A stretch of DNA of 64,000 nt, from positions 15,079,721 to 15,143,720 of the forward strand of contig NC_135571.1 in NCBI RefSeq assembly GCF_964340395.1, read 5' to 3'. The position numbers and the translations under genes are program-made. Below, piece by piece: positions 1-64,000 of this stretch; the first letter of the stretch is position 1; each line of letters opens with the position of its first letter. Below the pieces are notes generated by a model. It was not told where the DNA came from. It searched no databases and saw only the letters and a list, made by a program, of their open reading frames with translations. The stretch comes from Glandiceps talaboti. Lineage: Eukaryota; Hemichordata; Enteropneusta; Spengelidae.

Positions 1-1985
1 GTACAAGTACTACTTGGTATATACCAGTACTCCAGTACAAGTACTATTTGATACATACCAGTACTCCAGTACAAGTACTATTTGGTACATACCAGTACCC
101 CAGTACAAGTACTATTTGATACATACCAGTACTCCAGTACAAGTACTATTTGATACATACCAGTACTCCAGTACAAGTACTATTTGGTATATACCAGTAC
201 TCCAGTACAAGTACTATTTGATACATACCAGTACTCCAGTACAAGTACTATTTGGTATATACCAGTACTCCAGTACAAGTACTATTTGGTATATACCAGT
301 ACTCCAGTACAAGTACTATTTGATACATACCAGTACTCCAGTACAAGTACTATTTGGTACATACCAGTACTCCAGTACAAGTACTATTTGGTATATACCA
401 GTACTCCAATACAAGTACTATTTGGTACATACCAGTACTCCAGTACAAGTACTATTTGGTACATACCAGTACTCCAGTACAAGTACTATTTGATACATAC
501 CAGTACTCCAATACAAGTACTATTTGGTATATACCAGTACTCCAATACAAGTACTATTTGGTACATACCAGTACTCCAGTACAAGTACTATTTGATACAT
601 ACCAGTACTCCAGTACAAGTACTATTTGGTATATACCAGTACTCCAGTACAAGTACTATTTGGTATATACCAGTACTCAAGTACAAGTACTATTTGGTAT
701 ATACCAGTACTCCAGTACAAGTACTATTTGGTATATACCAGTACTCCAGTACAAGTACTATTTGATACATACCAGTACTCCAGTACAAGTACTATTTGGT
801 ACATACCAGTACTCCAGTACAAGTACTATTTGGTATATACCAGTACTCCAGTACAAGTACTATTTGGTATATACCAGTACTCCAGTACAAGTACTATTTG
901 GTATATACCAGTACTCCAGTACAAGTACTATTTGATACATACCAGTACTCCAGTACAAGTACTATTTGATACATACCAGTACTCCAGTACAAGTACTATT
1001 TGATACATACCAGTACTCCAGTACAAGTACTATTTGATACATACCAGTACTCCAGTACAAGTACTATTTGATACATACCAGTACTCCAGTACAAGTACTA
1101 TTTGATACATACCAGTACTCCAGTACAAGTACTATTTGATACATACCAGTACTCCAGTACAAGTACTATTTGGTATATACCAGTACTCCAGTACAAGTAC
1201 TATTTGATACATACCAGTACTCCAGTACAAGTACTATTTGATACATACCAGTACTCCAGTACAAGTACTATTTGATACATACCAGTACTCCAGTACAAGT
1301 ACTATTTGGTATATACCAGTACTCCAGTACAAGTACTATTTGATACATACCAGTACTCCAGTACAAGTACTATTTGGTATATACCAGTATTCCAGTACAA
1401 GTGCTTTTTGGTATATACCAGTACTCCAGTACAAGTACTATTTGGTACATACCAGTACTCCAGTACAAGTACCATTTGGTACATACCAGTATTCCAGTAC
1501 AAGTACCATTTGGTACATACCAGTACTCCAGTACAAGTACTATTTGGTATATACCAGTACTCCAATACAAGTACTATTTGGTATATACCAGTACTCCAGT
1601 ACAAGTACTATTTGGTACATACCAGTACTCCAGTACAAGTACTATTTGGTACATACCAGTACTCCAGTACAAGTACTATTTGGTATATACCAGTACTCCA
1701 GTACAAGTACTATTTGGTATATACCAGTACTCCAGTACAAGTACTATTTGGTATATACCAGTACTCCAGTACAAGTACTATTTGGTATATACCAGTACTC
1801 CAATACAAGTACTATTTGGTATATACCAGTACTCCAATACAAGTACTATTTGGTACATACCAGTACTCCAGTACAAGTACTATTTGGTATATACCAGTAC
1901 TCCAGTACAAGTACTATTTGGTATATACCAGTACTACAGTACAAGTACTATTTGGTATATACCAGTTCTTCAGTACAAGTACTAT
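1..1985. repeat. 34-bp tandem array (about 58 copies)
   Basis: The unit contains GTACAAGTACTATTTGGTAC then ATACCAGTACTCCA. Variants are mainly G/A and C/T swaps (GGTACATAC versus GATACATAC versus GGTATATAC). It runs off the left end of the window, downstream of the KIAA2012-like gene. The long open frames across it are a by-product of periodicity. Confidence 0.97.
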
Positions 1986-3707
1986 TTGGTACATATCGGT
2001 ACTAGTACTATTTGGTATATTCCAGTACTAGTACTATTTGGTACATACCGATGCTAGTACTATTTGGTACATTCCAGTACTAGTACTATTTGGTACATAT
2101 CAGTACTAGTACTATTTGGTACATACCGATGCTAGTACTATTTGGTATATTCCAGTACTAGTACTATTTGGTACATATCAGTGCTAGTACTATTTGGTAC
2201 ATATCGGAACTAGTACTATTTGGTACATATCGGTACTAGTACTATTTGGTACATACCGGTACTAGTACTATTTGGTACATACCGGTACTAGTACTATTTG
2301 GTATATTCCAGTACTAGTACTATTTGGCACATATCAGTACTAGTACCCGAGGACTATTTGGTACATATCGGTACTAGTACTATTCGGTACATATCGGTAC
2401 TAGTACTATTTGGCATATTCCAGTACTAGTACTATTCGGTACATATCGGTACTAGTACTATTTGGCATATTCCAGTACTAGTACTATTTGGTACATACCG
2501 GTACTAGTACTATTTGGTATATTCCAGTACTAGTACTATTTGGCACATATCAGTACTAGTACCCGAGGACTATTTGGTACATATCGGTACTAGTACTATT
2601 CGGTACATATCGGTACTAGTACTATTTGGTATATTCCAGTACTAGTACTATTTGGTACATACCGATGCTAGTACTATTTGGTACATTCCAGTACTAGTAC
2701 TATTTGGTACATATCAGTACTAGTACTATTTGGTACATACCGATGCTAGTACTATTTGGTATATTCCAGTACTAGTACTATTTGGTACATATCAGTACTA
2801 GTACTATTTGGTACATATCGGAACTAGTACTATTTGGTACATATCGGTACTAGTACTATTTGGTACATACCGGTACTAGTACTATTTGGTACATACTGGT
2901 ACTAGTACTATTTGGTACATATCGGTACTAGTACTATTTGGTACATATCGGTACTAGTACTATTTGGTATATTCCAGTACTAGTACTATTTGGCACATAT
3001 CAGTACTAGTACCCGAGGACTATTTGGTACATATCGGTACTAGTACTATTCGGTACATATCGGTACTAGTACTATTTGGCATATTCCAGTACTAGTACTA
3101 TTCGGTACATATCGGTACTAGTACTATTTGGCATATTCCAGTACTAGTACTATTTGGTACATACCGGTACTAGTACTATTTGGTATATTCCAGTACTAGT
3201 ACTATTTGGCACATATCAGTACTAGTACCCGAGGACTATTTGGTACATATCGGTACTAGTACTATTCGGTACATATCGGTACTAGTACTATTTGGTATAT
3301 TCCAGTACTAGTACTATTTGGTACATACCGATGCTAGTACTATTTGGCATATTCCAGTACTAGTACTATTTGGCACATATCGGCACTAGTACTATTTGCA
3401 TATTCCAGTACTAGTACTATTTGGTACATACCGGTACTAGTACTATTTGGCATATTCCAATACTAGTACTATTTTGGCACATATCGGTAGTAGTACTATT
3501 TGGCATATTCCAGTACTAGTACTATTTGGCATATTCCAGTACTAGTACTATTTGGCATATTCCAATACTAGTACTATTTGGTACATACCGGTACTAGTAC
3601 TATTTGGCATATTCCAGTACTAGTACTATTTGGTACATATCGGTACTAGTACTATTTGGCATATTCTAGTACTAGTACCTGAGGATTATTTGCTACATAT
3701 CGGTACT
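1986..3707. repeat. 26-bp tandem array derived from the adjoining 34-bp family
   Basis: The unit contains the palindrome GTACTAGTAC followed by TATTTGGTACATATCG. It shares TACTATTTGGTACAT with the 34-bp unit, so one probably arose from the other by an 8-bp deletion. A higher-order structure is visible: the rare marker CCCGAGGAC occurs at 2346, 2562, 3012 and 3228, so a 666-bp block is repeated. Confidence 0.95.
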
Positions 3708-4231
3708 AGTGCAGTCTTCACTCGTAATGAATTAAATTAAGTTTTCTGATAGTGCATCAATCTCATGTTAGGAGTCCTCTACACCCTATTGCTTTTGTAA
3801 AATTTTCATTGCACACAAAGTCAATGTAGACATTTCATTATATATGAGAATACAACACATATTAAATGTACACAGAAAGATGTGGAAGCTATCATAATCA
3901 CCACCGTACTGCAGTGTCCAGTCAATAGATTACATCAACTTGTTGCTACAATAGGTTTATGGGAATTAGATGAAAGCTTGGTTTCCATGGTTTTTGTTAC
4001 ACTGACTCAGATCTATGTTACCATGTCAGGTGTTGGTACTTATCATCTTAAGACTTCATTAATATAAATAATTTGAAATTTACATAGTTTCAAAAAAGAG
4101 TTTTGGTCATGTTCATTTATCAAGTAGGTCACACAAATAGTTGATATGTGATTGTATGTGTACTTTTTCTACTTGATGGTTCATGTTTTAGGTCTTTGGG
4201 TCAAAATCCTTTTCTTTACTTTGTTGTCGAT
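3708..4231. other. 3' flank / probable 3'UTR of the KIAA2012-like gene
   Basis: Single-copy AT-rich sequence between the stop codon and the 26-bp array. No canonical AATAAA is present on the minus strand; the variants AGTAAA (near 4212) and GATAAA (near 4115) are the only candidates seen. Confidence 0.4.
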
Positions 4232-4495
4232 TTAGGATTTAGATTTGGCTTTTGGTCGGAATCCTTTCTTTTTCTTCTTGTCTTCATTTGATGATAATGG
4301 TTTCTCATAAGTGTCTCTATTCCAATGTACATAGTAGGAGAATACCCATGGTCTAGTCAAGCCTTGTGTTTGACGAACACTTTGAAGGTGATCTCTGTGT
4401 TCTAGATTTTGATCTCGTCGTCTCATTAGTACCATTCTCCTTTTCTCTATTTCCAGTCTTACTCTCTCTCTAGCCTCCATTTCTAGTCGCTGGAT
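4232..4495 (-). CDS. KIAA2012: KIAA2012-like exon 18 (aa 1354-1440), C-terminus and stop
   Basis: The acceptor is TCTGATTTTGGTTAG in phase 0. It completes the coiled coil (MEARERVRLEIEKRRMVLMR). A non-helical conserved-looking tail follows, QGLTRPWVFSYYVHWNRDTY, and then a basic end with a Lys run (KKKKKGFRPKAKSKS) before TAA. The aromatic tail may be a distinct short motif of the family. Confidence 0.85.
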   Translation of the reverse strand: MQRLEMEARERVRLEIEKRRMVLMRRRDQNLEHRDHLQSVRQTQGLTRPWVFSYYVHWNRDTYEKPLSSNEDKKKKKGFRPKAKSKS

Positions 4496-7400
4496 CTAAC
4501 CAAAATCAGAATCACAAACAATTTTGTCATTCAACAACTAGGGGAAATTAAAAATACAGTTTTAACATAAAAACAACAAACTGAATGCAAATAATAGTAC
4601 CATTGGCATTGTAGCACAACTGTACAGTATTTAAAAAACGTTCATCCACATTTTGATCCATACTAGGTATAGGTGTTCATTTGCTGAATGACTATCCAGT
4701 TGCCTATCTAACCCTGTTGTTATCTTTGTAATATACATGATTATCTGGCTGTTTCTATGGGCGTGGTCATGTTGCTAGGCATATTTGCATACACTTTTTG
4801 AATGTTTATTCACTTGTCTATGAATCCCTGATGTTATCGTGATGGATATTTGTTTTAACATATTCCAGGGGAGATGTCAAAATCTCATAACTTTGCACTG
4901 TGTCCGTACTATAAAAATCCTGGCTACACTAAGTAGCCCTTTACTAGATCATCATCAAACAAGTCTGTGACTGTGTTTATAACTTTGTTTATCAGTCATT
5001 CACATAGTATATTCTCCGAGAATCCTGAGTAATATTGTGTTCACCTTGGAATATATTTCATTCTTGGTGGTTTATGGTGAAAAACAACAGCATGACAAAA
5101 GTGGGTTTCACATCTAACCTGGTAACATGTATTAAACTTGGTGATGGTCACAGGTATCAGAGAAGTGAAACACCATAAACACAGAAAGCTATGACCATAA
5201 AAATACATTTATGGGATCAAATTTGCACTGCAGTGTACGTGTATGCGGTAATTGTTGAGTGAACTGTATGCAAATCATACAATAGAGTAAAGCCCAATTC
5301 CATGACGTTACATCATGAATAAGTAATAGAAAGGGAGATACAGCGAGCGATGACAGTCGTTCGTGCCTCTGACACTCGCTTATCAGTGCGTGGTTATAGT
5401 ATTGCTCCAGATCGGAGCGAGGCAATGACTTTTAGATAAAACGTAGCAAAAAAGGCACAAACGACTGTCGACAGTCTAAAAGACATCTAGCTGCTTTCAC
5501 CACATAAGATTTGAATCATATTGCTCTTGTCCAAACCTCTAATATTATTATCACCAAAGCATCTCATGTCCATACCTCTAAAAGTCTTTGTTTTTCTTTT
5601 TCAAGCCTACGTTGTTCTTCAAGTTCACGTTGTAAACGCCTTTCTTCTGCCTGCTGTTGAAGAAGTATTTCTTCTTGCCTAGTGGAAGCCAACAATAGTA
5701 GGACTGGTGATTACAGTACTAATTTTGAACATCTTTTGCACTTAAAACCAAACTACCAGAGATTACAGTACTAACAATGATTTACTAAGTTAAACTTCAA
5801 TGTCACACTGATAAATATGTTATCAATGACAATAATCCCTGATATTCTTACCTTCTCATTTCTGCCTCTATCCTTTCTCTTTCAGCCTGCTCCTGTGCTT
5901 GTCTTTGCAATCTTTCAGCTTCAAGACGTTCACGGATCAATCTCTCCATTGCCTCCTCTTCAGCCTATAGGATTTACAATAAGAAAACATTTCTAACTGT
6001 GGCATAAAAGTTCATAAACTGTAAAGCCTTCATACAATATGCGGTACTATGTGACAAGATACCACACACTATGTGGTACTATGTGATAAGATACCACACA
6101 CACAATATGTGGTACTATGTGACAAGATACCACACAATATGTGGTACTATGTGACAAGATACCACACACACAATATGTGGTACTATGTGACAAGATACCA
6201 CACAATATGTGGTACTATGTGACAAGATACCACACACACAATATGTGGTACTATGTGACAAGATACCACACAATATGTGGTACTATGTGACAAGATACCA
6301 CACACTATGTGGTACTATGTGACAAGATACCACACACACAATATGTGGTACTATGTGACAAGATACCACACACACAATATGTGGTACTATGTGACAAGAT
6401 ACCACACAATATGTGGATGTGGTACTATGTGACAAGATACCACACAATATGTGGTACTATGTGACAAGATACCACACGCACAATATGTGGTACTATGTGA
6501 CAAGATACCACAAAATGTGGTACTATGTGACAAGATACCACACAATGTGGTAATATGTGACAAGATACCACAAAATGTGGTACTATGTGACAAGATACCC
6601 CACAATATGTGGTACTATGTGACAAGATACCCCACAATATGTGGTACTATGTGACAAGATACCACACAATATGTGGTACTATGTGACAAGATACCACACA
6701 CACAATATGTGGTACTATGTGACAAGATACCACAAAATGTGGTACTATGTGACAAGATACCACACAATGTGGTACTATGTGACAAGATACCACAAAATGT
6801 GGTACTATGTGACACGATACCACACAATATGTGGTACTATGTGACAAGATACCACACAATATGTGGTACTATGTGACAAGATACCACACACACAATATGT
6901 GGTACTATGTGACAAGATACCACACACACAATATGTGGTACTATGTGACAAGATACCACACAATATGTTGTACTATGTGACACGATACCACACACACAAT
7001 ATGTGGTACTATGTGACACGATACCACACACACAATATGTGGTACTATGTGACAAGATACCACACAATGTGGTACTATGTGACAAGATACCACACACACA
7101 ATATGTGGTACTATGTGACAAGATACCACACAATATGTGGTACTATGTGACAAGATACCACACAATATGTGGTACTATGTGACACGATACCACACATTAT
7201 GTGGTACGATGTGACAAGATACCACACAATATGTGGTACTATGTGACAAGATACCACACACACAATATGTGGTACTATGTGACAAGATAAAACACAATAA
7301 GTGGTACTATGTGACAAGATACCACACAATATGTGGTACTATGTGACAAGATACCACACGCACAATATGTGGTACTATGTGACAAGATACTACACAATGT

Positions 7401-10400
7401 GGTACTATGTGACAAGATATCACACAATGTGGTACTATGTGACAAGATACCACACAATATGTGGTACTATGTGACAAGATACCACACACACAATATGTGG
7501 TATTATGTGACAAGATACCACACAATATGTGGTACTATGTGACAAGATACTACACACTATGTGGTACTATGTGACAAGATACCACACACTATGTGGTACT
7601 ATGTGACAAGATACCACACAATATGTGGTACTATGTGACAAGATACCACACACACAATATGTGGTATTATGTGACAAGATACCACACAATATGTGGTACT
7701 ATGTGACAAAATACCACACACACAATATGTGGTACTATGTGACAAGATACCACACAATATGTGGTACTATGTGACAAGATACCACACAATATGTGCTACT
7801 ATGTGACAAGATACCACACAATGTGGTACTATGTGACACGATACCACACACACAGTATGTGGTACTATGTGACAAGATACCACACACACACAATATGTGG
7901 TACTATGTGACAAGATACCACACACACACACACAATATGTGGTACTATGTGACAAGATACCACACAATATGTGGTACTATGTGACAAGATACCACACAAT
8001 ATGTGGTACTATGTGACAAGATACCACACACACACACAATATGTGGTACTATGTGACAAGATACCACACAATATGTGGTACTATGTGACAAGATACCACA
8101 CACTATGTGGTACTATGTGACAAGATACCACACACACAATATGTGGTACTATGTGACAAGATACCACACAATATGTGGTACTATGTGACAAGATATAAAT
8201 AACTAACCAACCTGACTAACTCTATGATATTACCCAAGGTACACCAACCTGTCTCTCTATTTCTATGATATTACCCAAGGTACACCAACCTGTCTCTCTA
8301 TTTCTATGATATTACCCAAGGTAAACCAACCTGTCTCTCTATTTCTATGATATTACCCAAGGTACACCAACCTGTCTCTCTACCTCTATGATATTACCCA
8401 AGGTACACCAACCTGTCTCTCTAACTCTATGATATTACCTAAGGTACACCAACCTGTCTCTCTATTTCTATGATATTACCCAAGGTACACCAACCTGTCT
8501 CTCTAACTCTATGATATTACCCAAGGTACACCAACCTGTCTCTCTATTTCTATGATATTACCCAAGGTACACCAACCTGTCTCTCTAACTCTATGATATT
8601 ACCTAAGGTACACCAACCTGTCTCTCTATTTCTATGATATTACCCAAGGTACACCAACCTGTCTCTCTATTTCTATGATATTACCCAAGGTACACCAACC
8701 TGTCTCTCTATTTCTATGATATTACTCAAGGTACACCAACCTGTCTCTCTATTTCTATGATATTACCCAAGGTACACCAACCTGTCTCTCTAACTCTATG
8801 ATATTACCTAAGGTACACCAACCTGTCTCTCTATTTCTATGATATTACCCAAGGTACACCAACCTGTCTCTCTAACTCTATGATATTACCCAAGGTAAAC
8901 CAACCTGTCTCTCTAACTCTATGATATTACCTAAGGTACACCAACCTGTCTCTCTATTTCTATGATATTACCCAAGGTACACCAACCTGTCTCTCTAACT
9001 CTATGATATTACCCAAGGTAAACCAACCTGTCTCTCTAACTCTATGATATTACCCAAGGTACACCAACCTGTCTCTCTATTTCTATGATATTACCTAAGG
9101 TACACCAACCTGTCTCTCTATTTCTATGATATTACCTAAGGTACACCAACCTGTCTCTCTAACTCTATGATATTACCCAAGGTAAACCAACCTGTCTCTC
9201 TAACTCTATGATATTACCTAAGGTACACCAACCTGTCTCTCTAACTCTATGATATTACCCAAGGTACACCAACCTGTCTCTCTAACTCTATGATATTACC
9301 CAAGGTAAACCAACCTGTCTCTCTAACTCTATGATATTACCTAAGGTACACCAACCTGTCTCTCTAACTCTATGATATTACCCAAGGTACACCAACCTGT
9401 CTCTCTAACTCTATGATATTACCCAAGGTAAACCAACCTGTCTCTCTAACTCTATGATATTACCCAAGGTACACCAACCTGTCTCTCTATTTCTATGATA
9501 TTACCCAAGGTACACCAACCTGTCTCTCTAACTCTATGATATTACCCAAGGTACACCAACCTGTCTCTCTAACTCTCGTATCTTTTCCTCCTCAGCTTCC
9601 ATTCTTTTCCTTTCTTCGTCTTCCTGTCTCTGTCTTTCTTCCTCTTCAAGTCTTAATTCTTCTTCCCTTTCCCATTCCTTTTCTTGTTGCAATTCTCTCA
9701 TTTTCCTTCTTTCTTCAGCAGATGCCAGCCTTTCCAACATTTCTTGTTCTCTTTTGCTGGCCTCCTCCTCCTGTGCAATGATAGATTCATAGTTGATGGC
9801 TTTAACTTTTCTTATAAAATTACACATTGGATGTTTGTACTGTATTACACATTGGATGTTTGTACTGTATTACACATTGGATGTTTGTACTGTATTACAC
9901 ATCAAATGTTTGTACTGTATTACACGCTGGATGTTTGTACTGTATTACACATTGGATGTTTGTACTGTATTACACATTGGATGTTTGTACTGTATTACAC
10001 ATCAAATGTTTGTACTTTATTACACACTGGATGTTTGTACTGTATTACACATTGGATGTTTGTACTGTATTACACACTGGATGTTTGTACTATATTACAC
10101 ATTGGATGTTTGTACTGTATTACACATTGGATGTTTGTACTGTATTACACATTGGATGTATTACACATCGGATGTTTGTTCTGTATTACACACTGGATGT
10201 TTGTACTGTATTACACACTGGATGTTTGTACTGTATTACACACTGGATGTTTGTACTGTATTACACACTGGATGTTTGTACTGTATTACACACTGGATGT
10301 TTGTACTGTATTACACACTGGATGTTTGTACTGTATTACACACTGGATGTTTGTACTGTATTCCACATCGGATGTTTGTACTGTATTACACACTGGATGT

Positions 10401-13400
10401 TTGTACTGTATTACACACTGGATGTTTGTACTGTATTACACACTGGATGTTTGTACTGTATTACACACTGGATGTTTGTACTGTATTACACACTGGATGT
10501 TTGTCCTGTATTACACACTGGATGTTTGTACTATATTACACACTGGATGTTTGTACTTTATTACACACTGGATGTTTGTACTGTATTACACATTGGATGT
10601 TTGCACTGTATTACACACTGGATGTTTGTACTATATTACACATTGGATGTTTGTACTGTATTACACATTGGATGTTTGTACTGTATTACACATTGGATGT
10701 ATTACACATCGGATGTTTGTTCTGTATTACACACTGGATGTTTGTACTGTATTACACACTGGATGTTTGTACTGTATTACACACTGGATGTTTGTACTGT
10801 ATTACACACTGGATGTTTGTACTGTATTACACACTGGATGTTTGTACTGTATTACACATTGGATGTTTGTACTGTATTACACACTGGATGTTTGTACTGT
10901 ATTACACACTGGATGTTTGTACTGTATTCCACATCGGATGTTTGTACTGTATTACACACTGGATGTTTGTACTGTATTACACACTGGATGTTTGTACTGT
11001 ATTACACACTGGATGTTTGTACTGTATTACACACTGGATGTTTGTACTGTATTACACACTGGATGTTTGTACTGTATTACACACTGGATGTTTGTACTAT
11101 ATAACACACTGGATGTTTGTACTGTATTACACATTGGATGTTTGTACTGTATTACACACTGGATGTTTGTACTGTTTTACACAATGGATGTTTGTACTGT
11201 ATTCCACATCGGATGTTTGTACTGTATTACACACTGGATGTTTGTACTGTATTACACACTGGATGTTTGTACTGTATTACACACTGGATGTTTGTACTGT
11301 ATTACACACTGGATGTTTGTACTGTATTACACACTGGATGTTTGTACTGTATTACACACTGGATGTTTGTACTGTATTACACACTGGATGTTTGTACTGT
11401 ATTACACACTGGATGTTTGTACTGTATTACACATTGGATGTTTGTACTGTATTACACACTGGATGTTTGTACTGTATTACACATTGGATGTTTGTACTGT
11501 ATTACACACTGGATGTTTGTCCTGTATTACACACTGGATGTTTGTACTGTATTACACATTGGATGTTTGTACTGTATTACACACTGGATGTTTGTACTGT
11601 ATTCCACATCGGATGTTTGTACTGTGTTTATTACACACTGGATGTTTGTACTGTATTCCACATCGGATGTTTGTACTGTATTACACATTGGATGTTTGTA
11701 CTGTATTCCACATTGGATGTTTGTACTGTATTACACATTGGATGTTTGTACTGTATTACACATTGGATTTTTGTACTGTATTACACATCGGATGTTTGTA
11801 CTGTATTACACACTGGATGTTTGTACTGTATTCCACATCGGATGTTTGTACTGTATTTATTACACACTGGATGTTTGTACTGTACTCCACATCGGATGTT
11901 TGTACTGTATTACACATTGGATGTTTGTACTGTATTCCACATTGGATGTTTGTACTGTATTACACATTGGATGTTTGTACTGTATTTATTACACACTGGA
12001 TGTTTGTACTGTATTACACATTGGATGTTTGTAATGTATTACACATCGGATGTTTGTACTGTATTACACATCAAATGTTTGTACTGTATTACACATTGGA
12101 TGTTTGTACTGTATTCCACATCGGATGTTTGTACTGTATTACACATCGGATCTTTGTTCTGTATTACACATTGGATGTTTGTTCTGTATTACACATTGGA
12201 TGTTTGTACTGTATTACACATTGGATGTTTGTTTTGTATTCCACATCGGATGTTTGTACTGTATTACACACTGGATGTTTGTACTGTATTACATACTGGA
12301 TGTTTGTACTGTATTACACATTGGATGTTTGTTCTGTATTACACATTGGATGTTTGTACTGTATTACACATTGGATGTTTGTTCTGTATTCCACATCGGA
12401 TGTTTGTACTGTATTACACACTGGATGTTTGTACTGTATTATACACTGGATGTTTGTACTGTATTACACATCGGCTGTTTGTACTGTATTCCACATCGGA
12501 TGTTTGTACTGTATTACACACTGGATGTTTGTACTATATTATACACTGGATGTTTGTACTGTATTACACACTGGATGTTTGTACTGTATTACACACTGGA
12601 TGTTTGTACTGTATTACACACTGGATGTTTGTACTGTATTACACACTGGATGTTTGTACTGTATTATACACTGGATGTTTGTACTGTATTCCACATCGGT
12701 TGTTTGTACTGTATTACACACTGGATGTTTGTACTGTATTATACACTGGATGTTTGTACTGTATTACACATCGGCTGTTTGTACTGTATTCCACATTGGA
12801 TGTTTGTACTGTATTACACATTGGATGTTTGTACTGTATTACACATTGGATGTTTGTACTGTATTACACACTGGATGTTTGTACTGTATTATACACTGGA
12901 TGTTTGTACTGTATTCCACATCGGTTGTTTGTACTGTATTACACACTGGATGTTTGTACTGTATTATACACTGGATGTTTGTACTGTATTACACATCGGC
13001 TGTTTGTACTGTATTCCACATTGGATGTTTGTACTGTATTACACATTGGATGTTTGTACTGTATTACACATTGGATGTTTGTACTGTATTACACACTGGA
13101 TGTTTGTACTGTATTATACACTGGATGTTTGTACTGTATTACACACTGGATGTTTGTACTGTATTATACACTGGATGTTTGTACTGTATTCCACATCGGA
13201 TGTTTGTACTGTATTCCACATCGGATGTTTGTACTGTATTACACATAGGATGTTTGTACTGTATTACACACTGGATGTTTGTACTGTATTACACATTGGA
13301 TGTTTGTACTGTATTACACACTGGATGTTTGTACTGTATTCCACATCGGATGTTTGTACTGTATTTATCACACACTGGATGTTTGTACTGTATTCCACAT

Positions 13401-16400
13401 CGGATGTTTGTACTGTATTACACATTGGATGTTTGTACTGTATTCCACATTGGATGTTTGTACTGTATTACACATTGGATGTTTGTACTGTATTACTCAT
13501 TGGATGTTTGTACTGTATTACACATTGGATGTTTGTACTGTATTACACACCAAATGTTTGTACTGTATTACACATTGGATGTTTGTACTGTATTCCACAT
13601 CGGATGTTTGTACTGTATTACACATCGGATTTTTGTTCTGTATTACACATTGGATGTTTGTTCTGTATTCCACATTGGATGTTTGTACTGTATTACACAT
13701 TGGATGTTTGTTCTGTATTCCACATCGGATGTTTGTACTGTATTATACACTGGATGTTTGTACTATATTACACATTGGATGTTTGTACTGTATTACACAT
13801 TGGATGTTTGTACTGTATTACACATCGGATGTTTGTTCTGTATTACACATCAAATGTTTGTACTGTATTACACATCAAATGTTTGTACTGTATTACACAT
13901 TGGATGTTTGTACTGTATTACACATCGGATGTTTGTACTGTATTCCACATCGGATGTTTGTACTGTATTACACATTGGATGTTTGTACTGTATTACACAT
14001 TGGATGTTTGTACTGTATTACACACTGGATGTTTGTTCTGTATTCCACATCGGATGTTTGTACTGTATTACACACTGGATGTTTGTACTATATTATACAT
14101 TGGATGTTTGTACTGTATTACACATTGGATGTTTGTACTGTATTACACATCGGATGTTTGTACTGTATTACACATCAAATGTTTGTACTGTATTACACAT
14201 TGGATGTTTGTACTGTATTCCACATCGGATGTTTGTACTGTATTACACACTGGATGTTTGTACTATATTACACATTGGATGTTTGTACTGTATTACACAT
14301 TGGATGTTTGTACTGTATTACACACTGGATGTTTGTACTATATTACACACTGGATGTTTGTACTGTATTACACATTGGGTGTTTGTACTGTATTACACAC
14401 TGGATGTTTGTACTATATTACACATTGGATGTTTGTACTATATTACACATTGGATGTTTGTACTGTATTACACATCAAATGTTTGTACTGTATTACACGC
14501 TGGATGTTTGTACTGTATTACACATTGGATGTTTGTACTGTATTACACATTGGATGTTTGTACTGTATTACACATCAAATGTTTGTACTTTATTACACAC
14601 TGGATGTTTGTACTGTATTACACATTGGATGTTTGTACTGTATTACACACTGGATGTTTGTACTATATTACACATTGGATGTTTGTACTGTATTACACAT
14701 TGGATGTTTGTACTGTATTACACATTGGATGTATTACACATCGGATGTTTGTTCTGTATTACACACTGGATGTTTGTACTGTATTACACACTGGATGTTT
14801 GTACTGTATTACACACTGGATGTTTGTACTGTATTACACACTGGATGTTTGTACTGTATTACACACTGGATGTTTGTACTGTATTACACACTGGATGTTT
14901 GTACTGTATTACACACTGGATGTTTGTACTGTATTCCACATCGGATGTTTGTACTGTATTACACACTGGATGTTTGTACTGTATTACACACTGGATGTTT
15001 GTACTGTATTACACACTGGATGTTTGTACTGTATTACACACTGGATGTTTGTACTGTATTACACACTGGATGTTTGTCCTGTATTACACACTGGATGTTT
15101 GTACTATATTACACACTGGATGTTTGTACTTTATTACACACTGGATGTTTGTACTGTATTACACATTGGATGTTTGCACTGTATTACACACTGGATGTTT
15201 GTACTATATTACACATTGGATGTTTGTACTGTATTACACATTGGATGTTTGTACTGTATTACACATTGGATGTATTACACATCGGATGTTTGTTCTGTAT
15301 TACACACTGGATGTTTGTACTGTATTACACACTGGATGTTTGTACTGTATTACACACTGGATGTTTGTACTGTATTACACACTGGATGTTTGTACTGTAT
15401 TACACACTGGATGTTTGTACTGTATTACACATTGGATGTTTGTACTGTATTACACACTGGATGTTTGTACTGTATTACACACTGGATGTTTGTACTGTAT
15501 TCCACATCGGATGTTTGTACTGTATTACACACTGGATGTTTGTACTGTATTACACACTGGATGTTTGTACTGTATTACACACTGGATGTTTGTACTGTAT
15601 TACACACTGGATGTTTGTACTGTATTACACACTGGATGTTTGTACTGTATTACACACTGGATGTTTGTACTATATAACACACTGGATGTTTGTACTGTAT
15701 TACACATTGGATGTTTGTACTGTATTACACACTGGATGTTTGTACTGTTTTACACAATGGATGTTTGTACTGTATTCCACATCGGATGTTTGTACTGTAT
15801 TACACACTGGATGTTTGTACTGTATTACACACTGGATGTTTGTACTGTATTACACACTGGATGTTTGTACTGTATTACACACTGGATGTTTGTACTGTAT
15901 TACACACTGGATGTTTGTACTGTATTACACACTGGATGTTTGTACTGTATTACACACTGGATGTTTGTACTGTATTACACACTGGATGTTTGTACTGTAT
16001 TACACATTGGATGTTTGTACTGTATTACACACTGGATGTTTGTACTGTATTACACATTGGATGTTTGTACTGTATTACACACTGGATGTTTGTCCTGTAT
16101 TACACACTGGATGTTTGTACTGTATTACACATTGGATGTTTGTACTGTATTACACACTGGATGTTTGTACTGTATTCCACATCGGATGTTTGTACTGTGT
16201 TTATTACACACTGGATGTTTGTACTGTATTCCACATCGGATGTTTGTACTGTATTACACATTGGATGTTTGTACTGTATTCCACATTGGATGTTTGTACT
16301 GTATTACACATTGGATGTTTGTACTGTATTACACATTGGATTTTTGTACTGTATTACACATCGGATGTTTGTACTGTATTACACACTGGATGTTTGTACT

Positions 16401-19400
16401 GTATTCCACATCGGATGTTTGTACTGTATTTATTACACACTGGATGTTTGTACTGTACTCCACATCGGATGTTTGTACTGTATTACACATTGGATGTTTG
16501 TACTGTATTCCACATTGGATGTTTGTACTGTATTACACATTGGATGTTTGTACTGTATTTATTACACACTGGATGTTTGTACTGTATTACACATTGGATG
16601 TTTGTAATGTATTACACATCGGATGTTTGTACTGTATTACACATCAAATGTTTGTACTGTATTACACATTGGATGTTTGTACTGTATTCCACATCGGATG
16701 TTTGTACTGTATTACACATCGGATCTTTGTTCTGTATTACACATTGGATGTTTGTTCTGTATTACACATTGGATGTTTGTACTGTATTACACATTGGATG
16801 TTTGTTTTGTATTCCACATCGGATGTTTGTACTGTATTACACACTGGATGTTTGTACTGTATTACATACTGGATGTTTGTACTGTATTACACATTGGATG
16901 TTTGTTCTGTATTACACATTGGATGTTTGTACTGTATTACACATTGGATGTTTGTTCTGTATTCCACATCGGATGTTTGTACTGTATTACACACTGGATG
17001 TTTGTACTGTATTATACACTGGATGTTTGTACTGTATTACACATCGGCTGTTTGTACTGTATTCCACATCGGATGTTTGTACTGTATTACACACTGGATG
17101 TTTGTACTATATTATACACTGGATGTTTGTACTGTATTACACACTGGATGTTTGTACTGTATTACACACTGGATGTTTGTACTGTATTACACACTGGATG
17201 TTTGTACTGTATTACACACTGGATGTTTGTACTGTATTATACACTGGATGTTTGTACTGTATTCCACATCGGTTGTTTGTACTGTATTACACACTGGATG
17301 TTTGTACTGTATTATACACTGGATGTTTGTACTGTATTACACATCGGCTGTTTGTACTGTATTCCACATTGGATGTTTGTACTGTATTACACATTGGATG
17401 TTTGTACTGTATTACACATTGGATGTTTGTACTGTATTACACACTGGATGTTTGTACTGTATTATACACTGGATGTTTGTACTGTATTCCACATCGGTTG
17501 TTTGTACTGTATTACACACTGGATGTTTGTACTGTATTATACACTGGATGTTTGTACTGTATTACACATCGGCTGTTTGTACTGTATTCCACATTGGATG
17601 TTTGTACTGTATTACACATTGGATGTTTGTACTGTATTACACATTGGATGTTTGTACTGTATTACACACTGGATGTTTGTACTGTATTATACACTGGATG
17701 TTTGTACTGTATTACACACTGGATGTTTGTACTGTATTATACACTGGATGTTTGTACTGTATTCCACATCGGATGTTTGTACTGTATTCCACATCGGATG
17801 TTTGTACTGTATTACACATAGGATGTTTGTACTGTATTACACACTGGATGTTTGTACTGTATTACACATTGGATGTTTGTACTGTATTACACACTGGATG
17901 TTTGTACTGTATTCCACATCGGATGTTTGTACTGTATTTATCACACACTGGATGTTTGTACTGTATTCCACATCGGATGTTTGTACTGTATTACACATTG
18001 GATGTTTGTACTGTATTCCACATTGGATGTTTGTACTGTATTACACATTGGATGTTTGTACTGTATTACTCATTGGATGTTTGTACTGTATTACACATTG
18101 GATGTTTGTACTGTATTACACACCAAATGTTTGTACTGTATTACACATTGGATGTTTGTACTGTATTCCACATCGGATGTTTGTACTGTATTACACATCG
18201 GATTTTTGTTCTGTATTACACATTGGATGTTTGTTCTGTATTCCACATTGGATGTTTGTACTGTATTACACATTGGATGTTTGTTCTGTATTCCACATCG
18301 GATGTTTGTACTGTATTATACACTGGATGTTTGTACTATATTACACATTGGATGTTTGTACTGTATTACACATTGGATGTTTGTACTGTATTACACATCG
18401 GATGTTTGTTCTGTATTACACATCAAATGTTTGTACTGTATTACACATCAAATGTTTGTACTGTATTACACATTGGATGTTTGTACTGTATTACACATCG
18501 GATGTTTGTACTGTATTCCACATCGGATGTTTGTACTGTATTACACATTGGATGTTTGTACTGTATTACACATTGGATGTTTGTACTGTATTACACACTG
18601 GATGTTTGTTCTGTATTCCACATCGGATGTTTGTACTGTATTACACACTGGATGTTTGTACTATATTATACATTGGATGTTTGTACTGTATTACACATTG
18701 GATGTTTGTACTGTATTACACATCGGATGTTTGTACTGTATTACACATCAAATGTTTGTACTGTATTACACATTGGATGTTTGTACTGTATTCCACATCG
18801 GATGTTTGTACTGTATTACACACTGGATGTTTGTACTATATTACACATTGGATGTTTGTACTGTATTACACATTGGATGTTTGTACTGTATTACACACTG
18901 GATGTTTGTACTATATTACACACTGGATGTTTGTACTGTATTACACATTGGGTGTTTGTACTGTATTACACACTGGATGTTTGTACTATATTACACATTG
19001 GATGTTTGTACTATATTACACATTGGATGTTTGTACTGTATTACACACTGGATGTTTGTACTATATTACACACTGGATGTTTGTACTGTATTACACATTG
19101 GGTGTTTGTACTGTATTACACATTGGATGTTTGTACTGTATTCCACATCGGATGTTTGTACTATATTACACATTGGATGTTTGTACTATATTTATTTTTT
19201 TATGCACGATTCATTACCTTTTCTTAACATGCACATTTTTTTTTGCATTTCCTGTCTTTTATTGACAACTAAATGTGTGTAAGTGTAATACTCAATTTGA
19301 TTTTAGGTATAAATAGTGATCAATCACTAATATATACATGATATATATGTATGGTTACCTTGGCAACATATACCATGGCAATGGTTTAAATCATAACGAG

Positions 19401-22400
19401 AGGTATTTACCATGGCAACAGTTTACATCATAGTGAGGGGTATTTACCATGGCAACAGTTTACATCATAGTGAGGGGTATTTACCATGGCAACAGTTTAC
19501 ATCATAATGAGAGGTATTTACCATGGCAACAGTTTACATCATAATGAGAGGTATTTACCATGGCAACAGTTTACATCATAATGAGAGGTATTTACCATGG
19601 CAACAGTTTACATCATAGTGAGGGGTATTTACCATGGCAACAGTTTACAGCATAGTGAGGGGTATTTACCATGGCAACAGTTTACATCATAATGAGAGGT
19701 ATTTACCATGTAACACTTACCATTCTCCTTCTTTCTTCTCTTTGTTGTTCTCTTTCTTGACGTCTTCGTTCTAATTCTGCCTTTCTCTTAGATTCTCGTT
19801 CTTCTTTAGCTTTCTTCCGTGCTGCCACTAACATTAGCCTAGCCTCTTCCTCTGCTTCTTGAGCATCCTGTGCTCTTTCAGCAGCATCCTGTGCAGCTTC
19901 TTCAGCAAGCTGGTCAGTAAAAGATAATCAGATTGTTGTTATCAAATTACCATGGTAAATACATCTTTTCTAAAATCTTCAAACTTTGTTCCAACAAATC
20001 TATACTTTGTCAACTCAATAGTCAACAGTGACAAAATGCAGAAATAAAGGAACAATGACACACTGTCATGTGAGGAACAATGACACAATGTCATGTAAGG
20101 GACAATGACACAATGTCATGTAAGGAACAATGACACAATGTCATGTAAGGGACAATGACACAATGTCATGTAAGGGACAATGACAGTGTCATGTATAGAA
20201 CAATGACACAGTGTCATGTAAGGAACAATGACACAATGTCATGTATAGAACAATGACACAGTGTCATGTAAGGAACAATGACACAATGTCATATAAAGAA
20301 CAATGACACAATGTCATGTAAGGAACAATGACACAATGTCATGTAAGGGACAATGACAGTGTCATGTATAGAACAATGACACAATGTCATGTAAGGGACA
20401 ATGACAGTGTCATGTATAGAACAATGACACAGTGTCATGTAAGGAACAATGACACAATGTCATGTAAAGAACAATGACACAATGTCATGTAAGGGACAAT
20501 GACAGTGTCATGTATAGAACAATGACACAATGTCATGTGAGGAACAATGACACAATGTCATGTAAAGAACAATGACACAATGTCATGTAAGGGACAATGA
20601 CACAATGTCATGTAAGGGACAATGACAGTGTCATGTATAGAACAATGACACAGTGTCATGTAAGGAACAATGACACAATGTCATGTAAAGAACAATGACA
20701 CAATGTCATGTAAAGAACAATGACACAATGTCATGTAAGGGACAATGACACAATGTCATGTAAGGGACAATGACACAATGTCATGTAAGGGACAATGACA
20801 CAATGTCATGTAAGGAACAATGACACAATGTCATGTAAAGAACAATGACACAATGTCATGTAAAGAACAATGACACAATGTCATGTAAGGGACAATGACA
20901 CAGTGTCATGTAAGGGACAATGACACAATGTCATGTAACTGTAAGGGACAATGACACAATGTCATGTAAGGAACAATGACACAATGTCATGTAAAGAACA
21001 ATGACACAATGTCATGTAAGGGACAATGACACAATGTCATGTAAAGAACAATGACACAATGTCATGTAAAGAACAATGACACAATGTCATGTAAGGGACA
21101 ATGACACAATGTCATGTATAGAACAATGACACAGTGTCATGTAAGGAACAATGACACAATGTCATGTAAAGAACAATGACACAATGTCATGTAAGGGACA
21201 ATGACACAATGTCATGTAAGGGACAATGACACAGTGTCATGTAAGGAACAATGACACAATGTCATGTAAAGAACAATGACACAATGTCATGTAAGGGACA
21301 ATGACACAGTGTCATGTAAGGGACAATGACACAATGTCATGTAAAGAACAATGACACAATGTCATGTAAGGGACAATGACACAATGTCATGTAAGGAACA
21401 ATGACACAATGTCATGTAAAGAACAATGACACAATGTCATGTAAGGGACAATGACACAATGTCATGTAAAGAACAATGACACAATGTCATGTAAGGGACA
21501 ATGACACAATGTCATGTAAAGAACAATGACACAATGTCATGTAAGGAACAATGACACAATGTCATGTAAGGGACAATGACACAATGTCATGTAAGGGACA
21601 ATGACACAATGTCATGTAAGGGACAATGACACAATGTCATGTAAGGGACAGTGACACAATGTCATGTAAGGGACAATGACACAATGTCATGTAAGGGACA
21701 ATGACACAATGTCATGTAAGGGACAATGACACAGTGTCATGTAAGGGACAATGACACAATGTCATGTAAAGAACAATGACACAATGTCATGTAAAGAACA
21801 ATGACACAATGTCATGTAAAGAACAATGACACAATGTCATGTAAGGGACAATGACACAATGTCATATAAGGGACAATGACACAATGTCATGTATAGAACA
21901 ATGACACAATGTCATATAAAGAACAATGACACAATGTCATGTAAAGAACAATGACACAGTGTCATGTAAAGAACAATGACACAGTGTCATGTAAGGGACA
22001 ATGACACAGTGTCATGTAAGGGACAATGACACAATGTCATGTAAGGAACAACCACCAATGCCCCAATGCCTTAACTGAAATGTGTGAATGACAACATCTA
22101 AACACTCATCAAACTCAGAATTACCATAAACTGATGAGACATAGTAATTAGTAGTTTGTTATCATCATGTGATATTGGACATTAGTATATGTACGCATTA
22201 TAGAGGTTGTGGGTTATGAATATATTAACATATAATTATATATTTGCAACCCAAGGCCATACGTCCTCTCAATGGAATGTGAAGTCTGAAAATGACATTA
22301 GTGAGACGTTCAGGCAAGCCCTCACTGCGAACTTCATTCACACAGTGAACTTTGTTCGTTTATCGTATTGGAAGAAAGCCGGACCGTCTATGAGTCTAGC

Positions 22401-25400
22401 AGGGGAACATATAAAACCATTTGTGGAAAGTTGTAAATATAAAAAGTACTTTGAAATTTTGAAAATCCGATGTGAAAGCCATTTCAAGAGTAGCCTGGAA
22501 CCATCGCTGGGTTGCTACATGTTGTATTGACTATGTTGAGAGGACGTTAGTCAATCTCTTGACAGAGTTTAGATCATGAAAACATCCAGGTTTACAATGC
22601 TCCCACTAGCAAATTAAAACATGTAGCCACTGAATTAGCCAATCTCAAAAAGTTCTCGCCACTTTCAGTGAATGTTATCATGCTTTTACATGGCATAGAT
22701 TGTAGGGGTATGATTTTTTTTTACAATTTGCATGGTTTACATCATACATAAACATGTTGATGTTGCACTTGTGAATGTACATTTAGGGGAGGGTTTTTTG
22801 TCCTATACATACAAAGTTAGTTTATTGAGGTTGTACAACATTGTGTGATTGTCCCTAAATACAATATATTTCTATAATCTTCCCCTTTCAACAAAAATAT
22901 ATAACATACTACATGTATAACCCGGTGTTTCCAAGCCAACATATTACTGTGTCTCTCACAAAGTCTGCCATACCAGTTTCTATGGCAACACTATATTTGT
23001 CACAAAGTTTGCCGTACCTGTTTCTTTCGTCTCTGTTCTTCTTTCTCTCTTCTTTTTGCTTCTTCCTTTTCTTTCCTTTTGTCCTCTAATTCCTTCAGTT
23101 CTGCCTCTCTTCTCTACAAAAACACAAACTTAGCATTTCTTGATTGCAACTAAAATTAATGTTAGCTTTATGTCCATATAGAATTAATCACTATTACTTT
23201 ATGTCCACATAGAATTAATCACTATTACTTTATGTCCACATAGAATTAATCACTATTACTTTATGTCCACATAGAATTAATCACTATTACTTTATGTCCA
23301 CATAGAATTAATCACTATTACTTTATGTCCATATAGAATTAATCACTATTACTTTATGTCCATGTAGAATTAATCACTATTACTTTATGTCCACATAGAA
23401 TTAATCACTATTACTTTATGTCCACATAGAATTAATCACTATTACTTTATATCCACATAGAATTAATCACTATTACTTTATATCCACATAGAATTAATCA
23501 CTATTACTTTATGTCCATATAGAATTAATCACTATTACTTTATGTCCATATAGAATTAATCACTATTACTTTATATCCACATAGAATTAATCACTATTAC
23601 TTTAAATCCACATAGAATTAATCACTATTACTTTATGTCCATGTAGAATTAATCACTATTACTTTATGTCCATATAGAATTAATCACTATTACTTTATGT
23701 CCACGTAGAATTAATCACTATTACTTTATGTCCACATAGAATTAATCACTATTACTTTATGTCCACATAGAATTAATCACTATTACTTTATGTCCACATA
23801 GAATTAATCACTATTACTTTATGTCCACATAGAATTAATCACTATTACTTTATGTCCATATAGAATTAATCACTATTACTTTATGTCCATGTAGAATTAA
23901 TCACTATTACTTTATGTCCACATAGAATTAATCACTATTACTTTATGTCTACATAGAATTAATCACTATTACTTTATGTCCACATAGAATTAATCACTAT
24001 TACTTTATGTCCATGTAGAATTAATCACTATTACTTTATGTCCATGTAGAATTAATCACTATTACTTTATGTCCACATAGAATTAATCACTATTACTTTA
24101 TGTCCATATAGAATTAATCACTATTACTTTATGTCCATATAGAATTAATCACTATTACTTTATGTCCACATAGAATTAATTACTATTACTTTATGTCCAC
24201 ATAGAATTAATCACTATTACTTTATGTCCATATAGAATTAATCACTATTACTTTATGTTCACATAGAATTAATCACTATTACTTTATGTCCATATAGAAT
24301 TAATCACTATTACTTTATATCCACATAGAATTAATTACTATTACTTTATGTCCACATAGAATTAATTACTATTACTTTATGTCCACATAGAATTAATTAC
24401 TATTACTTTATGTCCATATAGAATTAATCACTATTACTTTATATCCACATAGAATTAATTACTATTACTTTATGTCCTCATAGAATTAATTACTATTACT
24501 TTATGTCCATGTAGAATTAATCACTATTACTTTATGTCCATATAGAATTAATCACTATTACTTTATGTCCACATAGAATTAATCACTATTACTTTATGTC
24601 CATGTAGAATTAATCACTATTACTTTATGTCCACATAGAATTAATCACTATTACTTTATGTCCATGTAGAATTAATTACTATTACTTTATGTCCATGTAG
24701 AATTAATCACTATTACTTTATGTCCATATAGAATTAATCACTATTACTTTATGTCCACATAGAATTAATCACTATTACTTTATGTCCATGTAGAATTAAT
24801 CACTATTACTTTATGTCCACATAGAATTAATCACTATTACTTTATGTCCACACAGAATGAATCACTATTACTTTATGTCCATATAGAATTAATCACTATC
24901 ACTTTATGTCCACATAGAATTAATTACTATTACTTTATGTCCACATAGCATTAATCACTATTACTTTATGTCCACATAGAATTAATTACTATTACTTTAT
25001 GTCCATGTAGAATTAATCACTATTACTTTATGTCCATGTAGAATTAATCACTATTACTTTATGTCCATATAGAATTAATCACTATCACTTTATGTCCACA
25101 TAGAATTAATTACTATTACTTTATGTCCACATAGCATTAATCACTATTACTTTATGTCCACATAGAATTAATTACTATTACTTTATGTCCATGTAGAATT
25201 AATCACTATTACTTTATGTCCATGTAGAATTAATCACTATTACTTTATGTCCATATAGAATTAATCACTATTACTTTATGTCCACATAGAATTAATCACT
25301 ATTACTTTATGTCCATGTAGAATTAATCACTATTACTTTATGTCCACATAGAATTAATCACTATTACTTTATGTCCACACAGAATGAATCACTATTACTT

Positions 25401-28400
25401 TATGTCCATATAGAATTAATCACTATCACTTTATGTCCACATAGAATTAATTACTATTACTTTATGTCCACATAGCATTAATCACTATTACTTTATGTCC
25501 ACATAGAATTAATTACTATTACTTTATGTCCATGTAGAATTAATCACTATTACTTTATGTCCATGTAGAATTAATCACTATTACTTTATGTCCATATAGA
25601 ATTAATCACTATCACTTTATGTCCACATAGAATTAATTACTATTACTTTATGTCCACATAGCATTAATCACTATTACTTTATGTCCACATAGAATTAATT
25701 ACTATTACTTTATGTCCATGTAGAATTAATCACTATTACTTTATGTCCATATAGAATTAATCACTATTACTTTATGTCCACATAGAATTAATCACTATTA
25801 CTTTATGTCCATGTAGAATTAATCACTATTACTTTATGTCCACATAGAATTAATCACTATTACTTTATGTCCACACAGAATGAATCACTATTACTTTATG
25901 TCCATGTAGAATTAATCACTATTACTTTATGTCCACATAGAATTAATTACTATTACTTTATGTCCATATAGAATTAATCACTATTACTTTATGTCCACAT
26001 AGAATTAATCACTATTACTTTATGTCCATGTAGAATTAATCACTATTACTTTATGTCCATATAGAATTAATCACTATCACTTTATGTCCACATAGAATTA
26101 ATTACTATTACTTTATGTCCACATAGCATTAATCACTATTACTTTATGTCCACATAGAATTAATCACTATTACTTTATGTCCACATAGAATTAATCACTA
26201 TTACTTTATGTCCACATAGAATTAATCACTATTACTTTATGTCCACATAGAATTAATCACTATTACTTTATGTCCACATAGAATTAATCACTATTACTTT
26301 ATGTCCATATAGAATTAATCACTATTACTTTATGTCCACATAGAATTAATCACTATTACTTTATGTCCACATAGAATTAATCACTATTACTTTATGTCCA
26401 CATAGAATTAATCACTATTACTTTATGTCCACATAGAATTAATCACTATTACTTTATGTCCATGTAGAATTAATCACTATTACTTTATGTCCACATAGAA
26501 TTAATCACTATTACTTTATGTCCATGTAGAATTAATCACTATTACTTTATGTCCATATAGAATTAATTACTATTACTTTATGTCCACACAGAATGAATCA
26601 CTATTACTTTATGTCCATGTAGAATTAATCACTATTACTTTATGTCCACATAGAATTAATTACTATTACTTTATGTCCTCATAGAATTAATTACTATTAC
26701 TTTATGTCCATATAGAATTAATCACTATTACTTTATGTCCACATAGAATTAATCACTATTACTTTATGTCCATGTAGAATTAATCACTATTACTTTATGT
26801 CCACATAGAATTAATCACTATTACTTTATGTCCACACAGAATGAATCACTATTACTTTATGTCCATGTAGAATTAATCACTATTACTTTATGTCCACATA
26901 GAATTAATTACTATTACTTTATGTCCATATAGAATTAATCACTATTACTTTATGTCCACATAGAATTAATCACTATTACTTTATGTCCATGTAGAATTAA
27001 TCACTATTACTTTATGTCCATATAGAATTAATCACTATTACTTTATGTCCACATAGAATTAATTACTATTACTTTATGTCCACATAGAATTAATCACTAT
27101 TACTTTATGTCCACATAGAATTAATTACTATTACTTTATGTCCACATAGAATTAATTACTATTACTTTATGTCCACATAGCATTAATCACTATTACTTTA
27201 TGTCCACATAGAATTAATCACTATTACTTTATGTCCACATAGAATTAATCACTATTACTTTATGTCCACATAGAATTAATCACTATTACTTTATGTCCAC
27301 ATAGAATTAATCACTATTACTTTATGTCCACATAGAATTAATCACTATTACTTTATGTCCACATAGAATTAATCACTATTACTTTATGTCCATATAGAAT
27401 TAATCACTATTACTTTATGTCCACATAGAATTAATCACTATTACTTTATGTCCACATAGAATTAATCACTATTACTTTATGTCCATGTAGAATTAATCAC
27501 TATTACTTTATGTCCACATAGAATTAATCACTATTACTTTATGTCCATGTAGAATTAATCACTATTACTTTATGTCCATATAGAATTAATTACTATTACT
27601 TTATGTCCACACAGAATGAATCACTATTACTTTATGTCCATGTAGAATTAATCACTATTACTTTATGTCCACATAGAATTAATTACTATTACTTTATGTC
27701 CATATAGAATTAATCACTATTACTTTATGTCCACATAGAATTAATCACTATTACTTTATGTCCATGTAGAATTAATCACTATTACTTTATGTCCATATAG
27801 AATTAATCACTATCACTTTATGTCCACATAGAATTAATTACTATTACTTTATGTCCACATAGCATTAATCACTATTACTTTATGTCCACATAGAATTAAT
27901 CACTATTACTTTATGTCCACATAGAATTAATCACTATTACTTTATGTCCACATAGAATTAATCACTATTACTTTATGTCCACATAGAATTAATCACTATT
28001 ACTTTATGTCCACATAGAATTAATCACTATTACTTTATGTCCATATAGAATTAATCACTATTACTTTATGTCCACATAGAATTAATCACTATTACTTTAT
28101 GTCCACATAGAATTAATCACTATTACTTTATGTCCACATAGAATTAATCACTATTACTTTATGTCCACATAGAATTAATCACTATTACTTTATGTCCATG
28201 TAGAATTAATCACTATTACTTTATGTCCATGTAGAATTAATCACTATTACTTTATGTCCATGTAGAATTAATCACTATTACTTTATGTCCATATAGAATT
28301 AATCACTATTACTTTATGTCCATGTAGAATTAATCACTATTACTTTATGTCCATGTAGAATTAATCACTATTACTTTATGTCCACATAGAATTAATCACT

Positions 28401-28960
28401 ATTACTTTATGTCCATGTAGAATTAATCACTATTACTTTATGTCCATATAGAATTAATCACTATTACTTTATGTCCACATAGAATTAATCACTATTACTT
28501 TATGTCCATATAGAATTAATCACTATTACTTTATGTCCATATAGAATTAATCACTATTACTTTATGTCCACATAGAATTAATCACTATTACTTTATGTCC
28601 ATATAGAATTAATCACTATTACTTTATGTCCATATAGAATTAATCACTATTACTTTATGTCCATGTAGAATTAATCACTATTACTTTATGTCCATGTAGA
28701 ATTAATTACTATTACTTTATGTCCACATAGAATTAATCACTATTACTTTATGTCCACATAGAATTAATCACTATTACTTTATGTCCACATAGAATTAATC
28801 ACTATTACTTTATGTCCACATAGAATTAATCACTATTACTTTATGTCCACATAGCAATATTACAGTGTTAACCTAAGGTGAATGTGATACCTTGGAGTAT
28901 ACAGGTTGAAATATTTACATGTTAAGGATAGACAACAATCACATTTTCTGAAACTGAGTC

Positions 28961-29019
<59 letters not shown>

Positions 29020-30308
29020 GACAGCTAAGCAAACATAACTCCTAACTGTAGAGAAACTAAATACTTACAAGTCTTTCTTCTTTCTTGGCTTCTTTCAATG
29101 CTGCCTTTTCTTTAATCATTTGTTTCTTACTTTTCTTTGATTTTGGTCTGTTACCATATTTAGCTTTGAGTTCAGCTTCAATGGCAGCATCTTCATCATC
29201 TGATGTAACCATGGTAATATTTTTGCCTGTTGGTTCTGTCACTATTTCATTGTGTGGTTCTGGTTTGTAGACAATAATTAGAATTTTGATAAGAATGTTA
29301 ATTTAAAAAATAGTGCCAATGGCATTGCAGCACAACTGTATAGTGCATGCTAGGTATAGGTGTTCATTTGTCGAATAACTGTCCACTTGCCTATCCAGCC
29401 CTATTGTTATCTTTGCAATAGATGCAATATGGGCATGGTCATGTTGCTAAAGATATTTGCATACATTTTTTGAATGTTTATTAATCCATGTTATCTTTGC
29501 AACATACATGATCATTTGGTTGTTGCTATGGGCGTGGTCTTGTTGCTAGGCACATTTACATACATTTTGGGAATGTTTTTACAGTTGTCTATTAATCACT
29601 GTTGTTATTTTTGTGAAATACACCAGTTTGGTTGTTGCTATGGGCATGGTCATGGTTGCTAGGGATATTTGCATACAGTTTTTGAATGTTTACTCACTTG
29701 CCTACCAGATGATGTTATTTGACCAAAATATATTGCCATTTGGTTGTTGCTAAGGGCGTGGTCATGGTTGTCAGGGCAAATTGTGTCAAAATGTTCTGAA
29801 GAAAATCTGCAGAATTACACTTCCAGAAACATCTCACCAAGTTTCAGTCTGCTTGACCAAATACTTTTTGAGATGTTTTTTTGACCAAAATTCACATTTT
29901 TAAACCTAATTTGTACATGTATATCACTGATGAGATCATTATATACTTAATATTTCTTCGTATATACACCCATAGATCCATACCATTAAATTTCAGCCCA
30001 ATCTGCTCAGTAGTTTTGGAATTAAAGATTTTTTACCAAAAAGACACATTTTAGACCTAATTTGCATATCACTGATGGGATCATCATGTTGTGAACAGTT
30101 CTTAATCTAAACATCCCTACGAATGTTCCCACCAAATTTCAGACTGGTCTGCCTAGTAGTGTCTGAGTTTAAGTTTTTTGACCAAATATCACATTTTTTG
30201 GCACAAATCACACACTGGTGATAAGAACATTTTGATTTTAACATTTTCCCAAGTACACACCCAAGGTAGCAAACCCATCAAATATCATTGCAATTGGACT
30301 TTAATTTG

Positions 30309-30405
<97 letters not shown>

Positions 30406-33400
30406 TACCAGTGCGATAGCACTACTGAACCTTATAAATTCAGTTGTGCTAAAAATATAAGATCCAAGAAATGATTTAATATAACTTTAACAGTCTAAAC
30501 AGCAGGAAGTATGTATTGAATAGCTTTTCTCGTTAAGAAGTTAAACTCTACATCATCACTCATTGAGTTCTATGCCATCACTAGTTGAGTTCTGCCATCA
30601 CTAGTTGACTTCTGTCATCACTAGTTGAGTTCTATGCCACCACTAGTTGATATGTATGCCGTCACTAGTTGAGTTCTGTCATCACTAGTTGAGTTCTATG
30701 CCACCACTAGTTGAGTTCTATGCCATCACTATATAAGTTCTATGCCATCACTAGTTGTGTTCTATGCCATCACTAGTTGATATGTATGCCATCACTAGTT
30801 GACTTCTGTCATCACTAGTTGAGTTCTATGCCACCACTAGTTGAGTTCTATGCCATCACTATATAAGTTCTATGCCATCACTAGTTGAGTTCTATGCCAT
30901 CACTAGTTGAGTTCTATGCCATCACTATATAAGTTCTATGCCATCACTAGTTGTGTTCTATATTATCACTAGTTGATATCTATGCCATCACTAATTAAGT
31001 TCTATATCATCACTAGGTGAGTTCTATGCCATCACTAGTTGTGTTCTATGCCATCACTAGTTAAGTTCTATGCCACCACTAGTTGAGTTCTATGCCATCA
31101 CTAGTTGAGTTCTATGCCATTACTAGTTGTGTTCTAGTTCATCATTAGTTGCATTCTATGTCATCACTAGTTGAGTTCTATGCCATTAGCATTACTAGTT
31201 GTGTTCTAGTTCATCATTAGTTATGCCATTCAAGTGTCTACACCGGGTCAGACATTATCAAATACAAGCTTTCTTTTAAGATCTTGACCTCTTGTTCGTG
31301 GTTGTTGAAGTGTTGTTTACAATACTTTTATTAATTTTTCAAAGGATTGGACCTGGGTTGAATGCTAATAAGTACGACCTTTAGCTGAATGCTAATAAGT
31401 ACGACCATTTAGCTGAATGCTAATAAGTATGACCTTTTAGCTGAATGCTAATAAGTACGACCAGTTAGCTGAATGCTAATAAGTACGACCATTTAGCTGA
31501 ATGCTAATAAGTATGACCATTTAGCTGAATGCTAATAAGTATGACCATTTAGCTGAATGCTAATAAGTACGACCATTTAGCTGAATGCTAATAAGTACGA
31601 CCATTTAGCTGAATGCTAATAAGTACGACCTTTAGCTGAATGCTAATAAGTACGACCTTTAGCTGAATGCTAATAAGGATGACCATTTAGCTGAATGCTA
31701 ATAAGTATGACCATTTAGCTGAATGCTAATAAGTACGACCATTTAGCTGAATGCTAATAAGTACGACCATTTAGCTGAATGCTAATAAGTATGACCATTA
31801 GCTGAATGCTAATAAGTATGACCATTTAGCTGAATGCTAATAAGTACGACCTTTTAGCTGAATGCAAATAAGTACGACCTTTTAGCACAATGTTCTCCAG
31901 ATGCAGGACTCTATAACTCCAGGACTGTGTTCATGGCATCCCGTACTACTACTCAGTGCAGTGCCAGTATATCAGCATTGAATTTACAATTTACAATGAA
32001 TCTTCCCTCATTCTTGCTTTACGCTCTTTAACTCCTTCAAATGTTGCTTATCCTAGTTGCTTTGCATGAGACTAGTAACTTTTACACGGGTTTTTCCAAT
32101 AACTTTTACATGGGTCTTTCCAATAACTTTTACATGGGTCTTTCCAATACATGTTCACTCAGTGCATATAGGAAGGACTGTTCACGTTATGTCTGCCTGT
32201 TGGAGTCATTGTATATTGTCAGAAAATAATGTTGCTTCAAGGGAATTGCCCAATATAAACAAGCGTATTTAGTCACATTGACATTTGTTGACAGTGACAA
32301 ATCAGGTATAAGTCACAGTATAAGTATTATTAACTGTCGATCAGTGTTATACACGTGTAGAGTGAACATGCTTGACTACAGAATGTATGGATTGCCATGA
32401 CGTCATTATTCATGAACATTATTAATAAGCTGAAATAACGTTTTCATAGCCCTAAGTAAGATATCAAAGATTTATTTCAGTGTCATGGAAGAAATAACAG
32501 TTCTGGTTTGTGGGAATGAGCAAAATGGGGGCCAAATTTGTGAAAAAAAAAAACATTTTGCCTGTAATCTTCAGAGGTTTGATACATATGGACACCATTC
32601 AAATGTCTACCCTCTCATTATCAATGAGCTTCCTAATGAGACATTGACCTTTGACCTTGACAAACAATTTAAAGATAAAATGACCAATTTCTTCTTTCTA
32701 CATTAACTCAAGAAGTTGAATAAACAAAGCTTCCATTTAAATGTCTATAACCCAAAGGTTAGCTTTCTTTTTATACCTTGACCTTTGACTTTGATCTTCA
32801 TATTCAAGGTCAAATAGCAAATTGGTCAATAAATTATGAAGTTTTGTATCTAGAGACACCATTGAAATTTGTACAATACGTTTGCCATAAAACACACCAT
32901 TGGGACTATGTCTTCAATGAGGCCTTGTTTAGAGTACAAATGTATGTTCCTCACAAATGTGTATATAGTTACTATAGCAACAAACATAACACAAATAAAT
33001 ACAAACCAGTGATTGCAGTATCTATACCACTATCAGGAGCTGATGCAACAGATAATGATTTTCCAGACTTCTTATTCTCCTTGGCTCTCACTTTCATGTC
33101 CTCTCCTTGATTTATTGTCTCTGACAAGTTCCTTGAGTTTAATTCCTTGGCAAGCTGCAAAGCATAATATAATGTTAATATCCATCTATTTCTAGTTAGT
33201 TCTATGACATGACATGACATAGTCAAATCAGATATTGAACACAACACAATATTGTATTGTAAGAAATCTTACCTCTTGTTGCACCATAGCTTCAATTTCA
33301 TCTGCCGATGGACCATAATTCTCAATACCCAGACTATCTACAAACTGAAGTTTACCACCTTTCTTTTTCTTTTCCTTCTTTGGTCCGACAGATTTCTTGG

Positions 33401-36400
33401 TTTTGGCCTGAAAAATGACAATACACAAGAAAATTAGATTGTTGTTAAAACAATCAAAATGTTTTTAAAAGTTACATGCACCATTCATCTAATCTAATCT
33501 AATCTAATCTAATTTAATCTAATCTAACCTAACATAATCTAATATAACCTAACATAATCTAATATAACATAATATAATCTAATCTAATAAATGAATGAAT
33601 CTCTATTTCTATTTTACACTTCACATTTTCTCTCACATTCTCTTATTCTTTAAATTATTATCGTTTTGAATTTTAAGTGAACTAAACCTGAATTCTAAGT
33701 AGTATAGTAGATGTAACTTGAATTCTAAGTCTAGATGTAACTTGAATTCTAAGTCTAAATGTAACTTGCATTCTAAGTCTATATGTAACTTGAATTCTAA
33801 GTCTAGATATAACTTGAATTCTTAGTCTAGATGTAACTTGAATTCTAAGTCTGGATGTAACTTGAATTCTAAGTCTAGATGTAACTTGAATTCTAAGTCT
33901 AGATGTAACTTGAATTCTAAGTCTAAATGTAACTTGAATTCTAAGTCTGGATGCAACTTGAATTCTAAGTCTAGATGTAACTTGAATTCTAAGTCTAGAT
34001 ATAACTTGAATTCTAAGTCTGGATGTAACTTGAATTCTAAGTCTAGATATAACTTGAATTCTAAGTCTAGATATAACTTGAATTCTAAGTCTAGATATAA
34101 CTTGAATTCTAAGTCTAGATGTAACTTGAATTCTAAGTCTAGATGTAACTTGAATTCTAAGTCTAGATATAACTTGAATTCTAAGTCTGGATGTAACTTG
34201 AATTCTAAGTCTAGATGTAACTTGAATTCTAAGTCTGGATATAACTTGAATTCTAAGTCTAAATGTAATTTGAATTCTAAGTCTAGATGTAACTTGAATT
34301 CTAAGTCTAAATGTAACTTGAATTCTAAGTCTAAATGTAACTTGAATTCTAATTCTAGATGTAACTTGAATTCTAAGTCTAGATGTAACTTGAATTCTAA
34401 GTCTAAATGTAACTTGAATTCTAAGTCTAGATGTAATTTGAATTCTAAGTCTGGATATAACTTGAATTCTAAGTCTAAATGTAACTTGAATTCTAAGTCT
34501 AAATGTAACTTGAATTCTAAGTCTAAATGTAAATTGAATTCTAAGTCTAGATATAACTTGAATTCTTAGTCTAGATGTAACTTGAATTCTAAGTCTAAAT
34601 GTAACTTGAATTCTAAGTCTAGATGTAACTTGAATTCTTAGTCTAGATGTAACTTGAATTCTAAGTCTAAATGTAACTTGAATTCTAAGTCTAGATATAA
34701 CTTGAATTCTTAGTCTAGATATAACTTGAATTCTAAGTCTAAATGTAACTTGAATTCTAAGTCTAGATGTAACTTTAATTCTAAGTCTAGATGTAACTTT
34801 AATTCTAAGTCTGGATATAACTTGAATTCTTAGTCTAGATGTAACATGAATTCTAAGTCTGGATGTAACTTTAATTCTAAGTCTGGATGTAACTTCCCCT
34901 TTAGTACTAAGCACGAAAGAATATGATAAAAGTTTAATGTGTGGTAAAGTTATATGTGAGTGAGATAAAGTTTATGTGAGTGCGATAAAGTTGGATGTGG
35001 ATGATAAAGTTATGTGTGATAAAGTTATATGTTAGTGTGATAAAGTAATATGTGAGTGTGATAACGTTATATACCAATGTGATAATGTTTTATGTGAGTG
35101 TGATAAAGGTATATGTCAGTGTGATAATGTTTTATGTGAGTGTGATAAAGGTATATGTCAGTGTGATAAAGTTAAATGTGTGTGATAAGGTTGCCAATAT
35201 GATAATGTGATAAAGTTATATGTGAGTGTGATACAGTTATATGTGAGTGTGATAAAGTTATATATGAGAGTGATAAAGTTGTCTGAATGTGATAAAGTTA
35301 TATGCCAGGGTATACATGTATCATGGTCATAATCTACCATAGTGATAACGTTATATGTGATTATGATAAAATAATATGTGAGTGTGATAACGTTATATAA
35401 CAATGTGATAATGTTTTATGTGAGTGTGATAAAGTTATATCTCAGTGTGATTAAGTTATATGTGTGTGATAAAGTTATATGTGAGTATGATAAAGTTATA
35501 TGTGAGAATGATAAAGTTATCTGAGTGTGATAAAGTTATATGCCAATATGATAAAGTAATGTGAGTGTGATAAAGTAATATGTGAGTGTGATTAAGTTAT
35601 ACACGAGTGTGATAAAGTTATATGCGAATGTGATAAAGTAATGTGTGAGTGTGATTAAGTTATACACGAGTGTGATAAAGTTATATGTGAGTGTGATTAA
35701 GTTATACACGAGTGTGATAAAGTTATATGCGAATGTGATAAAGTAATGTGTGAGTGTGATTAAGTTATACACGAGTGTGATAAAGTTATATGCGAATGTG
35801 ATAAAGTTATGTGTGAGTGTCATGATTATATACCAATGTGATAAAGTTATGTTTGTGATAAAGTTATGTTTGTGTGATAAAGTTATATGTGAGTGTGATA
35901 AAATTATATGCCAATGTGATAAAGTTATATGTGAGTGTGATAAAATTATATGCCAATGTGATAAAGTTATATGTGAGTGTGATAAAATTATATGCCAATG
36001 TGATAAAGTCATATGTGAGTGTGATAAACTTTTATGTGATTATGCTAAAGTTATATGTAAGAGTGATAATGTTATCTGAATGTGATACAGTTATATGCCA
36101 GGGTATGCCACAGCCATAATCTGGCATAGTGATAAAGTTGCATATGTATGTCATAAAGTTATATGTGAGTATGATAAAGTTATATGTGAGTGTGATAAAG
36201 TTATATGTGAGTGTGATAAAATTATATGCCAATGTGATAAAGTTACATGCAAGTGTGATAAGTATAATTACGATACTAATTACTCTTGATATCTCATACT
36301 AACCTCTCCGTTATCTGTCTTGGTGGCCATCATTGCCTTCAACTCACTTAAATCTAAAGCCTTTTCTTTCTTTGGTGCAGTGGCAGGAGGAGTAGGGGTT

Positions 36401-39400
36401 TTCACTTCATTTTTAGGTGTCATTGGCTTAGGAGGTGTTGGTATTCTTGTAGATTTCTGAGTAGGAGGTGTAGAAGGCGATGTTTTCTTAGGTGTAGATA
36501 GTTTTACTTTGTTCTCCAACTCTTCACTTGTTTTTGTTTTTGTTCCAATATCTGTGTTTGTAGTTACAGGGCTTGGCATTTTCTGATTGGCTGAAGTCAC
36601 GGGAGTTGGTACTTTCTGATTGGTTGATTTCTCTGGTTGCTTGTGAATGGTTGATGATTTTTCCTGGGGTATAACCATTACATTTTCAGGTATGCCTGCT
36701 TTTAATGTAGTTGTTTTCTGTGATGATGTTAAAGATACTTCATCGGTGTTTTTGATTCTTTGCCCTGTGAAGACATCAATACATTGATAACAAATACAGC
36801 TAATTGGTAGCCAAGCACAACTAAAGAATTCACTGCATACATGTACATGTACATGCATTTCTTTAATTTATATCTGTTAATTTGAATTCATATCTCATTT
36901 CAGTAACAATCCCATACAATGACAATACATAGAGTATAAAGACTAAATATGAAAACAAACAACTATTTCAAACTTGACAAAATTTCATTAAAAAAATCAG
37001 GTTAAAACTGATAGTTAAATCCTTGCCCAAGTTTACTTTTTCTAACTGTGATCAAAGACTGTTACAATATCAATGTATCATGGCTGTGGTCAATGCATCA
37101 TGGCTGTGGTCAATGTATCATGGCTGTGGTCAATGTATCATGGCTGTGGTCAATGTATCATGGCTGTGGTCAATGTATCATGGCTGTGGTCAATGTATCA
37201 TGGCTGTGGTCAATGTATCATGGCTGCAATCAATCCTACATCTGTAAGTGAGTGCCATGATCCTATATCTGTAAGTGAGTGCCATGATCCTACATGTGTA
37301 AGTGAGTGCCATGATCCTATATCTGTAAGTGAGTGCCATGATCCTACATGTGTAAGTGAGTGCCATGATCCTATATCTGTAAGTGAGTGCCATGATCCTA
37401 TATCTGTAAGTGAGTGCCATGATCCTATATCTGTAAGTGAGTGCCATGATCCTATATCTGTAAGTGAGTGCCATGATCCTACATGTGTAAGTGAGTGCCA
37501 TGATCCTATATCTGTAAGTGAGTGCCATGATCCTATATCTGTAAGTGAGTGCCATGATCCTACATGTGTAAGTGAGTGCCATGATCCTATATCTGTAAGT
37601 GAGTGCCATGATCCTACATGTGTAAGTGAGTGCCATGATCCTATATCTGTAAGTGAGTGCCATGATCCTATATCTGTAAGTGAGTGCCATGATCCTACAT
37701 GTGTAAGTGAGTGCCATGATCCTATATCTGTAAGTGAGTGCCATGATCCTACATGTGTAAGTGAGTGCCATGATCCTATATCTGTAAGTGAGTGCCATGA
37801 TCCTATATCTGTAAGTGAGTGCCATGATCCTACATCTGTAAGTGAGTGCCATGATCCTATATCTGTAAGTGAGTGCCATGATCCTACATGTGTAAGTGAG
37901 TGCCATGATCCTATATCTGTAAGTGAGTGCCATGATCCTATATCTGTAAGTGAGTGCCATGATCCTATATCTGTAAGTGAGTGCCATGATCCTATATCTG
38001 TAAGTGAGTGCCATGATCCTACATGTGTAAGTGAGTGCCATGATCCTATATCTGTGAGTGCCATGATCCTATATCTGTAAGTGAGTGCCATGATCCTACA
38101 TGTGTAAGTGAGTGCCATGATCCTATATCTGTAAGTGAGTGCCATGATCCTATATCTGTAAGTGAGTGCCATGATCCTATATCTGTGAGTGCCATGATCC
38201 TATATCTGTGAGTGCCATGATCCTACATGTGTAAGTGAGTGCCATGATCCTATATCTGTAAGTGAGTGCCATGATCCTATATCTGTAAGTGAGTGCCATG
38301 ATCCTATATCTGTAAGTGAGTGCCATGATCCTACATGTGTAAGTGAGTGCCATGATCCTACATGTGTAAGTGAGTGCCATGATCCTATATCTGTAAGTGA
38401 GTGCCATGATCCTATATCTGTAAGTGAGTGCCATGATCCTATATCTGTAAGTAAGTGAGTGCCATGATCCTATATCTGTAAGTGAGTGCCATGATCCTAC
38501 ATGTGTAAGTGAGTGCCATGATCCTATATCTGTAAGTGCCATGATCCTATATCTGTAAGTGAGTGCCATGATCCTATATCTGTAAGTGAGTGCCATGATC
38601 CTATATCTGTAAGTGAGTGCCATGATCCTATATCTGTAAGTGAGTGCCATGATCCTATATCTGTAAGTGAGTGCCATGATCCTATATCTGTAAGTGAGTG
38701 CCATGATCCTACATCTGTAAGTGAGTGCCATGATCCTATACCTGTAAGTGAGTGCCATGATCCTATACCTGTAAGTGAGTGCCATGATCCTACATCTGTA
38801 AGTGAGTGCCATGATCCTACATGTGTAAGTGAGTGCCATGATCCTATATCTGTAAGTGAGTGCCATGATCCTATATCTGTAAGTGAGTGCCATGATCCTA
38901 TATCTGTAAGTGAGTGCCATGATCCTACATGTGTAAGTGAGTGCCATGATCCTACATGTGTAAGTGAGTGCCATGATCCTACATGTGTAAGTGAGTGCCA
39001 TGATCCTATATCTGTAAGTGAGTGCCATGATCCTATATCTGTGAGTGCCATGATCCTACATGTGTAAGTGAGTGCCATGATCCTATATCTGTAAGTGAGT
39101 GCCATGATCCTACATGTGTAAGTGAGTGCCATGATCCTACATGTGTAAGTGAGTGCCATGATCCTACATGTGTAAGTGAGTGCCATGATCCTATATCTGT
39201 AAGTGAGAGCCTACATTAAACACATAGTCCCCAATTTTGTGTTATTATATGGCAAAGTTGATGTGCACATTTCAATAGTTTCTCAAGATACAAAGCTGCG
39301 TAATTTATTGACCAATTTTCTATTTGACCCTGATTACTTTCTACTTACCACCTGATACGACCTCTGGTTCCTGAGCTGCCTTCATAAGTTCACCTGTTGC

Positions 39401-42400
39401 TGGCCATGCTGAGCCTTCATCTTCTATTGCCCCATCAACAGTTGGTTCAGTTGTGTCCTCTACTGGAATGGCTTCTGAACCAGGAATAATTACACCTTTG
39501 GGATGGAAATAATAGTATATAAACTATACTAAATATAAATGATACCATACATCAGTGTACAAACTATACCATACATCACAGTACAAACTATACCATACAT
39601 CACAGTACAAACTATACCATTCATTACAGTACAAACTATACCATACATTACAGTACAAACTATACCATACATCACAGTACAAACTATACCATACATCACA
39701 GTACAAACTATACCATACATCACAGTACAAACTATACCATACATCACAGTACAAACTATACCATACATCACAGTACAAACTATACCATACATCACAGTAC
39801 AAACTATACCATACATCACAGTACAAACTATACCATACATCACAGTACAAACTATACCATACATCAATGTACAAACTATACCATACATCAGTGTACAAAC
39901 TATACCATACATCAATGTACAAACTATACCATACATCACAGTACAAACTATACCATACATCACAGTACAAACTATACCATACATCACAGTACAAACTATA
40001 CCATACATCAGTGTACAAACTATACCATACATCAATGTACAAACTATACCATACATCACAGTACAAACTATACCATACATCAATGTACAAACTATACCAT
40101 ACATCACAGTACAAACTATACCATACATCACAGTACAAACTATACCATACATCACAGTACAAACTATACCATACATCACAGTACAAACTATACCATACAT
40201 CAATGTACAAACTATACCATACATCACAGTACAAACTATACCATACATCACAGTACAAACTATACCATACATCAGTGTATAAACTATACCATACATCACA
40301 GTACAAACTATACCATACATCAATGTACAAACTATACCATACATCAGTGTACAAACTATACCATACATCACAGTACAAACTATACCATACATCAGTGTAC
40401 AAACTATACCATACATCAGTGTACAAACTATACCATACATCAGTGTACAAACTATACCATACATCACAGTACAAACTATACCATACATCAGTGTATAAAC
40501 TATACCATACATCACAGTACAAACTATACCATACATCAGTGTACAAACTATATCATACATCCCAGTACAAACTATACCATACATCAATGTACAAACTATA
40601 CCATACATCAGTGTATAAACTATACCATACATCACAGTACAAACTATACCATACATCACAGTACAAACTATATCATACATCACAGTACAAACTATACCAT
40701 ACATCAGTGTATAAACTATACCATACATCACAGTACAAACTATATCATACATCCCAGTACAAACTATACCATACATCACAGTACAAACTATACCATACAT
40801 CAGTGTACAAACTATACCATACATCAGTGTATAAACTATACCATACATCACAGTACAAACTATACCATACATCACAGTACAAACTTTACCATACATTACA
40901 GTACAAACTATACCATACATCACAGTACAAACTATACCATACATCAGTGTATAAACTATACCATACATCACAGTACAAACTATACCATACATCACAGTAC
41001 AAACTTTACCATACATCACAGTACAAACTATACCATACATCACAGTACAAACTTTACGATATAAAACCACATAAAAACCATCAAACCATACCTTGATAAG
41101 GAGCTTGTAATGGGTGTGTTGCTATCATTGTTTCGCCAAGGTCCTCTGTTTTTATCTCACTTCTTGCACTTCCTGGTCGACTGTCAGTAATAGATCTGCT
41201 TTTCAAATGTCCTATCCCACTATCAACTTTACTAATACCCACTGAATGAGCTGCCACACTACCAGGTCTGTCATCACCTATGGACTGAGCTACCATACTA
41301 CCAGGTCTGTCATCACCTATGGACTGAGCTGCCATACTACCAGGTCTGTCATCACCTATGGACTGAGCTGCCGTACTACCGGGTCTGTCATCACCTATGG
41401 ACTGAGCTGCCATACTACCAGGTCTGTCATCACCTATAGACTGAGCTGCCACACTACCAGGTCTGTCATCACCTATGGACTGAGCTGCCATACTACCAGG
41501 TCTGTCATCACCTATGGACTGAGCTGCCATACTACCAGGTCTGTCATCACCTATGGACTGAGCTGCCATACTACCAGGTCTGTCATCACCTATGGACTGA
41601 GCTGTTGCACTTGTAACTCTGCTCTCACGACCAGTCTTACTGGTTCTGGAGGGCACCCTTTCACTTCCAGCTACAGAGGGTTTTCTTGAAGACATACGAG
41701 TAGCAGAGTGAGTTCTGTCACTTACAGGAGTTGTAGTCTTTCTATCATTGTCATTTATCATCAAATCTTCCTCAGACATTGCCTTATGCAGTTGTTCTTC
41801 ATCTACTTGACCACCAATCCATAAATCATCCTCTTCCTCTCTTTGTGATACCATGGATACAGATACAGGTCTGCTGCATTTATCATCTTCTGTAATGGAA
41901 ACAAAAATAGCACTAATGATGTTGTAGCACAACTGTATTTGTCTGTTGCTATGGGTGTGGTCTTGTTGCTATTGATATTTGCATACATTTTTTGGATTCT
42001 TTATCAACTTGCCTACCCTTCATCTTTGCAATATAAACCATTATTTAGCTGTTGATATGGGCATTGTCCTGCTGTTAAGCATATTTGCAAAAATTATTTG
42101 AATCTGTATTCTCTTACCTACCCATCCCTGTTGTTATCTTTGTAATATGCATCACCATTTCACTGTTGCTAAGGGCATGGTTGTTAGGGCAAATTGTGTT
42201 GAAACATTTCCAACAATAACTGCTGAATAATACCTCCAGAAATATCCCCACCAAGTTTCAACCTCATTCACTATTCAGTTTAAAGTTATCACTTTTTTTC
42301 TTTTTTTTTACCAAAATTGAGATTGTTTTTTACCTAATTTACATATTGCTGATGGGATCATCATGTTGTACATACAGCTTCATCTACACATCCCAAGATG

Positions 42401-45400
42401 CATCCCCATTAAATTTGAACCCAATCTGCTCAGTAGTTTGGGAACTATATATTTTTGACAAAAAAGGCACATTTGTATCCCTAATTTGCATATCACTGAT
42501 GAGATCATCCTGTCATGAACAATTCTACTAAACAATCTTGATCAAAAAGACACATTTGTATCCCTAATTTGCATATCACTGATGAGGATCACCATGTTAT
42601 GTACAATTCTTTCTCGAAACACCCTGAAGAATATTCAAACCAAATTTCAGCCAAATCTGCTCAATTCTTTTGAAATTAAAGATGTGTGAACAAAATTATC
42701 GGTATTAACTTTATATACTGTGTCCTAACTTACAAAGTCCATAAATAAAATTATCAGTATTAACTTACTGTATCCTAACTTACAAAGTCCATAAATAAAA
42801 TTATCAGTATTAACTTACTGTATCCTAACTTACAAAGTCCATAAATAAAATTATTAGTATTAACTTACTTATTTAGTTTGAACATTGCCATGTCAATTTA
42901 GCAGGCAAATGTTACTCATTAGTAGTTTGAACATTGCCATGGTAATTTAACAATAACTATTTATTGCATGTTTTACTGACCCACTGTCACACATACTGTA
43001 AATACACTCAAGTATCAAGAGTTTTTTACCTTGACCTTTGACCTCTGATTCCCCACTTGGTATAGACCACATTTGTCCAGTGACTCCTATTCCTCCATAA
43101 CCACCATCTTTATCATTTATATCAGCAATCTGTTCATCCCCTTTACTTTCTGAATGTAATGATTTGTCAACCTCTGTCACAGTGTAACATTCTTGTCCTA
43201 TTGCATTTTTATCATAACCTGTCAGTGATTCATCTATGGGAGGAAAATAATAAATTAATAACTTAGGTAAATGAATATGTATAATAAAAATATGAAATTC
43301 TGATAATGATAATGATAAATGGAAATCTGAACATAAACTGCAATGTGTGTGTATGAGATTTGGGTATCTAGTTTGAGAATATCATTTGTCAGTATTTTGA
43401 ACCAGATAGCCACATAACCAATAACAATGCATGTATCATGTGGCATATATCAATACCACATAGCAAATGAAACTAAATGTATTGTATGTGTGTGTGACAA
43501 TACATCCTAGCCAATGACATTGGATGTACTGTATGTGTGATCAATACATCCTAGCTAATGACATTGGATGTACTGTATGTGTGATCAATACATCATAGCC
43601 AATGACATTGGATGTACTGTATGTGTGATCAATACATCATAGCCAATGACATTGGATGTACTGTATGTGTGATCAATACATCCTAGCTAATGACATTGGA
43701 TGTACTGTATGTGTGATCAATACATCCTAGCTAATGACATTGGATGTACTGTATGTGTGATCAATACATCATAGCCAATGACATTGGATGTACTGTATGT
43801 GTGATCAATACATCATAGCCAATGACATTGGATGTACTGTATGTGTGATCAATACATCCTAGCCAATGACATTGGATGTACTGTATGTGTGATCAATACA
43901 TCCTATCTAATGACATTGGATGTACTGTATGTGTGATCAATACATCATAGCTAATGACATTGGATGTACTGTATGTGTGATCAATACATCCTAGCCAATG
44001 ACATTGGATGTACTGTATGTGTGATCAATACATCCTAGCCAATGACATTGGATGTACTGTATGTGTGATCAATACATCATAGCTAATGACATTATATACT
44101 TACCTCTTACTGGACCAGATTGATTGTCATCCTCCCCAACCTCTGACCTTTGACGTCCAGCTGACCCCATGGAGGCAGGTGACCTCCTTGAACTTGATGA
44201 TATGTCATCAGCTGTTTGAGGTCGTGTTGGTGGGATTGATGAAGGCAAGGGTACATCTACCATGTCACTATGGTTATCTTCTTTTCTCCATGGAGAGATT
44301 GTCATTGGTAGATACTGGGCACCACCAGGTCTCCCTAAGTAATTGGTAGATTTCAATGAGGCAGCTAGTTTCATTGCTGATAACACAGATCTGGATAGAA
44401 AAGAATTGAATCAAAAACTGGATAAACGTTTTAAACTAGCGGTGATAGTTGTATAGAGGGGTTTAACAGTACTGTATAATCATGTAGTTTTTATGTATAT
44501 ACCTAAGGGAGTAGACTTTTTATCAGTTACTGTATAAAGAGGTTTATCTACTAAATAAACACTTACTGTAACAATTTCAGTTAGTCTTCAGTACCATGGG
44601 TCACTTTGTGACAGAAATGATGGCTTTATTCACTACCCAAGGATGACCATCACTACTATGGGTCACTTTGTCAACAGAAATGATGGCTTTATTCACTACC
44701 CAAGGATGACCATCTCTTGTGATTAATCAGTATTTTAATCATATTCAATAATATATGACAACATCTGTTATCACCAATGATTCCTATATTCAGTTCCTCT
44801 GATATCCACTTGAACACTATGTTACATACATAATGTACTCACTTGAACACTACATGTATGTTGCATGATGTACTCACTTCAACACTATGTTACATACATA
44901 ATGTACTCACTTGAACACTATGTTACATACATAATGTACTCACTTGAACACTGTTACATATATAATGTACTCACTTGAACACTATGTTACATACATAATG
45001 TACTCACTTGAACACTATGTTACATACATAATGTACTCACTTGAACACTACATGTATGTTACATGATGTACTCACTTGAACACTATGTTACATACATAAT
45101 GTACTCACTTGAACACTATGTTACATACATAATGTACTCACTTGAACACTATGTTACATACATGTACATAATGTACTCACTCGAACACTGTAACATACAT
45201 AATGTATCCACTGTTGAGTAAAATATGACCCTCCCTCAACTCCAATGTGCCAGTAGTAGTAACTTTAGTGGCCCTCCCCAAATGTCTTTCTCTAAAACAT
45301 GACCCTACCCCTGTTCAAAAACATGGGTTATGTCCCACTTCTACCACCATGTTGAAGTGTGTGAAGGCACTGCATTAATAAATACTTCTGTTTTGATCTT

Positions 45401-48400
45401 GTTGGCTAAACTGAAGGCCACAATTTAAATCTCAATGATTAGATTGACACGCTCCTGACATCGTCAATGGGAATGAGGTCAATATCTCCACAACATTATC
45501 CCTTGTATCTTACCCAACTACTTCTTTTTTTTACAACTGTGAGACCCACTCATCTCCTCACACCACAACTGACTAATATTGATTCATTATTTGGTTGTCA
45601 GCAGCAATTTGATATACATATAGGCTGATACCTAACCCTAACCCTAACCTGAATGGCAGCAATGGGATTTGGAACCTGTAACAGCGATGAGATGAAAACC
45701 CCTCAAAATAATGCAATGTTAGGCAATACAATGAGTGACAGTAAAATGTGACCCTCCCCAAGAGCCAACTTGCAAAAAATCACACCCCCACCCCACCCAA
45801 CCCCACTAGCAAATACCAAAGGCTCCCTATTTACTTACTTTGCTGATGAAGGTTTTCGTTTTCTATCTGATTGCATTGATTGTCTTGGTGATGGCTGTGA
45901 ATAGGACTCAGTCAATTGACTGACATCCGCACTAATGCGGTAACCATGGCTGCCGGCATCACCTGCATCCATCTTACGTAATTCCTCCTGAAGTTCTGCT
46001 CTTTCCAAATCTGAAGTGACAGATCTTCCTGATGACGGTCTGAATCCCATTCCTGATCTGTGGGGTGCAAGAAAATGATAAAAAGAAAATCAAACGAGAA
46101 ATAGACTGAATTAGTTAAATAACTGCAAAACATAAACCAAAAAGTAAACTGAAAGAGTTTTAATAGAAAATACTGAGTATTGAATTGTCCAACACTGACT
46201 TGGATCACCTAAATAGAATAACTGTATTAATTTACTAGGTCCTGACTTGTAAATAGAATTAACTGTATTAATTTACTAGGTCCTGACTTTTAATCACCTA
46301 AATAGAATTAACTGTATTAATTTACTAGGTCCTGACTTGTAAATAGAATTAACTGTATTGATTTACTAGGTCCTAACATATAAATAAAATATTGTTAAAA
46401 TAAAAATAAAAGTCCAAGTCTGGTTAAAATGTCTGCTTTATTTGAATCCCAACGTTTCAACTGTGCACAGACAGTCTTTTTCAAAAAAAGTATGAAGCAA
46501 AGAATAAGAATACAGACCAGATTTAAACTGAATGCCTCCCGTAAGGGAATCACTAATTATGCAAATAACTCATTAAACTAAAAAAAAATATGGTAGAAGA
46601 GTGCAGGATACTGCTTAATTACTGAATATTGTTCATTATTCAAAATACTTATTAAAGGTAAAAGCTGTAACAACAAACTTCACAGGACAGGTGCGCATTA
46701 TTATGGTTGATATATGTACCATATTATACGAAATTTGAAGCTTGCATTTTTAAGATACAGCCGAGTTACCTAAAATCATTAATTATGCAAATATTTCATG
46801 AAAACTGTAAGCTATATCAACAAATTTTATAGGACATATCCACTTTGTTATGGTTAACATATGTACTAAATGATATTGAAATTCAAGTATGCATTCTTAT
46901 GACAATCATTAATCATGCAAATTAGTTATTAACACTGTAAGATACATCGACAACTGTATAGGGCATATATAGTTTGTTATGTTTAATGTATGAAGTAAAT
47001 TATATTGAAATTGAAGCATGCATATAGCCTAATTACCGAAAATAATTAATTATGCAAATTATTCACTAAATCTTTAAGAGAAATCAACAACTTTTATAGG
47101 AGATATGCACTCTGTTATGTTTAACTTATGTACTATAAAATTGTATTGAAATTGAAGTATGCAGTCTTAAGATATAGCCTAATTACTGAAACTCATTAAT
47201 TATGCAAATTATTCATCAACACTGTAAGGTACATCAACTAACTTTATAGGACATACACAATTTGTTATGGTTAATGTATGTTAAAATTGTATTGAATTGA
47301 AGTATGCAGTTGTAAGATATAGCCTAATTACTGAAAATCATTAATTATGCAAATTATTCACTAACACTGAAGTGAAAGGTACATCAACAAGCTTTACAGG
47401 ACATATGTGATTGTTATGGTTAACGTGTGTACTGAATTTTATTGGAAATGAAGTATGTACTCTTAAGATATAGCCTAATTACCGAAAATCATTAATTATG
47501 CAAATTATTTATTAACACTGTAAAGTACATCAACAAACTTGATAGGACATATGTGTTTTCTTATGGTTAACGTACGTACTAGTACTAGTTGATTTAATTA
47601 ATATGCAAATTTCTCTAATTAAACATTAACAGATCTGGCTCAAAACCTAATCAGGTGTAACTATTACCCTAAAGATTATATATTCCAAATTTCATTACAA
47701 TTGAGCCAGCCGATTTTCAGAAAATGATGACACAGACACACACAGACAAACAGACGGACAGAAAGACAGACAGATGGACAGACGGACACACAGACAGACA
47801 TTTCCCTTTTAATACCTCCCGTACCCTTACGGATAAAGATGAACAAAAAACTACAATGAATCCAATAAACCTATGTAAAAATAAAGCATAAAAACTGAAA
47901 TAGTATTAAAGGCCGCCTCCCATATATAAACGCGAAGGCCCTTTGTGGTCATTTTGGTAAACAATAGGGAAGTGGTAACAACCTAGCGACAGCTCCTGCT
48001 AAACTGCAGTTTTGCATGTGTTCCGACCATTGACACATACTGTACTGTGACCAAGTCATTATGAATATATGACATATGTAATCACCGCATTCATTTTCAA
48101 TAAGAATGGAAATCTGAGGTACATTTCTCGACATTACTTTCGGTCAGACATCAGAAAAGCTACGCCGACTTTGCAGTTGATAACGCTACGGAACTGTCAA
48201 TCAACATGAAGTACACACACACGAACAAATCCTAATGATGCTTACATTATCTACAAAAACTAAATTTGTCATTGACGTCAATTCTAGCCATCTTCTTTGC
48301 TTGAAACCAAGTTATGAGCCCTTCGAGTACAGATATTCTGTGTGTCTTGCACAACGACCAATCCTAATCAGAATGGGCGAAAAACGCCTCGACCATGTTA

Positions 48401-51400
48401 CAACGTTGTAGCATCATTTCACATCCATTTCTATACACAACCACCCTTGGTGTACGTGTACGCGATCCATTGCTATGAAGTGTTTGTTGATAGATAGAAC
48501 TTAGACCTGTCAGTGTCTCATGTCTGTAGCCTCATTGACTATCATACAATTTCAAAGATATCCATGGCCAATAAAGTAGGAAGTGTGCTGTATGTCGAAA
48601 GAAGAACAATTGCCCTATGATTAACCATTTATGAGCATTGTTCTAATTTACAACACAATATTTGTAAAATACAAACTACTAAAGTACCTCGAAGTATATA
48701 AACTACAAGTTTATATTCTCTCGAATTTGTATCATACAGTAATTGTTAGTATCGCATTTCTTTTGAAAATGGTTTCAATTCTGAATACAACAACAAGATT
48801 CGCACTGTTTGAATATGTAACAATAAAATGTTCACAGTATAGCAAAAACTTCAACTAAGTAAAGGAGCCTGAAGTTCAGTATTGGGTATTTTTACTCGTG
48901 ATCGCCTGTATTGATCTTTCTCCAACTGTAAAATTTGACAAATCAGATGATCATGAAATGCTAAATTGTTGTCTGACGTACTTCAATTTATTAGGGTCAC
49001 CCTATTTTTTTTTCTGTTTTTCATTATCCGGGCGACCCACTGAATACAAAGTTTCAACCCTCCGACATCAACAACAAAAATCACATAAAAAGAAAACATC
49101 AAGGAGGAAAAGAGAACAGTAGCAATTACTTGATGATGAATTTTTCAATCGACCGACTGACCCATATTTGTAATGGTACAGTAATGAGAAACAGAAAAAA
49201 TAGGGCCAATTTTAGGCACATGGAGTTGCTGTTAGGAGGGACATATGACACAACAAACTGTCATATCATATAGCATTGTGATAAAGAGTAAAAATTGACT
49301 CCGCAATCGGAATCTGAAATAATGGTGTGCAATAGCTTTACATGTAGTTATATAGACTCCGTAATCTGAGGAGGCACTAGTTGAAGACGTGTCGGATCGG
49401 AGCACGATCTCTGTGCCGTGGTAAATATGAAGGCACTTTTTGTGAAGTTTAAATATTTCTGTTTTTGTTTCAGGTAGAACGTCTACCGTTTGCATATTTG
49501 AATAGTATCTACGTCTCACTATCACACATTTTATATGTGAATTTTATTTCTTTATAATATGCTAGCTGAAGTGGAGGGAAGGTAAATAAGGATGTCCAAA
49601 ACATCTATTGCTTGAGTGGCTTGTCGGTCAGAGTTGGTACAATAGGCACTATCTCGCTACCGCTCAAACAGCTGCTAAACAAGACAATGGTATAACATTG
49701 CAATGATTCGATAGAACGTCATTTTGCTCCTCAGACCGTAATCTTAGTTATGGAGTTCGGAATATAACCCATCTGCGTTACATTTTCATGGTGTTGGTGA
49801 GAGTCAAAACCATTCCATTGAATTCATGAAAGTGTCACTAAAAATAGACGTTGCATGCTGTCCACAGCGTCCCTTTCAGGCCACTGACGCTAACCTAGTT
49901 GCCTCCACAACCGGTAACCTAGCTATGGCCATGAACACTCCCAATCTTGTGCAGTGGAAAATTGAAAATAATGATACTGCTTCACCTTGTTTTTGGTATA
50001 TTTTGACAGTAAAACTTGAAATTGATATGTATATGATAGGCATTCGATTTACTGATAGTAGATAAGGTGATGTTTATGGGGCGGAGTAGCCACTAATGCG
50101 AGAACCTGGGATTAAAAGCCGGGGCTTTAAAGAGACCATAAATAAAATTATCAGTATTAACTTACTGTATCCTAACTTACAAAGTCCATAAATAAAATCA
50201 TCAGTATTAACTTGTCTTACTGTATCCTAACTTACAAAGTCCATAAATAAAATCATCAGTATTAATTTACTGTATCCTAACTTACAAAGTCCATAAATAA
50301 AATTATTAGTATTAACTTACTGTATCCTAACTTACAAGGTCCATAAATAAAATTATTAGTATTAACTTACTGTGTCCTAACTTACAAAGTCCATAAATAA
50401 AATCATCAGTATTAACTTACTGTGTCCTAACTTACAAAGTCCATAAATAAAATTATCAGTATTAACTTACTGTGTCCTAACTTACAAAGTCCATAAATAA
50501 AATTATTAGTATTAACTTACTGTGTCCTAACTTACAAGGTCCATAAATAAAATCATCAGTATTAACTTACTGTGTCCTAACTTACAAAGTCCATAAATAA
50601 AATTATTAGTATTAACTTACTGTGTCCTAACTTACAAAGTCCATAAATAAAATTATTAGTATTAACTTACTGTGTCCTAACTTACAAGGTCCATAAATAA
50701 AATCATCAGTATTAACTTACTGTATCCTAACTCACAAAGTCCATAAATAAAATTATTAGTATTAACTTACTGTGTCCTAACTTACAAGGTCCATAAATAA
50801 AATCATCAGTATTAACTTACTGTATCCTAACTCACAAAGTCCATAAATAAAATTATTAGTATTAACTTACTGTATCCTAACTTACAAAGTCCATAAATAA
50901 AATCATCAGTATTAACTTACTGTATCCTAACTTACAAAGTCCATAAATAAAATTATTAGTATTAACTTACTGTATCCTAACTTACAAAGTCCATAAATAA
51001 AATCATCAGTATTAACTTACTGTGTCCTAACTTGTAAATCTCGTAAATAGAATGAATAATCTCCACCAGGCTGTGCATGTATATCCATTGCTGTTTCGTC
51101 ATCCACATCTCGGAGAAATTTAGTGAAAGTTTTGTCATAGTGTGTGGAGTAACTTTCAAAGTCATTCTCTGGACCCTATTAGAAAATAAAAAAAATAATT
51201 GTAGATGATAATAATGACAGAAGCAGTGACTGAGTGATTGTTAGAAGCAGTGACTCAGTGATTGTTAGTTAATGTACAAAGGTACTATTGTCTACTGTAC
51301 ACAATGTGTAGATTTGTTTAGAGTAATCATGAATATCCTTGTTTTAGATTCTTTCAAGTACCTTTATCGTCGAGAATTTATTAAGGAGCTCCTTCCGGGA

Positions 51401-54400
51401 CCCCATTTTAGACCAAACAAAATGAAAAATTGTGAAATGTGGACCCCATTTTAGACTCATTAGCTCTCAAAAGACAGTACCCATGTTAGACCAAAGAGTG
51501 AAAAACCCTACCCCAAAGGACGGCACATATACGTATACCCAATAGGTGGGAGTAAATGTGTAAATGTTTGTTATTGTATGTAAGGAAGTCATCTGTAAAG
51601 ACACTGGGTAAATGTCATGCCAGCTTCAGTCATCTGTAAACACACTGGGTAAATGTCATGCAAGCTTCAGTCTGTACATGGACCAGTCAATTTTCCAAAT
51701 ATCGAAATATCACCATTCACAAATATTTTAATGATGCAGTTTGTTTGCAAATCATACAATAACAAACTTTTTGCACATTCATTTTATATATACATCTACA
51801 TTGTATAAATATGGCTTTTCACACTGAAACATTGCATTACAGTAAGGCTGTTTAACAACCTGAACATTATAGATAATGTACATCAAAACTCACTTACCAA
51901 AAAGCAACAGTATTTGCCAAAATTCACTTACCGAGTCTTGTCCATATTGCAGTACTGAAGCAGTAAGTTTGTTGACAGTTTTTAACCGTAATCCCAAATC
52001 AAAGACATCAGCTGATTTGTGTTGGTGTGATGAATAACATTTCTGTTCCTGACTAAAAACAAGATCTTCAGGAGCTGTAAATAGTAGCATTGCACCACGT
52101 CTTGTTAAAAATGTTTTAGGTAAAACTAATTCCCCATCTGGTTTTACAGGTTGTTCATAGCGTGGACTGTATGGAGGAGCACTTTTAGCTCTCATACGAC
52201 AACTTTGAATCCTTGGTGTTCTGGGTGAGTATACATGTTGTATGGTCTTTGTAGAAGTAGCAGTCTTTGGCCGACTATAAACAGTATAGGTGTCTTCAGG
52301 AGGCGCTATAACATTTTTAGTTTTTAGGAGCTCATTCACTGTTGTCTGTGGTGTTTTTGTACGCAATGGAATATTTAATGATTTGTCTTTGAAACTTGAA
52401 TCTTCTCTCTCAAGATTAATTGGGAGAATTGGCTTTGGCAGTGTCTGTAAAAATACATAGCAATGACAGGCAATGTCAGTACAATATCTGTAAAAATATT
52501 ATTAGTTTATTACGCAGAATTAATGTCAGTACAAACACATATGGATGTATTACTATTTACTGTTATATTTATTTATTTATTTATTTGAGTACAGGTAACA
52601 AAACCCTGGGGAGTTGTTAAAGGTACAATACATAAATACTACCAGTACTGTTTTCTTTCTGTGGCTCTTTCAGTTTGAGTAAATTAATACAAATGTATGC
52701 TGATGCCCAATGTGGTGTTGGAAAGTTCTGGAAAAGGGGAAGTACAGTTGCTTTCTGTTTTTTAAGTACTTTTTGACACTGATTACTTTGAAGTTTAAGG
52801 CAAGATTAATTACATTCCTGATCCTAAATCTTTATTTCTTACTTACTTAAAGGCATTATCATTTTAACTTGCTGCCACACACTCTTCATTTCTAACATCA
52901 GGAACCTGAATTTCACTAAACGTTACTCATTCATTGCTAGAAGTCAAACTGATTGTGTCAAACTCTGTGTCAGTTACTATTGTGTCAGACTCTGTGTCAG
53001 TTACTATTGTGTCAGACTCTGTGTCAGTTACTATTGTGTCAAACTCTGTGTCAGTTACTATTGTGTCAAACTCTGTGTCAGTTACTATTGAGTTAATAAT
53101 AAGATTAGCAGCTGTAAGCTAAATTACCAATAAAATTTTTAAAGCCACTCATTTTTTTTTACAAATTGGCAAATTAAACGCATCTAAAGTTACAGGTAGG
53201 AAACTTTTTGGCACAAAAACAACACTTCTTCTCCCAAAAAATCTAAAGTCACAGGTAGGAAATAAATATACATTTTTTTCTACATACATTTGTATCTTCA
53301 TTCAGGGAATATATACATGTATACATACATTGTAGGAACCTATTACTACAACTTGTCAAACGTGGACAATGACAATTAAAACCTAGATATAATGTCACAA
53401 GTATTTTGTAGTTGAATGAAACAGCTATTGGAAAGCAAAAGAATTATACCTGCAACAACTTTAATTTATAATATAATGCAGAAAGAAAATAATGGTGATG
53501 TTGGGTGTTTTGACTGATTTGTGCTCACTCCACAGAAAAAATAAGTATGACACACATGAAGAGTGAAGCATGTACTGTGATCCAAGTCATCATATGTAAA
53601 TTAAGAAATATATCCTGTATTTTGTGTTCAACTGCATGATATCTGTATGTGGTATAATCTTTTTCATTACTAATACTACCACCTATCCTGATAATACAAA
53701 AATTGTTTAACTTGTACATGGAGCTACTGGAGGGTATAGCAATTAGCAGGTCAGCCTCAAAACTAGAATGACTAAGATAGTAGATGATTATTATTTCAAT
53801 CAAATAATATTTTATCTCAGACAATCATTTACTGATGTGTTTGTCCAAGATTTATCAAAATTAATACCTGTACAATGTAATACTTGTATGAATTTATCAT
53901 ATCCTGAATTTCGTTGTAACTTGTAATCGATTTTTTGTATACACCCCTCTCATCACACTAAAATGTTATATTTTGGTTACAAGAATGTCTGACAATGAGA
54001 TCAAAGACAGCAGGCGTCTGTAAATTAAGATTACACGTACACTTACATTGTACATGTGTGTATGGTAAGAAATAGTTAGTAACTTAGTAAGCTAGATGTA
54101 TGTTTAGTATTCACAACACAATACGTTTTGTTTGTCAAAACGATTGAACCGTCTCAAAGCTAAACAACTTTTAAGGCACAGGTTATTGCTGTCATCGAAA
54201 GAGGGTATAAACTGAACGAATAAAAGATTAATGTGCAAATAAAACACCTTGTGTGTGGGGATACGTACAAGACTGTATAAACGCAGGTATTAAACGACGC
54301 TAAACACAGATCGTAATATACAAACTTAGCCAATGGAACCATACCCTCGGCAGGTGTTGGTGTACGTGATTTTACAGATTTGTAGTTGTACTAATGTAAT

Positions 54401-54508
54401 AATAACATTCAAATTTACCTTACGTACCCCGTTGTCTTTTGCTTCCAGATCTCCAACTGTCCACGATCCGTACCCCTTGGATAGTGTACTAAAAACTGTA
54501 GATGACAT
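4232..54508 (-). CDS. KIAA2012: KIAA2012-like coiled-coil protein, 18 coding exons, 1440 aa
   Basis: Seen: eighteen minus-strand segments, each bounded by AG acceptors and GT donors with agreeing phases, sum to 4323 nt (1441 codons including TAA). Exons run 54508-54419, 52444-51932, 51175-51021, 46057-45839, 44390-44104, 43233-43030, 41889-41092, 39495-39349, 36764-36304, 33407-33273, 33154-33007, 29259-29069, 23113-23018, 19909-19721, 9770-9561, 5964-5852, 5678-5576, 4495-4232. The protein has an N-terminal segment with LPKTF at 138-142 followed by LTRRGAMLLF, a disordered Ser/Pro/Thr-rich middle (about 250-960), nine 13-aa repeats (about 585-702), a Lys-rich stretch (959-1116) and a Glu/Arg/Lys coiled coil (1117-1400). 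From memory of the family, human KIAA2012 has LPKTF followed by STRKGA near its N-terminus and a similar charged coiled-coil C-terminus. Its molecular function is not established. No signal peptide or membrane segment is visible. It is divergent with TMEM258. The exon model is firm; the ortholog name rests on remembered motifs. Confidence 0.8.
4588..4860 (+). repeat. Dispersed repeat family D, partial copy 1 (intron 17)
   Basis: It begins with TACCATTGGCATTGTAGCAC and has GGGCGTGGTCATGTTGCTAG. It shares these with copies at about 29305-30310, 41905-42690 and 60100-61095. Probably a non-autonomous retroposon remnant; no coding capacity is visible. The rest of intron 17 (4861-5575) shows nothing recognisable. 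Confidence 0.7.
5576..5678 (-). CDS. KIAA2012: KIAA2012-like exon 17 (aa 1319-1353), coiled coil
   Basis: The acceptor is TTGGCTTCCACTAG, the donor is GAG followed by GTATGG, going from phase 2 to phase 0. It encodes RQEEILLQQQAEERRLQREL and more charged helix. Intron 16 is only 173 bp and carries no array. Confidence 0.83.
5852..5964 (-). CDS. KIAA2012: KIAA2012-like exon 16 (aa 1282-1319), coiled coil
   Basis: The acceptor is GTAAATCCTATAG, the donor is AGAAG followed by GTAAGA, phase 0 to 2. It encodes AEEEAMERLIRERLEAERLQ and further Gln/Glu/Arg helix. Confidence 0.83.
6031..8197. repeat. 32-bp tandem array with CA-length variation (about 65 copies), intron 15
   Basis: The unit contains TATGTGACAAGATACCACAC then AATATGTGGTAC. 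CCACACAATATGTGG is an inverted repeat with 5-bp arms. Some units carry extra CA dinucleotides, or lose TAT, showing microsatellite slippage inside the minisatellite. Confidence 0.96.
8198..9575 (-). repeat. 41-bp tandem array carrying the exon 15 splice donor (about 33 copies), intron 15
   Basis: Read on the minus strand each unit holds GTTAGAGAGACAG, the end of exon 15, followed by GTTGGTGTACC, its donor, then TTGGGTAATATCATAGA. The array joins the exon with no spacer. Variants are CTATTTCTATG or CTAACTCTATG and TACACC or TAAACC. Confidence 0.97.
9561..9770 (-). CDS. KIAA2012: KIAA2012-like exon 15 (aa 1212-1281), coiled coil
   Basis: The acceptor is CTATCATTGCACAG, the donor is GAGAGACAG followed by GTTGGT, phase 0 to 0. 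It encodes 70 residues of Glu/Arg/Lys helix including LRLEEEERQRQEDEERKR. The last 15 exonic bases plus the donor recur in every unit of the adjoining 41-bp array. The donor is weak by consensus (T at +3, G at +4). Confidence 0.85.
9822..19192. repeat. 25-bp tandem array, 9.4 kb (about 375 copies), intron 14
   Basis: The unit reads ACACATTGGATGTTTGTACT then GTATT, with variants CACTGG, CATCGG, CATCAA and TCCACA. The period of 25 bp gives a 75-bp codon cycle, so open frames of up to nearly 2000 codons exist but are artefacts. It contains a 4573-bp block present twice (see separate entry). Confidence 0.97.
9901..19040. repeat. 4573-bp tandem duplication inside the 25-bp array
   Basis: Marker variants recur exactly 4573 bp apart: ATCAAATG followed by the CGCTGG variant at 9901 and 14474, TATATAACACACTGG near 11097 and 15670, TTTTACACAATGG near 11175 and 15748, and TTACTCATTGG near 13495 and 18068. 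No difference was seen between the stretches compared. The copies join near 14473. Confidence 0.9.
19350..19718. repeat. 37-bp tandem array (about 9 copies) next to the exon 14 donor, intron 14
   Basis: The unit contains TTTACCATGGCAACAGTTTA then CATCATAATGAGAGGTA. On the minus strand it presents ATGGTAAAT, close to the true donor ATGGTAAGT at 19720, which begins 2 bp from the array. The left edge holds GTTACCTTGGCAAC. Confidence 0.93.
19721..19909 (-). CDS. KIAA2012: KIAA2012-like exon 14 (aa 1149-1211), coiled coil
   Basis: The acceptor is TTTTACTGACCAG, the donor is AGAATG followed by GTAAGT, phase 0 to 0. It encodes Ala/Glu/Arg-rich helix: LAEEAAQDAAERAQDAQEAE, then charged residues ending EERRRM. 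It is too short and ATG-poor for simple ORF scans but fits exactly between exons 13 and 15. Confidence 0.85.
20030..22052. repeat. 25-bp palindromic tandem array (about 80 copies), intron 13
   Basis: The unit is GGGACAATGACACAATGTCA then TGTAA, with AAGAAC, AGGAAC or ATAGAAC variants of the spacer. Its core ATGACACAATGTCAT, or the perfect form ATGACACAGTGTCAT, is an inverted repeat, so each unit can form a small hairpin. A shortened unit with ATGACAGTGTCAT also recurs. Confidence 0.96.
22261..22547. mobile_element. Candidate 287-bp MITE with 12-bp terminal inverted repeats, intron 13
   Basis: ACGTCCTCTCAA at 22261-22272 is exactly complementary to TTGAGAGGACGT at 22536-22547. No clear target-site duplication is visible. 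A 107-codon open frame crosses it, but it resembles no protein I know. The flanking 22053-22260 and 22548-23017 hold single-copy sequence. Confidence 0.4.
23018..23113 (-). CDS. KIAA2012: KIAA2012-like exon 13 (aa 1117-1148), coiled coil
   Basis: The acceptor is TTTTTGTAG, the donor is AAACAG followed by GTACGG, phase 0 to 0. It encodes 32 residues of almost pure charged helix (RREAELKELEDKRKEKEEAK). It lies between the 31-bp array (intron 12) and the palindromic 25-bp array (intron 13). Confidence 0.85.
23145..28855. repeat. 31-bp tandem array, 5.7 kb (about 184 copies), intron 12
   Basis: The unit contains ACTTTATGTCCACATAGAAT then TAATCACTATT, with variants CATATAG, CATGTAG, TAATTACT, GCATTAATC and CACAGAATGAATC. 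The rare CACAGAATGA form recurs at 24851 and 25378 (527 bp, 17 units), 25874 and 26835 (961 bp, 31 units), and 26587 and 27610 (1023 bp, 33 units). These spacings reveal nested higher-order repeats. Confidence 0.97.
28961..29019. repeat. (ACAG)n microsatellite
   Basis: About 14 copies of the tetranucleotide lie between the 31-bp array and the exon 12 donor. Confidence 0.95.
29069..29259 (-). CDS. KIAA2012: KIAA2012-like exon 12 (aa 1053-1116)
   Basis: The acceptor is GTCTACAAACCAG, the donor is CTT followed by GTAAGT, ending in phase 0. It encodes VTSDDEDAAIEAELKAKYGN, then a basic run (RPKSKKSKKQMIKEKAALK) leading into the coiled coil. An internal ATG is not used as a start because the frame continues from exon 11. 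Confidence 0.8.
29305..30310 (+). repeat. Dispersed repeat family D, copy 2 (intron 11)
   Basis: It starts AAAAATAGTGCCAATGGCAT. It has internal sub-repeats of GGGCGTGGTC plus TTGCTAGGCA, then CACCAAATTTCAGACTGGTC-type segments. It ends in a (CA)n tail at 30312-30404. This is the fullest copy in the window. The layout, ending in a simple repeat, suggests a SINE/LINE-tail-like retroposon. Confidence 0.75.
30312..30404. repeat. (CA)n microsatellite, about 46 copies
   Basis: Uninterrupted CA run at the 3' end of the family D copy. Confidence 0.98.
30545..31222. repeat. 22-bp tandem array (about 30 copies), intron 11
   Basis: The unit contains TTCTATGCCATCACTAGTTG with shortened forms lacking ATGC and ATATAAG variants. 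CACTAGTTG is the most constant part. Confidence 0.93.
31360..31890. repeat. 28-bp tandem array (about 19 copies), intron 11
   Basis: The unit contains AGCTGAATGCTAATAAGTAC then GACCATTT, with 1-3 base length variants. The remaining intron sequence to 33006 includes three copies of a 24-bp motif (ACTTTTACATGGGTCTTTCC) near 32090-32150. Confidence 0.94.
31891..33006. other. Intron 11 non-array sequence with TGACCTTTGACCTT motifs
   Basis: AT-rich sequence resembling an old interspersed repeat. TGACCTTTGACCTTGAC near 32645 and CCTTGACCTTTGACTTTGAT near 32777 are related segments repeated about 130 bp apart. No exon was found here. Confidence 0.4.
33007..33154 (-). CDS. KIAA2012: KIAA2012-like exon 11 (aa 1004-1053)
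   Basis: The acceptor is TATTATGCTTTGCAG, only 118 bp after exon 10. It encodes LAKELNSRNLSETINQ and then VASAPDSGIDTAITG. The donor is a weak GTTTGT leaving one base. Exon 12 begins with the two bases that complete the codon, which supports this weak donor. Confidence 0.72.
33273..33407 (-). CDS. KIAA2012: KIAA2012-like exon 10 (aa 959-1003)
   Basis: The acceptor is TCATTTTTCAG, the donor is CAAGAG followed by GTAAGA, phase 0 to 0. It starts with a strongly basic run (AKTKKSVGPKKEKKKKGGK) and ends in SADEIEAMVQQE. The Lys run could serve as a nuclear-localisation-like or nucleic-acid or tubulin-binding patch, but nothing in the sequence decides this. Confidence 0.82.
33488..33592. repeat. 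(AATCT)n-like pentanucleotide repeat, intron 9
   Basis: CTAATCTAATCTAATCTAAT decays into CTAACCTAACATAATC and AATATAACATAATA. Confidence 0.9.
33700..34905. repeat. 24-bp tandem array (about 50 copies), intron 9
   Basis: The unit contains TTGAATTCTAAGTCTAGATG then TAAC, with GTCTGG, GTCTAA and ATATAAC variants. A 24-bp period keeps frames open on both strands (up to about 410 codons), which is not evidence of coding. Confidence 0.96.
34920..36265. repeat. 21-bp tandem array with higher-order structure, intron 9
   Basis: The unit is close to GTGTGATAAAGTTATATGTG plus one base. A marked segment beginning ATATGCCAGGGTAT occurs near 35299 and 36094, about 795 bp apart. The array stops about 40 bp from the exon 9 donor. 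Confidence 0.93.
36304..36764 (-). CDS. KIAA2012: KIAA2012-like exon 9 (aa 805-958), Pro/Thr/Lys-rich
   Basis: The acceptor is GATGTCTTCACAG and the donor is GAG followed by GTTAGT, going from phase 1 to phase 0. It encodes a disordered linker with imperfect repeats (NQKVPTPVTSANQKMPSPVT), then a Pro/Lys-rich run (TPPKPMTPKNEVKTPTPPA), then a helix KALDLSELKAMMATK. Composition is typical of a flexible tether before a coiled coil. Confidence 0.82.
37070..37225. repeat. 20-bp tandem array (8 copies), intron 8
   Basis: The unit is TGTATCATGGCTGTGGTCAA. It runs directly into the 27-bp array. Confidence 0.95.
37235..39206. repeat. 27-bp tandem array (about 73 copies), intron 8
   Basis: The unit contains GTAAGTGAGTGCCATGATCC then TATATCT or TACATGT. 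Some units lack GTAAGTGA. On the plus strand, antisense to the host gene, each unit carries a GTAAGT consensus donor. Of the rest of intron 8, 36765-37069 and 39207-39348 show nothing recognisable. Confidence 0.96.
39349..39495 (-). CDS. KIAA2012: KIAA2012-like exon 8 (aa 756-805)
   Basis: The acceptor is TTCCATCCCAAAG, the donor is GGTG followed by GTAAGT, phase 1 to 1. It encodes an acidic segment, GVIIPGSEAIPVEDTTEPTV, then IEDEGSAWPATGELMKAAQ. The phases fit both neighbours exactly. No domain is recognised. Confidence 0.8.
39532..41066. repeat. 24-bp tandem array (about 64 copies) next to the exon 7 donor, intron 7
   Basis: The unit contains TACAAACTATACCATACATC then ACAG, AGTG or AATG. 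On the minus strand it presents GTATGGTATAG, and the true donor 25 bp away reads GTATGGTTTG. Confidence 0.96.
41092..41889 (-). CDS. KIAA2012: KIAA2012-like exon 7 (aa 490-756) with a coding minisatellite
   Basis: The largest exon. The acceptor is TTTCCATTACAG, the donor is CAAG followed by GTATGG, phase 1 to 1. After EDDKCSRPVSVSMVSQREEE and a Ser/Arg-rich linker come nine tandem 13-aa units with core AQSIGDDRPGSMA (39-bp DNA units). The exon ends with IKTEDLGETMIATHPLQ. All units stay in frame. Gly/Asp/Pro/Ser content predicts a disordered repeat region. The opposite-strand ORF over the repeats is a shadow. Confidence 0.88.
41246..41607 (-). repeat. 39-bp coding minisatellite in exon 7 (9 copies)
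   Basis: Nine in-frame units encode SIGDDRPGS-containing 13-mers. Differences are mostly Met/Val/Thr at one position and synonymous changes, so the array is young. It translates as part of the KIAA2012-like protein. Confidence 0.95.
41905..42690 (+). repeat. Dispersed repeat family D, copy 3 (intron 6)
   Basis: It starts AAAATAGCACTAATGATGTT just beside the exon 7 acceptor. It then has TTGCTATGGGTGTGGTCTTG and the ATTTGCATATCACTGATGAG segment repeated twice. The front part is deleted relative to copy 2. Confidence 0.7.
42692..42872. repeat. 50-bp tandem repeat (about 3.5 copies), intron 6, same family as the exon 3 donor array
   Basis: It contains TATCCTAACTTACAAAGTCC then ATAAATAAAATTATCAGTAT, matching the units of the intron 3 array 8 kb away. 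Confidence 0.93.
43030..43233 (-). CDS. KIAA2012: KIAA2012-like exon 6 (aa 422-490)
   Basis: The acceptor is TTTTCCTCCCATAG, the donor is CAAG followed by GTAAAA, phase 1 to 1. It encodes an acidic stretch (HSESKGDEQIADINDKDGG) and MWSIPSGESEVKGQG. The exon end reads AGGTCAAAGGTCA, which is also a perfect DR1 nuclear-receptor half-site pair on the DNA. No domain is recognised. Confidence 0.8.
43480..44097. repeat. 44-bp tandem array (about 14 copies) next to the exon 5 donor, intron 5
   Basis: The unit contains GTGTGATCAATACATCATAG then CCAATGACATTGGATGTACTGTAT. CCAATGACATTGG is an inverted repeat. The array ends within about 10 bp of the donor GTAAGT. Confidence 0.95.
44104..44390 (-). CDS. 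KIAA2012: KIAA2012-like exon 5 (aa 326-422)
   Basis: The acceptor is TTTTCTATCCAG; the donor is GTAAGAG followed by GTAAGT, leaving one base (phase 1). It encodes SVLSAMKLAASLKSTNYLG and then a low-complexity Pro/Ser/Arg region (SSIPPTRPQTADDISSSSRR). A 44-bp tandem array begins within about 10 bp of the donor. Confidence 0.82.
44585..44715. repeat. Direct duplication of about 60 bp, intron 4
   Basis: ATGGGTCACTTTGT and GAAATGATGGCTTTATTCAC then CCAAGGATGACCATC occur twice in tandem. Confidence 0.85.
44800..45205. repeat. 33-bp tandem array (about 12 copies), intron 4
   Basis: The unit contains ACTCACTTGAACACTATGTT then ACATACATAATGT. The rest of intron 4 (45206-45838) is single-copy apart from a short telomere-like run. 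Confidence 0.93.
45630..45652. repeat. Short interstitial telomere-like run
   Basis: CCTAACCCTAACCCTAACCT, about three TTAGGG-type units on the minus strand. Confidence 0.8.
45839..46057 (-). CDS. KIAA2012: KIAA2012-like exon 4 (aa 253-326)
   Basis: The acceptor is TTGCACCCCACAG and the donor is GCAAA followed by GTAAGT; phase 2 in and out. It encodes SGMGFRPSSGRSVTSDLERA, then an acidic-basic helix (ELQEELRKMDAG), then Ser/Pro/Gln-rich sequence ending in basic DRKRKPSSAK. Probably largely disordered. Confidence 0.8.
46203..46385. repeat. Short tandem repeat related to the exon 3 end, intron 3
   Basis: About three to four copies of TAGGTCCTGACTTGTAAATA then GAATTAACTGTATTAATTTAC. CCTGACTTGTAAAT and AGAAT match the exon 3 boundary (CCTAACTTGTAAAT, AGAATG). 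Confidence 0.75.
46545..47610. repeat. Diverged tandem repeat of about 135 bp (7-8 copies) with octamer motifs, intron 3
   Basis: Each unit has CATTAATTATGCAAATTATT, ACACTGTAAGGTACATCAAC, a TATAGGACATAT segment and TTAAGATATAGCCTAATTAC. Every unit carries ATGCAAAT. It is flanked on the left by ATGCCTCCCGTAAGGGAATC and on the right by a (CAGA)-rich tail and TACCTCCCGTACCCTTAC at 47813. It may be the body of one interspersed element. Confidence 0.8.
47700..47800. repeat. Degenerate (CAGA)n / (CA)n tail, intron 3
   Basis: CAGACAGATGGACAGACGGA and similar runs follow the octamer repeat, as in tails of dispersed invertebrate retroposons. Confidence 0.8.
47830..50130. other. Single-copy stretch of intron 3
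   Basis: About 2.3 kb without tandem repeats, unusual for this window. Short open frames up to about 97 codons exist on both strands, but none is recognised or flanked by convincing signals. A gene remnant or an insertion is possible; I see no support for either. Confidence 0.4.
50130..51031 (-). repeat. 50-bp tandem array carrying the exon 3 splice donor (about 18 copies), intron 3
   Basis: On the minus strand each unit holds AAGTTAGGACACA (exon 3 end) or its near match TAAGTTAGGACACA, followed by GTAAGTTAATACTG. It also has a second GTAAGT (CTTTGTAAGTTAGG). The array runs directly from the exon into the intron. Confidence 0.96.
51021..51175 (-). CDS. KIAA2012: KIAA2012-like exon 3 (aa 202-253)
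   Basis: The acceptor follows a T-rich tract (TTTTCTAATAG). It encodes GPENDFESYSTHYDKTF and ends in YSFYLRDLQVRT plus two bases. An earlier donor (GTTAGG at 51031) would leave phase 0. Exon 4 requires two carried bases, so the GTAAGT donor at 51020 is the one that keeps frame. The same donor sequence is repeated about 18 times in the array that follows. Confidence 0.8.
51176..51931. other. Intron 2, no array
   Basis: Two short direct duplications only: GAAGCAGTGACTGAGTGATT type near 51220-51266, and AGTCATCTGTAAA plus ACACTGGGTAAATGTCATGC near 51587-51665. Nothing else was recognised. Confidence 0.6.
51932..52444 (-). CDS. KIAA2012: KIAA2012-like exon 2 (aa 31-201), conserved N-terminal segment
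   Basis: The acceptor is TTTTTACAG and the donor is TCG followed by GTAAGT, phase 0 at both ends. It encodes the most recognisable part of the protein: a basic Ser/Pro linker (SPRTPRIQSCRMRAKSAPP), then ELVLPKTFLTRRGAMLLF, then a helix-like DLGLRLKTVNKLTASVLQYG. This order (LPKTF motif, then a Leu-rich helix ending in Tyr-Gly) matches the remembered vertebrate KIAA2012. Confidence 0.85.
52930..53095. repeat. 27-bp tandem repeat (about 6 copies), intron 1
   Basis: The unit contains TGTGTCAGTTACTATTGTGT then CAAACTC or CAGACTC. The rest of intron 1 (52445-54418) holds AT-rich sequence with no feature I can name. Confidence 0.93.
54419..54508 (-). CDS. KIAA2012: KIAA2012-like exon 1 (aa 1-30), start codon
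   Basis: The first in-frame ATG opens MSSTVFSTLSKGYG. The exon ends at AAG with donor GTAAAT, phase 0. The opening resembles the start remembered for human KIAA2012, which has a similar Leu-Ser-Arg-Gly-His-Gly stretch. The start is chosen because the upstream in-frame codons contain no other ATG before the divergent promoter region. Confidence 0.75.
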
Positions 54509-55164
54509 AGTGTTGACCAATTTATCCCCACGTTACATTAAACATTGAAGAATCCCAATGAACGTTGAAACTGGAGTCGAAGCTTGATATCAGTATGGTT
54601 CATCTTCCGTTCGGTTATGGTTGAGCTACCTCTCATTATACGCTTATAAATTCAGTCTATATTGCAGCTGTGATTTTCCACCGTTCTCACTGAATTCTCA
54701 GCATTCAAATGGCTCAAACAGAACCAAGTAAAGCAAAATAAACCCTGTGATTTTTTGTTTGGCACGTTAAATTTGTAGCTTACATGGTGTCCAGCCAGCC
54801 TAATCACACAAGATAAAGTTATTGAGTCGCTCATGCTATGCTATTTACCCTTCGGTATCATAGCTACAGAAATGAACTCGGCCAATCAATAAATGGGCAC
54901 CGATCGTAACATTTTATGAACATACCACCTTTGTGTAAGAAATGCATCTTTAAAAAAAATTCCAAGTTCATCAGTAAGTATAATTAATTATTATATGAAA
55001 TTATACATGAACGTGATTAACTTTATCAAAAAGTAAAATCTCTGCGCCAATACCTATTGTGAACATGGTATGGTCCAATCTGACTGAGCTCAGTGGAGTA
55101 AAGATGTACAAACACGAAACAAAACAATGTAACTTCCTTTTTCCGGGCTACAGAGGACGACAAA
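54509..55164. promoter_or_regulatory. Putative bidirectional promoter between KIAA2012-like gene and TMEM258
   Basis: The two start codons face away from each other with only 656 bp between them, and no tandem array lies in this stretch, unlike most of the window. A TTATAAAT sequence lies at about 54644 and a CCAAT box at about 54882. No CpG-rich core is evident. The 5'UTR boundaries cannot be placed from sequence. Confidence 0.55.
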
Positions 55165-55170
55165 ATGGAG
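55165..55170 (+). CDS. TMEM258: TMEM258 exon 1 coding part (Met-Glu)
   Basis: ATGGAG is followed directly by donor GTGGGT. Six coding bases in phase 0 join to TCATCAATAGAGTCC of exon 2. Another upstream ATG-bearing exon cannot be excluded, but this one matches the family's Met-Glu opening. Confidence 0.7.
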
Positions 55171-58100
55171 GTGGGTTTCTGAGATGAATGGATACAATCG
55201 CAATCCATAGCCATCATACGATTATACAAGTCAACGAACATTGTTAATAGTAAAAAAAAGTTGTAGTATATACACACTTGTATCAGGAAGTTTTTTTTAT
55301 TTTAAGCGCACCGACAGTTATGGAAGATTTTAAGTACAGAAAGCTGCGAGCCCTCGATAAACTTAACAATCCACAACTGTTGACGTGGCGCTAGCGCTAC
55401 ACAAGATTTTAAAGGATTTCGAAAAACCTATCTTCCAGAACTGGATTTTGCTCCTATTAGTTGACTAGTGTCATATATATATTCAAAACATCGTGACCTT
55501 ACATTATATTGTTGTTATTATGACATCATAGCTTGTAAAACTACTACATAAAAACATAAATAAAGACACCCAGGGATGTACTTCCGGTATCGCTCCATGT
55601 TAACGCATTTTATCATACACCTATGCTCAGATCAATCATTCTGGATGACGTTTAACATGAAATATCACGTTATGATATAGGACGTGAAATATCACGTTAT
55701 GATATAGGACGTGAAATATCACGTTATGATATAGGACGTGAAATATCACGTTATGATATAGGACGTGAAATATCACGTTATGATATAGGACGTTAAATAT
55801 TTATCACGTTATGATATAGGACGTGAAATATCACGTTATGATATAGGACGTGAAATATTTATCACGTTATGATATAGGACGTGAAATATCACGTTATGAT
55901 ATAGGACGTGAAATATCACGTTATGATATAGGACGTGAAATATCACGTTATGATATAGGACGTGAAATATCACGTTATGATATAGGACGTGAAATATCAC
56001 GTTATGATATAGGACGTTAAATATTTATCACGTTATGATATAGGACGTGAAATATCACGTTATGATATAGGACGTGAAATATCACGTTATGATATAGGAC
56101 GTTAAATATCACATTATGATATAGGACGATAAATATCACGTTATGATATAGGACGTGAAATATCACGTTATGATATAGGACGTGAAATATTTATCACGTT
56201 ATGATATAGGACGTTAAATATTTATCACGTTATGATATAGGACGTTAAATATTTATCACGTTATGATATAGGACGTTAAATATTTATCACGTTATGATAT
56301 AGGATGTTAAATATTTATCACGTTATGATATAGGACGTGAAATATCACGTTATGATATAGGACGTGAAATATCACGTTATGATATAGGACGTTAAATATC
56401 ACATTATGATATAGGACGTTAAATATCACGTTATGATATAGGACGATAAATATCACGTTATGATATAGGACGTGAAATATCATGTTATGATATAGGACGA
56501 TAAATATCACGTTATGATATAGGACGTGAAATATCACGTTATGATATAGGACGTGAAATATCACGTTATGATATAGGACGTGAAATATCACGTTATGATA
56601 TAGGACGTGAAATATCACGTTATGATATAGGACGTTAAATATCACATTATGATATAGGACGATAAATATCACGTTATGATATAGGACGTGAAATATCACG
56701 TTATGATATAGGACGATAAATATCACGTTATGATATAGGACGTGAAATATCACGTTATGATATAGGACGTTAAATATCACGTTATGATATAGGACGTTAA
56801 ATATCACGTTATGATATAGGACGATAAATATCACGTTATGATATAGGACGTGAAATATCACGTTATGATATAGGACGATAAATATCACGTTATGATATAG
56901 GACGATAAATATCACGTTATGATATAGGACGTGAAATATCACGTTATGATATAGGACGATAAATATCACGTTATGATATAGGACGTTAAACGTCATGATA
57001 TTCAGCAAACACTGCAATTATATTGCAGCTAGTGCTTAGCATGTTAGCAGCAACCAAAATACTTCCATGGCAACACTAACAGAAAATTAAAATACACTTG
57101 CATTGTTTGTCATTATTTCAGAAATTGAGACGACAGAAGCTGCAATAATAGTAGTGTTTGCTGTGATTTTGAGCTTTTTTTCTGCCTTTTGTTGTTCCGA
57201 CGTTTAACTGGAAGACAAGTCAATGTTAATACCCGAATCAAATGCTACAATTCCTCTAATGCAAATGCAAATAGACGGAAGCTATTCAGATCTGAATCGC
57301 AAAGTTGGGTGGACTTTTCTGCTAAATTATGCCTTACTTGGCAAAATGTCAGGACATTTCCTAATGCCAACATTAATTACGGAGCCTTCAAGACCAAAGA
57401 AGTGTTCAGAGGTCCCCCAATTCCGTCAAAATCGGCAAATGTAGCAAGGCATGCAGCAGTTTGAAACGGGTAGTACGTTGACCCCTCGCTCACGTTATCA
57501 ATGTGGTCTCGTCTAATAGCATTTGCATTAGAGGAATTGTAGTGTTTGATTCGGGTTAAACGTCAGAACGAAAAAAGGCACAAAAACAGATGAAAAAGCC
57601 CTCAAAATCACATCAAACGCTACAATTATTGCAGCTACGTTAATACTATTCCTGTAACATAAACAGAAACAGACAGAAGCAATTCAGATCAGAATCGTAA
57701 AGTTAGGTGAATTTTTCTGGTAAATTATGCCTTATCTGCTAAAAAATGGACATTTCCTAACTCCAACATTAATTATGGAGCCTTCAAGACCCAAGAAATG
57801 TTCAGAGATACCACAATCCAATCAAAATCGGCAAAAGTAGCAATGCCTGCACCATTTTGAAATGGGCAGTACACTGACATCTTGATCACGTTTTCAGCAT
57901 GATCTCATCTATTTGTGTTTATATTATACAATGTAGGAATTGTAGCGTTTGCTTCCTGTTCATCGGAACAACAAAAAGCACAAAAACAGAAGAAAATGCC
58001 TCAAAATCACAGCAAATGCTATAATTATTGCAGCTAAGAGAACTTAAGTAATATTTCAATACCTTCACAAATCTATGAATATATACAAGTACATTACTAG

Positions 58101-59802
58101 ATGATGTATGCATTACTAAGACAAGTACATTACTAGATGATGTATGTATTACTAAGACAAGTACATTACTAGATGATGTATGTGTTACTAAGACAAGTAC
58201 ATTACTAGATGATGTATGTATTACTAAGACAAGTACATTACTAGATGATGTATGCATTACTAAGACAAGTACATTACTAGATGATGTATGTATTACTAAG
58301 ACAAGTACATTACTAGATGATGTATGTGTTACTAAGACAAGTACATTACTAGATGATGTATGTATTACTAAGACAAGTACATTACTAGATGATGTATGTA
58401 TTACTAAGACAAGTACATTACTAGATGATGTATGTATTACTAAGACAAGTACATTACTAGATGATGTATGTATTACTAAGACAAGTACATCCATTTCTTT
58501 TGGACAAAGTCCAGTGTTTCATTTGTATATATGTTTGATGCTAACACATATGCTTGCTTGTGTTTTTTCTGCAGTCATCAATAGAGTCCATGACGAGATA
58601 CGTAAGTCCTGTTAACCCGGCTGTTTATCCACATCTTACAATAGTCTTGATGTCTATTGGTATCTTCTTTATGGCATGGTTCTTTGTGTATCCTTTACAG
58701 TACAATTATGTCAAGTCAACTAGTTTTAATTTTACATCAAAGAGATTTCAGTTTTACAGTAAACAGCTTTTAATTTGACAATAAATGGATTTCAGTTTTA
58801 TACTGTACAATATAGAACCACTACCTCTACCCCCATATTATATAGAACCACTAGTCCTACCCCCACACTGTAGAACCACTAGTCCTACCCCTACACTATA
58901 TAGAACCACTATCTCTACCCCCACACTATGTAGAAAAACTAGTTCTACCCCCATACTATATAGAACCACTATACCTCTACCCCCATACTATATTATATAG
59001 AACCACTACCTCTACCCCCACACTATGTAGAAAAACTAGTCCTACCCTTGTACTATGTAGAACCTCTACCCCCACACTATGTAGAACTAGTCCTACCCCA
59101 TACTATATAGAACCACTACCTCTACCCCCACACTATGTAGAACCACTACCTCTACCTCCATACTATGTAGAACCCTAGTCCTGTCCCTATGCTATGCAGA
59201 ACCACTAGTCTGGGTATCGGTTATACATTTAGGACATTGTGTTGCCATGGTTATAGTGAATCATATCATTTAACCAAATGACAGAACCGCTAACCCTGAC
59301 ACAATGGCTAACCCTGACACAATTGCTAACCCTGACACAGTAGCTAACCCTGACACAATGGCTAACCCTGACACAGTAGCTAACCCTGACACAATGGCTA
59401 ACCCTGACACAGTAGCTAACCCTGACACAATGGCTAACCATGACACAGTAGCTAACCCTGACACAGTAGCTAACCCTGACACAGTAGCTAACCCTGACAC
59501 AATGGCTAACCCTGACACAATGGCTAACCCTGACACAATGGCTAACACTGACACAGTAGCTAACCCTGACAGTGCTCAGTTAGCAAAATTAGCCTCCTAT
59601 TGATGATAGATGATAAATCAAGTTGACATGTTGTACACATGGTTTCTTGTGTTATTTTCTTAACTTTATATTCAGATATGAAGTAACGTCGACCAAATTC
59701 ACACGTGATTTGTACAAAGAATTGTTGATTTCATTGGTTGCAAGTCTCTTTATGGGATTTGGAGTTTTATTCCTATGTTTATGGGTTGGAATATATGTAT
59801 AG
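55165..59802 (+). CDS. TMEM258: TMEM258, oligosaccharyltransferase complex subunit (81 aa, 3 coding exons)
   Basis: Coding exons are 55165-55170, 58575-58687 and 59676-59802; together 246 nt including TAG. Seen: [17 protein letters not shown], a first membrane helix (about 21-41), [19 protein letters not shown] and a second helix (about 57-77) ending [10 protein letters not shown]. The central and C-terminal parts are nearly identical to remembered vertebrate TMEM258 (79 aa). The family is known as a small ER-membrane subunit of the OST complex for N-glycosylation (Kuduk in flies). Exon 1 codes only Met-Glu before donor GTGGGT. Its 2-aa assignment rests on phase, on a good AAAATGG start context and on the family N-terminus starting Met-Glu. 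The gene is divergent with the KIAA2012-like gene, so the two may share a promoter. Confidence 0.93.
55655..56995. repeat. 27-bp tandem array with dyad symmetry (about 48 copies), TMEM258 intron 1
   Basis: The unit contains ATATCACGTTATGATATAGG then ACGTGAA, with ACGTTAA and ACGATAA variants and TTTATCACG insertions. ACGTGAAATATCACGT is an inverted repeat with 6-bp arms. The array begins about 490 bp after TMEM258 exon 1. Confidence 0.96.
57138..57637. mobile_element. Foldback/MITE-like element with roughly 120-bp inverted arms, TMEM258 intron 1
   Basis: The left arm (57138-57270) and right arm (57517-57637) are complementary. AGCTGCAATAAT, GTGATTTTGAG, GACGTTTAAC, AATCAAATGCTACAATTCCT and CTAATGCAAATGC have right-arm counterparts. 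The middle (about 57271-57516) is not repeated within it. No transposase is present. Confidence 0.75.
57638..58036. mobile_element. Second, diverged copy of the foldback element, in tandem
   Basis: It shares the inner region with the preceding element (AAATTATGCCTTA, GGACATTTCCTAA, CCAACATTAATTA, GGAGCCTTCAAGACC, CAAAATCGGCAAA). It has the right arm (CTCAAAATCACAGCAAATGC then TATAATTATTGCAGCTA) but lacks most of the left arm. A further arm fragment lies at 57003-57032. Confidence 0.75.
58085..58490. repeat. 36-bp tandem array (about 11 copies), TMEM258 intron 1
   Basis: The unit contains AAGACAAGTACATTACTAGA then TGATGTATGTATTACT. It ends about 85 bp before exon 2. Confidence 0.95.
58575..58687 (+). 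CDS. TMEM258: TMEM258 exon 2
   Basis: The acceptor is TTTTTTCTGCAG, the donor is TTTGT followed by GTATCC. It encodes [20 protein letters not shown] and the first transmembrane helix to FFV, leaving two bases of the Val codon. Confidence 0.95.
58800..59205. repeat. Imperfect ~30-bp tandem array, TMEM258 intron 2
   Basis: Units combine ATATAGAACCACTA, CTCTACCCCCA or GTCCTACCCC, and CACTATGTAG. Unit length varies between about 26 and 37 bp. Confidence 0.9.
59286..59578. repeat. 18-bp tandem array (about 16 copies), TMEM258 intron 2
   Basis: The unit is GCTAACCCTGACACAATG or GCTAACCCTGACACAGTA. It contains CTAACCCT. The 18-bp period keeps frames open on both strands. Confidence 0.95.
59676..59802 (+). 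CDS. TMEM258: TMEM258 exon 3 with stop codon
   Basis: The acceptor is TTTATATTCAG. It encodes [20 protein letters not shown] and the second helix, ending in GIYV and TAG. The family is strongly conserved here, including the C-terminal Ile-Tyr-Val. Confidence 0.96.
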
Positions 59803-59854
59803 CAGTAACAGGTACAGTCATAATTTGTTTTGTTTTTAACCTGAGCACTGTATC

Positions 59855-59998
59855 CCCATATGTACCCATACCTGTATACCCATATGTATCCCTACCTGTA
59901 TACCCATATGTATCCCTACCTGTATACCCATATGTATCCCTACCTCAGTACCTGTATACCCATATGTATTCATACCTGTATACCCATATGTACCCTTG
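59855..59998. repeat. 24-bp tandem repeat (about 6 copies), TMEM258 intron 3
   Basis: The unit contains TATACCCATATGTATCCCTA then CCTG. Confidence 0.93.
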
Positions 59999-60059
59999 CG
60001 TGTGTGCTAATTAAATATACACTCCATAACACAAGATTGTGTAAAGTGAAAAATAAGTG

Positions 60060-61095
60060 GTATTTATGGGTCAAAAAATCCAATGATTGAGCAGATTAGG
60101 CTGGATATTGGTTGGAGTGTTTTTCAGGGTGCTTACAGTAAGAATTGTTCATGACATGAACATGACATCAGTGATATGCAAATTTGGGCAAAAAATGTGT
60201 CTTTTGTCAAAAATCTATGTTGATGGAGTCTAGATTAAGAGTTGTTCATGACATGATGATCCCATCAGTGACACTGATATGCAAATTGGGGCTAAAAATG
60301 TGCCTTTTTTTGTCAAAAATATATAGTTCCAAAACTACTGAGCAGATTGGGCTGAATGTTAATGGTCAATTTTGATCAAAAACTTATATTTTGAAACTGC
60401 ATGGTGAAAGGGGTTGAAACTTGGTGGGGCTGTTTCTGGAGGTATTATTCCACAGTTATTGTTGAAAACATTTCAACATAATTGGCCCTAGCAGCCATGA
60501 CCACTACGCCCATAACCATGCCCATAACAACAGTGAAATGATGATACATATTACAGAGATAACAACTGGGATGGGTAGGTGACTAAAGATTAAGAAAATG
60601 AATGCAAATATGCCTAGCAATAGGACTACACCCATATCAATGGCTAAGTAATAGATAGTCAACGAGTTCGGGAGGGTTATGTGCCAATAAAACGGGGGGG
60701 GGGGGGGGGGGGGGGGGGGGGTGTAGCACATATCCCTTCCGAACGAGTTGTCTATCTTGCTAATACTACTGCGTGATTGGCTCAAACGGATCTTTTTCAA
60801 AATTGTTGTGTACTTTGTTGCATGCAAATTGAGTGCTGAGCGTAATATAGGTCATACCCCTAAGAAAGAATGGGTTATGGCTCCATATAATCAACCGAAA
60901 TCAAGGCCTCTGATTGGCCAAGTCAGTCTAGCCGTAGTGTATACAAAATGTATGATGCTTATATTGCAAAAATGAAAAGTGGGAAGGGTAGGCAAGTTAA
61001 TAATGATTCCAAAATGTGTATAAATGTCCATACTATCTCCATAGCAACAGCCAAATACAGTTGTGTTACAAATGCCATTGGCACTATTTTACTGT
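60060..61095 (-). repeat. Dispersed repeat family D, copy 4, inverted (TMEM258 intron 3)
   Basis: On the minus strand it opens AAATAGTGCCAATGGCATTT and carries GCTATGGAGATAG-type and GGGCATGGTTATGGGCGTAG segments. It also has CAATTTGCATATCAGTGTCA. It is interrupted by a poly-G foldback insertion at about 60653-60766. Open frames in copies 2 and 4 share MGVVLLLG because of this common descent. Confidence 0.75.
60653..60766. mobile_element. Foldback insertion with a central run of about 30 G
   Basis: AGATAGTCAACGAGTTCGGG then AGGGTTATGTGC (left) pairs with GCACATATCCCTTCCGAACG then AGTTGTCTATCT (right), an imperfect inverted repeat of about 32 bp. Between them lies CCAATAAAAC and an uninterrupted G tract (about 60692-60721). 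It lies inside family D copy 4. Confidence 0.6.
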
Positions 61096-61136
61096 GATGC
61101 GCTGCATTTTGATTTTTTTATCTTTTTGATTTTCAG

Positions 61137-61360
61137 GAATTCAAGTACTAAAGCTGAGAAGTCATCTCTGATGTGCCGTGATACTCCTGGTCCTATAACT
61201 TGTACATGATGACTTATACCATATGTAGTCTATACTGTTACCCACAACACAAACCATGTCTAGTCCACTGTTTTCATACAAATTATTTTCAGATTGGTAG
61301 AAGCATGTTCAAAATTATGTATGAATTTTATGAGAATAAAATAATGATTTAATGTAACAC
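61137..61360 (+). other. TMEM258: Probable TMEM258 3'UTR terminal exon with polyadenylation signal
   Basis: Ten bases after the stop there is AACAG followed by GTACAG, a plausible donor at 59812. A T-rich tract ending TTTTCAG lies at 61130-61136, and AATAAA lies at 61335-61340. Together they suggest a last non-coding exon after an intron filled with repeats. It could instead be read through; only transcripts would tell. The right end is approximate. Confidence 0.5.
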
Positions 61361-61673
61361 CGTAACTAATATTATAGCCATTTTTGTTTGCCACAGTAAT
61401 ACTTAGATACTCCAAACATCTAAAAGAACACAAGACAACCCAGTTTGGAGTGTCATTTTGTTGACCAATATCACACTTCTTGGATCTGCATTGTATAATG
61501 AATGGTTATGGCACATTCCAATCAAATAACACACAAATCTGCCCAGGCTTTTGAGTGTTTTTACAAAATGAGCATATCACTGATTCAATCATCTAACCTG
61601 GTACATTTCTCCAACTTGGCAGCAAAGTTAACATCCCCATCACTGCAAGTGGGACCAGCATATTGAAAGTTTG

Positions 61674-61674
<1 letters not shown>

Positions 61675-61702
<28 letters not shown>
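61675..61702. repeat. (TG)n microsatellite
   Basis: About 14 TG dinucleotides in the TMEM258 downstream intergenic region. Confidence 0.95.
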
Positions 61703-61707
<5 letters not shown>

Positions 61708-61854
61708 GAATTTGATGCGATTATTTTGAGGTGTGACACATAAAATGTTTGGGCAGTAATTACTCATTCCATGCTTGCATCAATATAGTACAGGTCACCT
61801 TAAAGTAATTCAATTACATGCATACTGACTTGACTGTCATAAAGTCATTTACAA

Positions 61855-61882
61855 TTATATATATATATATATATATATATAT
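61855..61882. repeat. (TA)n microsatellite
   Basis: About 13 TA dinucleotides followed by a short CACACA run. Confidence 0.95.
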
Positions 61883-61999
61883 TACACACACACACAGCCC
61901 AGGAATCATGCACATATACAGGGGTAGATGAAAATATTTCAAACTCATTGATAACTAAATTCTTGTTTATATTGGCCCGTATACTATACTACATTTCTT

Positions 62000-62655
62000 T
62001 ATATATCCAGACACGCACACATTCTACCATACCTGTAACACTGACCCCCTCACCATACACATTCTACCATACCTACAACATTGACCCCCTCGCCATACAT
62101 TCTACCATACCTGTAACATTGACCCCCCTCCCCATACACATTCCTATAACCTAACATGCCTATAACACCAACACACGCACTCTACCATGTAAGGCTACAA
62201 CACCAACACGCATTCTACCATGCCTATAACACTGACACACTCTCTACCATGTAAGGTTATAACACCGACACGCACACACACACACTCTACCATGTAAGGT
62301 TATAACACTGACACACACACACTCTACCATGTAAGGTTATAACACTGACACACACACACACACACTCTACCATGTAAGGTTATAACACTGACACACACAC
62401 ACTCTACCATGTTAGGTTATAACACTGACACACACACACTCTACCATGTAAGGTTATAACACCGACACACGCACGCACTCTCTACCATGTAAGGTTATAA
62501 CACTGACACACACACGCTACCATATAAGGTTATAACACCGACACACACACGCACTCTCTACCATGTAAGGTTATAACACCGACACACACACGCACTCTCT
62601 ACCATGTAAGGTTATAACACCGACACACACACACTCTCTCTACCATGTACGACTA
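62000..62655. repeat. Variable ~40-bp array with CA runs, intergenic
   Basis: Units contain CTCTACCATGTAAGGTTATA then ACACCGACACACACA, with CA runs of different length. The left part (62010-62150) uses CATTCTACCATACCT and TTGACCCCC. Confidence 0.92.
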
Positions 62656-62659
62656 TAAC

Positions 62660-63842
62660 ATAATTGAATCTACAAATGCAGTCTTTAATAGTTCAATTGT
62701 GCTCACAATGAAGATAATAAACTTTGCATAGTGTAGATATCATTTATTATTATCACAGGTCACCAGGTGTGACAAACACAACATTATTCACCAATGTATG
62801 AAAAAATAGCAAAAGAAAAATGGTTGTTGTACAAAAACAATTACAGCACTGAAAAATATATAAATGCTGGATAATGACACAGTAGATGTCAGGATGACAA
62901 AAAGCTGTTGGTCAAAATGTGATCTGGAGAACCAGACTGTAAAGTCAATGGTGGGAAGTATTCATAGACAGTTGTCTTAACTACGCAACCCCTAACACAG
63001 ACTATCAATAGTTGAGATGCCATTGATGGTATCAAATCGTCTCTTTACTACTGTAGCTCAATGAGAAATCATGAACCATAAGTTGTTTATGTAAATTAGT
63101 AAACCCTCAAGTGTTACAATGATGCAAACAGTGTATACCGTACATTGTATTCTGAGCTGACAAATATACCATATTTGGACATTACATAACTGTCCCTCCC
63201 CCAAATTATTGACAAAATTGCGATATATACAAACTGTTGTAAGTATATAGTACATATCGCTCTCAAAATGACTATACACATGTGAACCCCCCCCCCCCCA
63301 CCCAAATACTTTATTTCTATGTGACTGAATGGAGACATGATTTAAAAGAAATTGGTGGCAACAAATAAATAAAACAGAGTGTCTGATATTGTAGAAATGT
63401 TGACTTTAACTACAAATATGGCCACCATTCTTTCATATTTGTATATATCAAAAAACAAACTCATGTGCATATGTCCCACATGATTTGTATTAGGTTTGTA
63501 AGAAATCGGATACTGCATGTCTTGAGAAATGACATATTACAGACAGACAGAAGGATGCACACATGCACACACAGACAGATGGAACCCACTGTAACAGCAT
63601 GGGGGTGGGGGGGGGAGCTAAAAATGATTTCCATGGCTACACATATGGACCAGGGGAAAACTGCTACTGACAAAGGTGAAAGGTCAAAGCTCACAGAGGA
63701 GGTTGCTGCTGACATGCAGATATCCCACATTATCAGTTTCATGTGGTGTGATTTCCAGCAAACTGCAACTCTACTTTCTAACTTCACATCTACACAATAA
63801 AACATTAATTTATTTGGAAGTATGGCAACAAACACCTTTAAA
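62660..63842. other. Single-copy region, possible 3'UTR of the convergent gene
   Basis: It contains a 12-C run at 63288-63300 and G-rich runs near 63601-63615, but no array. Open frames on either strand look non-coding. Confidence 0.35.
62743..62748 (-). terminator. Candidate polyadenylation signal AATAAA for the convergent gene
   Basis: AATAAA on the minus strand, about 1.1 kb after the putative stop at 63843. Other AATAAA copies occur nearer (about 63310 and 63810), so the site used is uncertain. Confidence 0.3.
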
Positions 63843-63873
63843 TTAATGGCAACCAGGATCAGGACGACGTTGT
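63843..63873 (-). CDS. Possible last coding segment of a third, convergent gene
   Basis: On the minus strand a strong polypyrimidine tract and TTTACAG end at 63874. One reading frame then gives QRRPDPGCH and a TAA. The following 1.1 kb lacks convincing coding and has AATAAA at 62748-62743, fitting a long 3'UTR. The remaining exons would lie beyond the window. The product is not recognised; another frame stays open longer but does not look like protein. Confidence 0.3.
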
Positions 63874-64000
63874 CTGTAAACAAAAAGAAACAAAAGTTTA
63901 CTAAACTTTGATTCAAAGTCTAGTAGAAGTATTTGAGAAGTTGAAAATATCACTTTTGACAAAAATGCACACAAAAACATGAAAATGACACAGATCAACT

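Follow-up and report, generated by a model that had tools for sequence, protein, structure and literature searches.

The term mirage reportedly goes back to Canestro et al. (2002), and Turri et al. (1995) are said to have described a minisatellite in the human gene IFI6 (6-16) that yields several splice donors. In amphioxus, mirages are tandem repeats lying over exon-intron borders of Adh3 and of globin genes, and many of them, according to the accessible text of the source, carry AG/GT signals, vary in length and leave regular splicing undisturbed (PMC3087553). The globin genes concerned are given in the accessible parts of two reports as BflGb6 and BflGb9 (PMC3087553, PMC3902484), and the second of these names TnC as a further amphioxus mirage and similar repeats in PGBD5. 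The human IFI6 minisatellite is portrayed, in the excerpt available, as a supplier of several donors in actual use (PMC4526556). Tandem repeats have also been described for duplicated genes of humans, at the borders between exons and introns (PMC2812944, as far as the available passages go), and the model of Rogers, as summarised in the accessible text of PMC3087553, derives new introns from the tandem duplication of AG/GT segments.

Here we report on a 41-bp minisatellite at the border of exon 15 of a gene of the hemichordate Glandiceps talaboti (Spengelidae), and compare it to these systems. All positions refer to the stretch of 64,000 bases that was analysed, hereafter called the window.

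Results

The gene in the window is LOC144452642, which codes for a coiled-coil protein on the minus strand. Its NCBI protein P0001, of 1437 residues, is named isoform X2, and the cluster to which it belongs contains a second sequence. A minus-strand model of 18 coding exons with consistent phases, in which the inner exon borders were fixed and the ends of exon 1 and starts of exon 2 were varied, reproduces P0001 letter for letter, and it does so with exactly one of the exon 1/exon 2 combinations tried. In the protein searches, scoring was confined to those candidates with the most words in common with the query. With residues 1-1110 of the model (7983 candidates scored), P0001 was recovered at 100% identity along the full length of the query, and the C-terminal 70 residues retrieved P0001 itself and a protein of Asterias. 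A provisional C-terminal fragment used as query gave no protein matches, and Pfam searches and a solved-structure search gave no matches for the gene product. Tandem repeats make up about 62% of the window (39,562 of 64,000 bases, after TRF rows had been merged by hand). Coding exon 7 (41247-41604) itself contains a 39-bp coding repeat of 13 residues in about nine copies (SIGDDRPGSMAAQ), which was not seen in the Ptychodera flava proteins P0002 and P0003.

In the model matching P0001, positions 9770-9561 (minus strand) form coding exon 15, the number already assigned in the initial annotation. This exon of 210 nt is in phase 0 at both ends and consists of 82% purines; it starts after the acceptor TTGCACAG|GAG and ends at the donor CAG|GTTGGT (9555-9563), the 5' splice site of intron 15 according to both the model and a motif that crosses the junction in homologues. 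Coding exon 16 (AEEEAMERL..., 5852-5964, minus strand) follows the acceptor CCTATAG|GCT.

The array itself was placed by TRF at 8216-9576, with 33.2 copies, 95% matches and no indels. When the minus strand was laid out in register from 9576, a position inside exon 15, we obtained 33 full units of 41 bp down to about 8216-8224, followed by a degenerate partial unit with a 3-base gap that keeps CAG|GTTGGT and, together with a short joint to the next array, occupies 8196-8223. The array is continuous with the exon, and the exon-intron border is simply the first unit, as had been proposed. The consensus unit is AGAGTTAGAGAGACAG|GTTGGTGTACCTTGGGTAATATCAT, i.e. 16 exon-end bases and 25 intronic bases including the donor. 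The last 16 bases of exon 15 (9561-9576, minus strand) are identical to the start of this consensus; the exon-derived end of the unit had been recognised before, with 15 instead of 16 shared bases. We counted the word CAGGTTGGT 34 times on the minus strand of the window and not once on its plus strand, which corresponds to the true donor plus 33 decoys and bears out the earlier count of about 33. A 22-base word spanning the junction gave 33 matches at up to 3 mismatches, compared to a maximum of 0 in 100 shuffles. The end of exon 15 scored 28 against its own array after removal of the self-match, whereas other exon ends reached at most 10 and 200 shuffles at most 16.

Variation among the 33 full units is confined to five columns, and the nine donor bases are invariant throughout, so that the decoys are identical to the true donor as claimed; with five variable columns, such invariance is expected by chance with p = 0.27. 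The units fall into eight types, which are intermixed along the array in the one haplotype available. Higher-order repeats were not significant in this array (lag 3, p = 0.054; lag 7, p = 0.051), and neither was a gradient of the AA variant along it (p = 0.08).

Splicing from the first unit to exon 16 preserves the reading frame and yields RELERQ|AEEEAM, the sequence found in P0001. For donors 2, 3, 4, 10 and 33, the predicted products all end in RELERQVGVPWVIS, with eight added residues (VGVPWVIS) and then a stop, which lies at least 230 bases upstream of the last junction. The in-frame stop noted in the first intronic unit is therefore real, and the first donor is the only one among those tried that leaves the protein intact. 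When donors were scored with a weight matrix of human frequencies, applied here to a hemichordate, the exon 15 donor ranked 15th of 16 (all donors but that of exon 1), in line with the weakness ascribed to it. Since the decoys equal this weak donor, strength cannot decide which copy is used. Donor choice by RNA structure was rejected as an explanation: the predicted unpaired probability of the donor in unit 1, 0.012, falls within the range for units 2-33 (0.004-0.035), so that predicted folding does not separate the first unit from the others. A stretch of four units is predicted to fold slightly better than its shuffles (z = -1.55), of which 11 in 200 do equally well.

At the protein level, the motif [LM]E[RK][QE]AEEEA, a coiled-coil motif of low complexity and thus a weaker marker for alignment, runs uninterrupted across the exon 15-16 junction in each of the 11 homologues whose sequence extends to this region (P0004-P0014), among which, going by the species names, we take two models to be from starfish and eight from molluscs; two models from P. 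flava end before the motif and stand outside this count. BLAST yielded an ungapped alignment to Asterias across the same junction.

Intron 15 measures 3596 bases, all but 89 of which belong to two arrays. Besides the 41-bp array, most of the intron is taken up by a 32-bp array (6034-8195, minus strand; TRF and folding) that is unrelated to it and self-complementary. A segment of 164 bases of this second array (7900-8063) has a predicted fold of -69.5 kcal/mol (z = -5.6), and the array could allow long hairpins to form in much of the intron. On the other side of exon 15, intron 14 contains a 25-bp array (9819-19192, 375 copies) in which a block recurs at a distance of 4573 bp, with 4607 consecutive bases matching exactly. 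Either the block was duplicated very recently or the assembly is at fault here, and copy numbers taken from the assembly may therefore be inexact.

A second array of this kind was found at coding exon 3 (51021-51175, minus strand; donor ACA|GTAAGT in the model matching P0001). Here, a 50-bp minisatellite of about 18 units reaches from the last 13 exon bases across the donor (50136-51033, minus strand), as seen by TRF and by comparison with the exon end. Only these 13 bases are a firm overlap: deeper in the exon the resemblance is weak, and over its final 28 bases the exon agrees with the unit consensus at 21 positions and with the nearest units at 22. The 41-bp array, initially described on its own, is thus real but one of two such arrays in the gene, and of a kind already named in amphioxus. 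By TRF and comparison, the 50-bp unit of the exon 3 border also occurs in intron 6 (42716-42869, minus strand) with 3.1 copies, and a diverged short array resembling the same border lies in intron 3, at its far end (46204-46390, minus strand).

Exon ends were scored against the arrays of the gene, with arrays above 1500 bases cut to 1500 and a p floor of 0.005. Under these settings, three of 28 donor-array pairs beat every other exon end and all 200 shuffles, namely exon 15 with its own array and exon 3 with two arrays; by the same scoring none of the 28 acceptor-array pairs stood out. Nothing clearly derived from an exon was seen in the arrays near the donors of exons 5, 7, 9 and 14. The array near the exon 7 donor gave a shuffle p of 0.040, yet another exon end scores higher on it. 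The arrays behind exon 14 (19371-19710) and exon 5 (43483-44093) both start 10 bases past the donor and carry no exon-derived sequence.

The distances between arrays and splice sites were tabulated for 16 of the 17 coding introns (all except intron 1), using TRF arrays that were picked by hand and merged where rows overlapped. Among the 13 array-bearing introns, arrays lie less than 43 bases from the donor, or over it, in six, but none comes that near an acceptor, the smallest gaps there being 43, 46, 48 and 52 bases. At a cut of 43 bases, chosen after the data had been seen, this asymmetry has a Fisher p of 0.015; a Mann-Whitney comparison of all donor gaps with all acceptor gaps showed no significant difference (p = 0.37). 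The gap on the acceptor side likely reflects the roughly 40 bases taken up by branch point and pyrimidine tract, whereas a donor would need its first copy only.

Discussion

We propose, with a probability of about 0.85, that the 41-bp array is a mirage minisatellite that arose from the border of exon 15 and is tolerated since the first copy is the one spliced. Under this scenario, a 41-bp segment straddling the exon end and its 5' splice site would have been duplicated in tandem and amplified inside the intron to 33 copies, by slippage or unequal exchange. The downstream copies would be removed with the intron and hence be tolerated. At the RNA level, the spliceosome would pair the acceptor of exon 15 with the nearest downstream donor, i.e. 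the first copy, presumably by exon definition across a purine-rich exon of 210 nt that precedes an intron of 3.6 kb. The proposal that the first copy must be chosen is consistent with P0001 and with the 11 homologues, both of which are comparisons at the protein level, and the sequence makes it most likely that the first copy is spliced and the decoys are ignored. Position together with the purine content of exon 15 would be the simplest explanation for this choice.

The direction of copying has to be weighed separately, as the 16 bases shared by exon and array are identical, so that sequence alone gives no direction. The array might have been first, with the exon border sliding into it and the exon end derived from the repeat. 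We regard this as very unlikely: the motif at the exon end is common to starfish and molluscs and so was not created by the array in Glandiceps, and the exon 3 array adjoins a conserved exon end as well (YLRDLQVRTQ, identical in P. flava), which supports copying from exon to array. The array was thus most likely copied from the end of exon 15. Selective retention of the decoys is hardly more convincing when they are seen as a bank of U1 snRNP sites against premature polyadenylation or for exon definition. Intronic U1 sites have a known general role, and 34 identical donor words would serve such a bank, but the sites are weak by the human matrix, and no donor-derived bank was seen in the tested arrays of the gene apart from those related to exon 3.

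Two roles had been suggested for the array, and neither drew positive support from the analysis. Later donors might be used conditionally, so that VGVPWVIS and a stop would lead to degradation of the mRNA or loss of the conserved C-terminus. All later donors tried do bring the same early stop, at least 230 bases before the last junction, and the true donor, itself weak, does not exceed the decoys in strength. On the other hand, the decoys are kept no better than chance would have it or than the rest of the unit (p = 0.27), and unselected duplication could well account for both the 41-bp length and the stop; we consider such regulated loss of function improbable. For recursive splicing, in which the copies of CAG|GTTGGT would act as ratchet points for the stepwise removal of the intron, the prospects are poorer still. 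A ratchet site has the core CAG|GT with a pyrimidine tract before AG|GT. Every unit can be read as CAG|GT, but only 7 of the 20 bases before this AG are pyrimidines, compared to a range of 12-16 for the 16 native acceptors that were scored. The unit's other AG, that of CATAG, is preceded by 11, slightly fewer than the lowest native value. We therefore give this reading next to no credence and retain a mirage, spliced at its first copy, as the preferred interpretation.

As a mirage, the Glandiceps array fits a known but rarely described kind. Its unit spans the exon-intron border, as does that of exon 3 with 13 exon bases, and the splice signal CAG|GTTGGT is present 34 times. The 41-bp unit also falls within the 10-72 bp given for Adh3 mirage units in the accessible text of the amphioxus reports (PMC3087553, PMC3902484). 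The host is a hemichordate and not a cephalochordate such as amphioxus, and the arrays contain 33 and about 18 units, compared to 6 and 3 in two BflGb6 haplotypes as given in the text available to us. From the same partial descriptions, amphioxus mirages occur at both borders, whereas those of Glandiceps were found at donor borders only, and one Glandiceps unit type also stands in another intron, unlike what is described there. Among the matches listed in the open-access literature searched, there was no report of a hemichordate mirage.

With IFI6, the array shares a minisatellite at an exon donor that offers repeated donors. According to the available excerpt, two downstream units are used in IFI6 and three mRNAs result, whereas the later Glandiceps donors tried bring a stop in the first intronic unit and would offer no protein isoforms of the IFI6 type. 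The likeness to the Rogers model and to the human border repeats consists in the tandem duplication of a segment with splice signals; the Glandiceps array, however, lies inside intron 15 of the model beyond its first 16 bases and has formed no new intron.

More tentatively, 5' splice sites may be a recurrent birthplace of intronic minisatellites in Glandiceps, with duplications over a donor being neutral since splicing uses the first copy, and those over an acceptor not. Donors would then give rise to arrays time and again, and units would be re-seeded into other introns, as for the exon 3 unit, which recurs in introns 3 and 6. We hold this broader idea to be possible, although rather doubtful. 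If true, the repeat landscape of the introns would be a readout of the donor copy that the spliceosome prefers, and the donor/acceptor asymmetry makes a simple prediction genome-wide. The mirage phenomenon itself, described for amphioxus in the accessible papers, would extend to a hemichordate, in which a single gene bears two arrays and, judged by the available text, the units outnumber those of the globin cases. Identical donors every 41 bp provide a natural test of how a choice is made among equal 5' splice sites, in which differences in sequence strength drop out, leaving only position and exon context.
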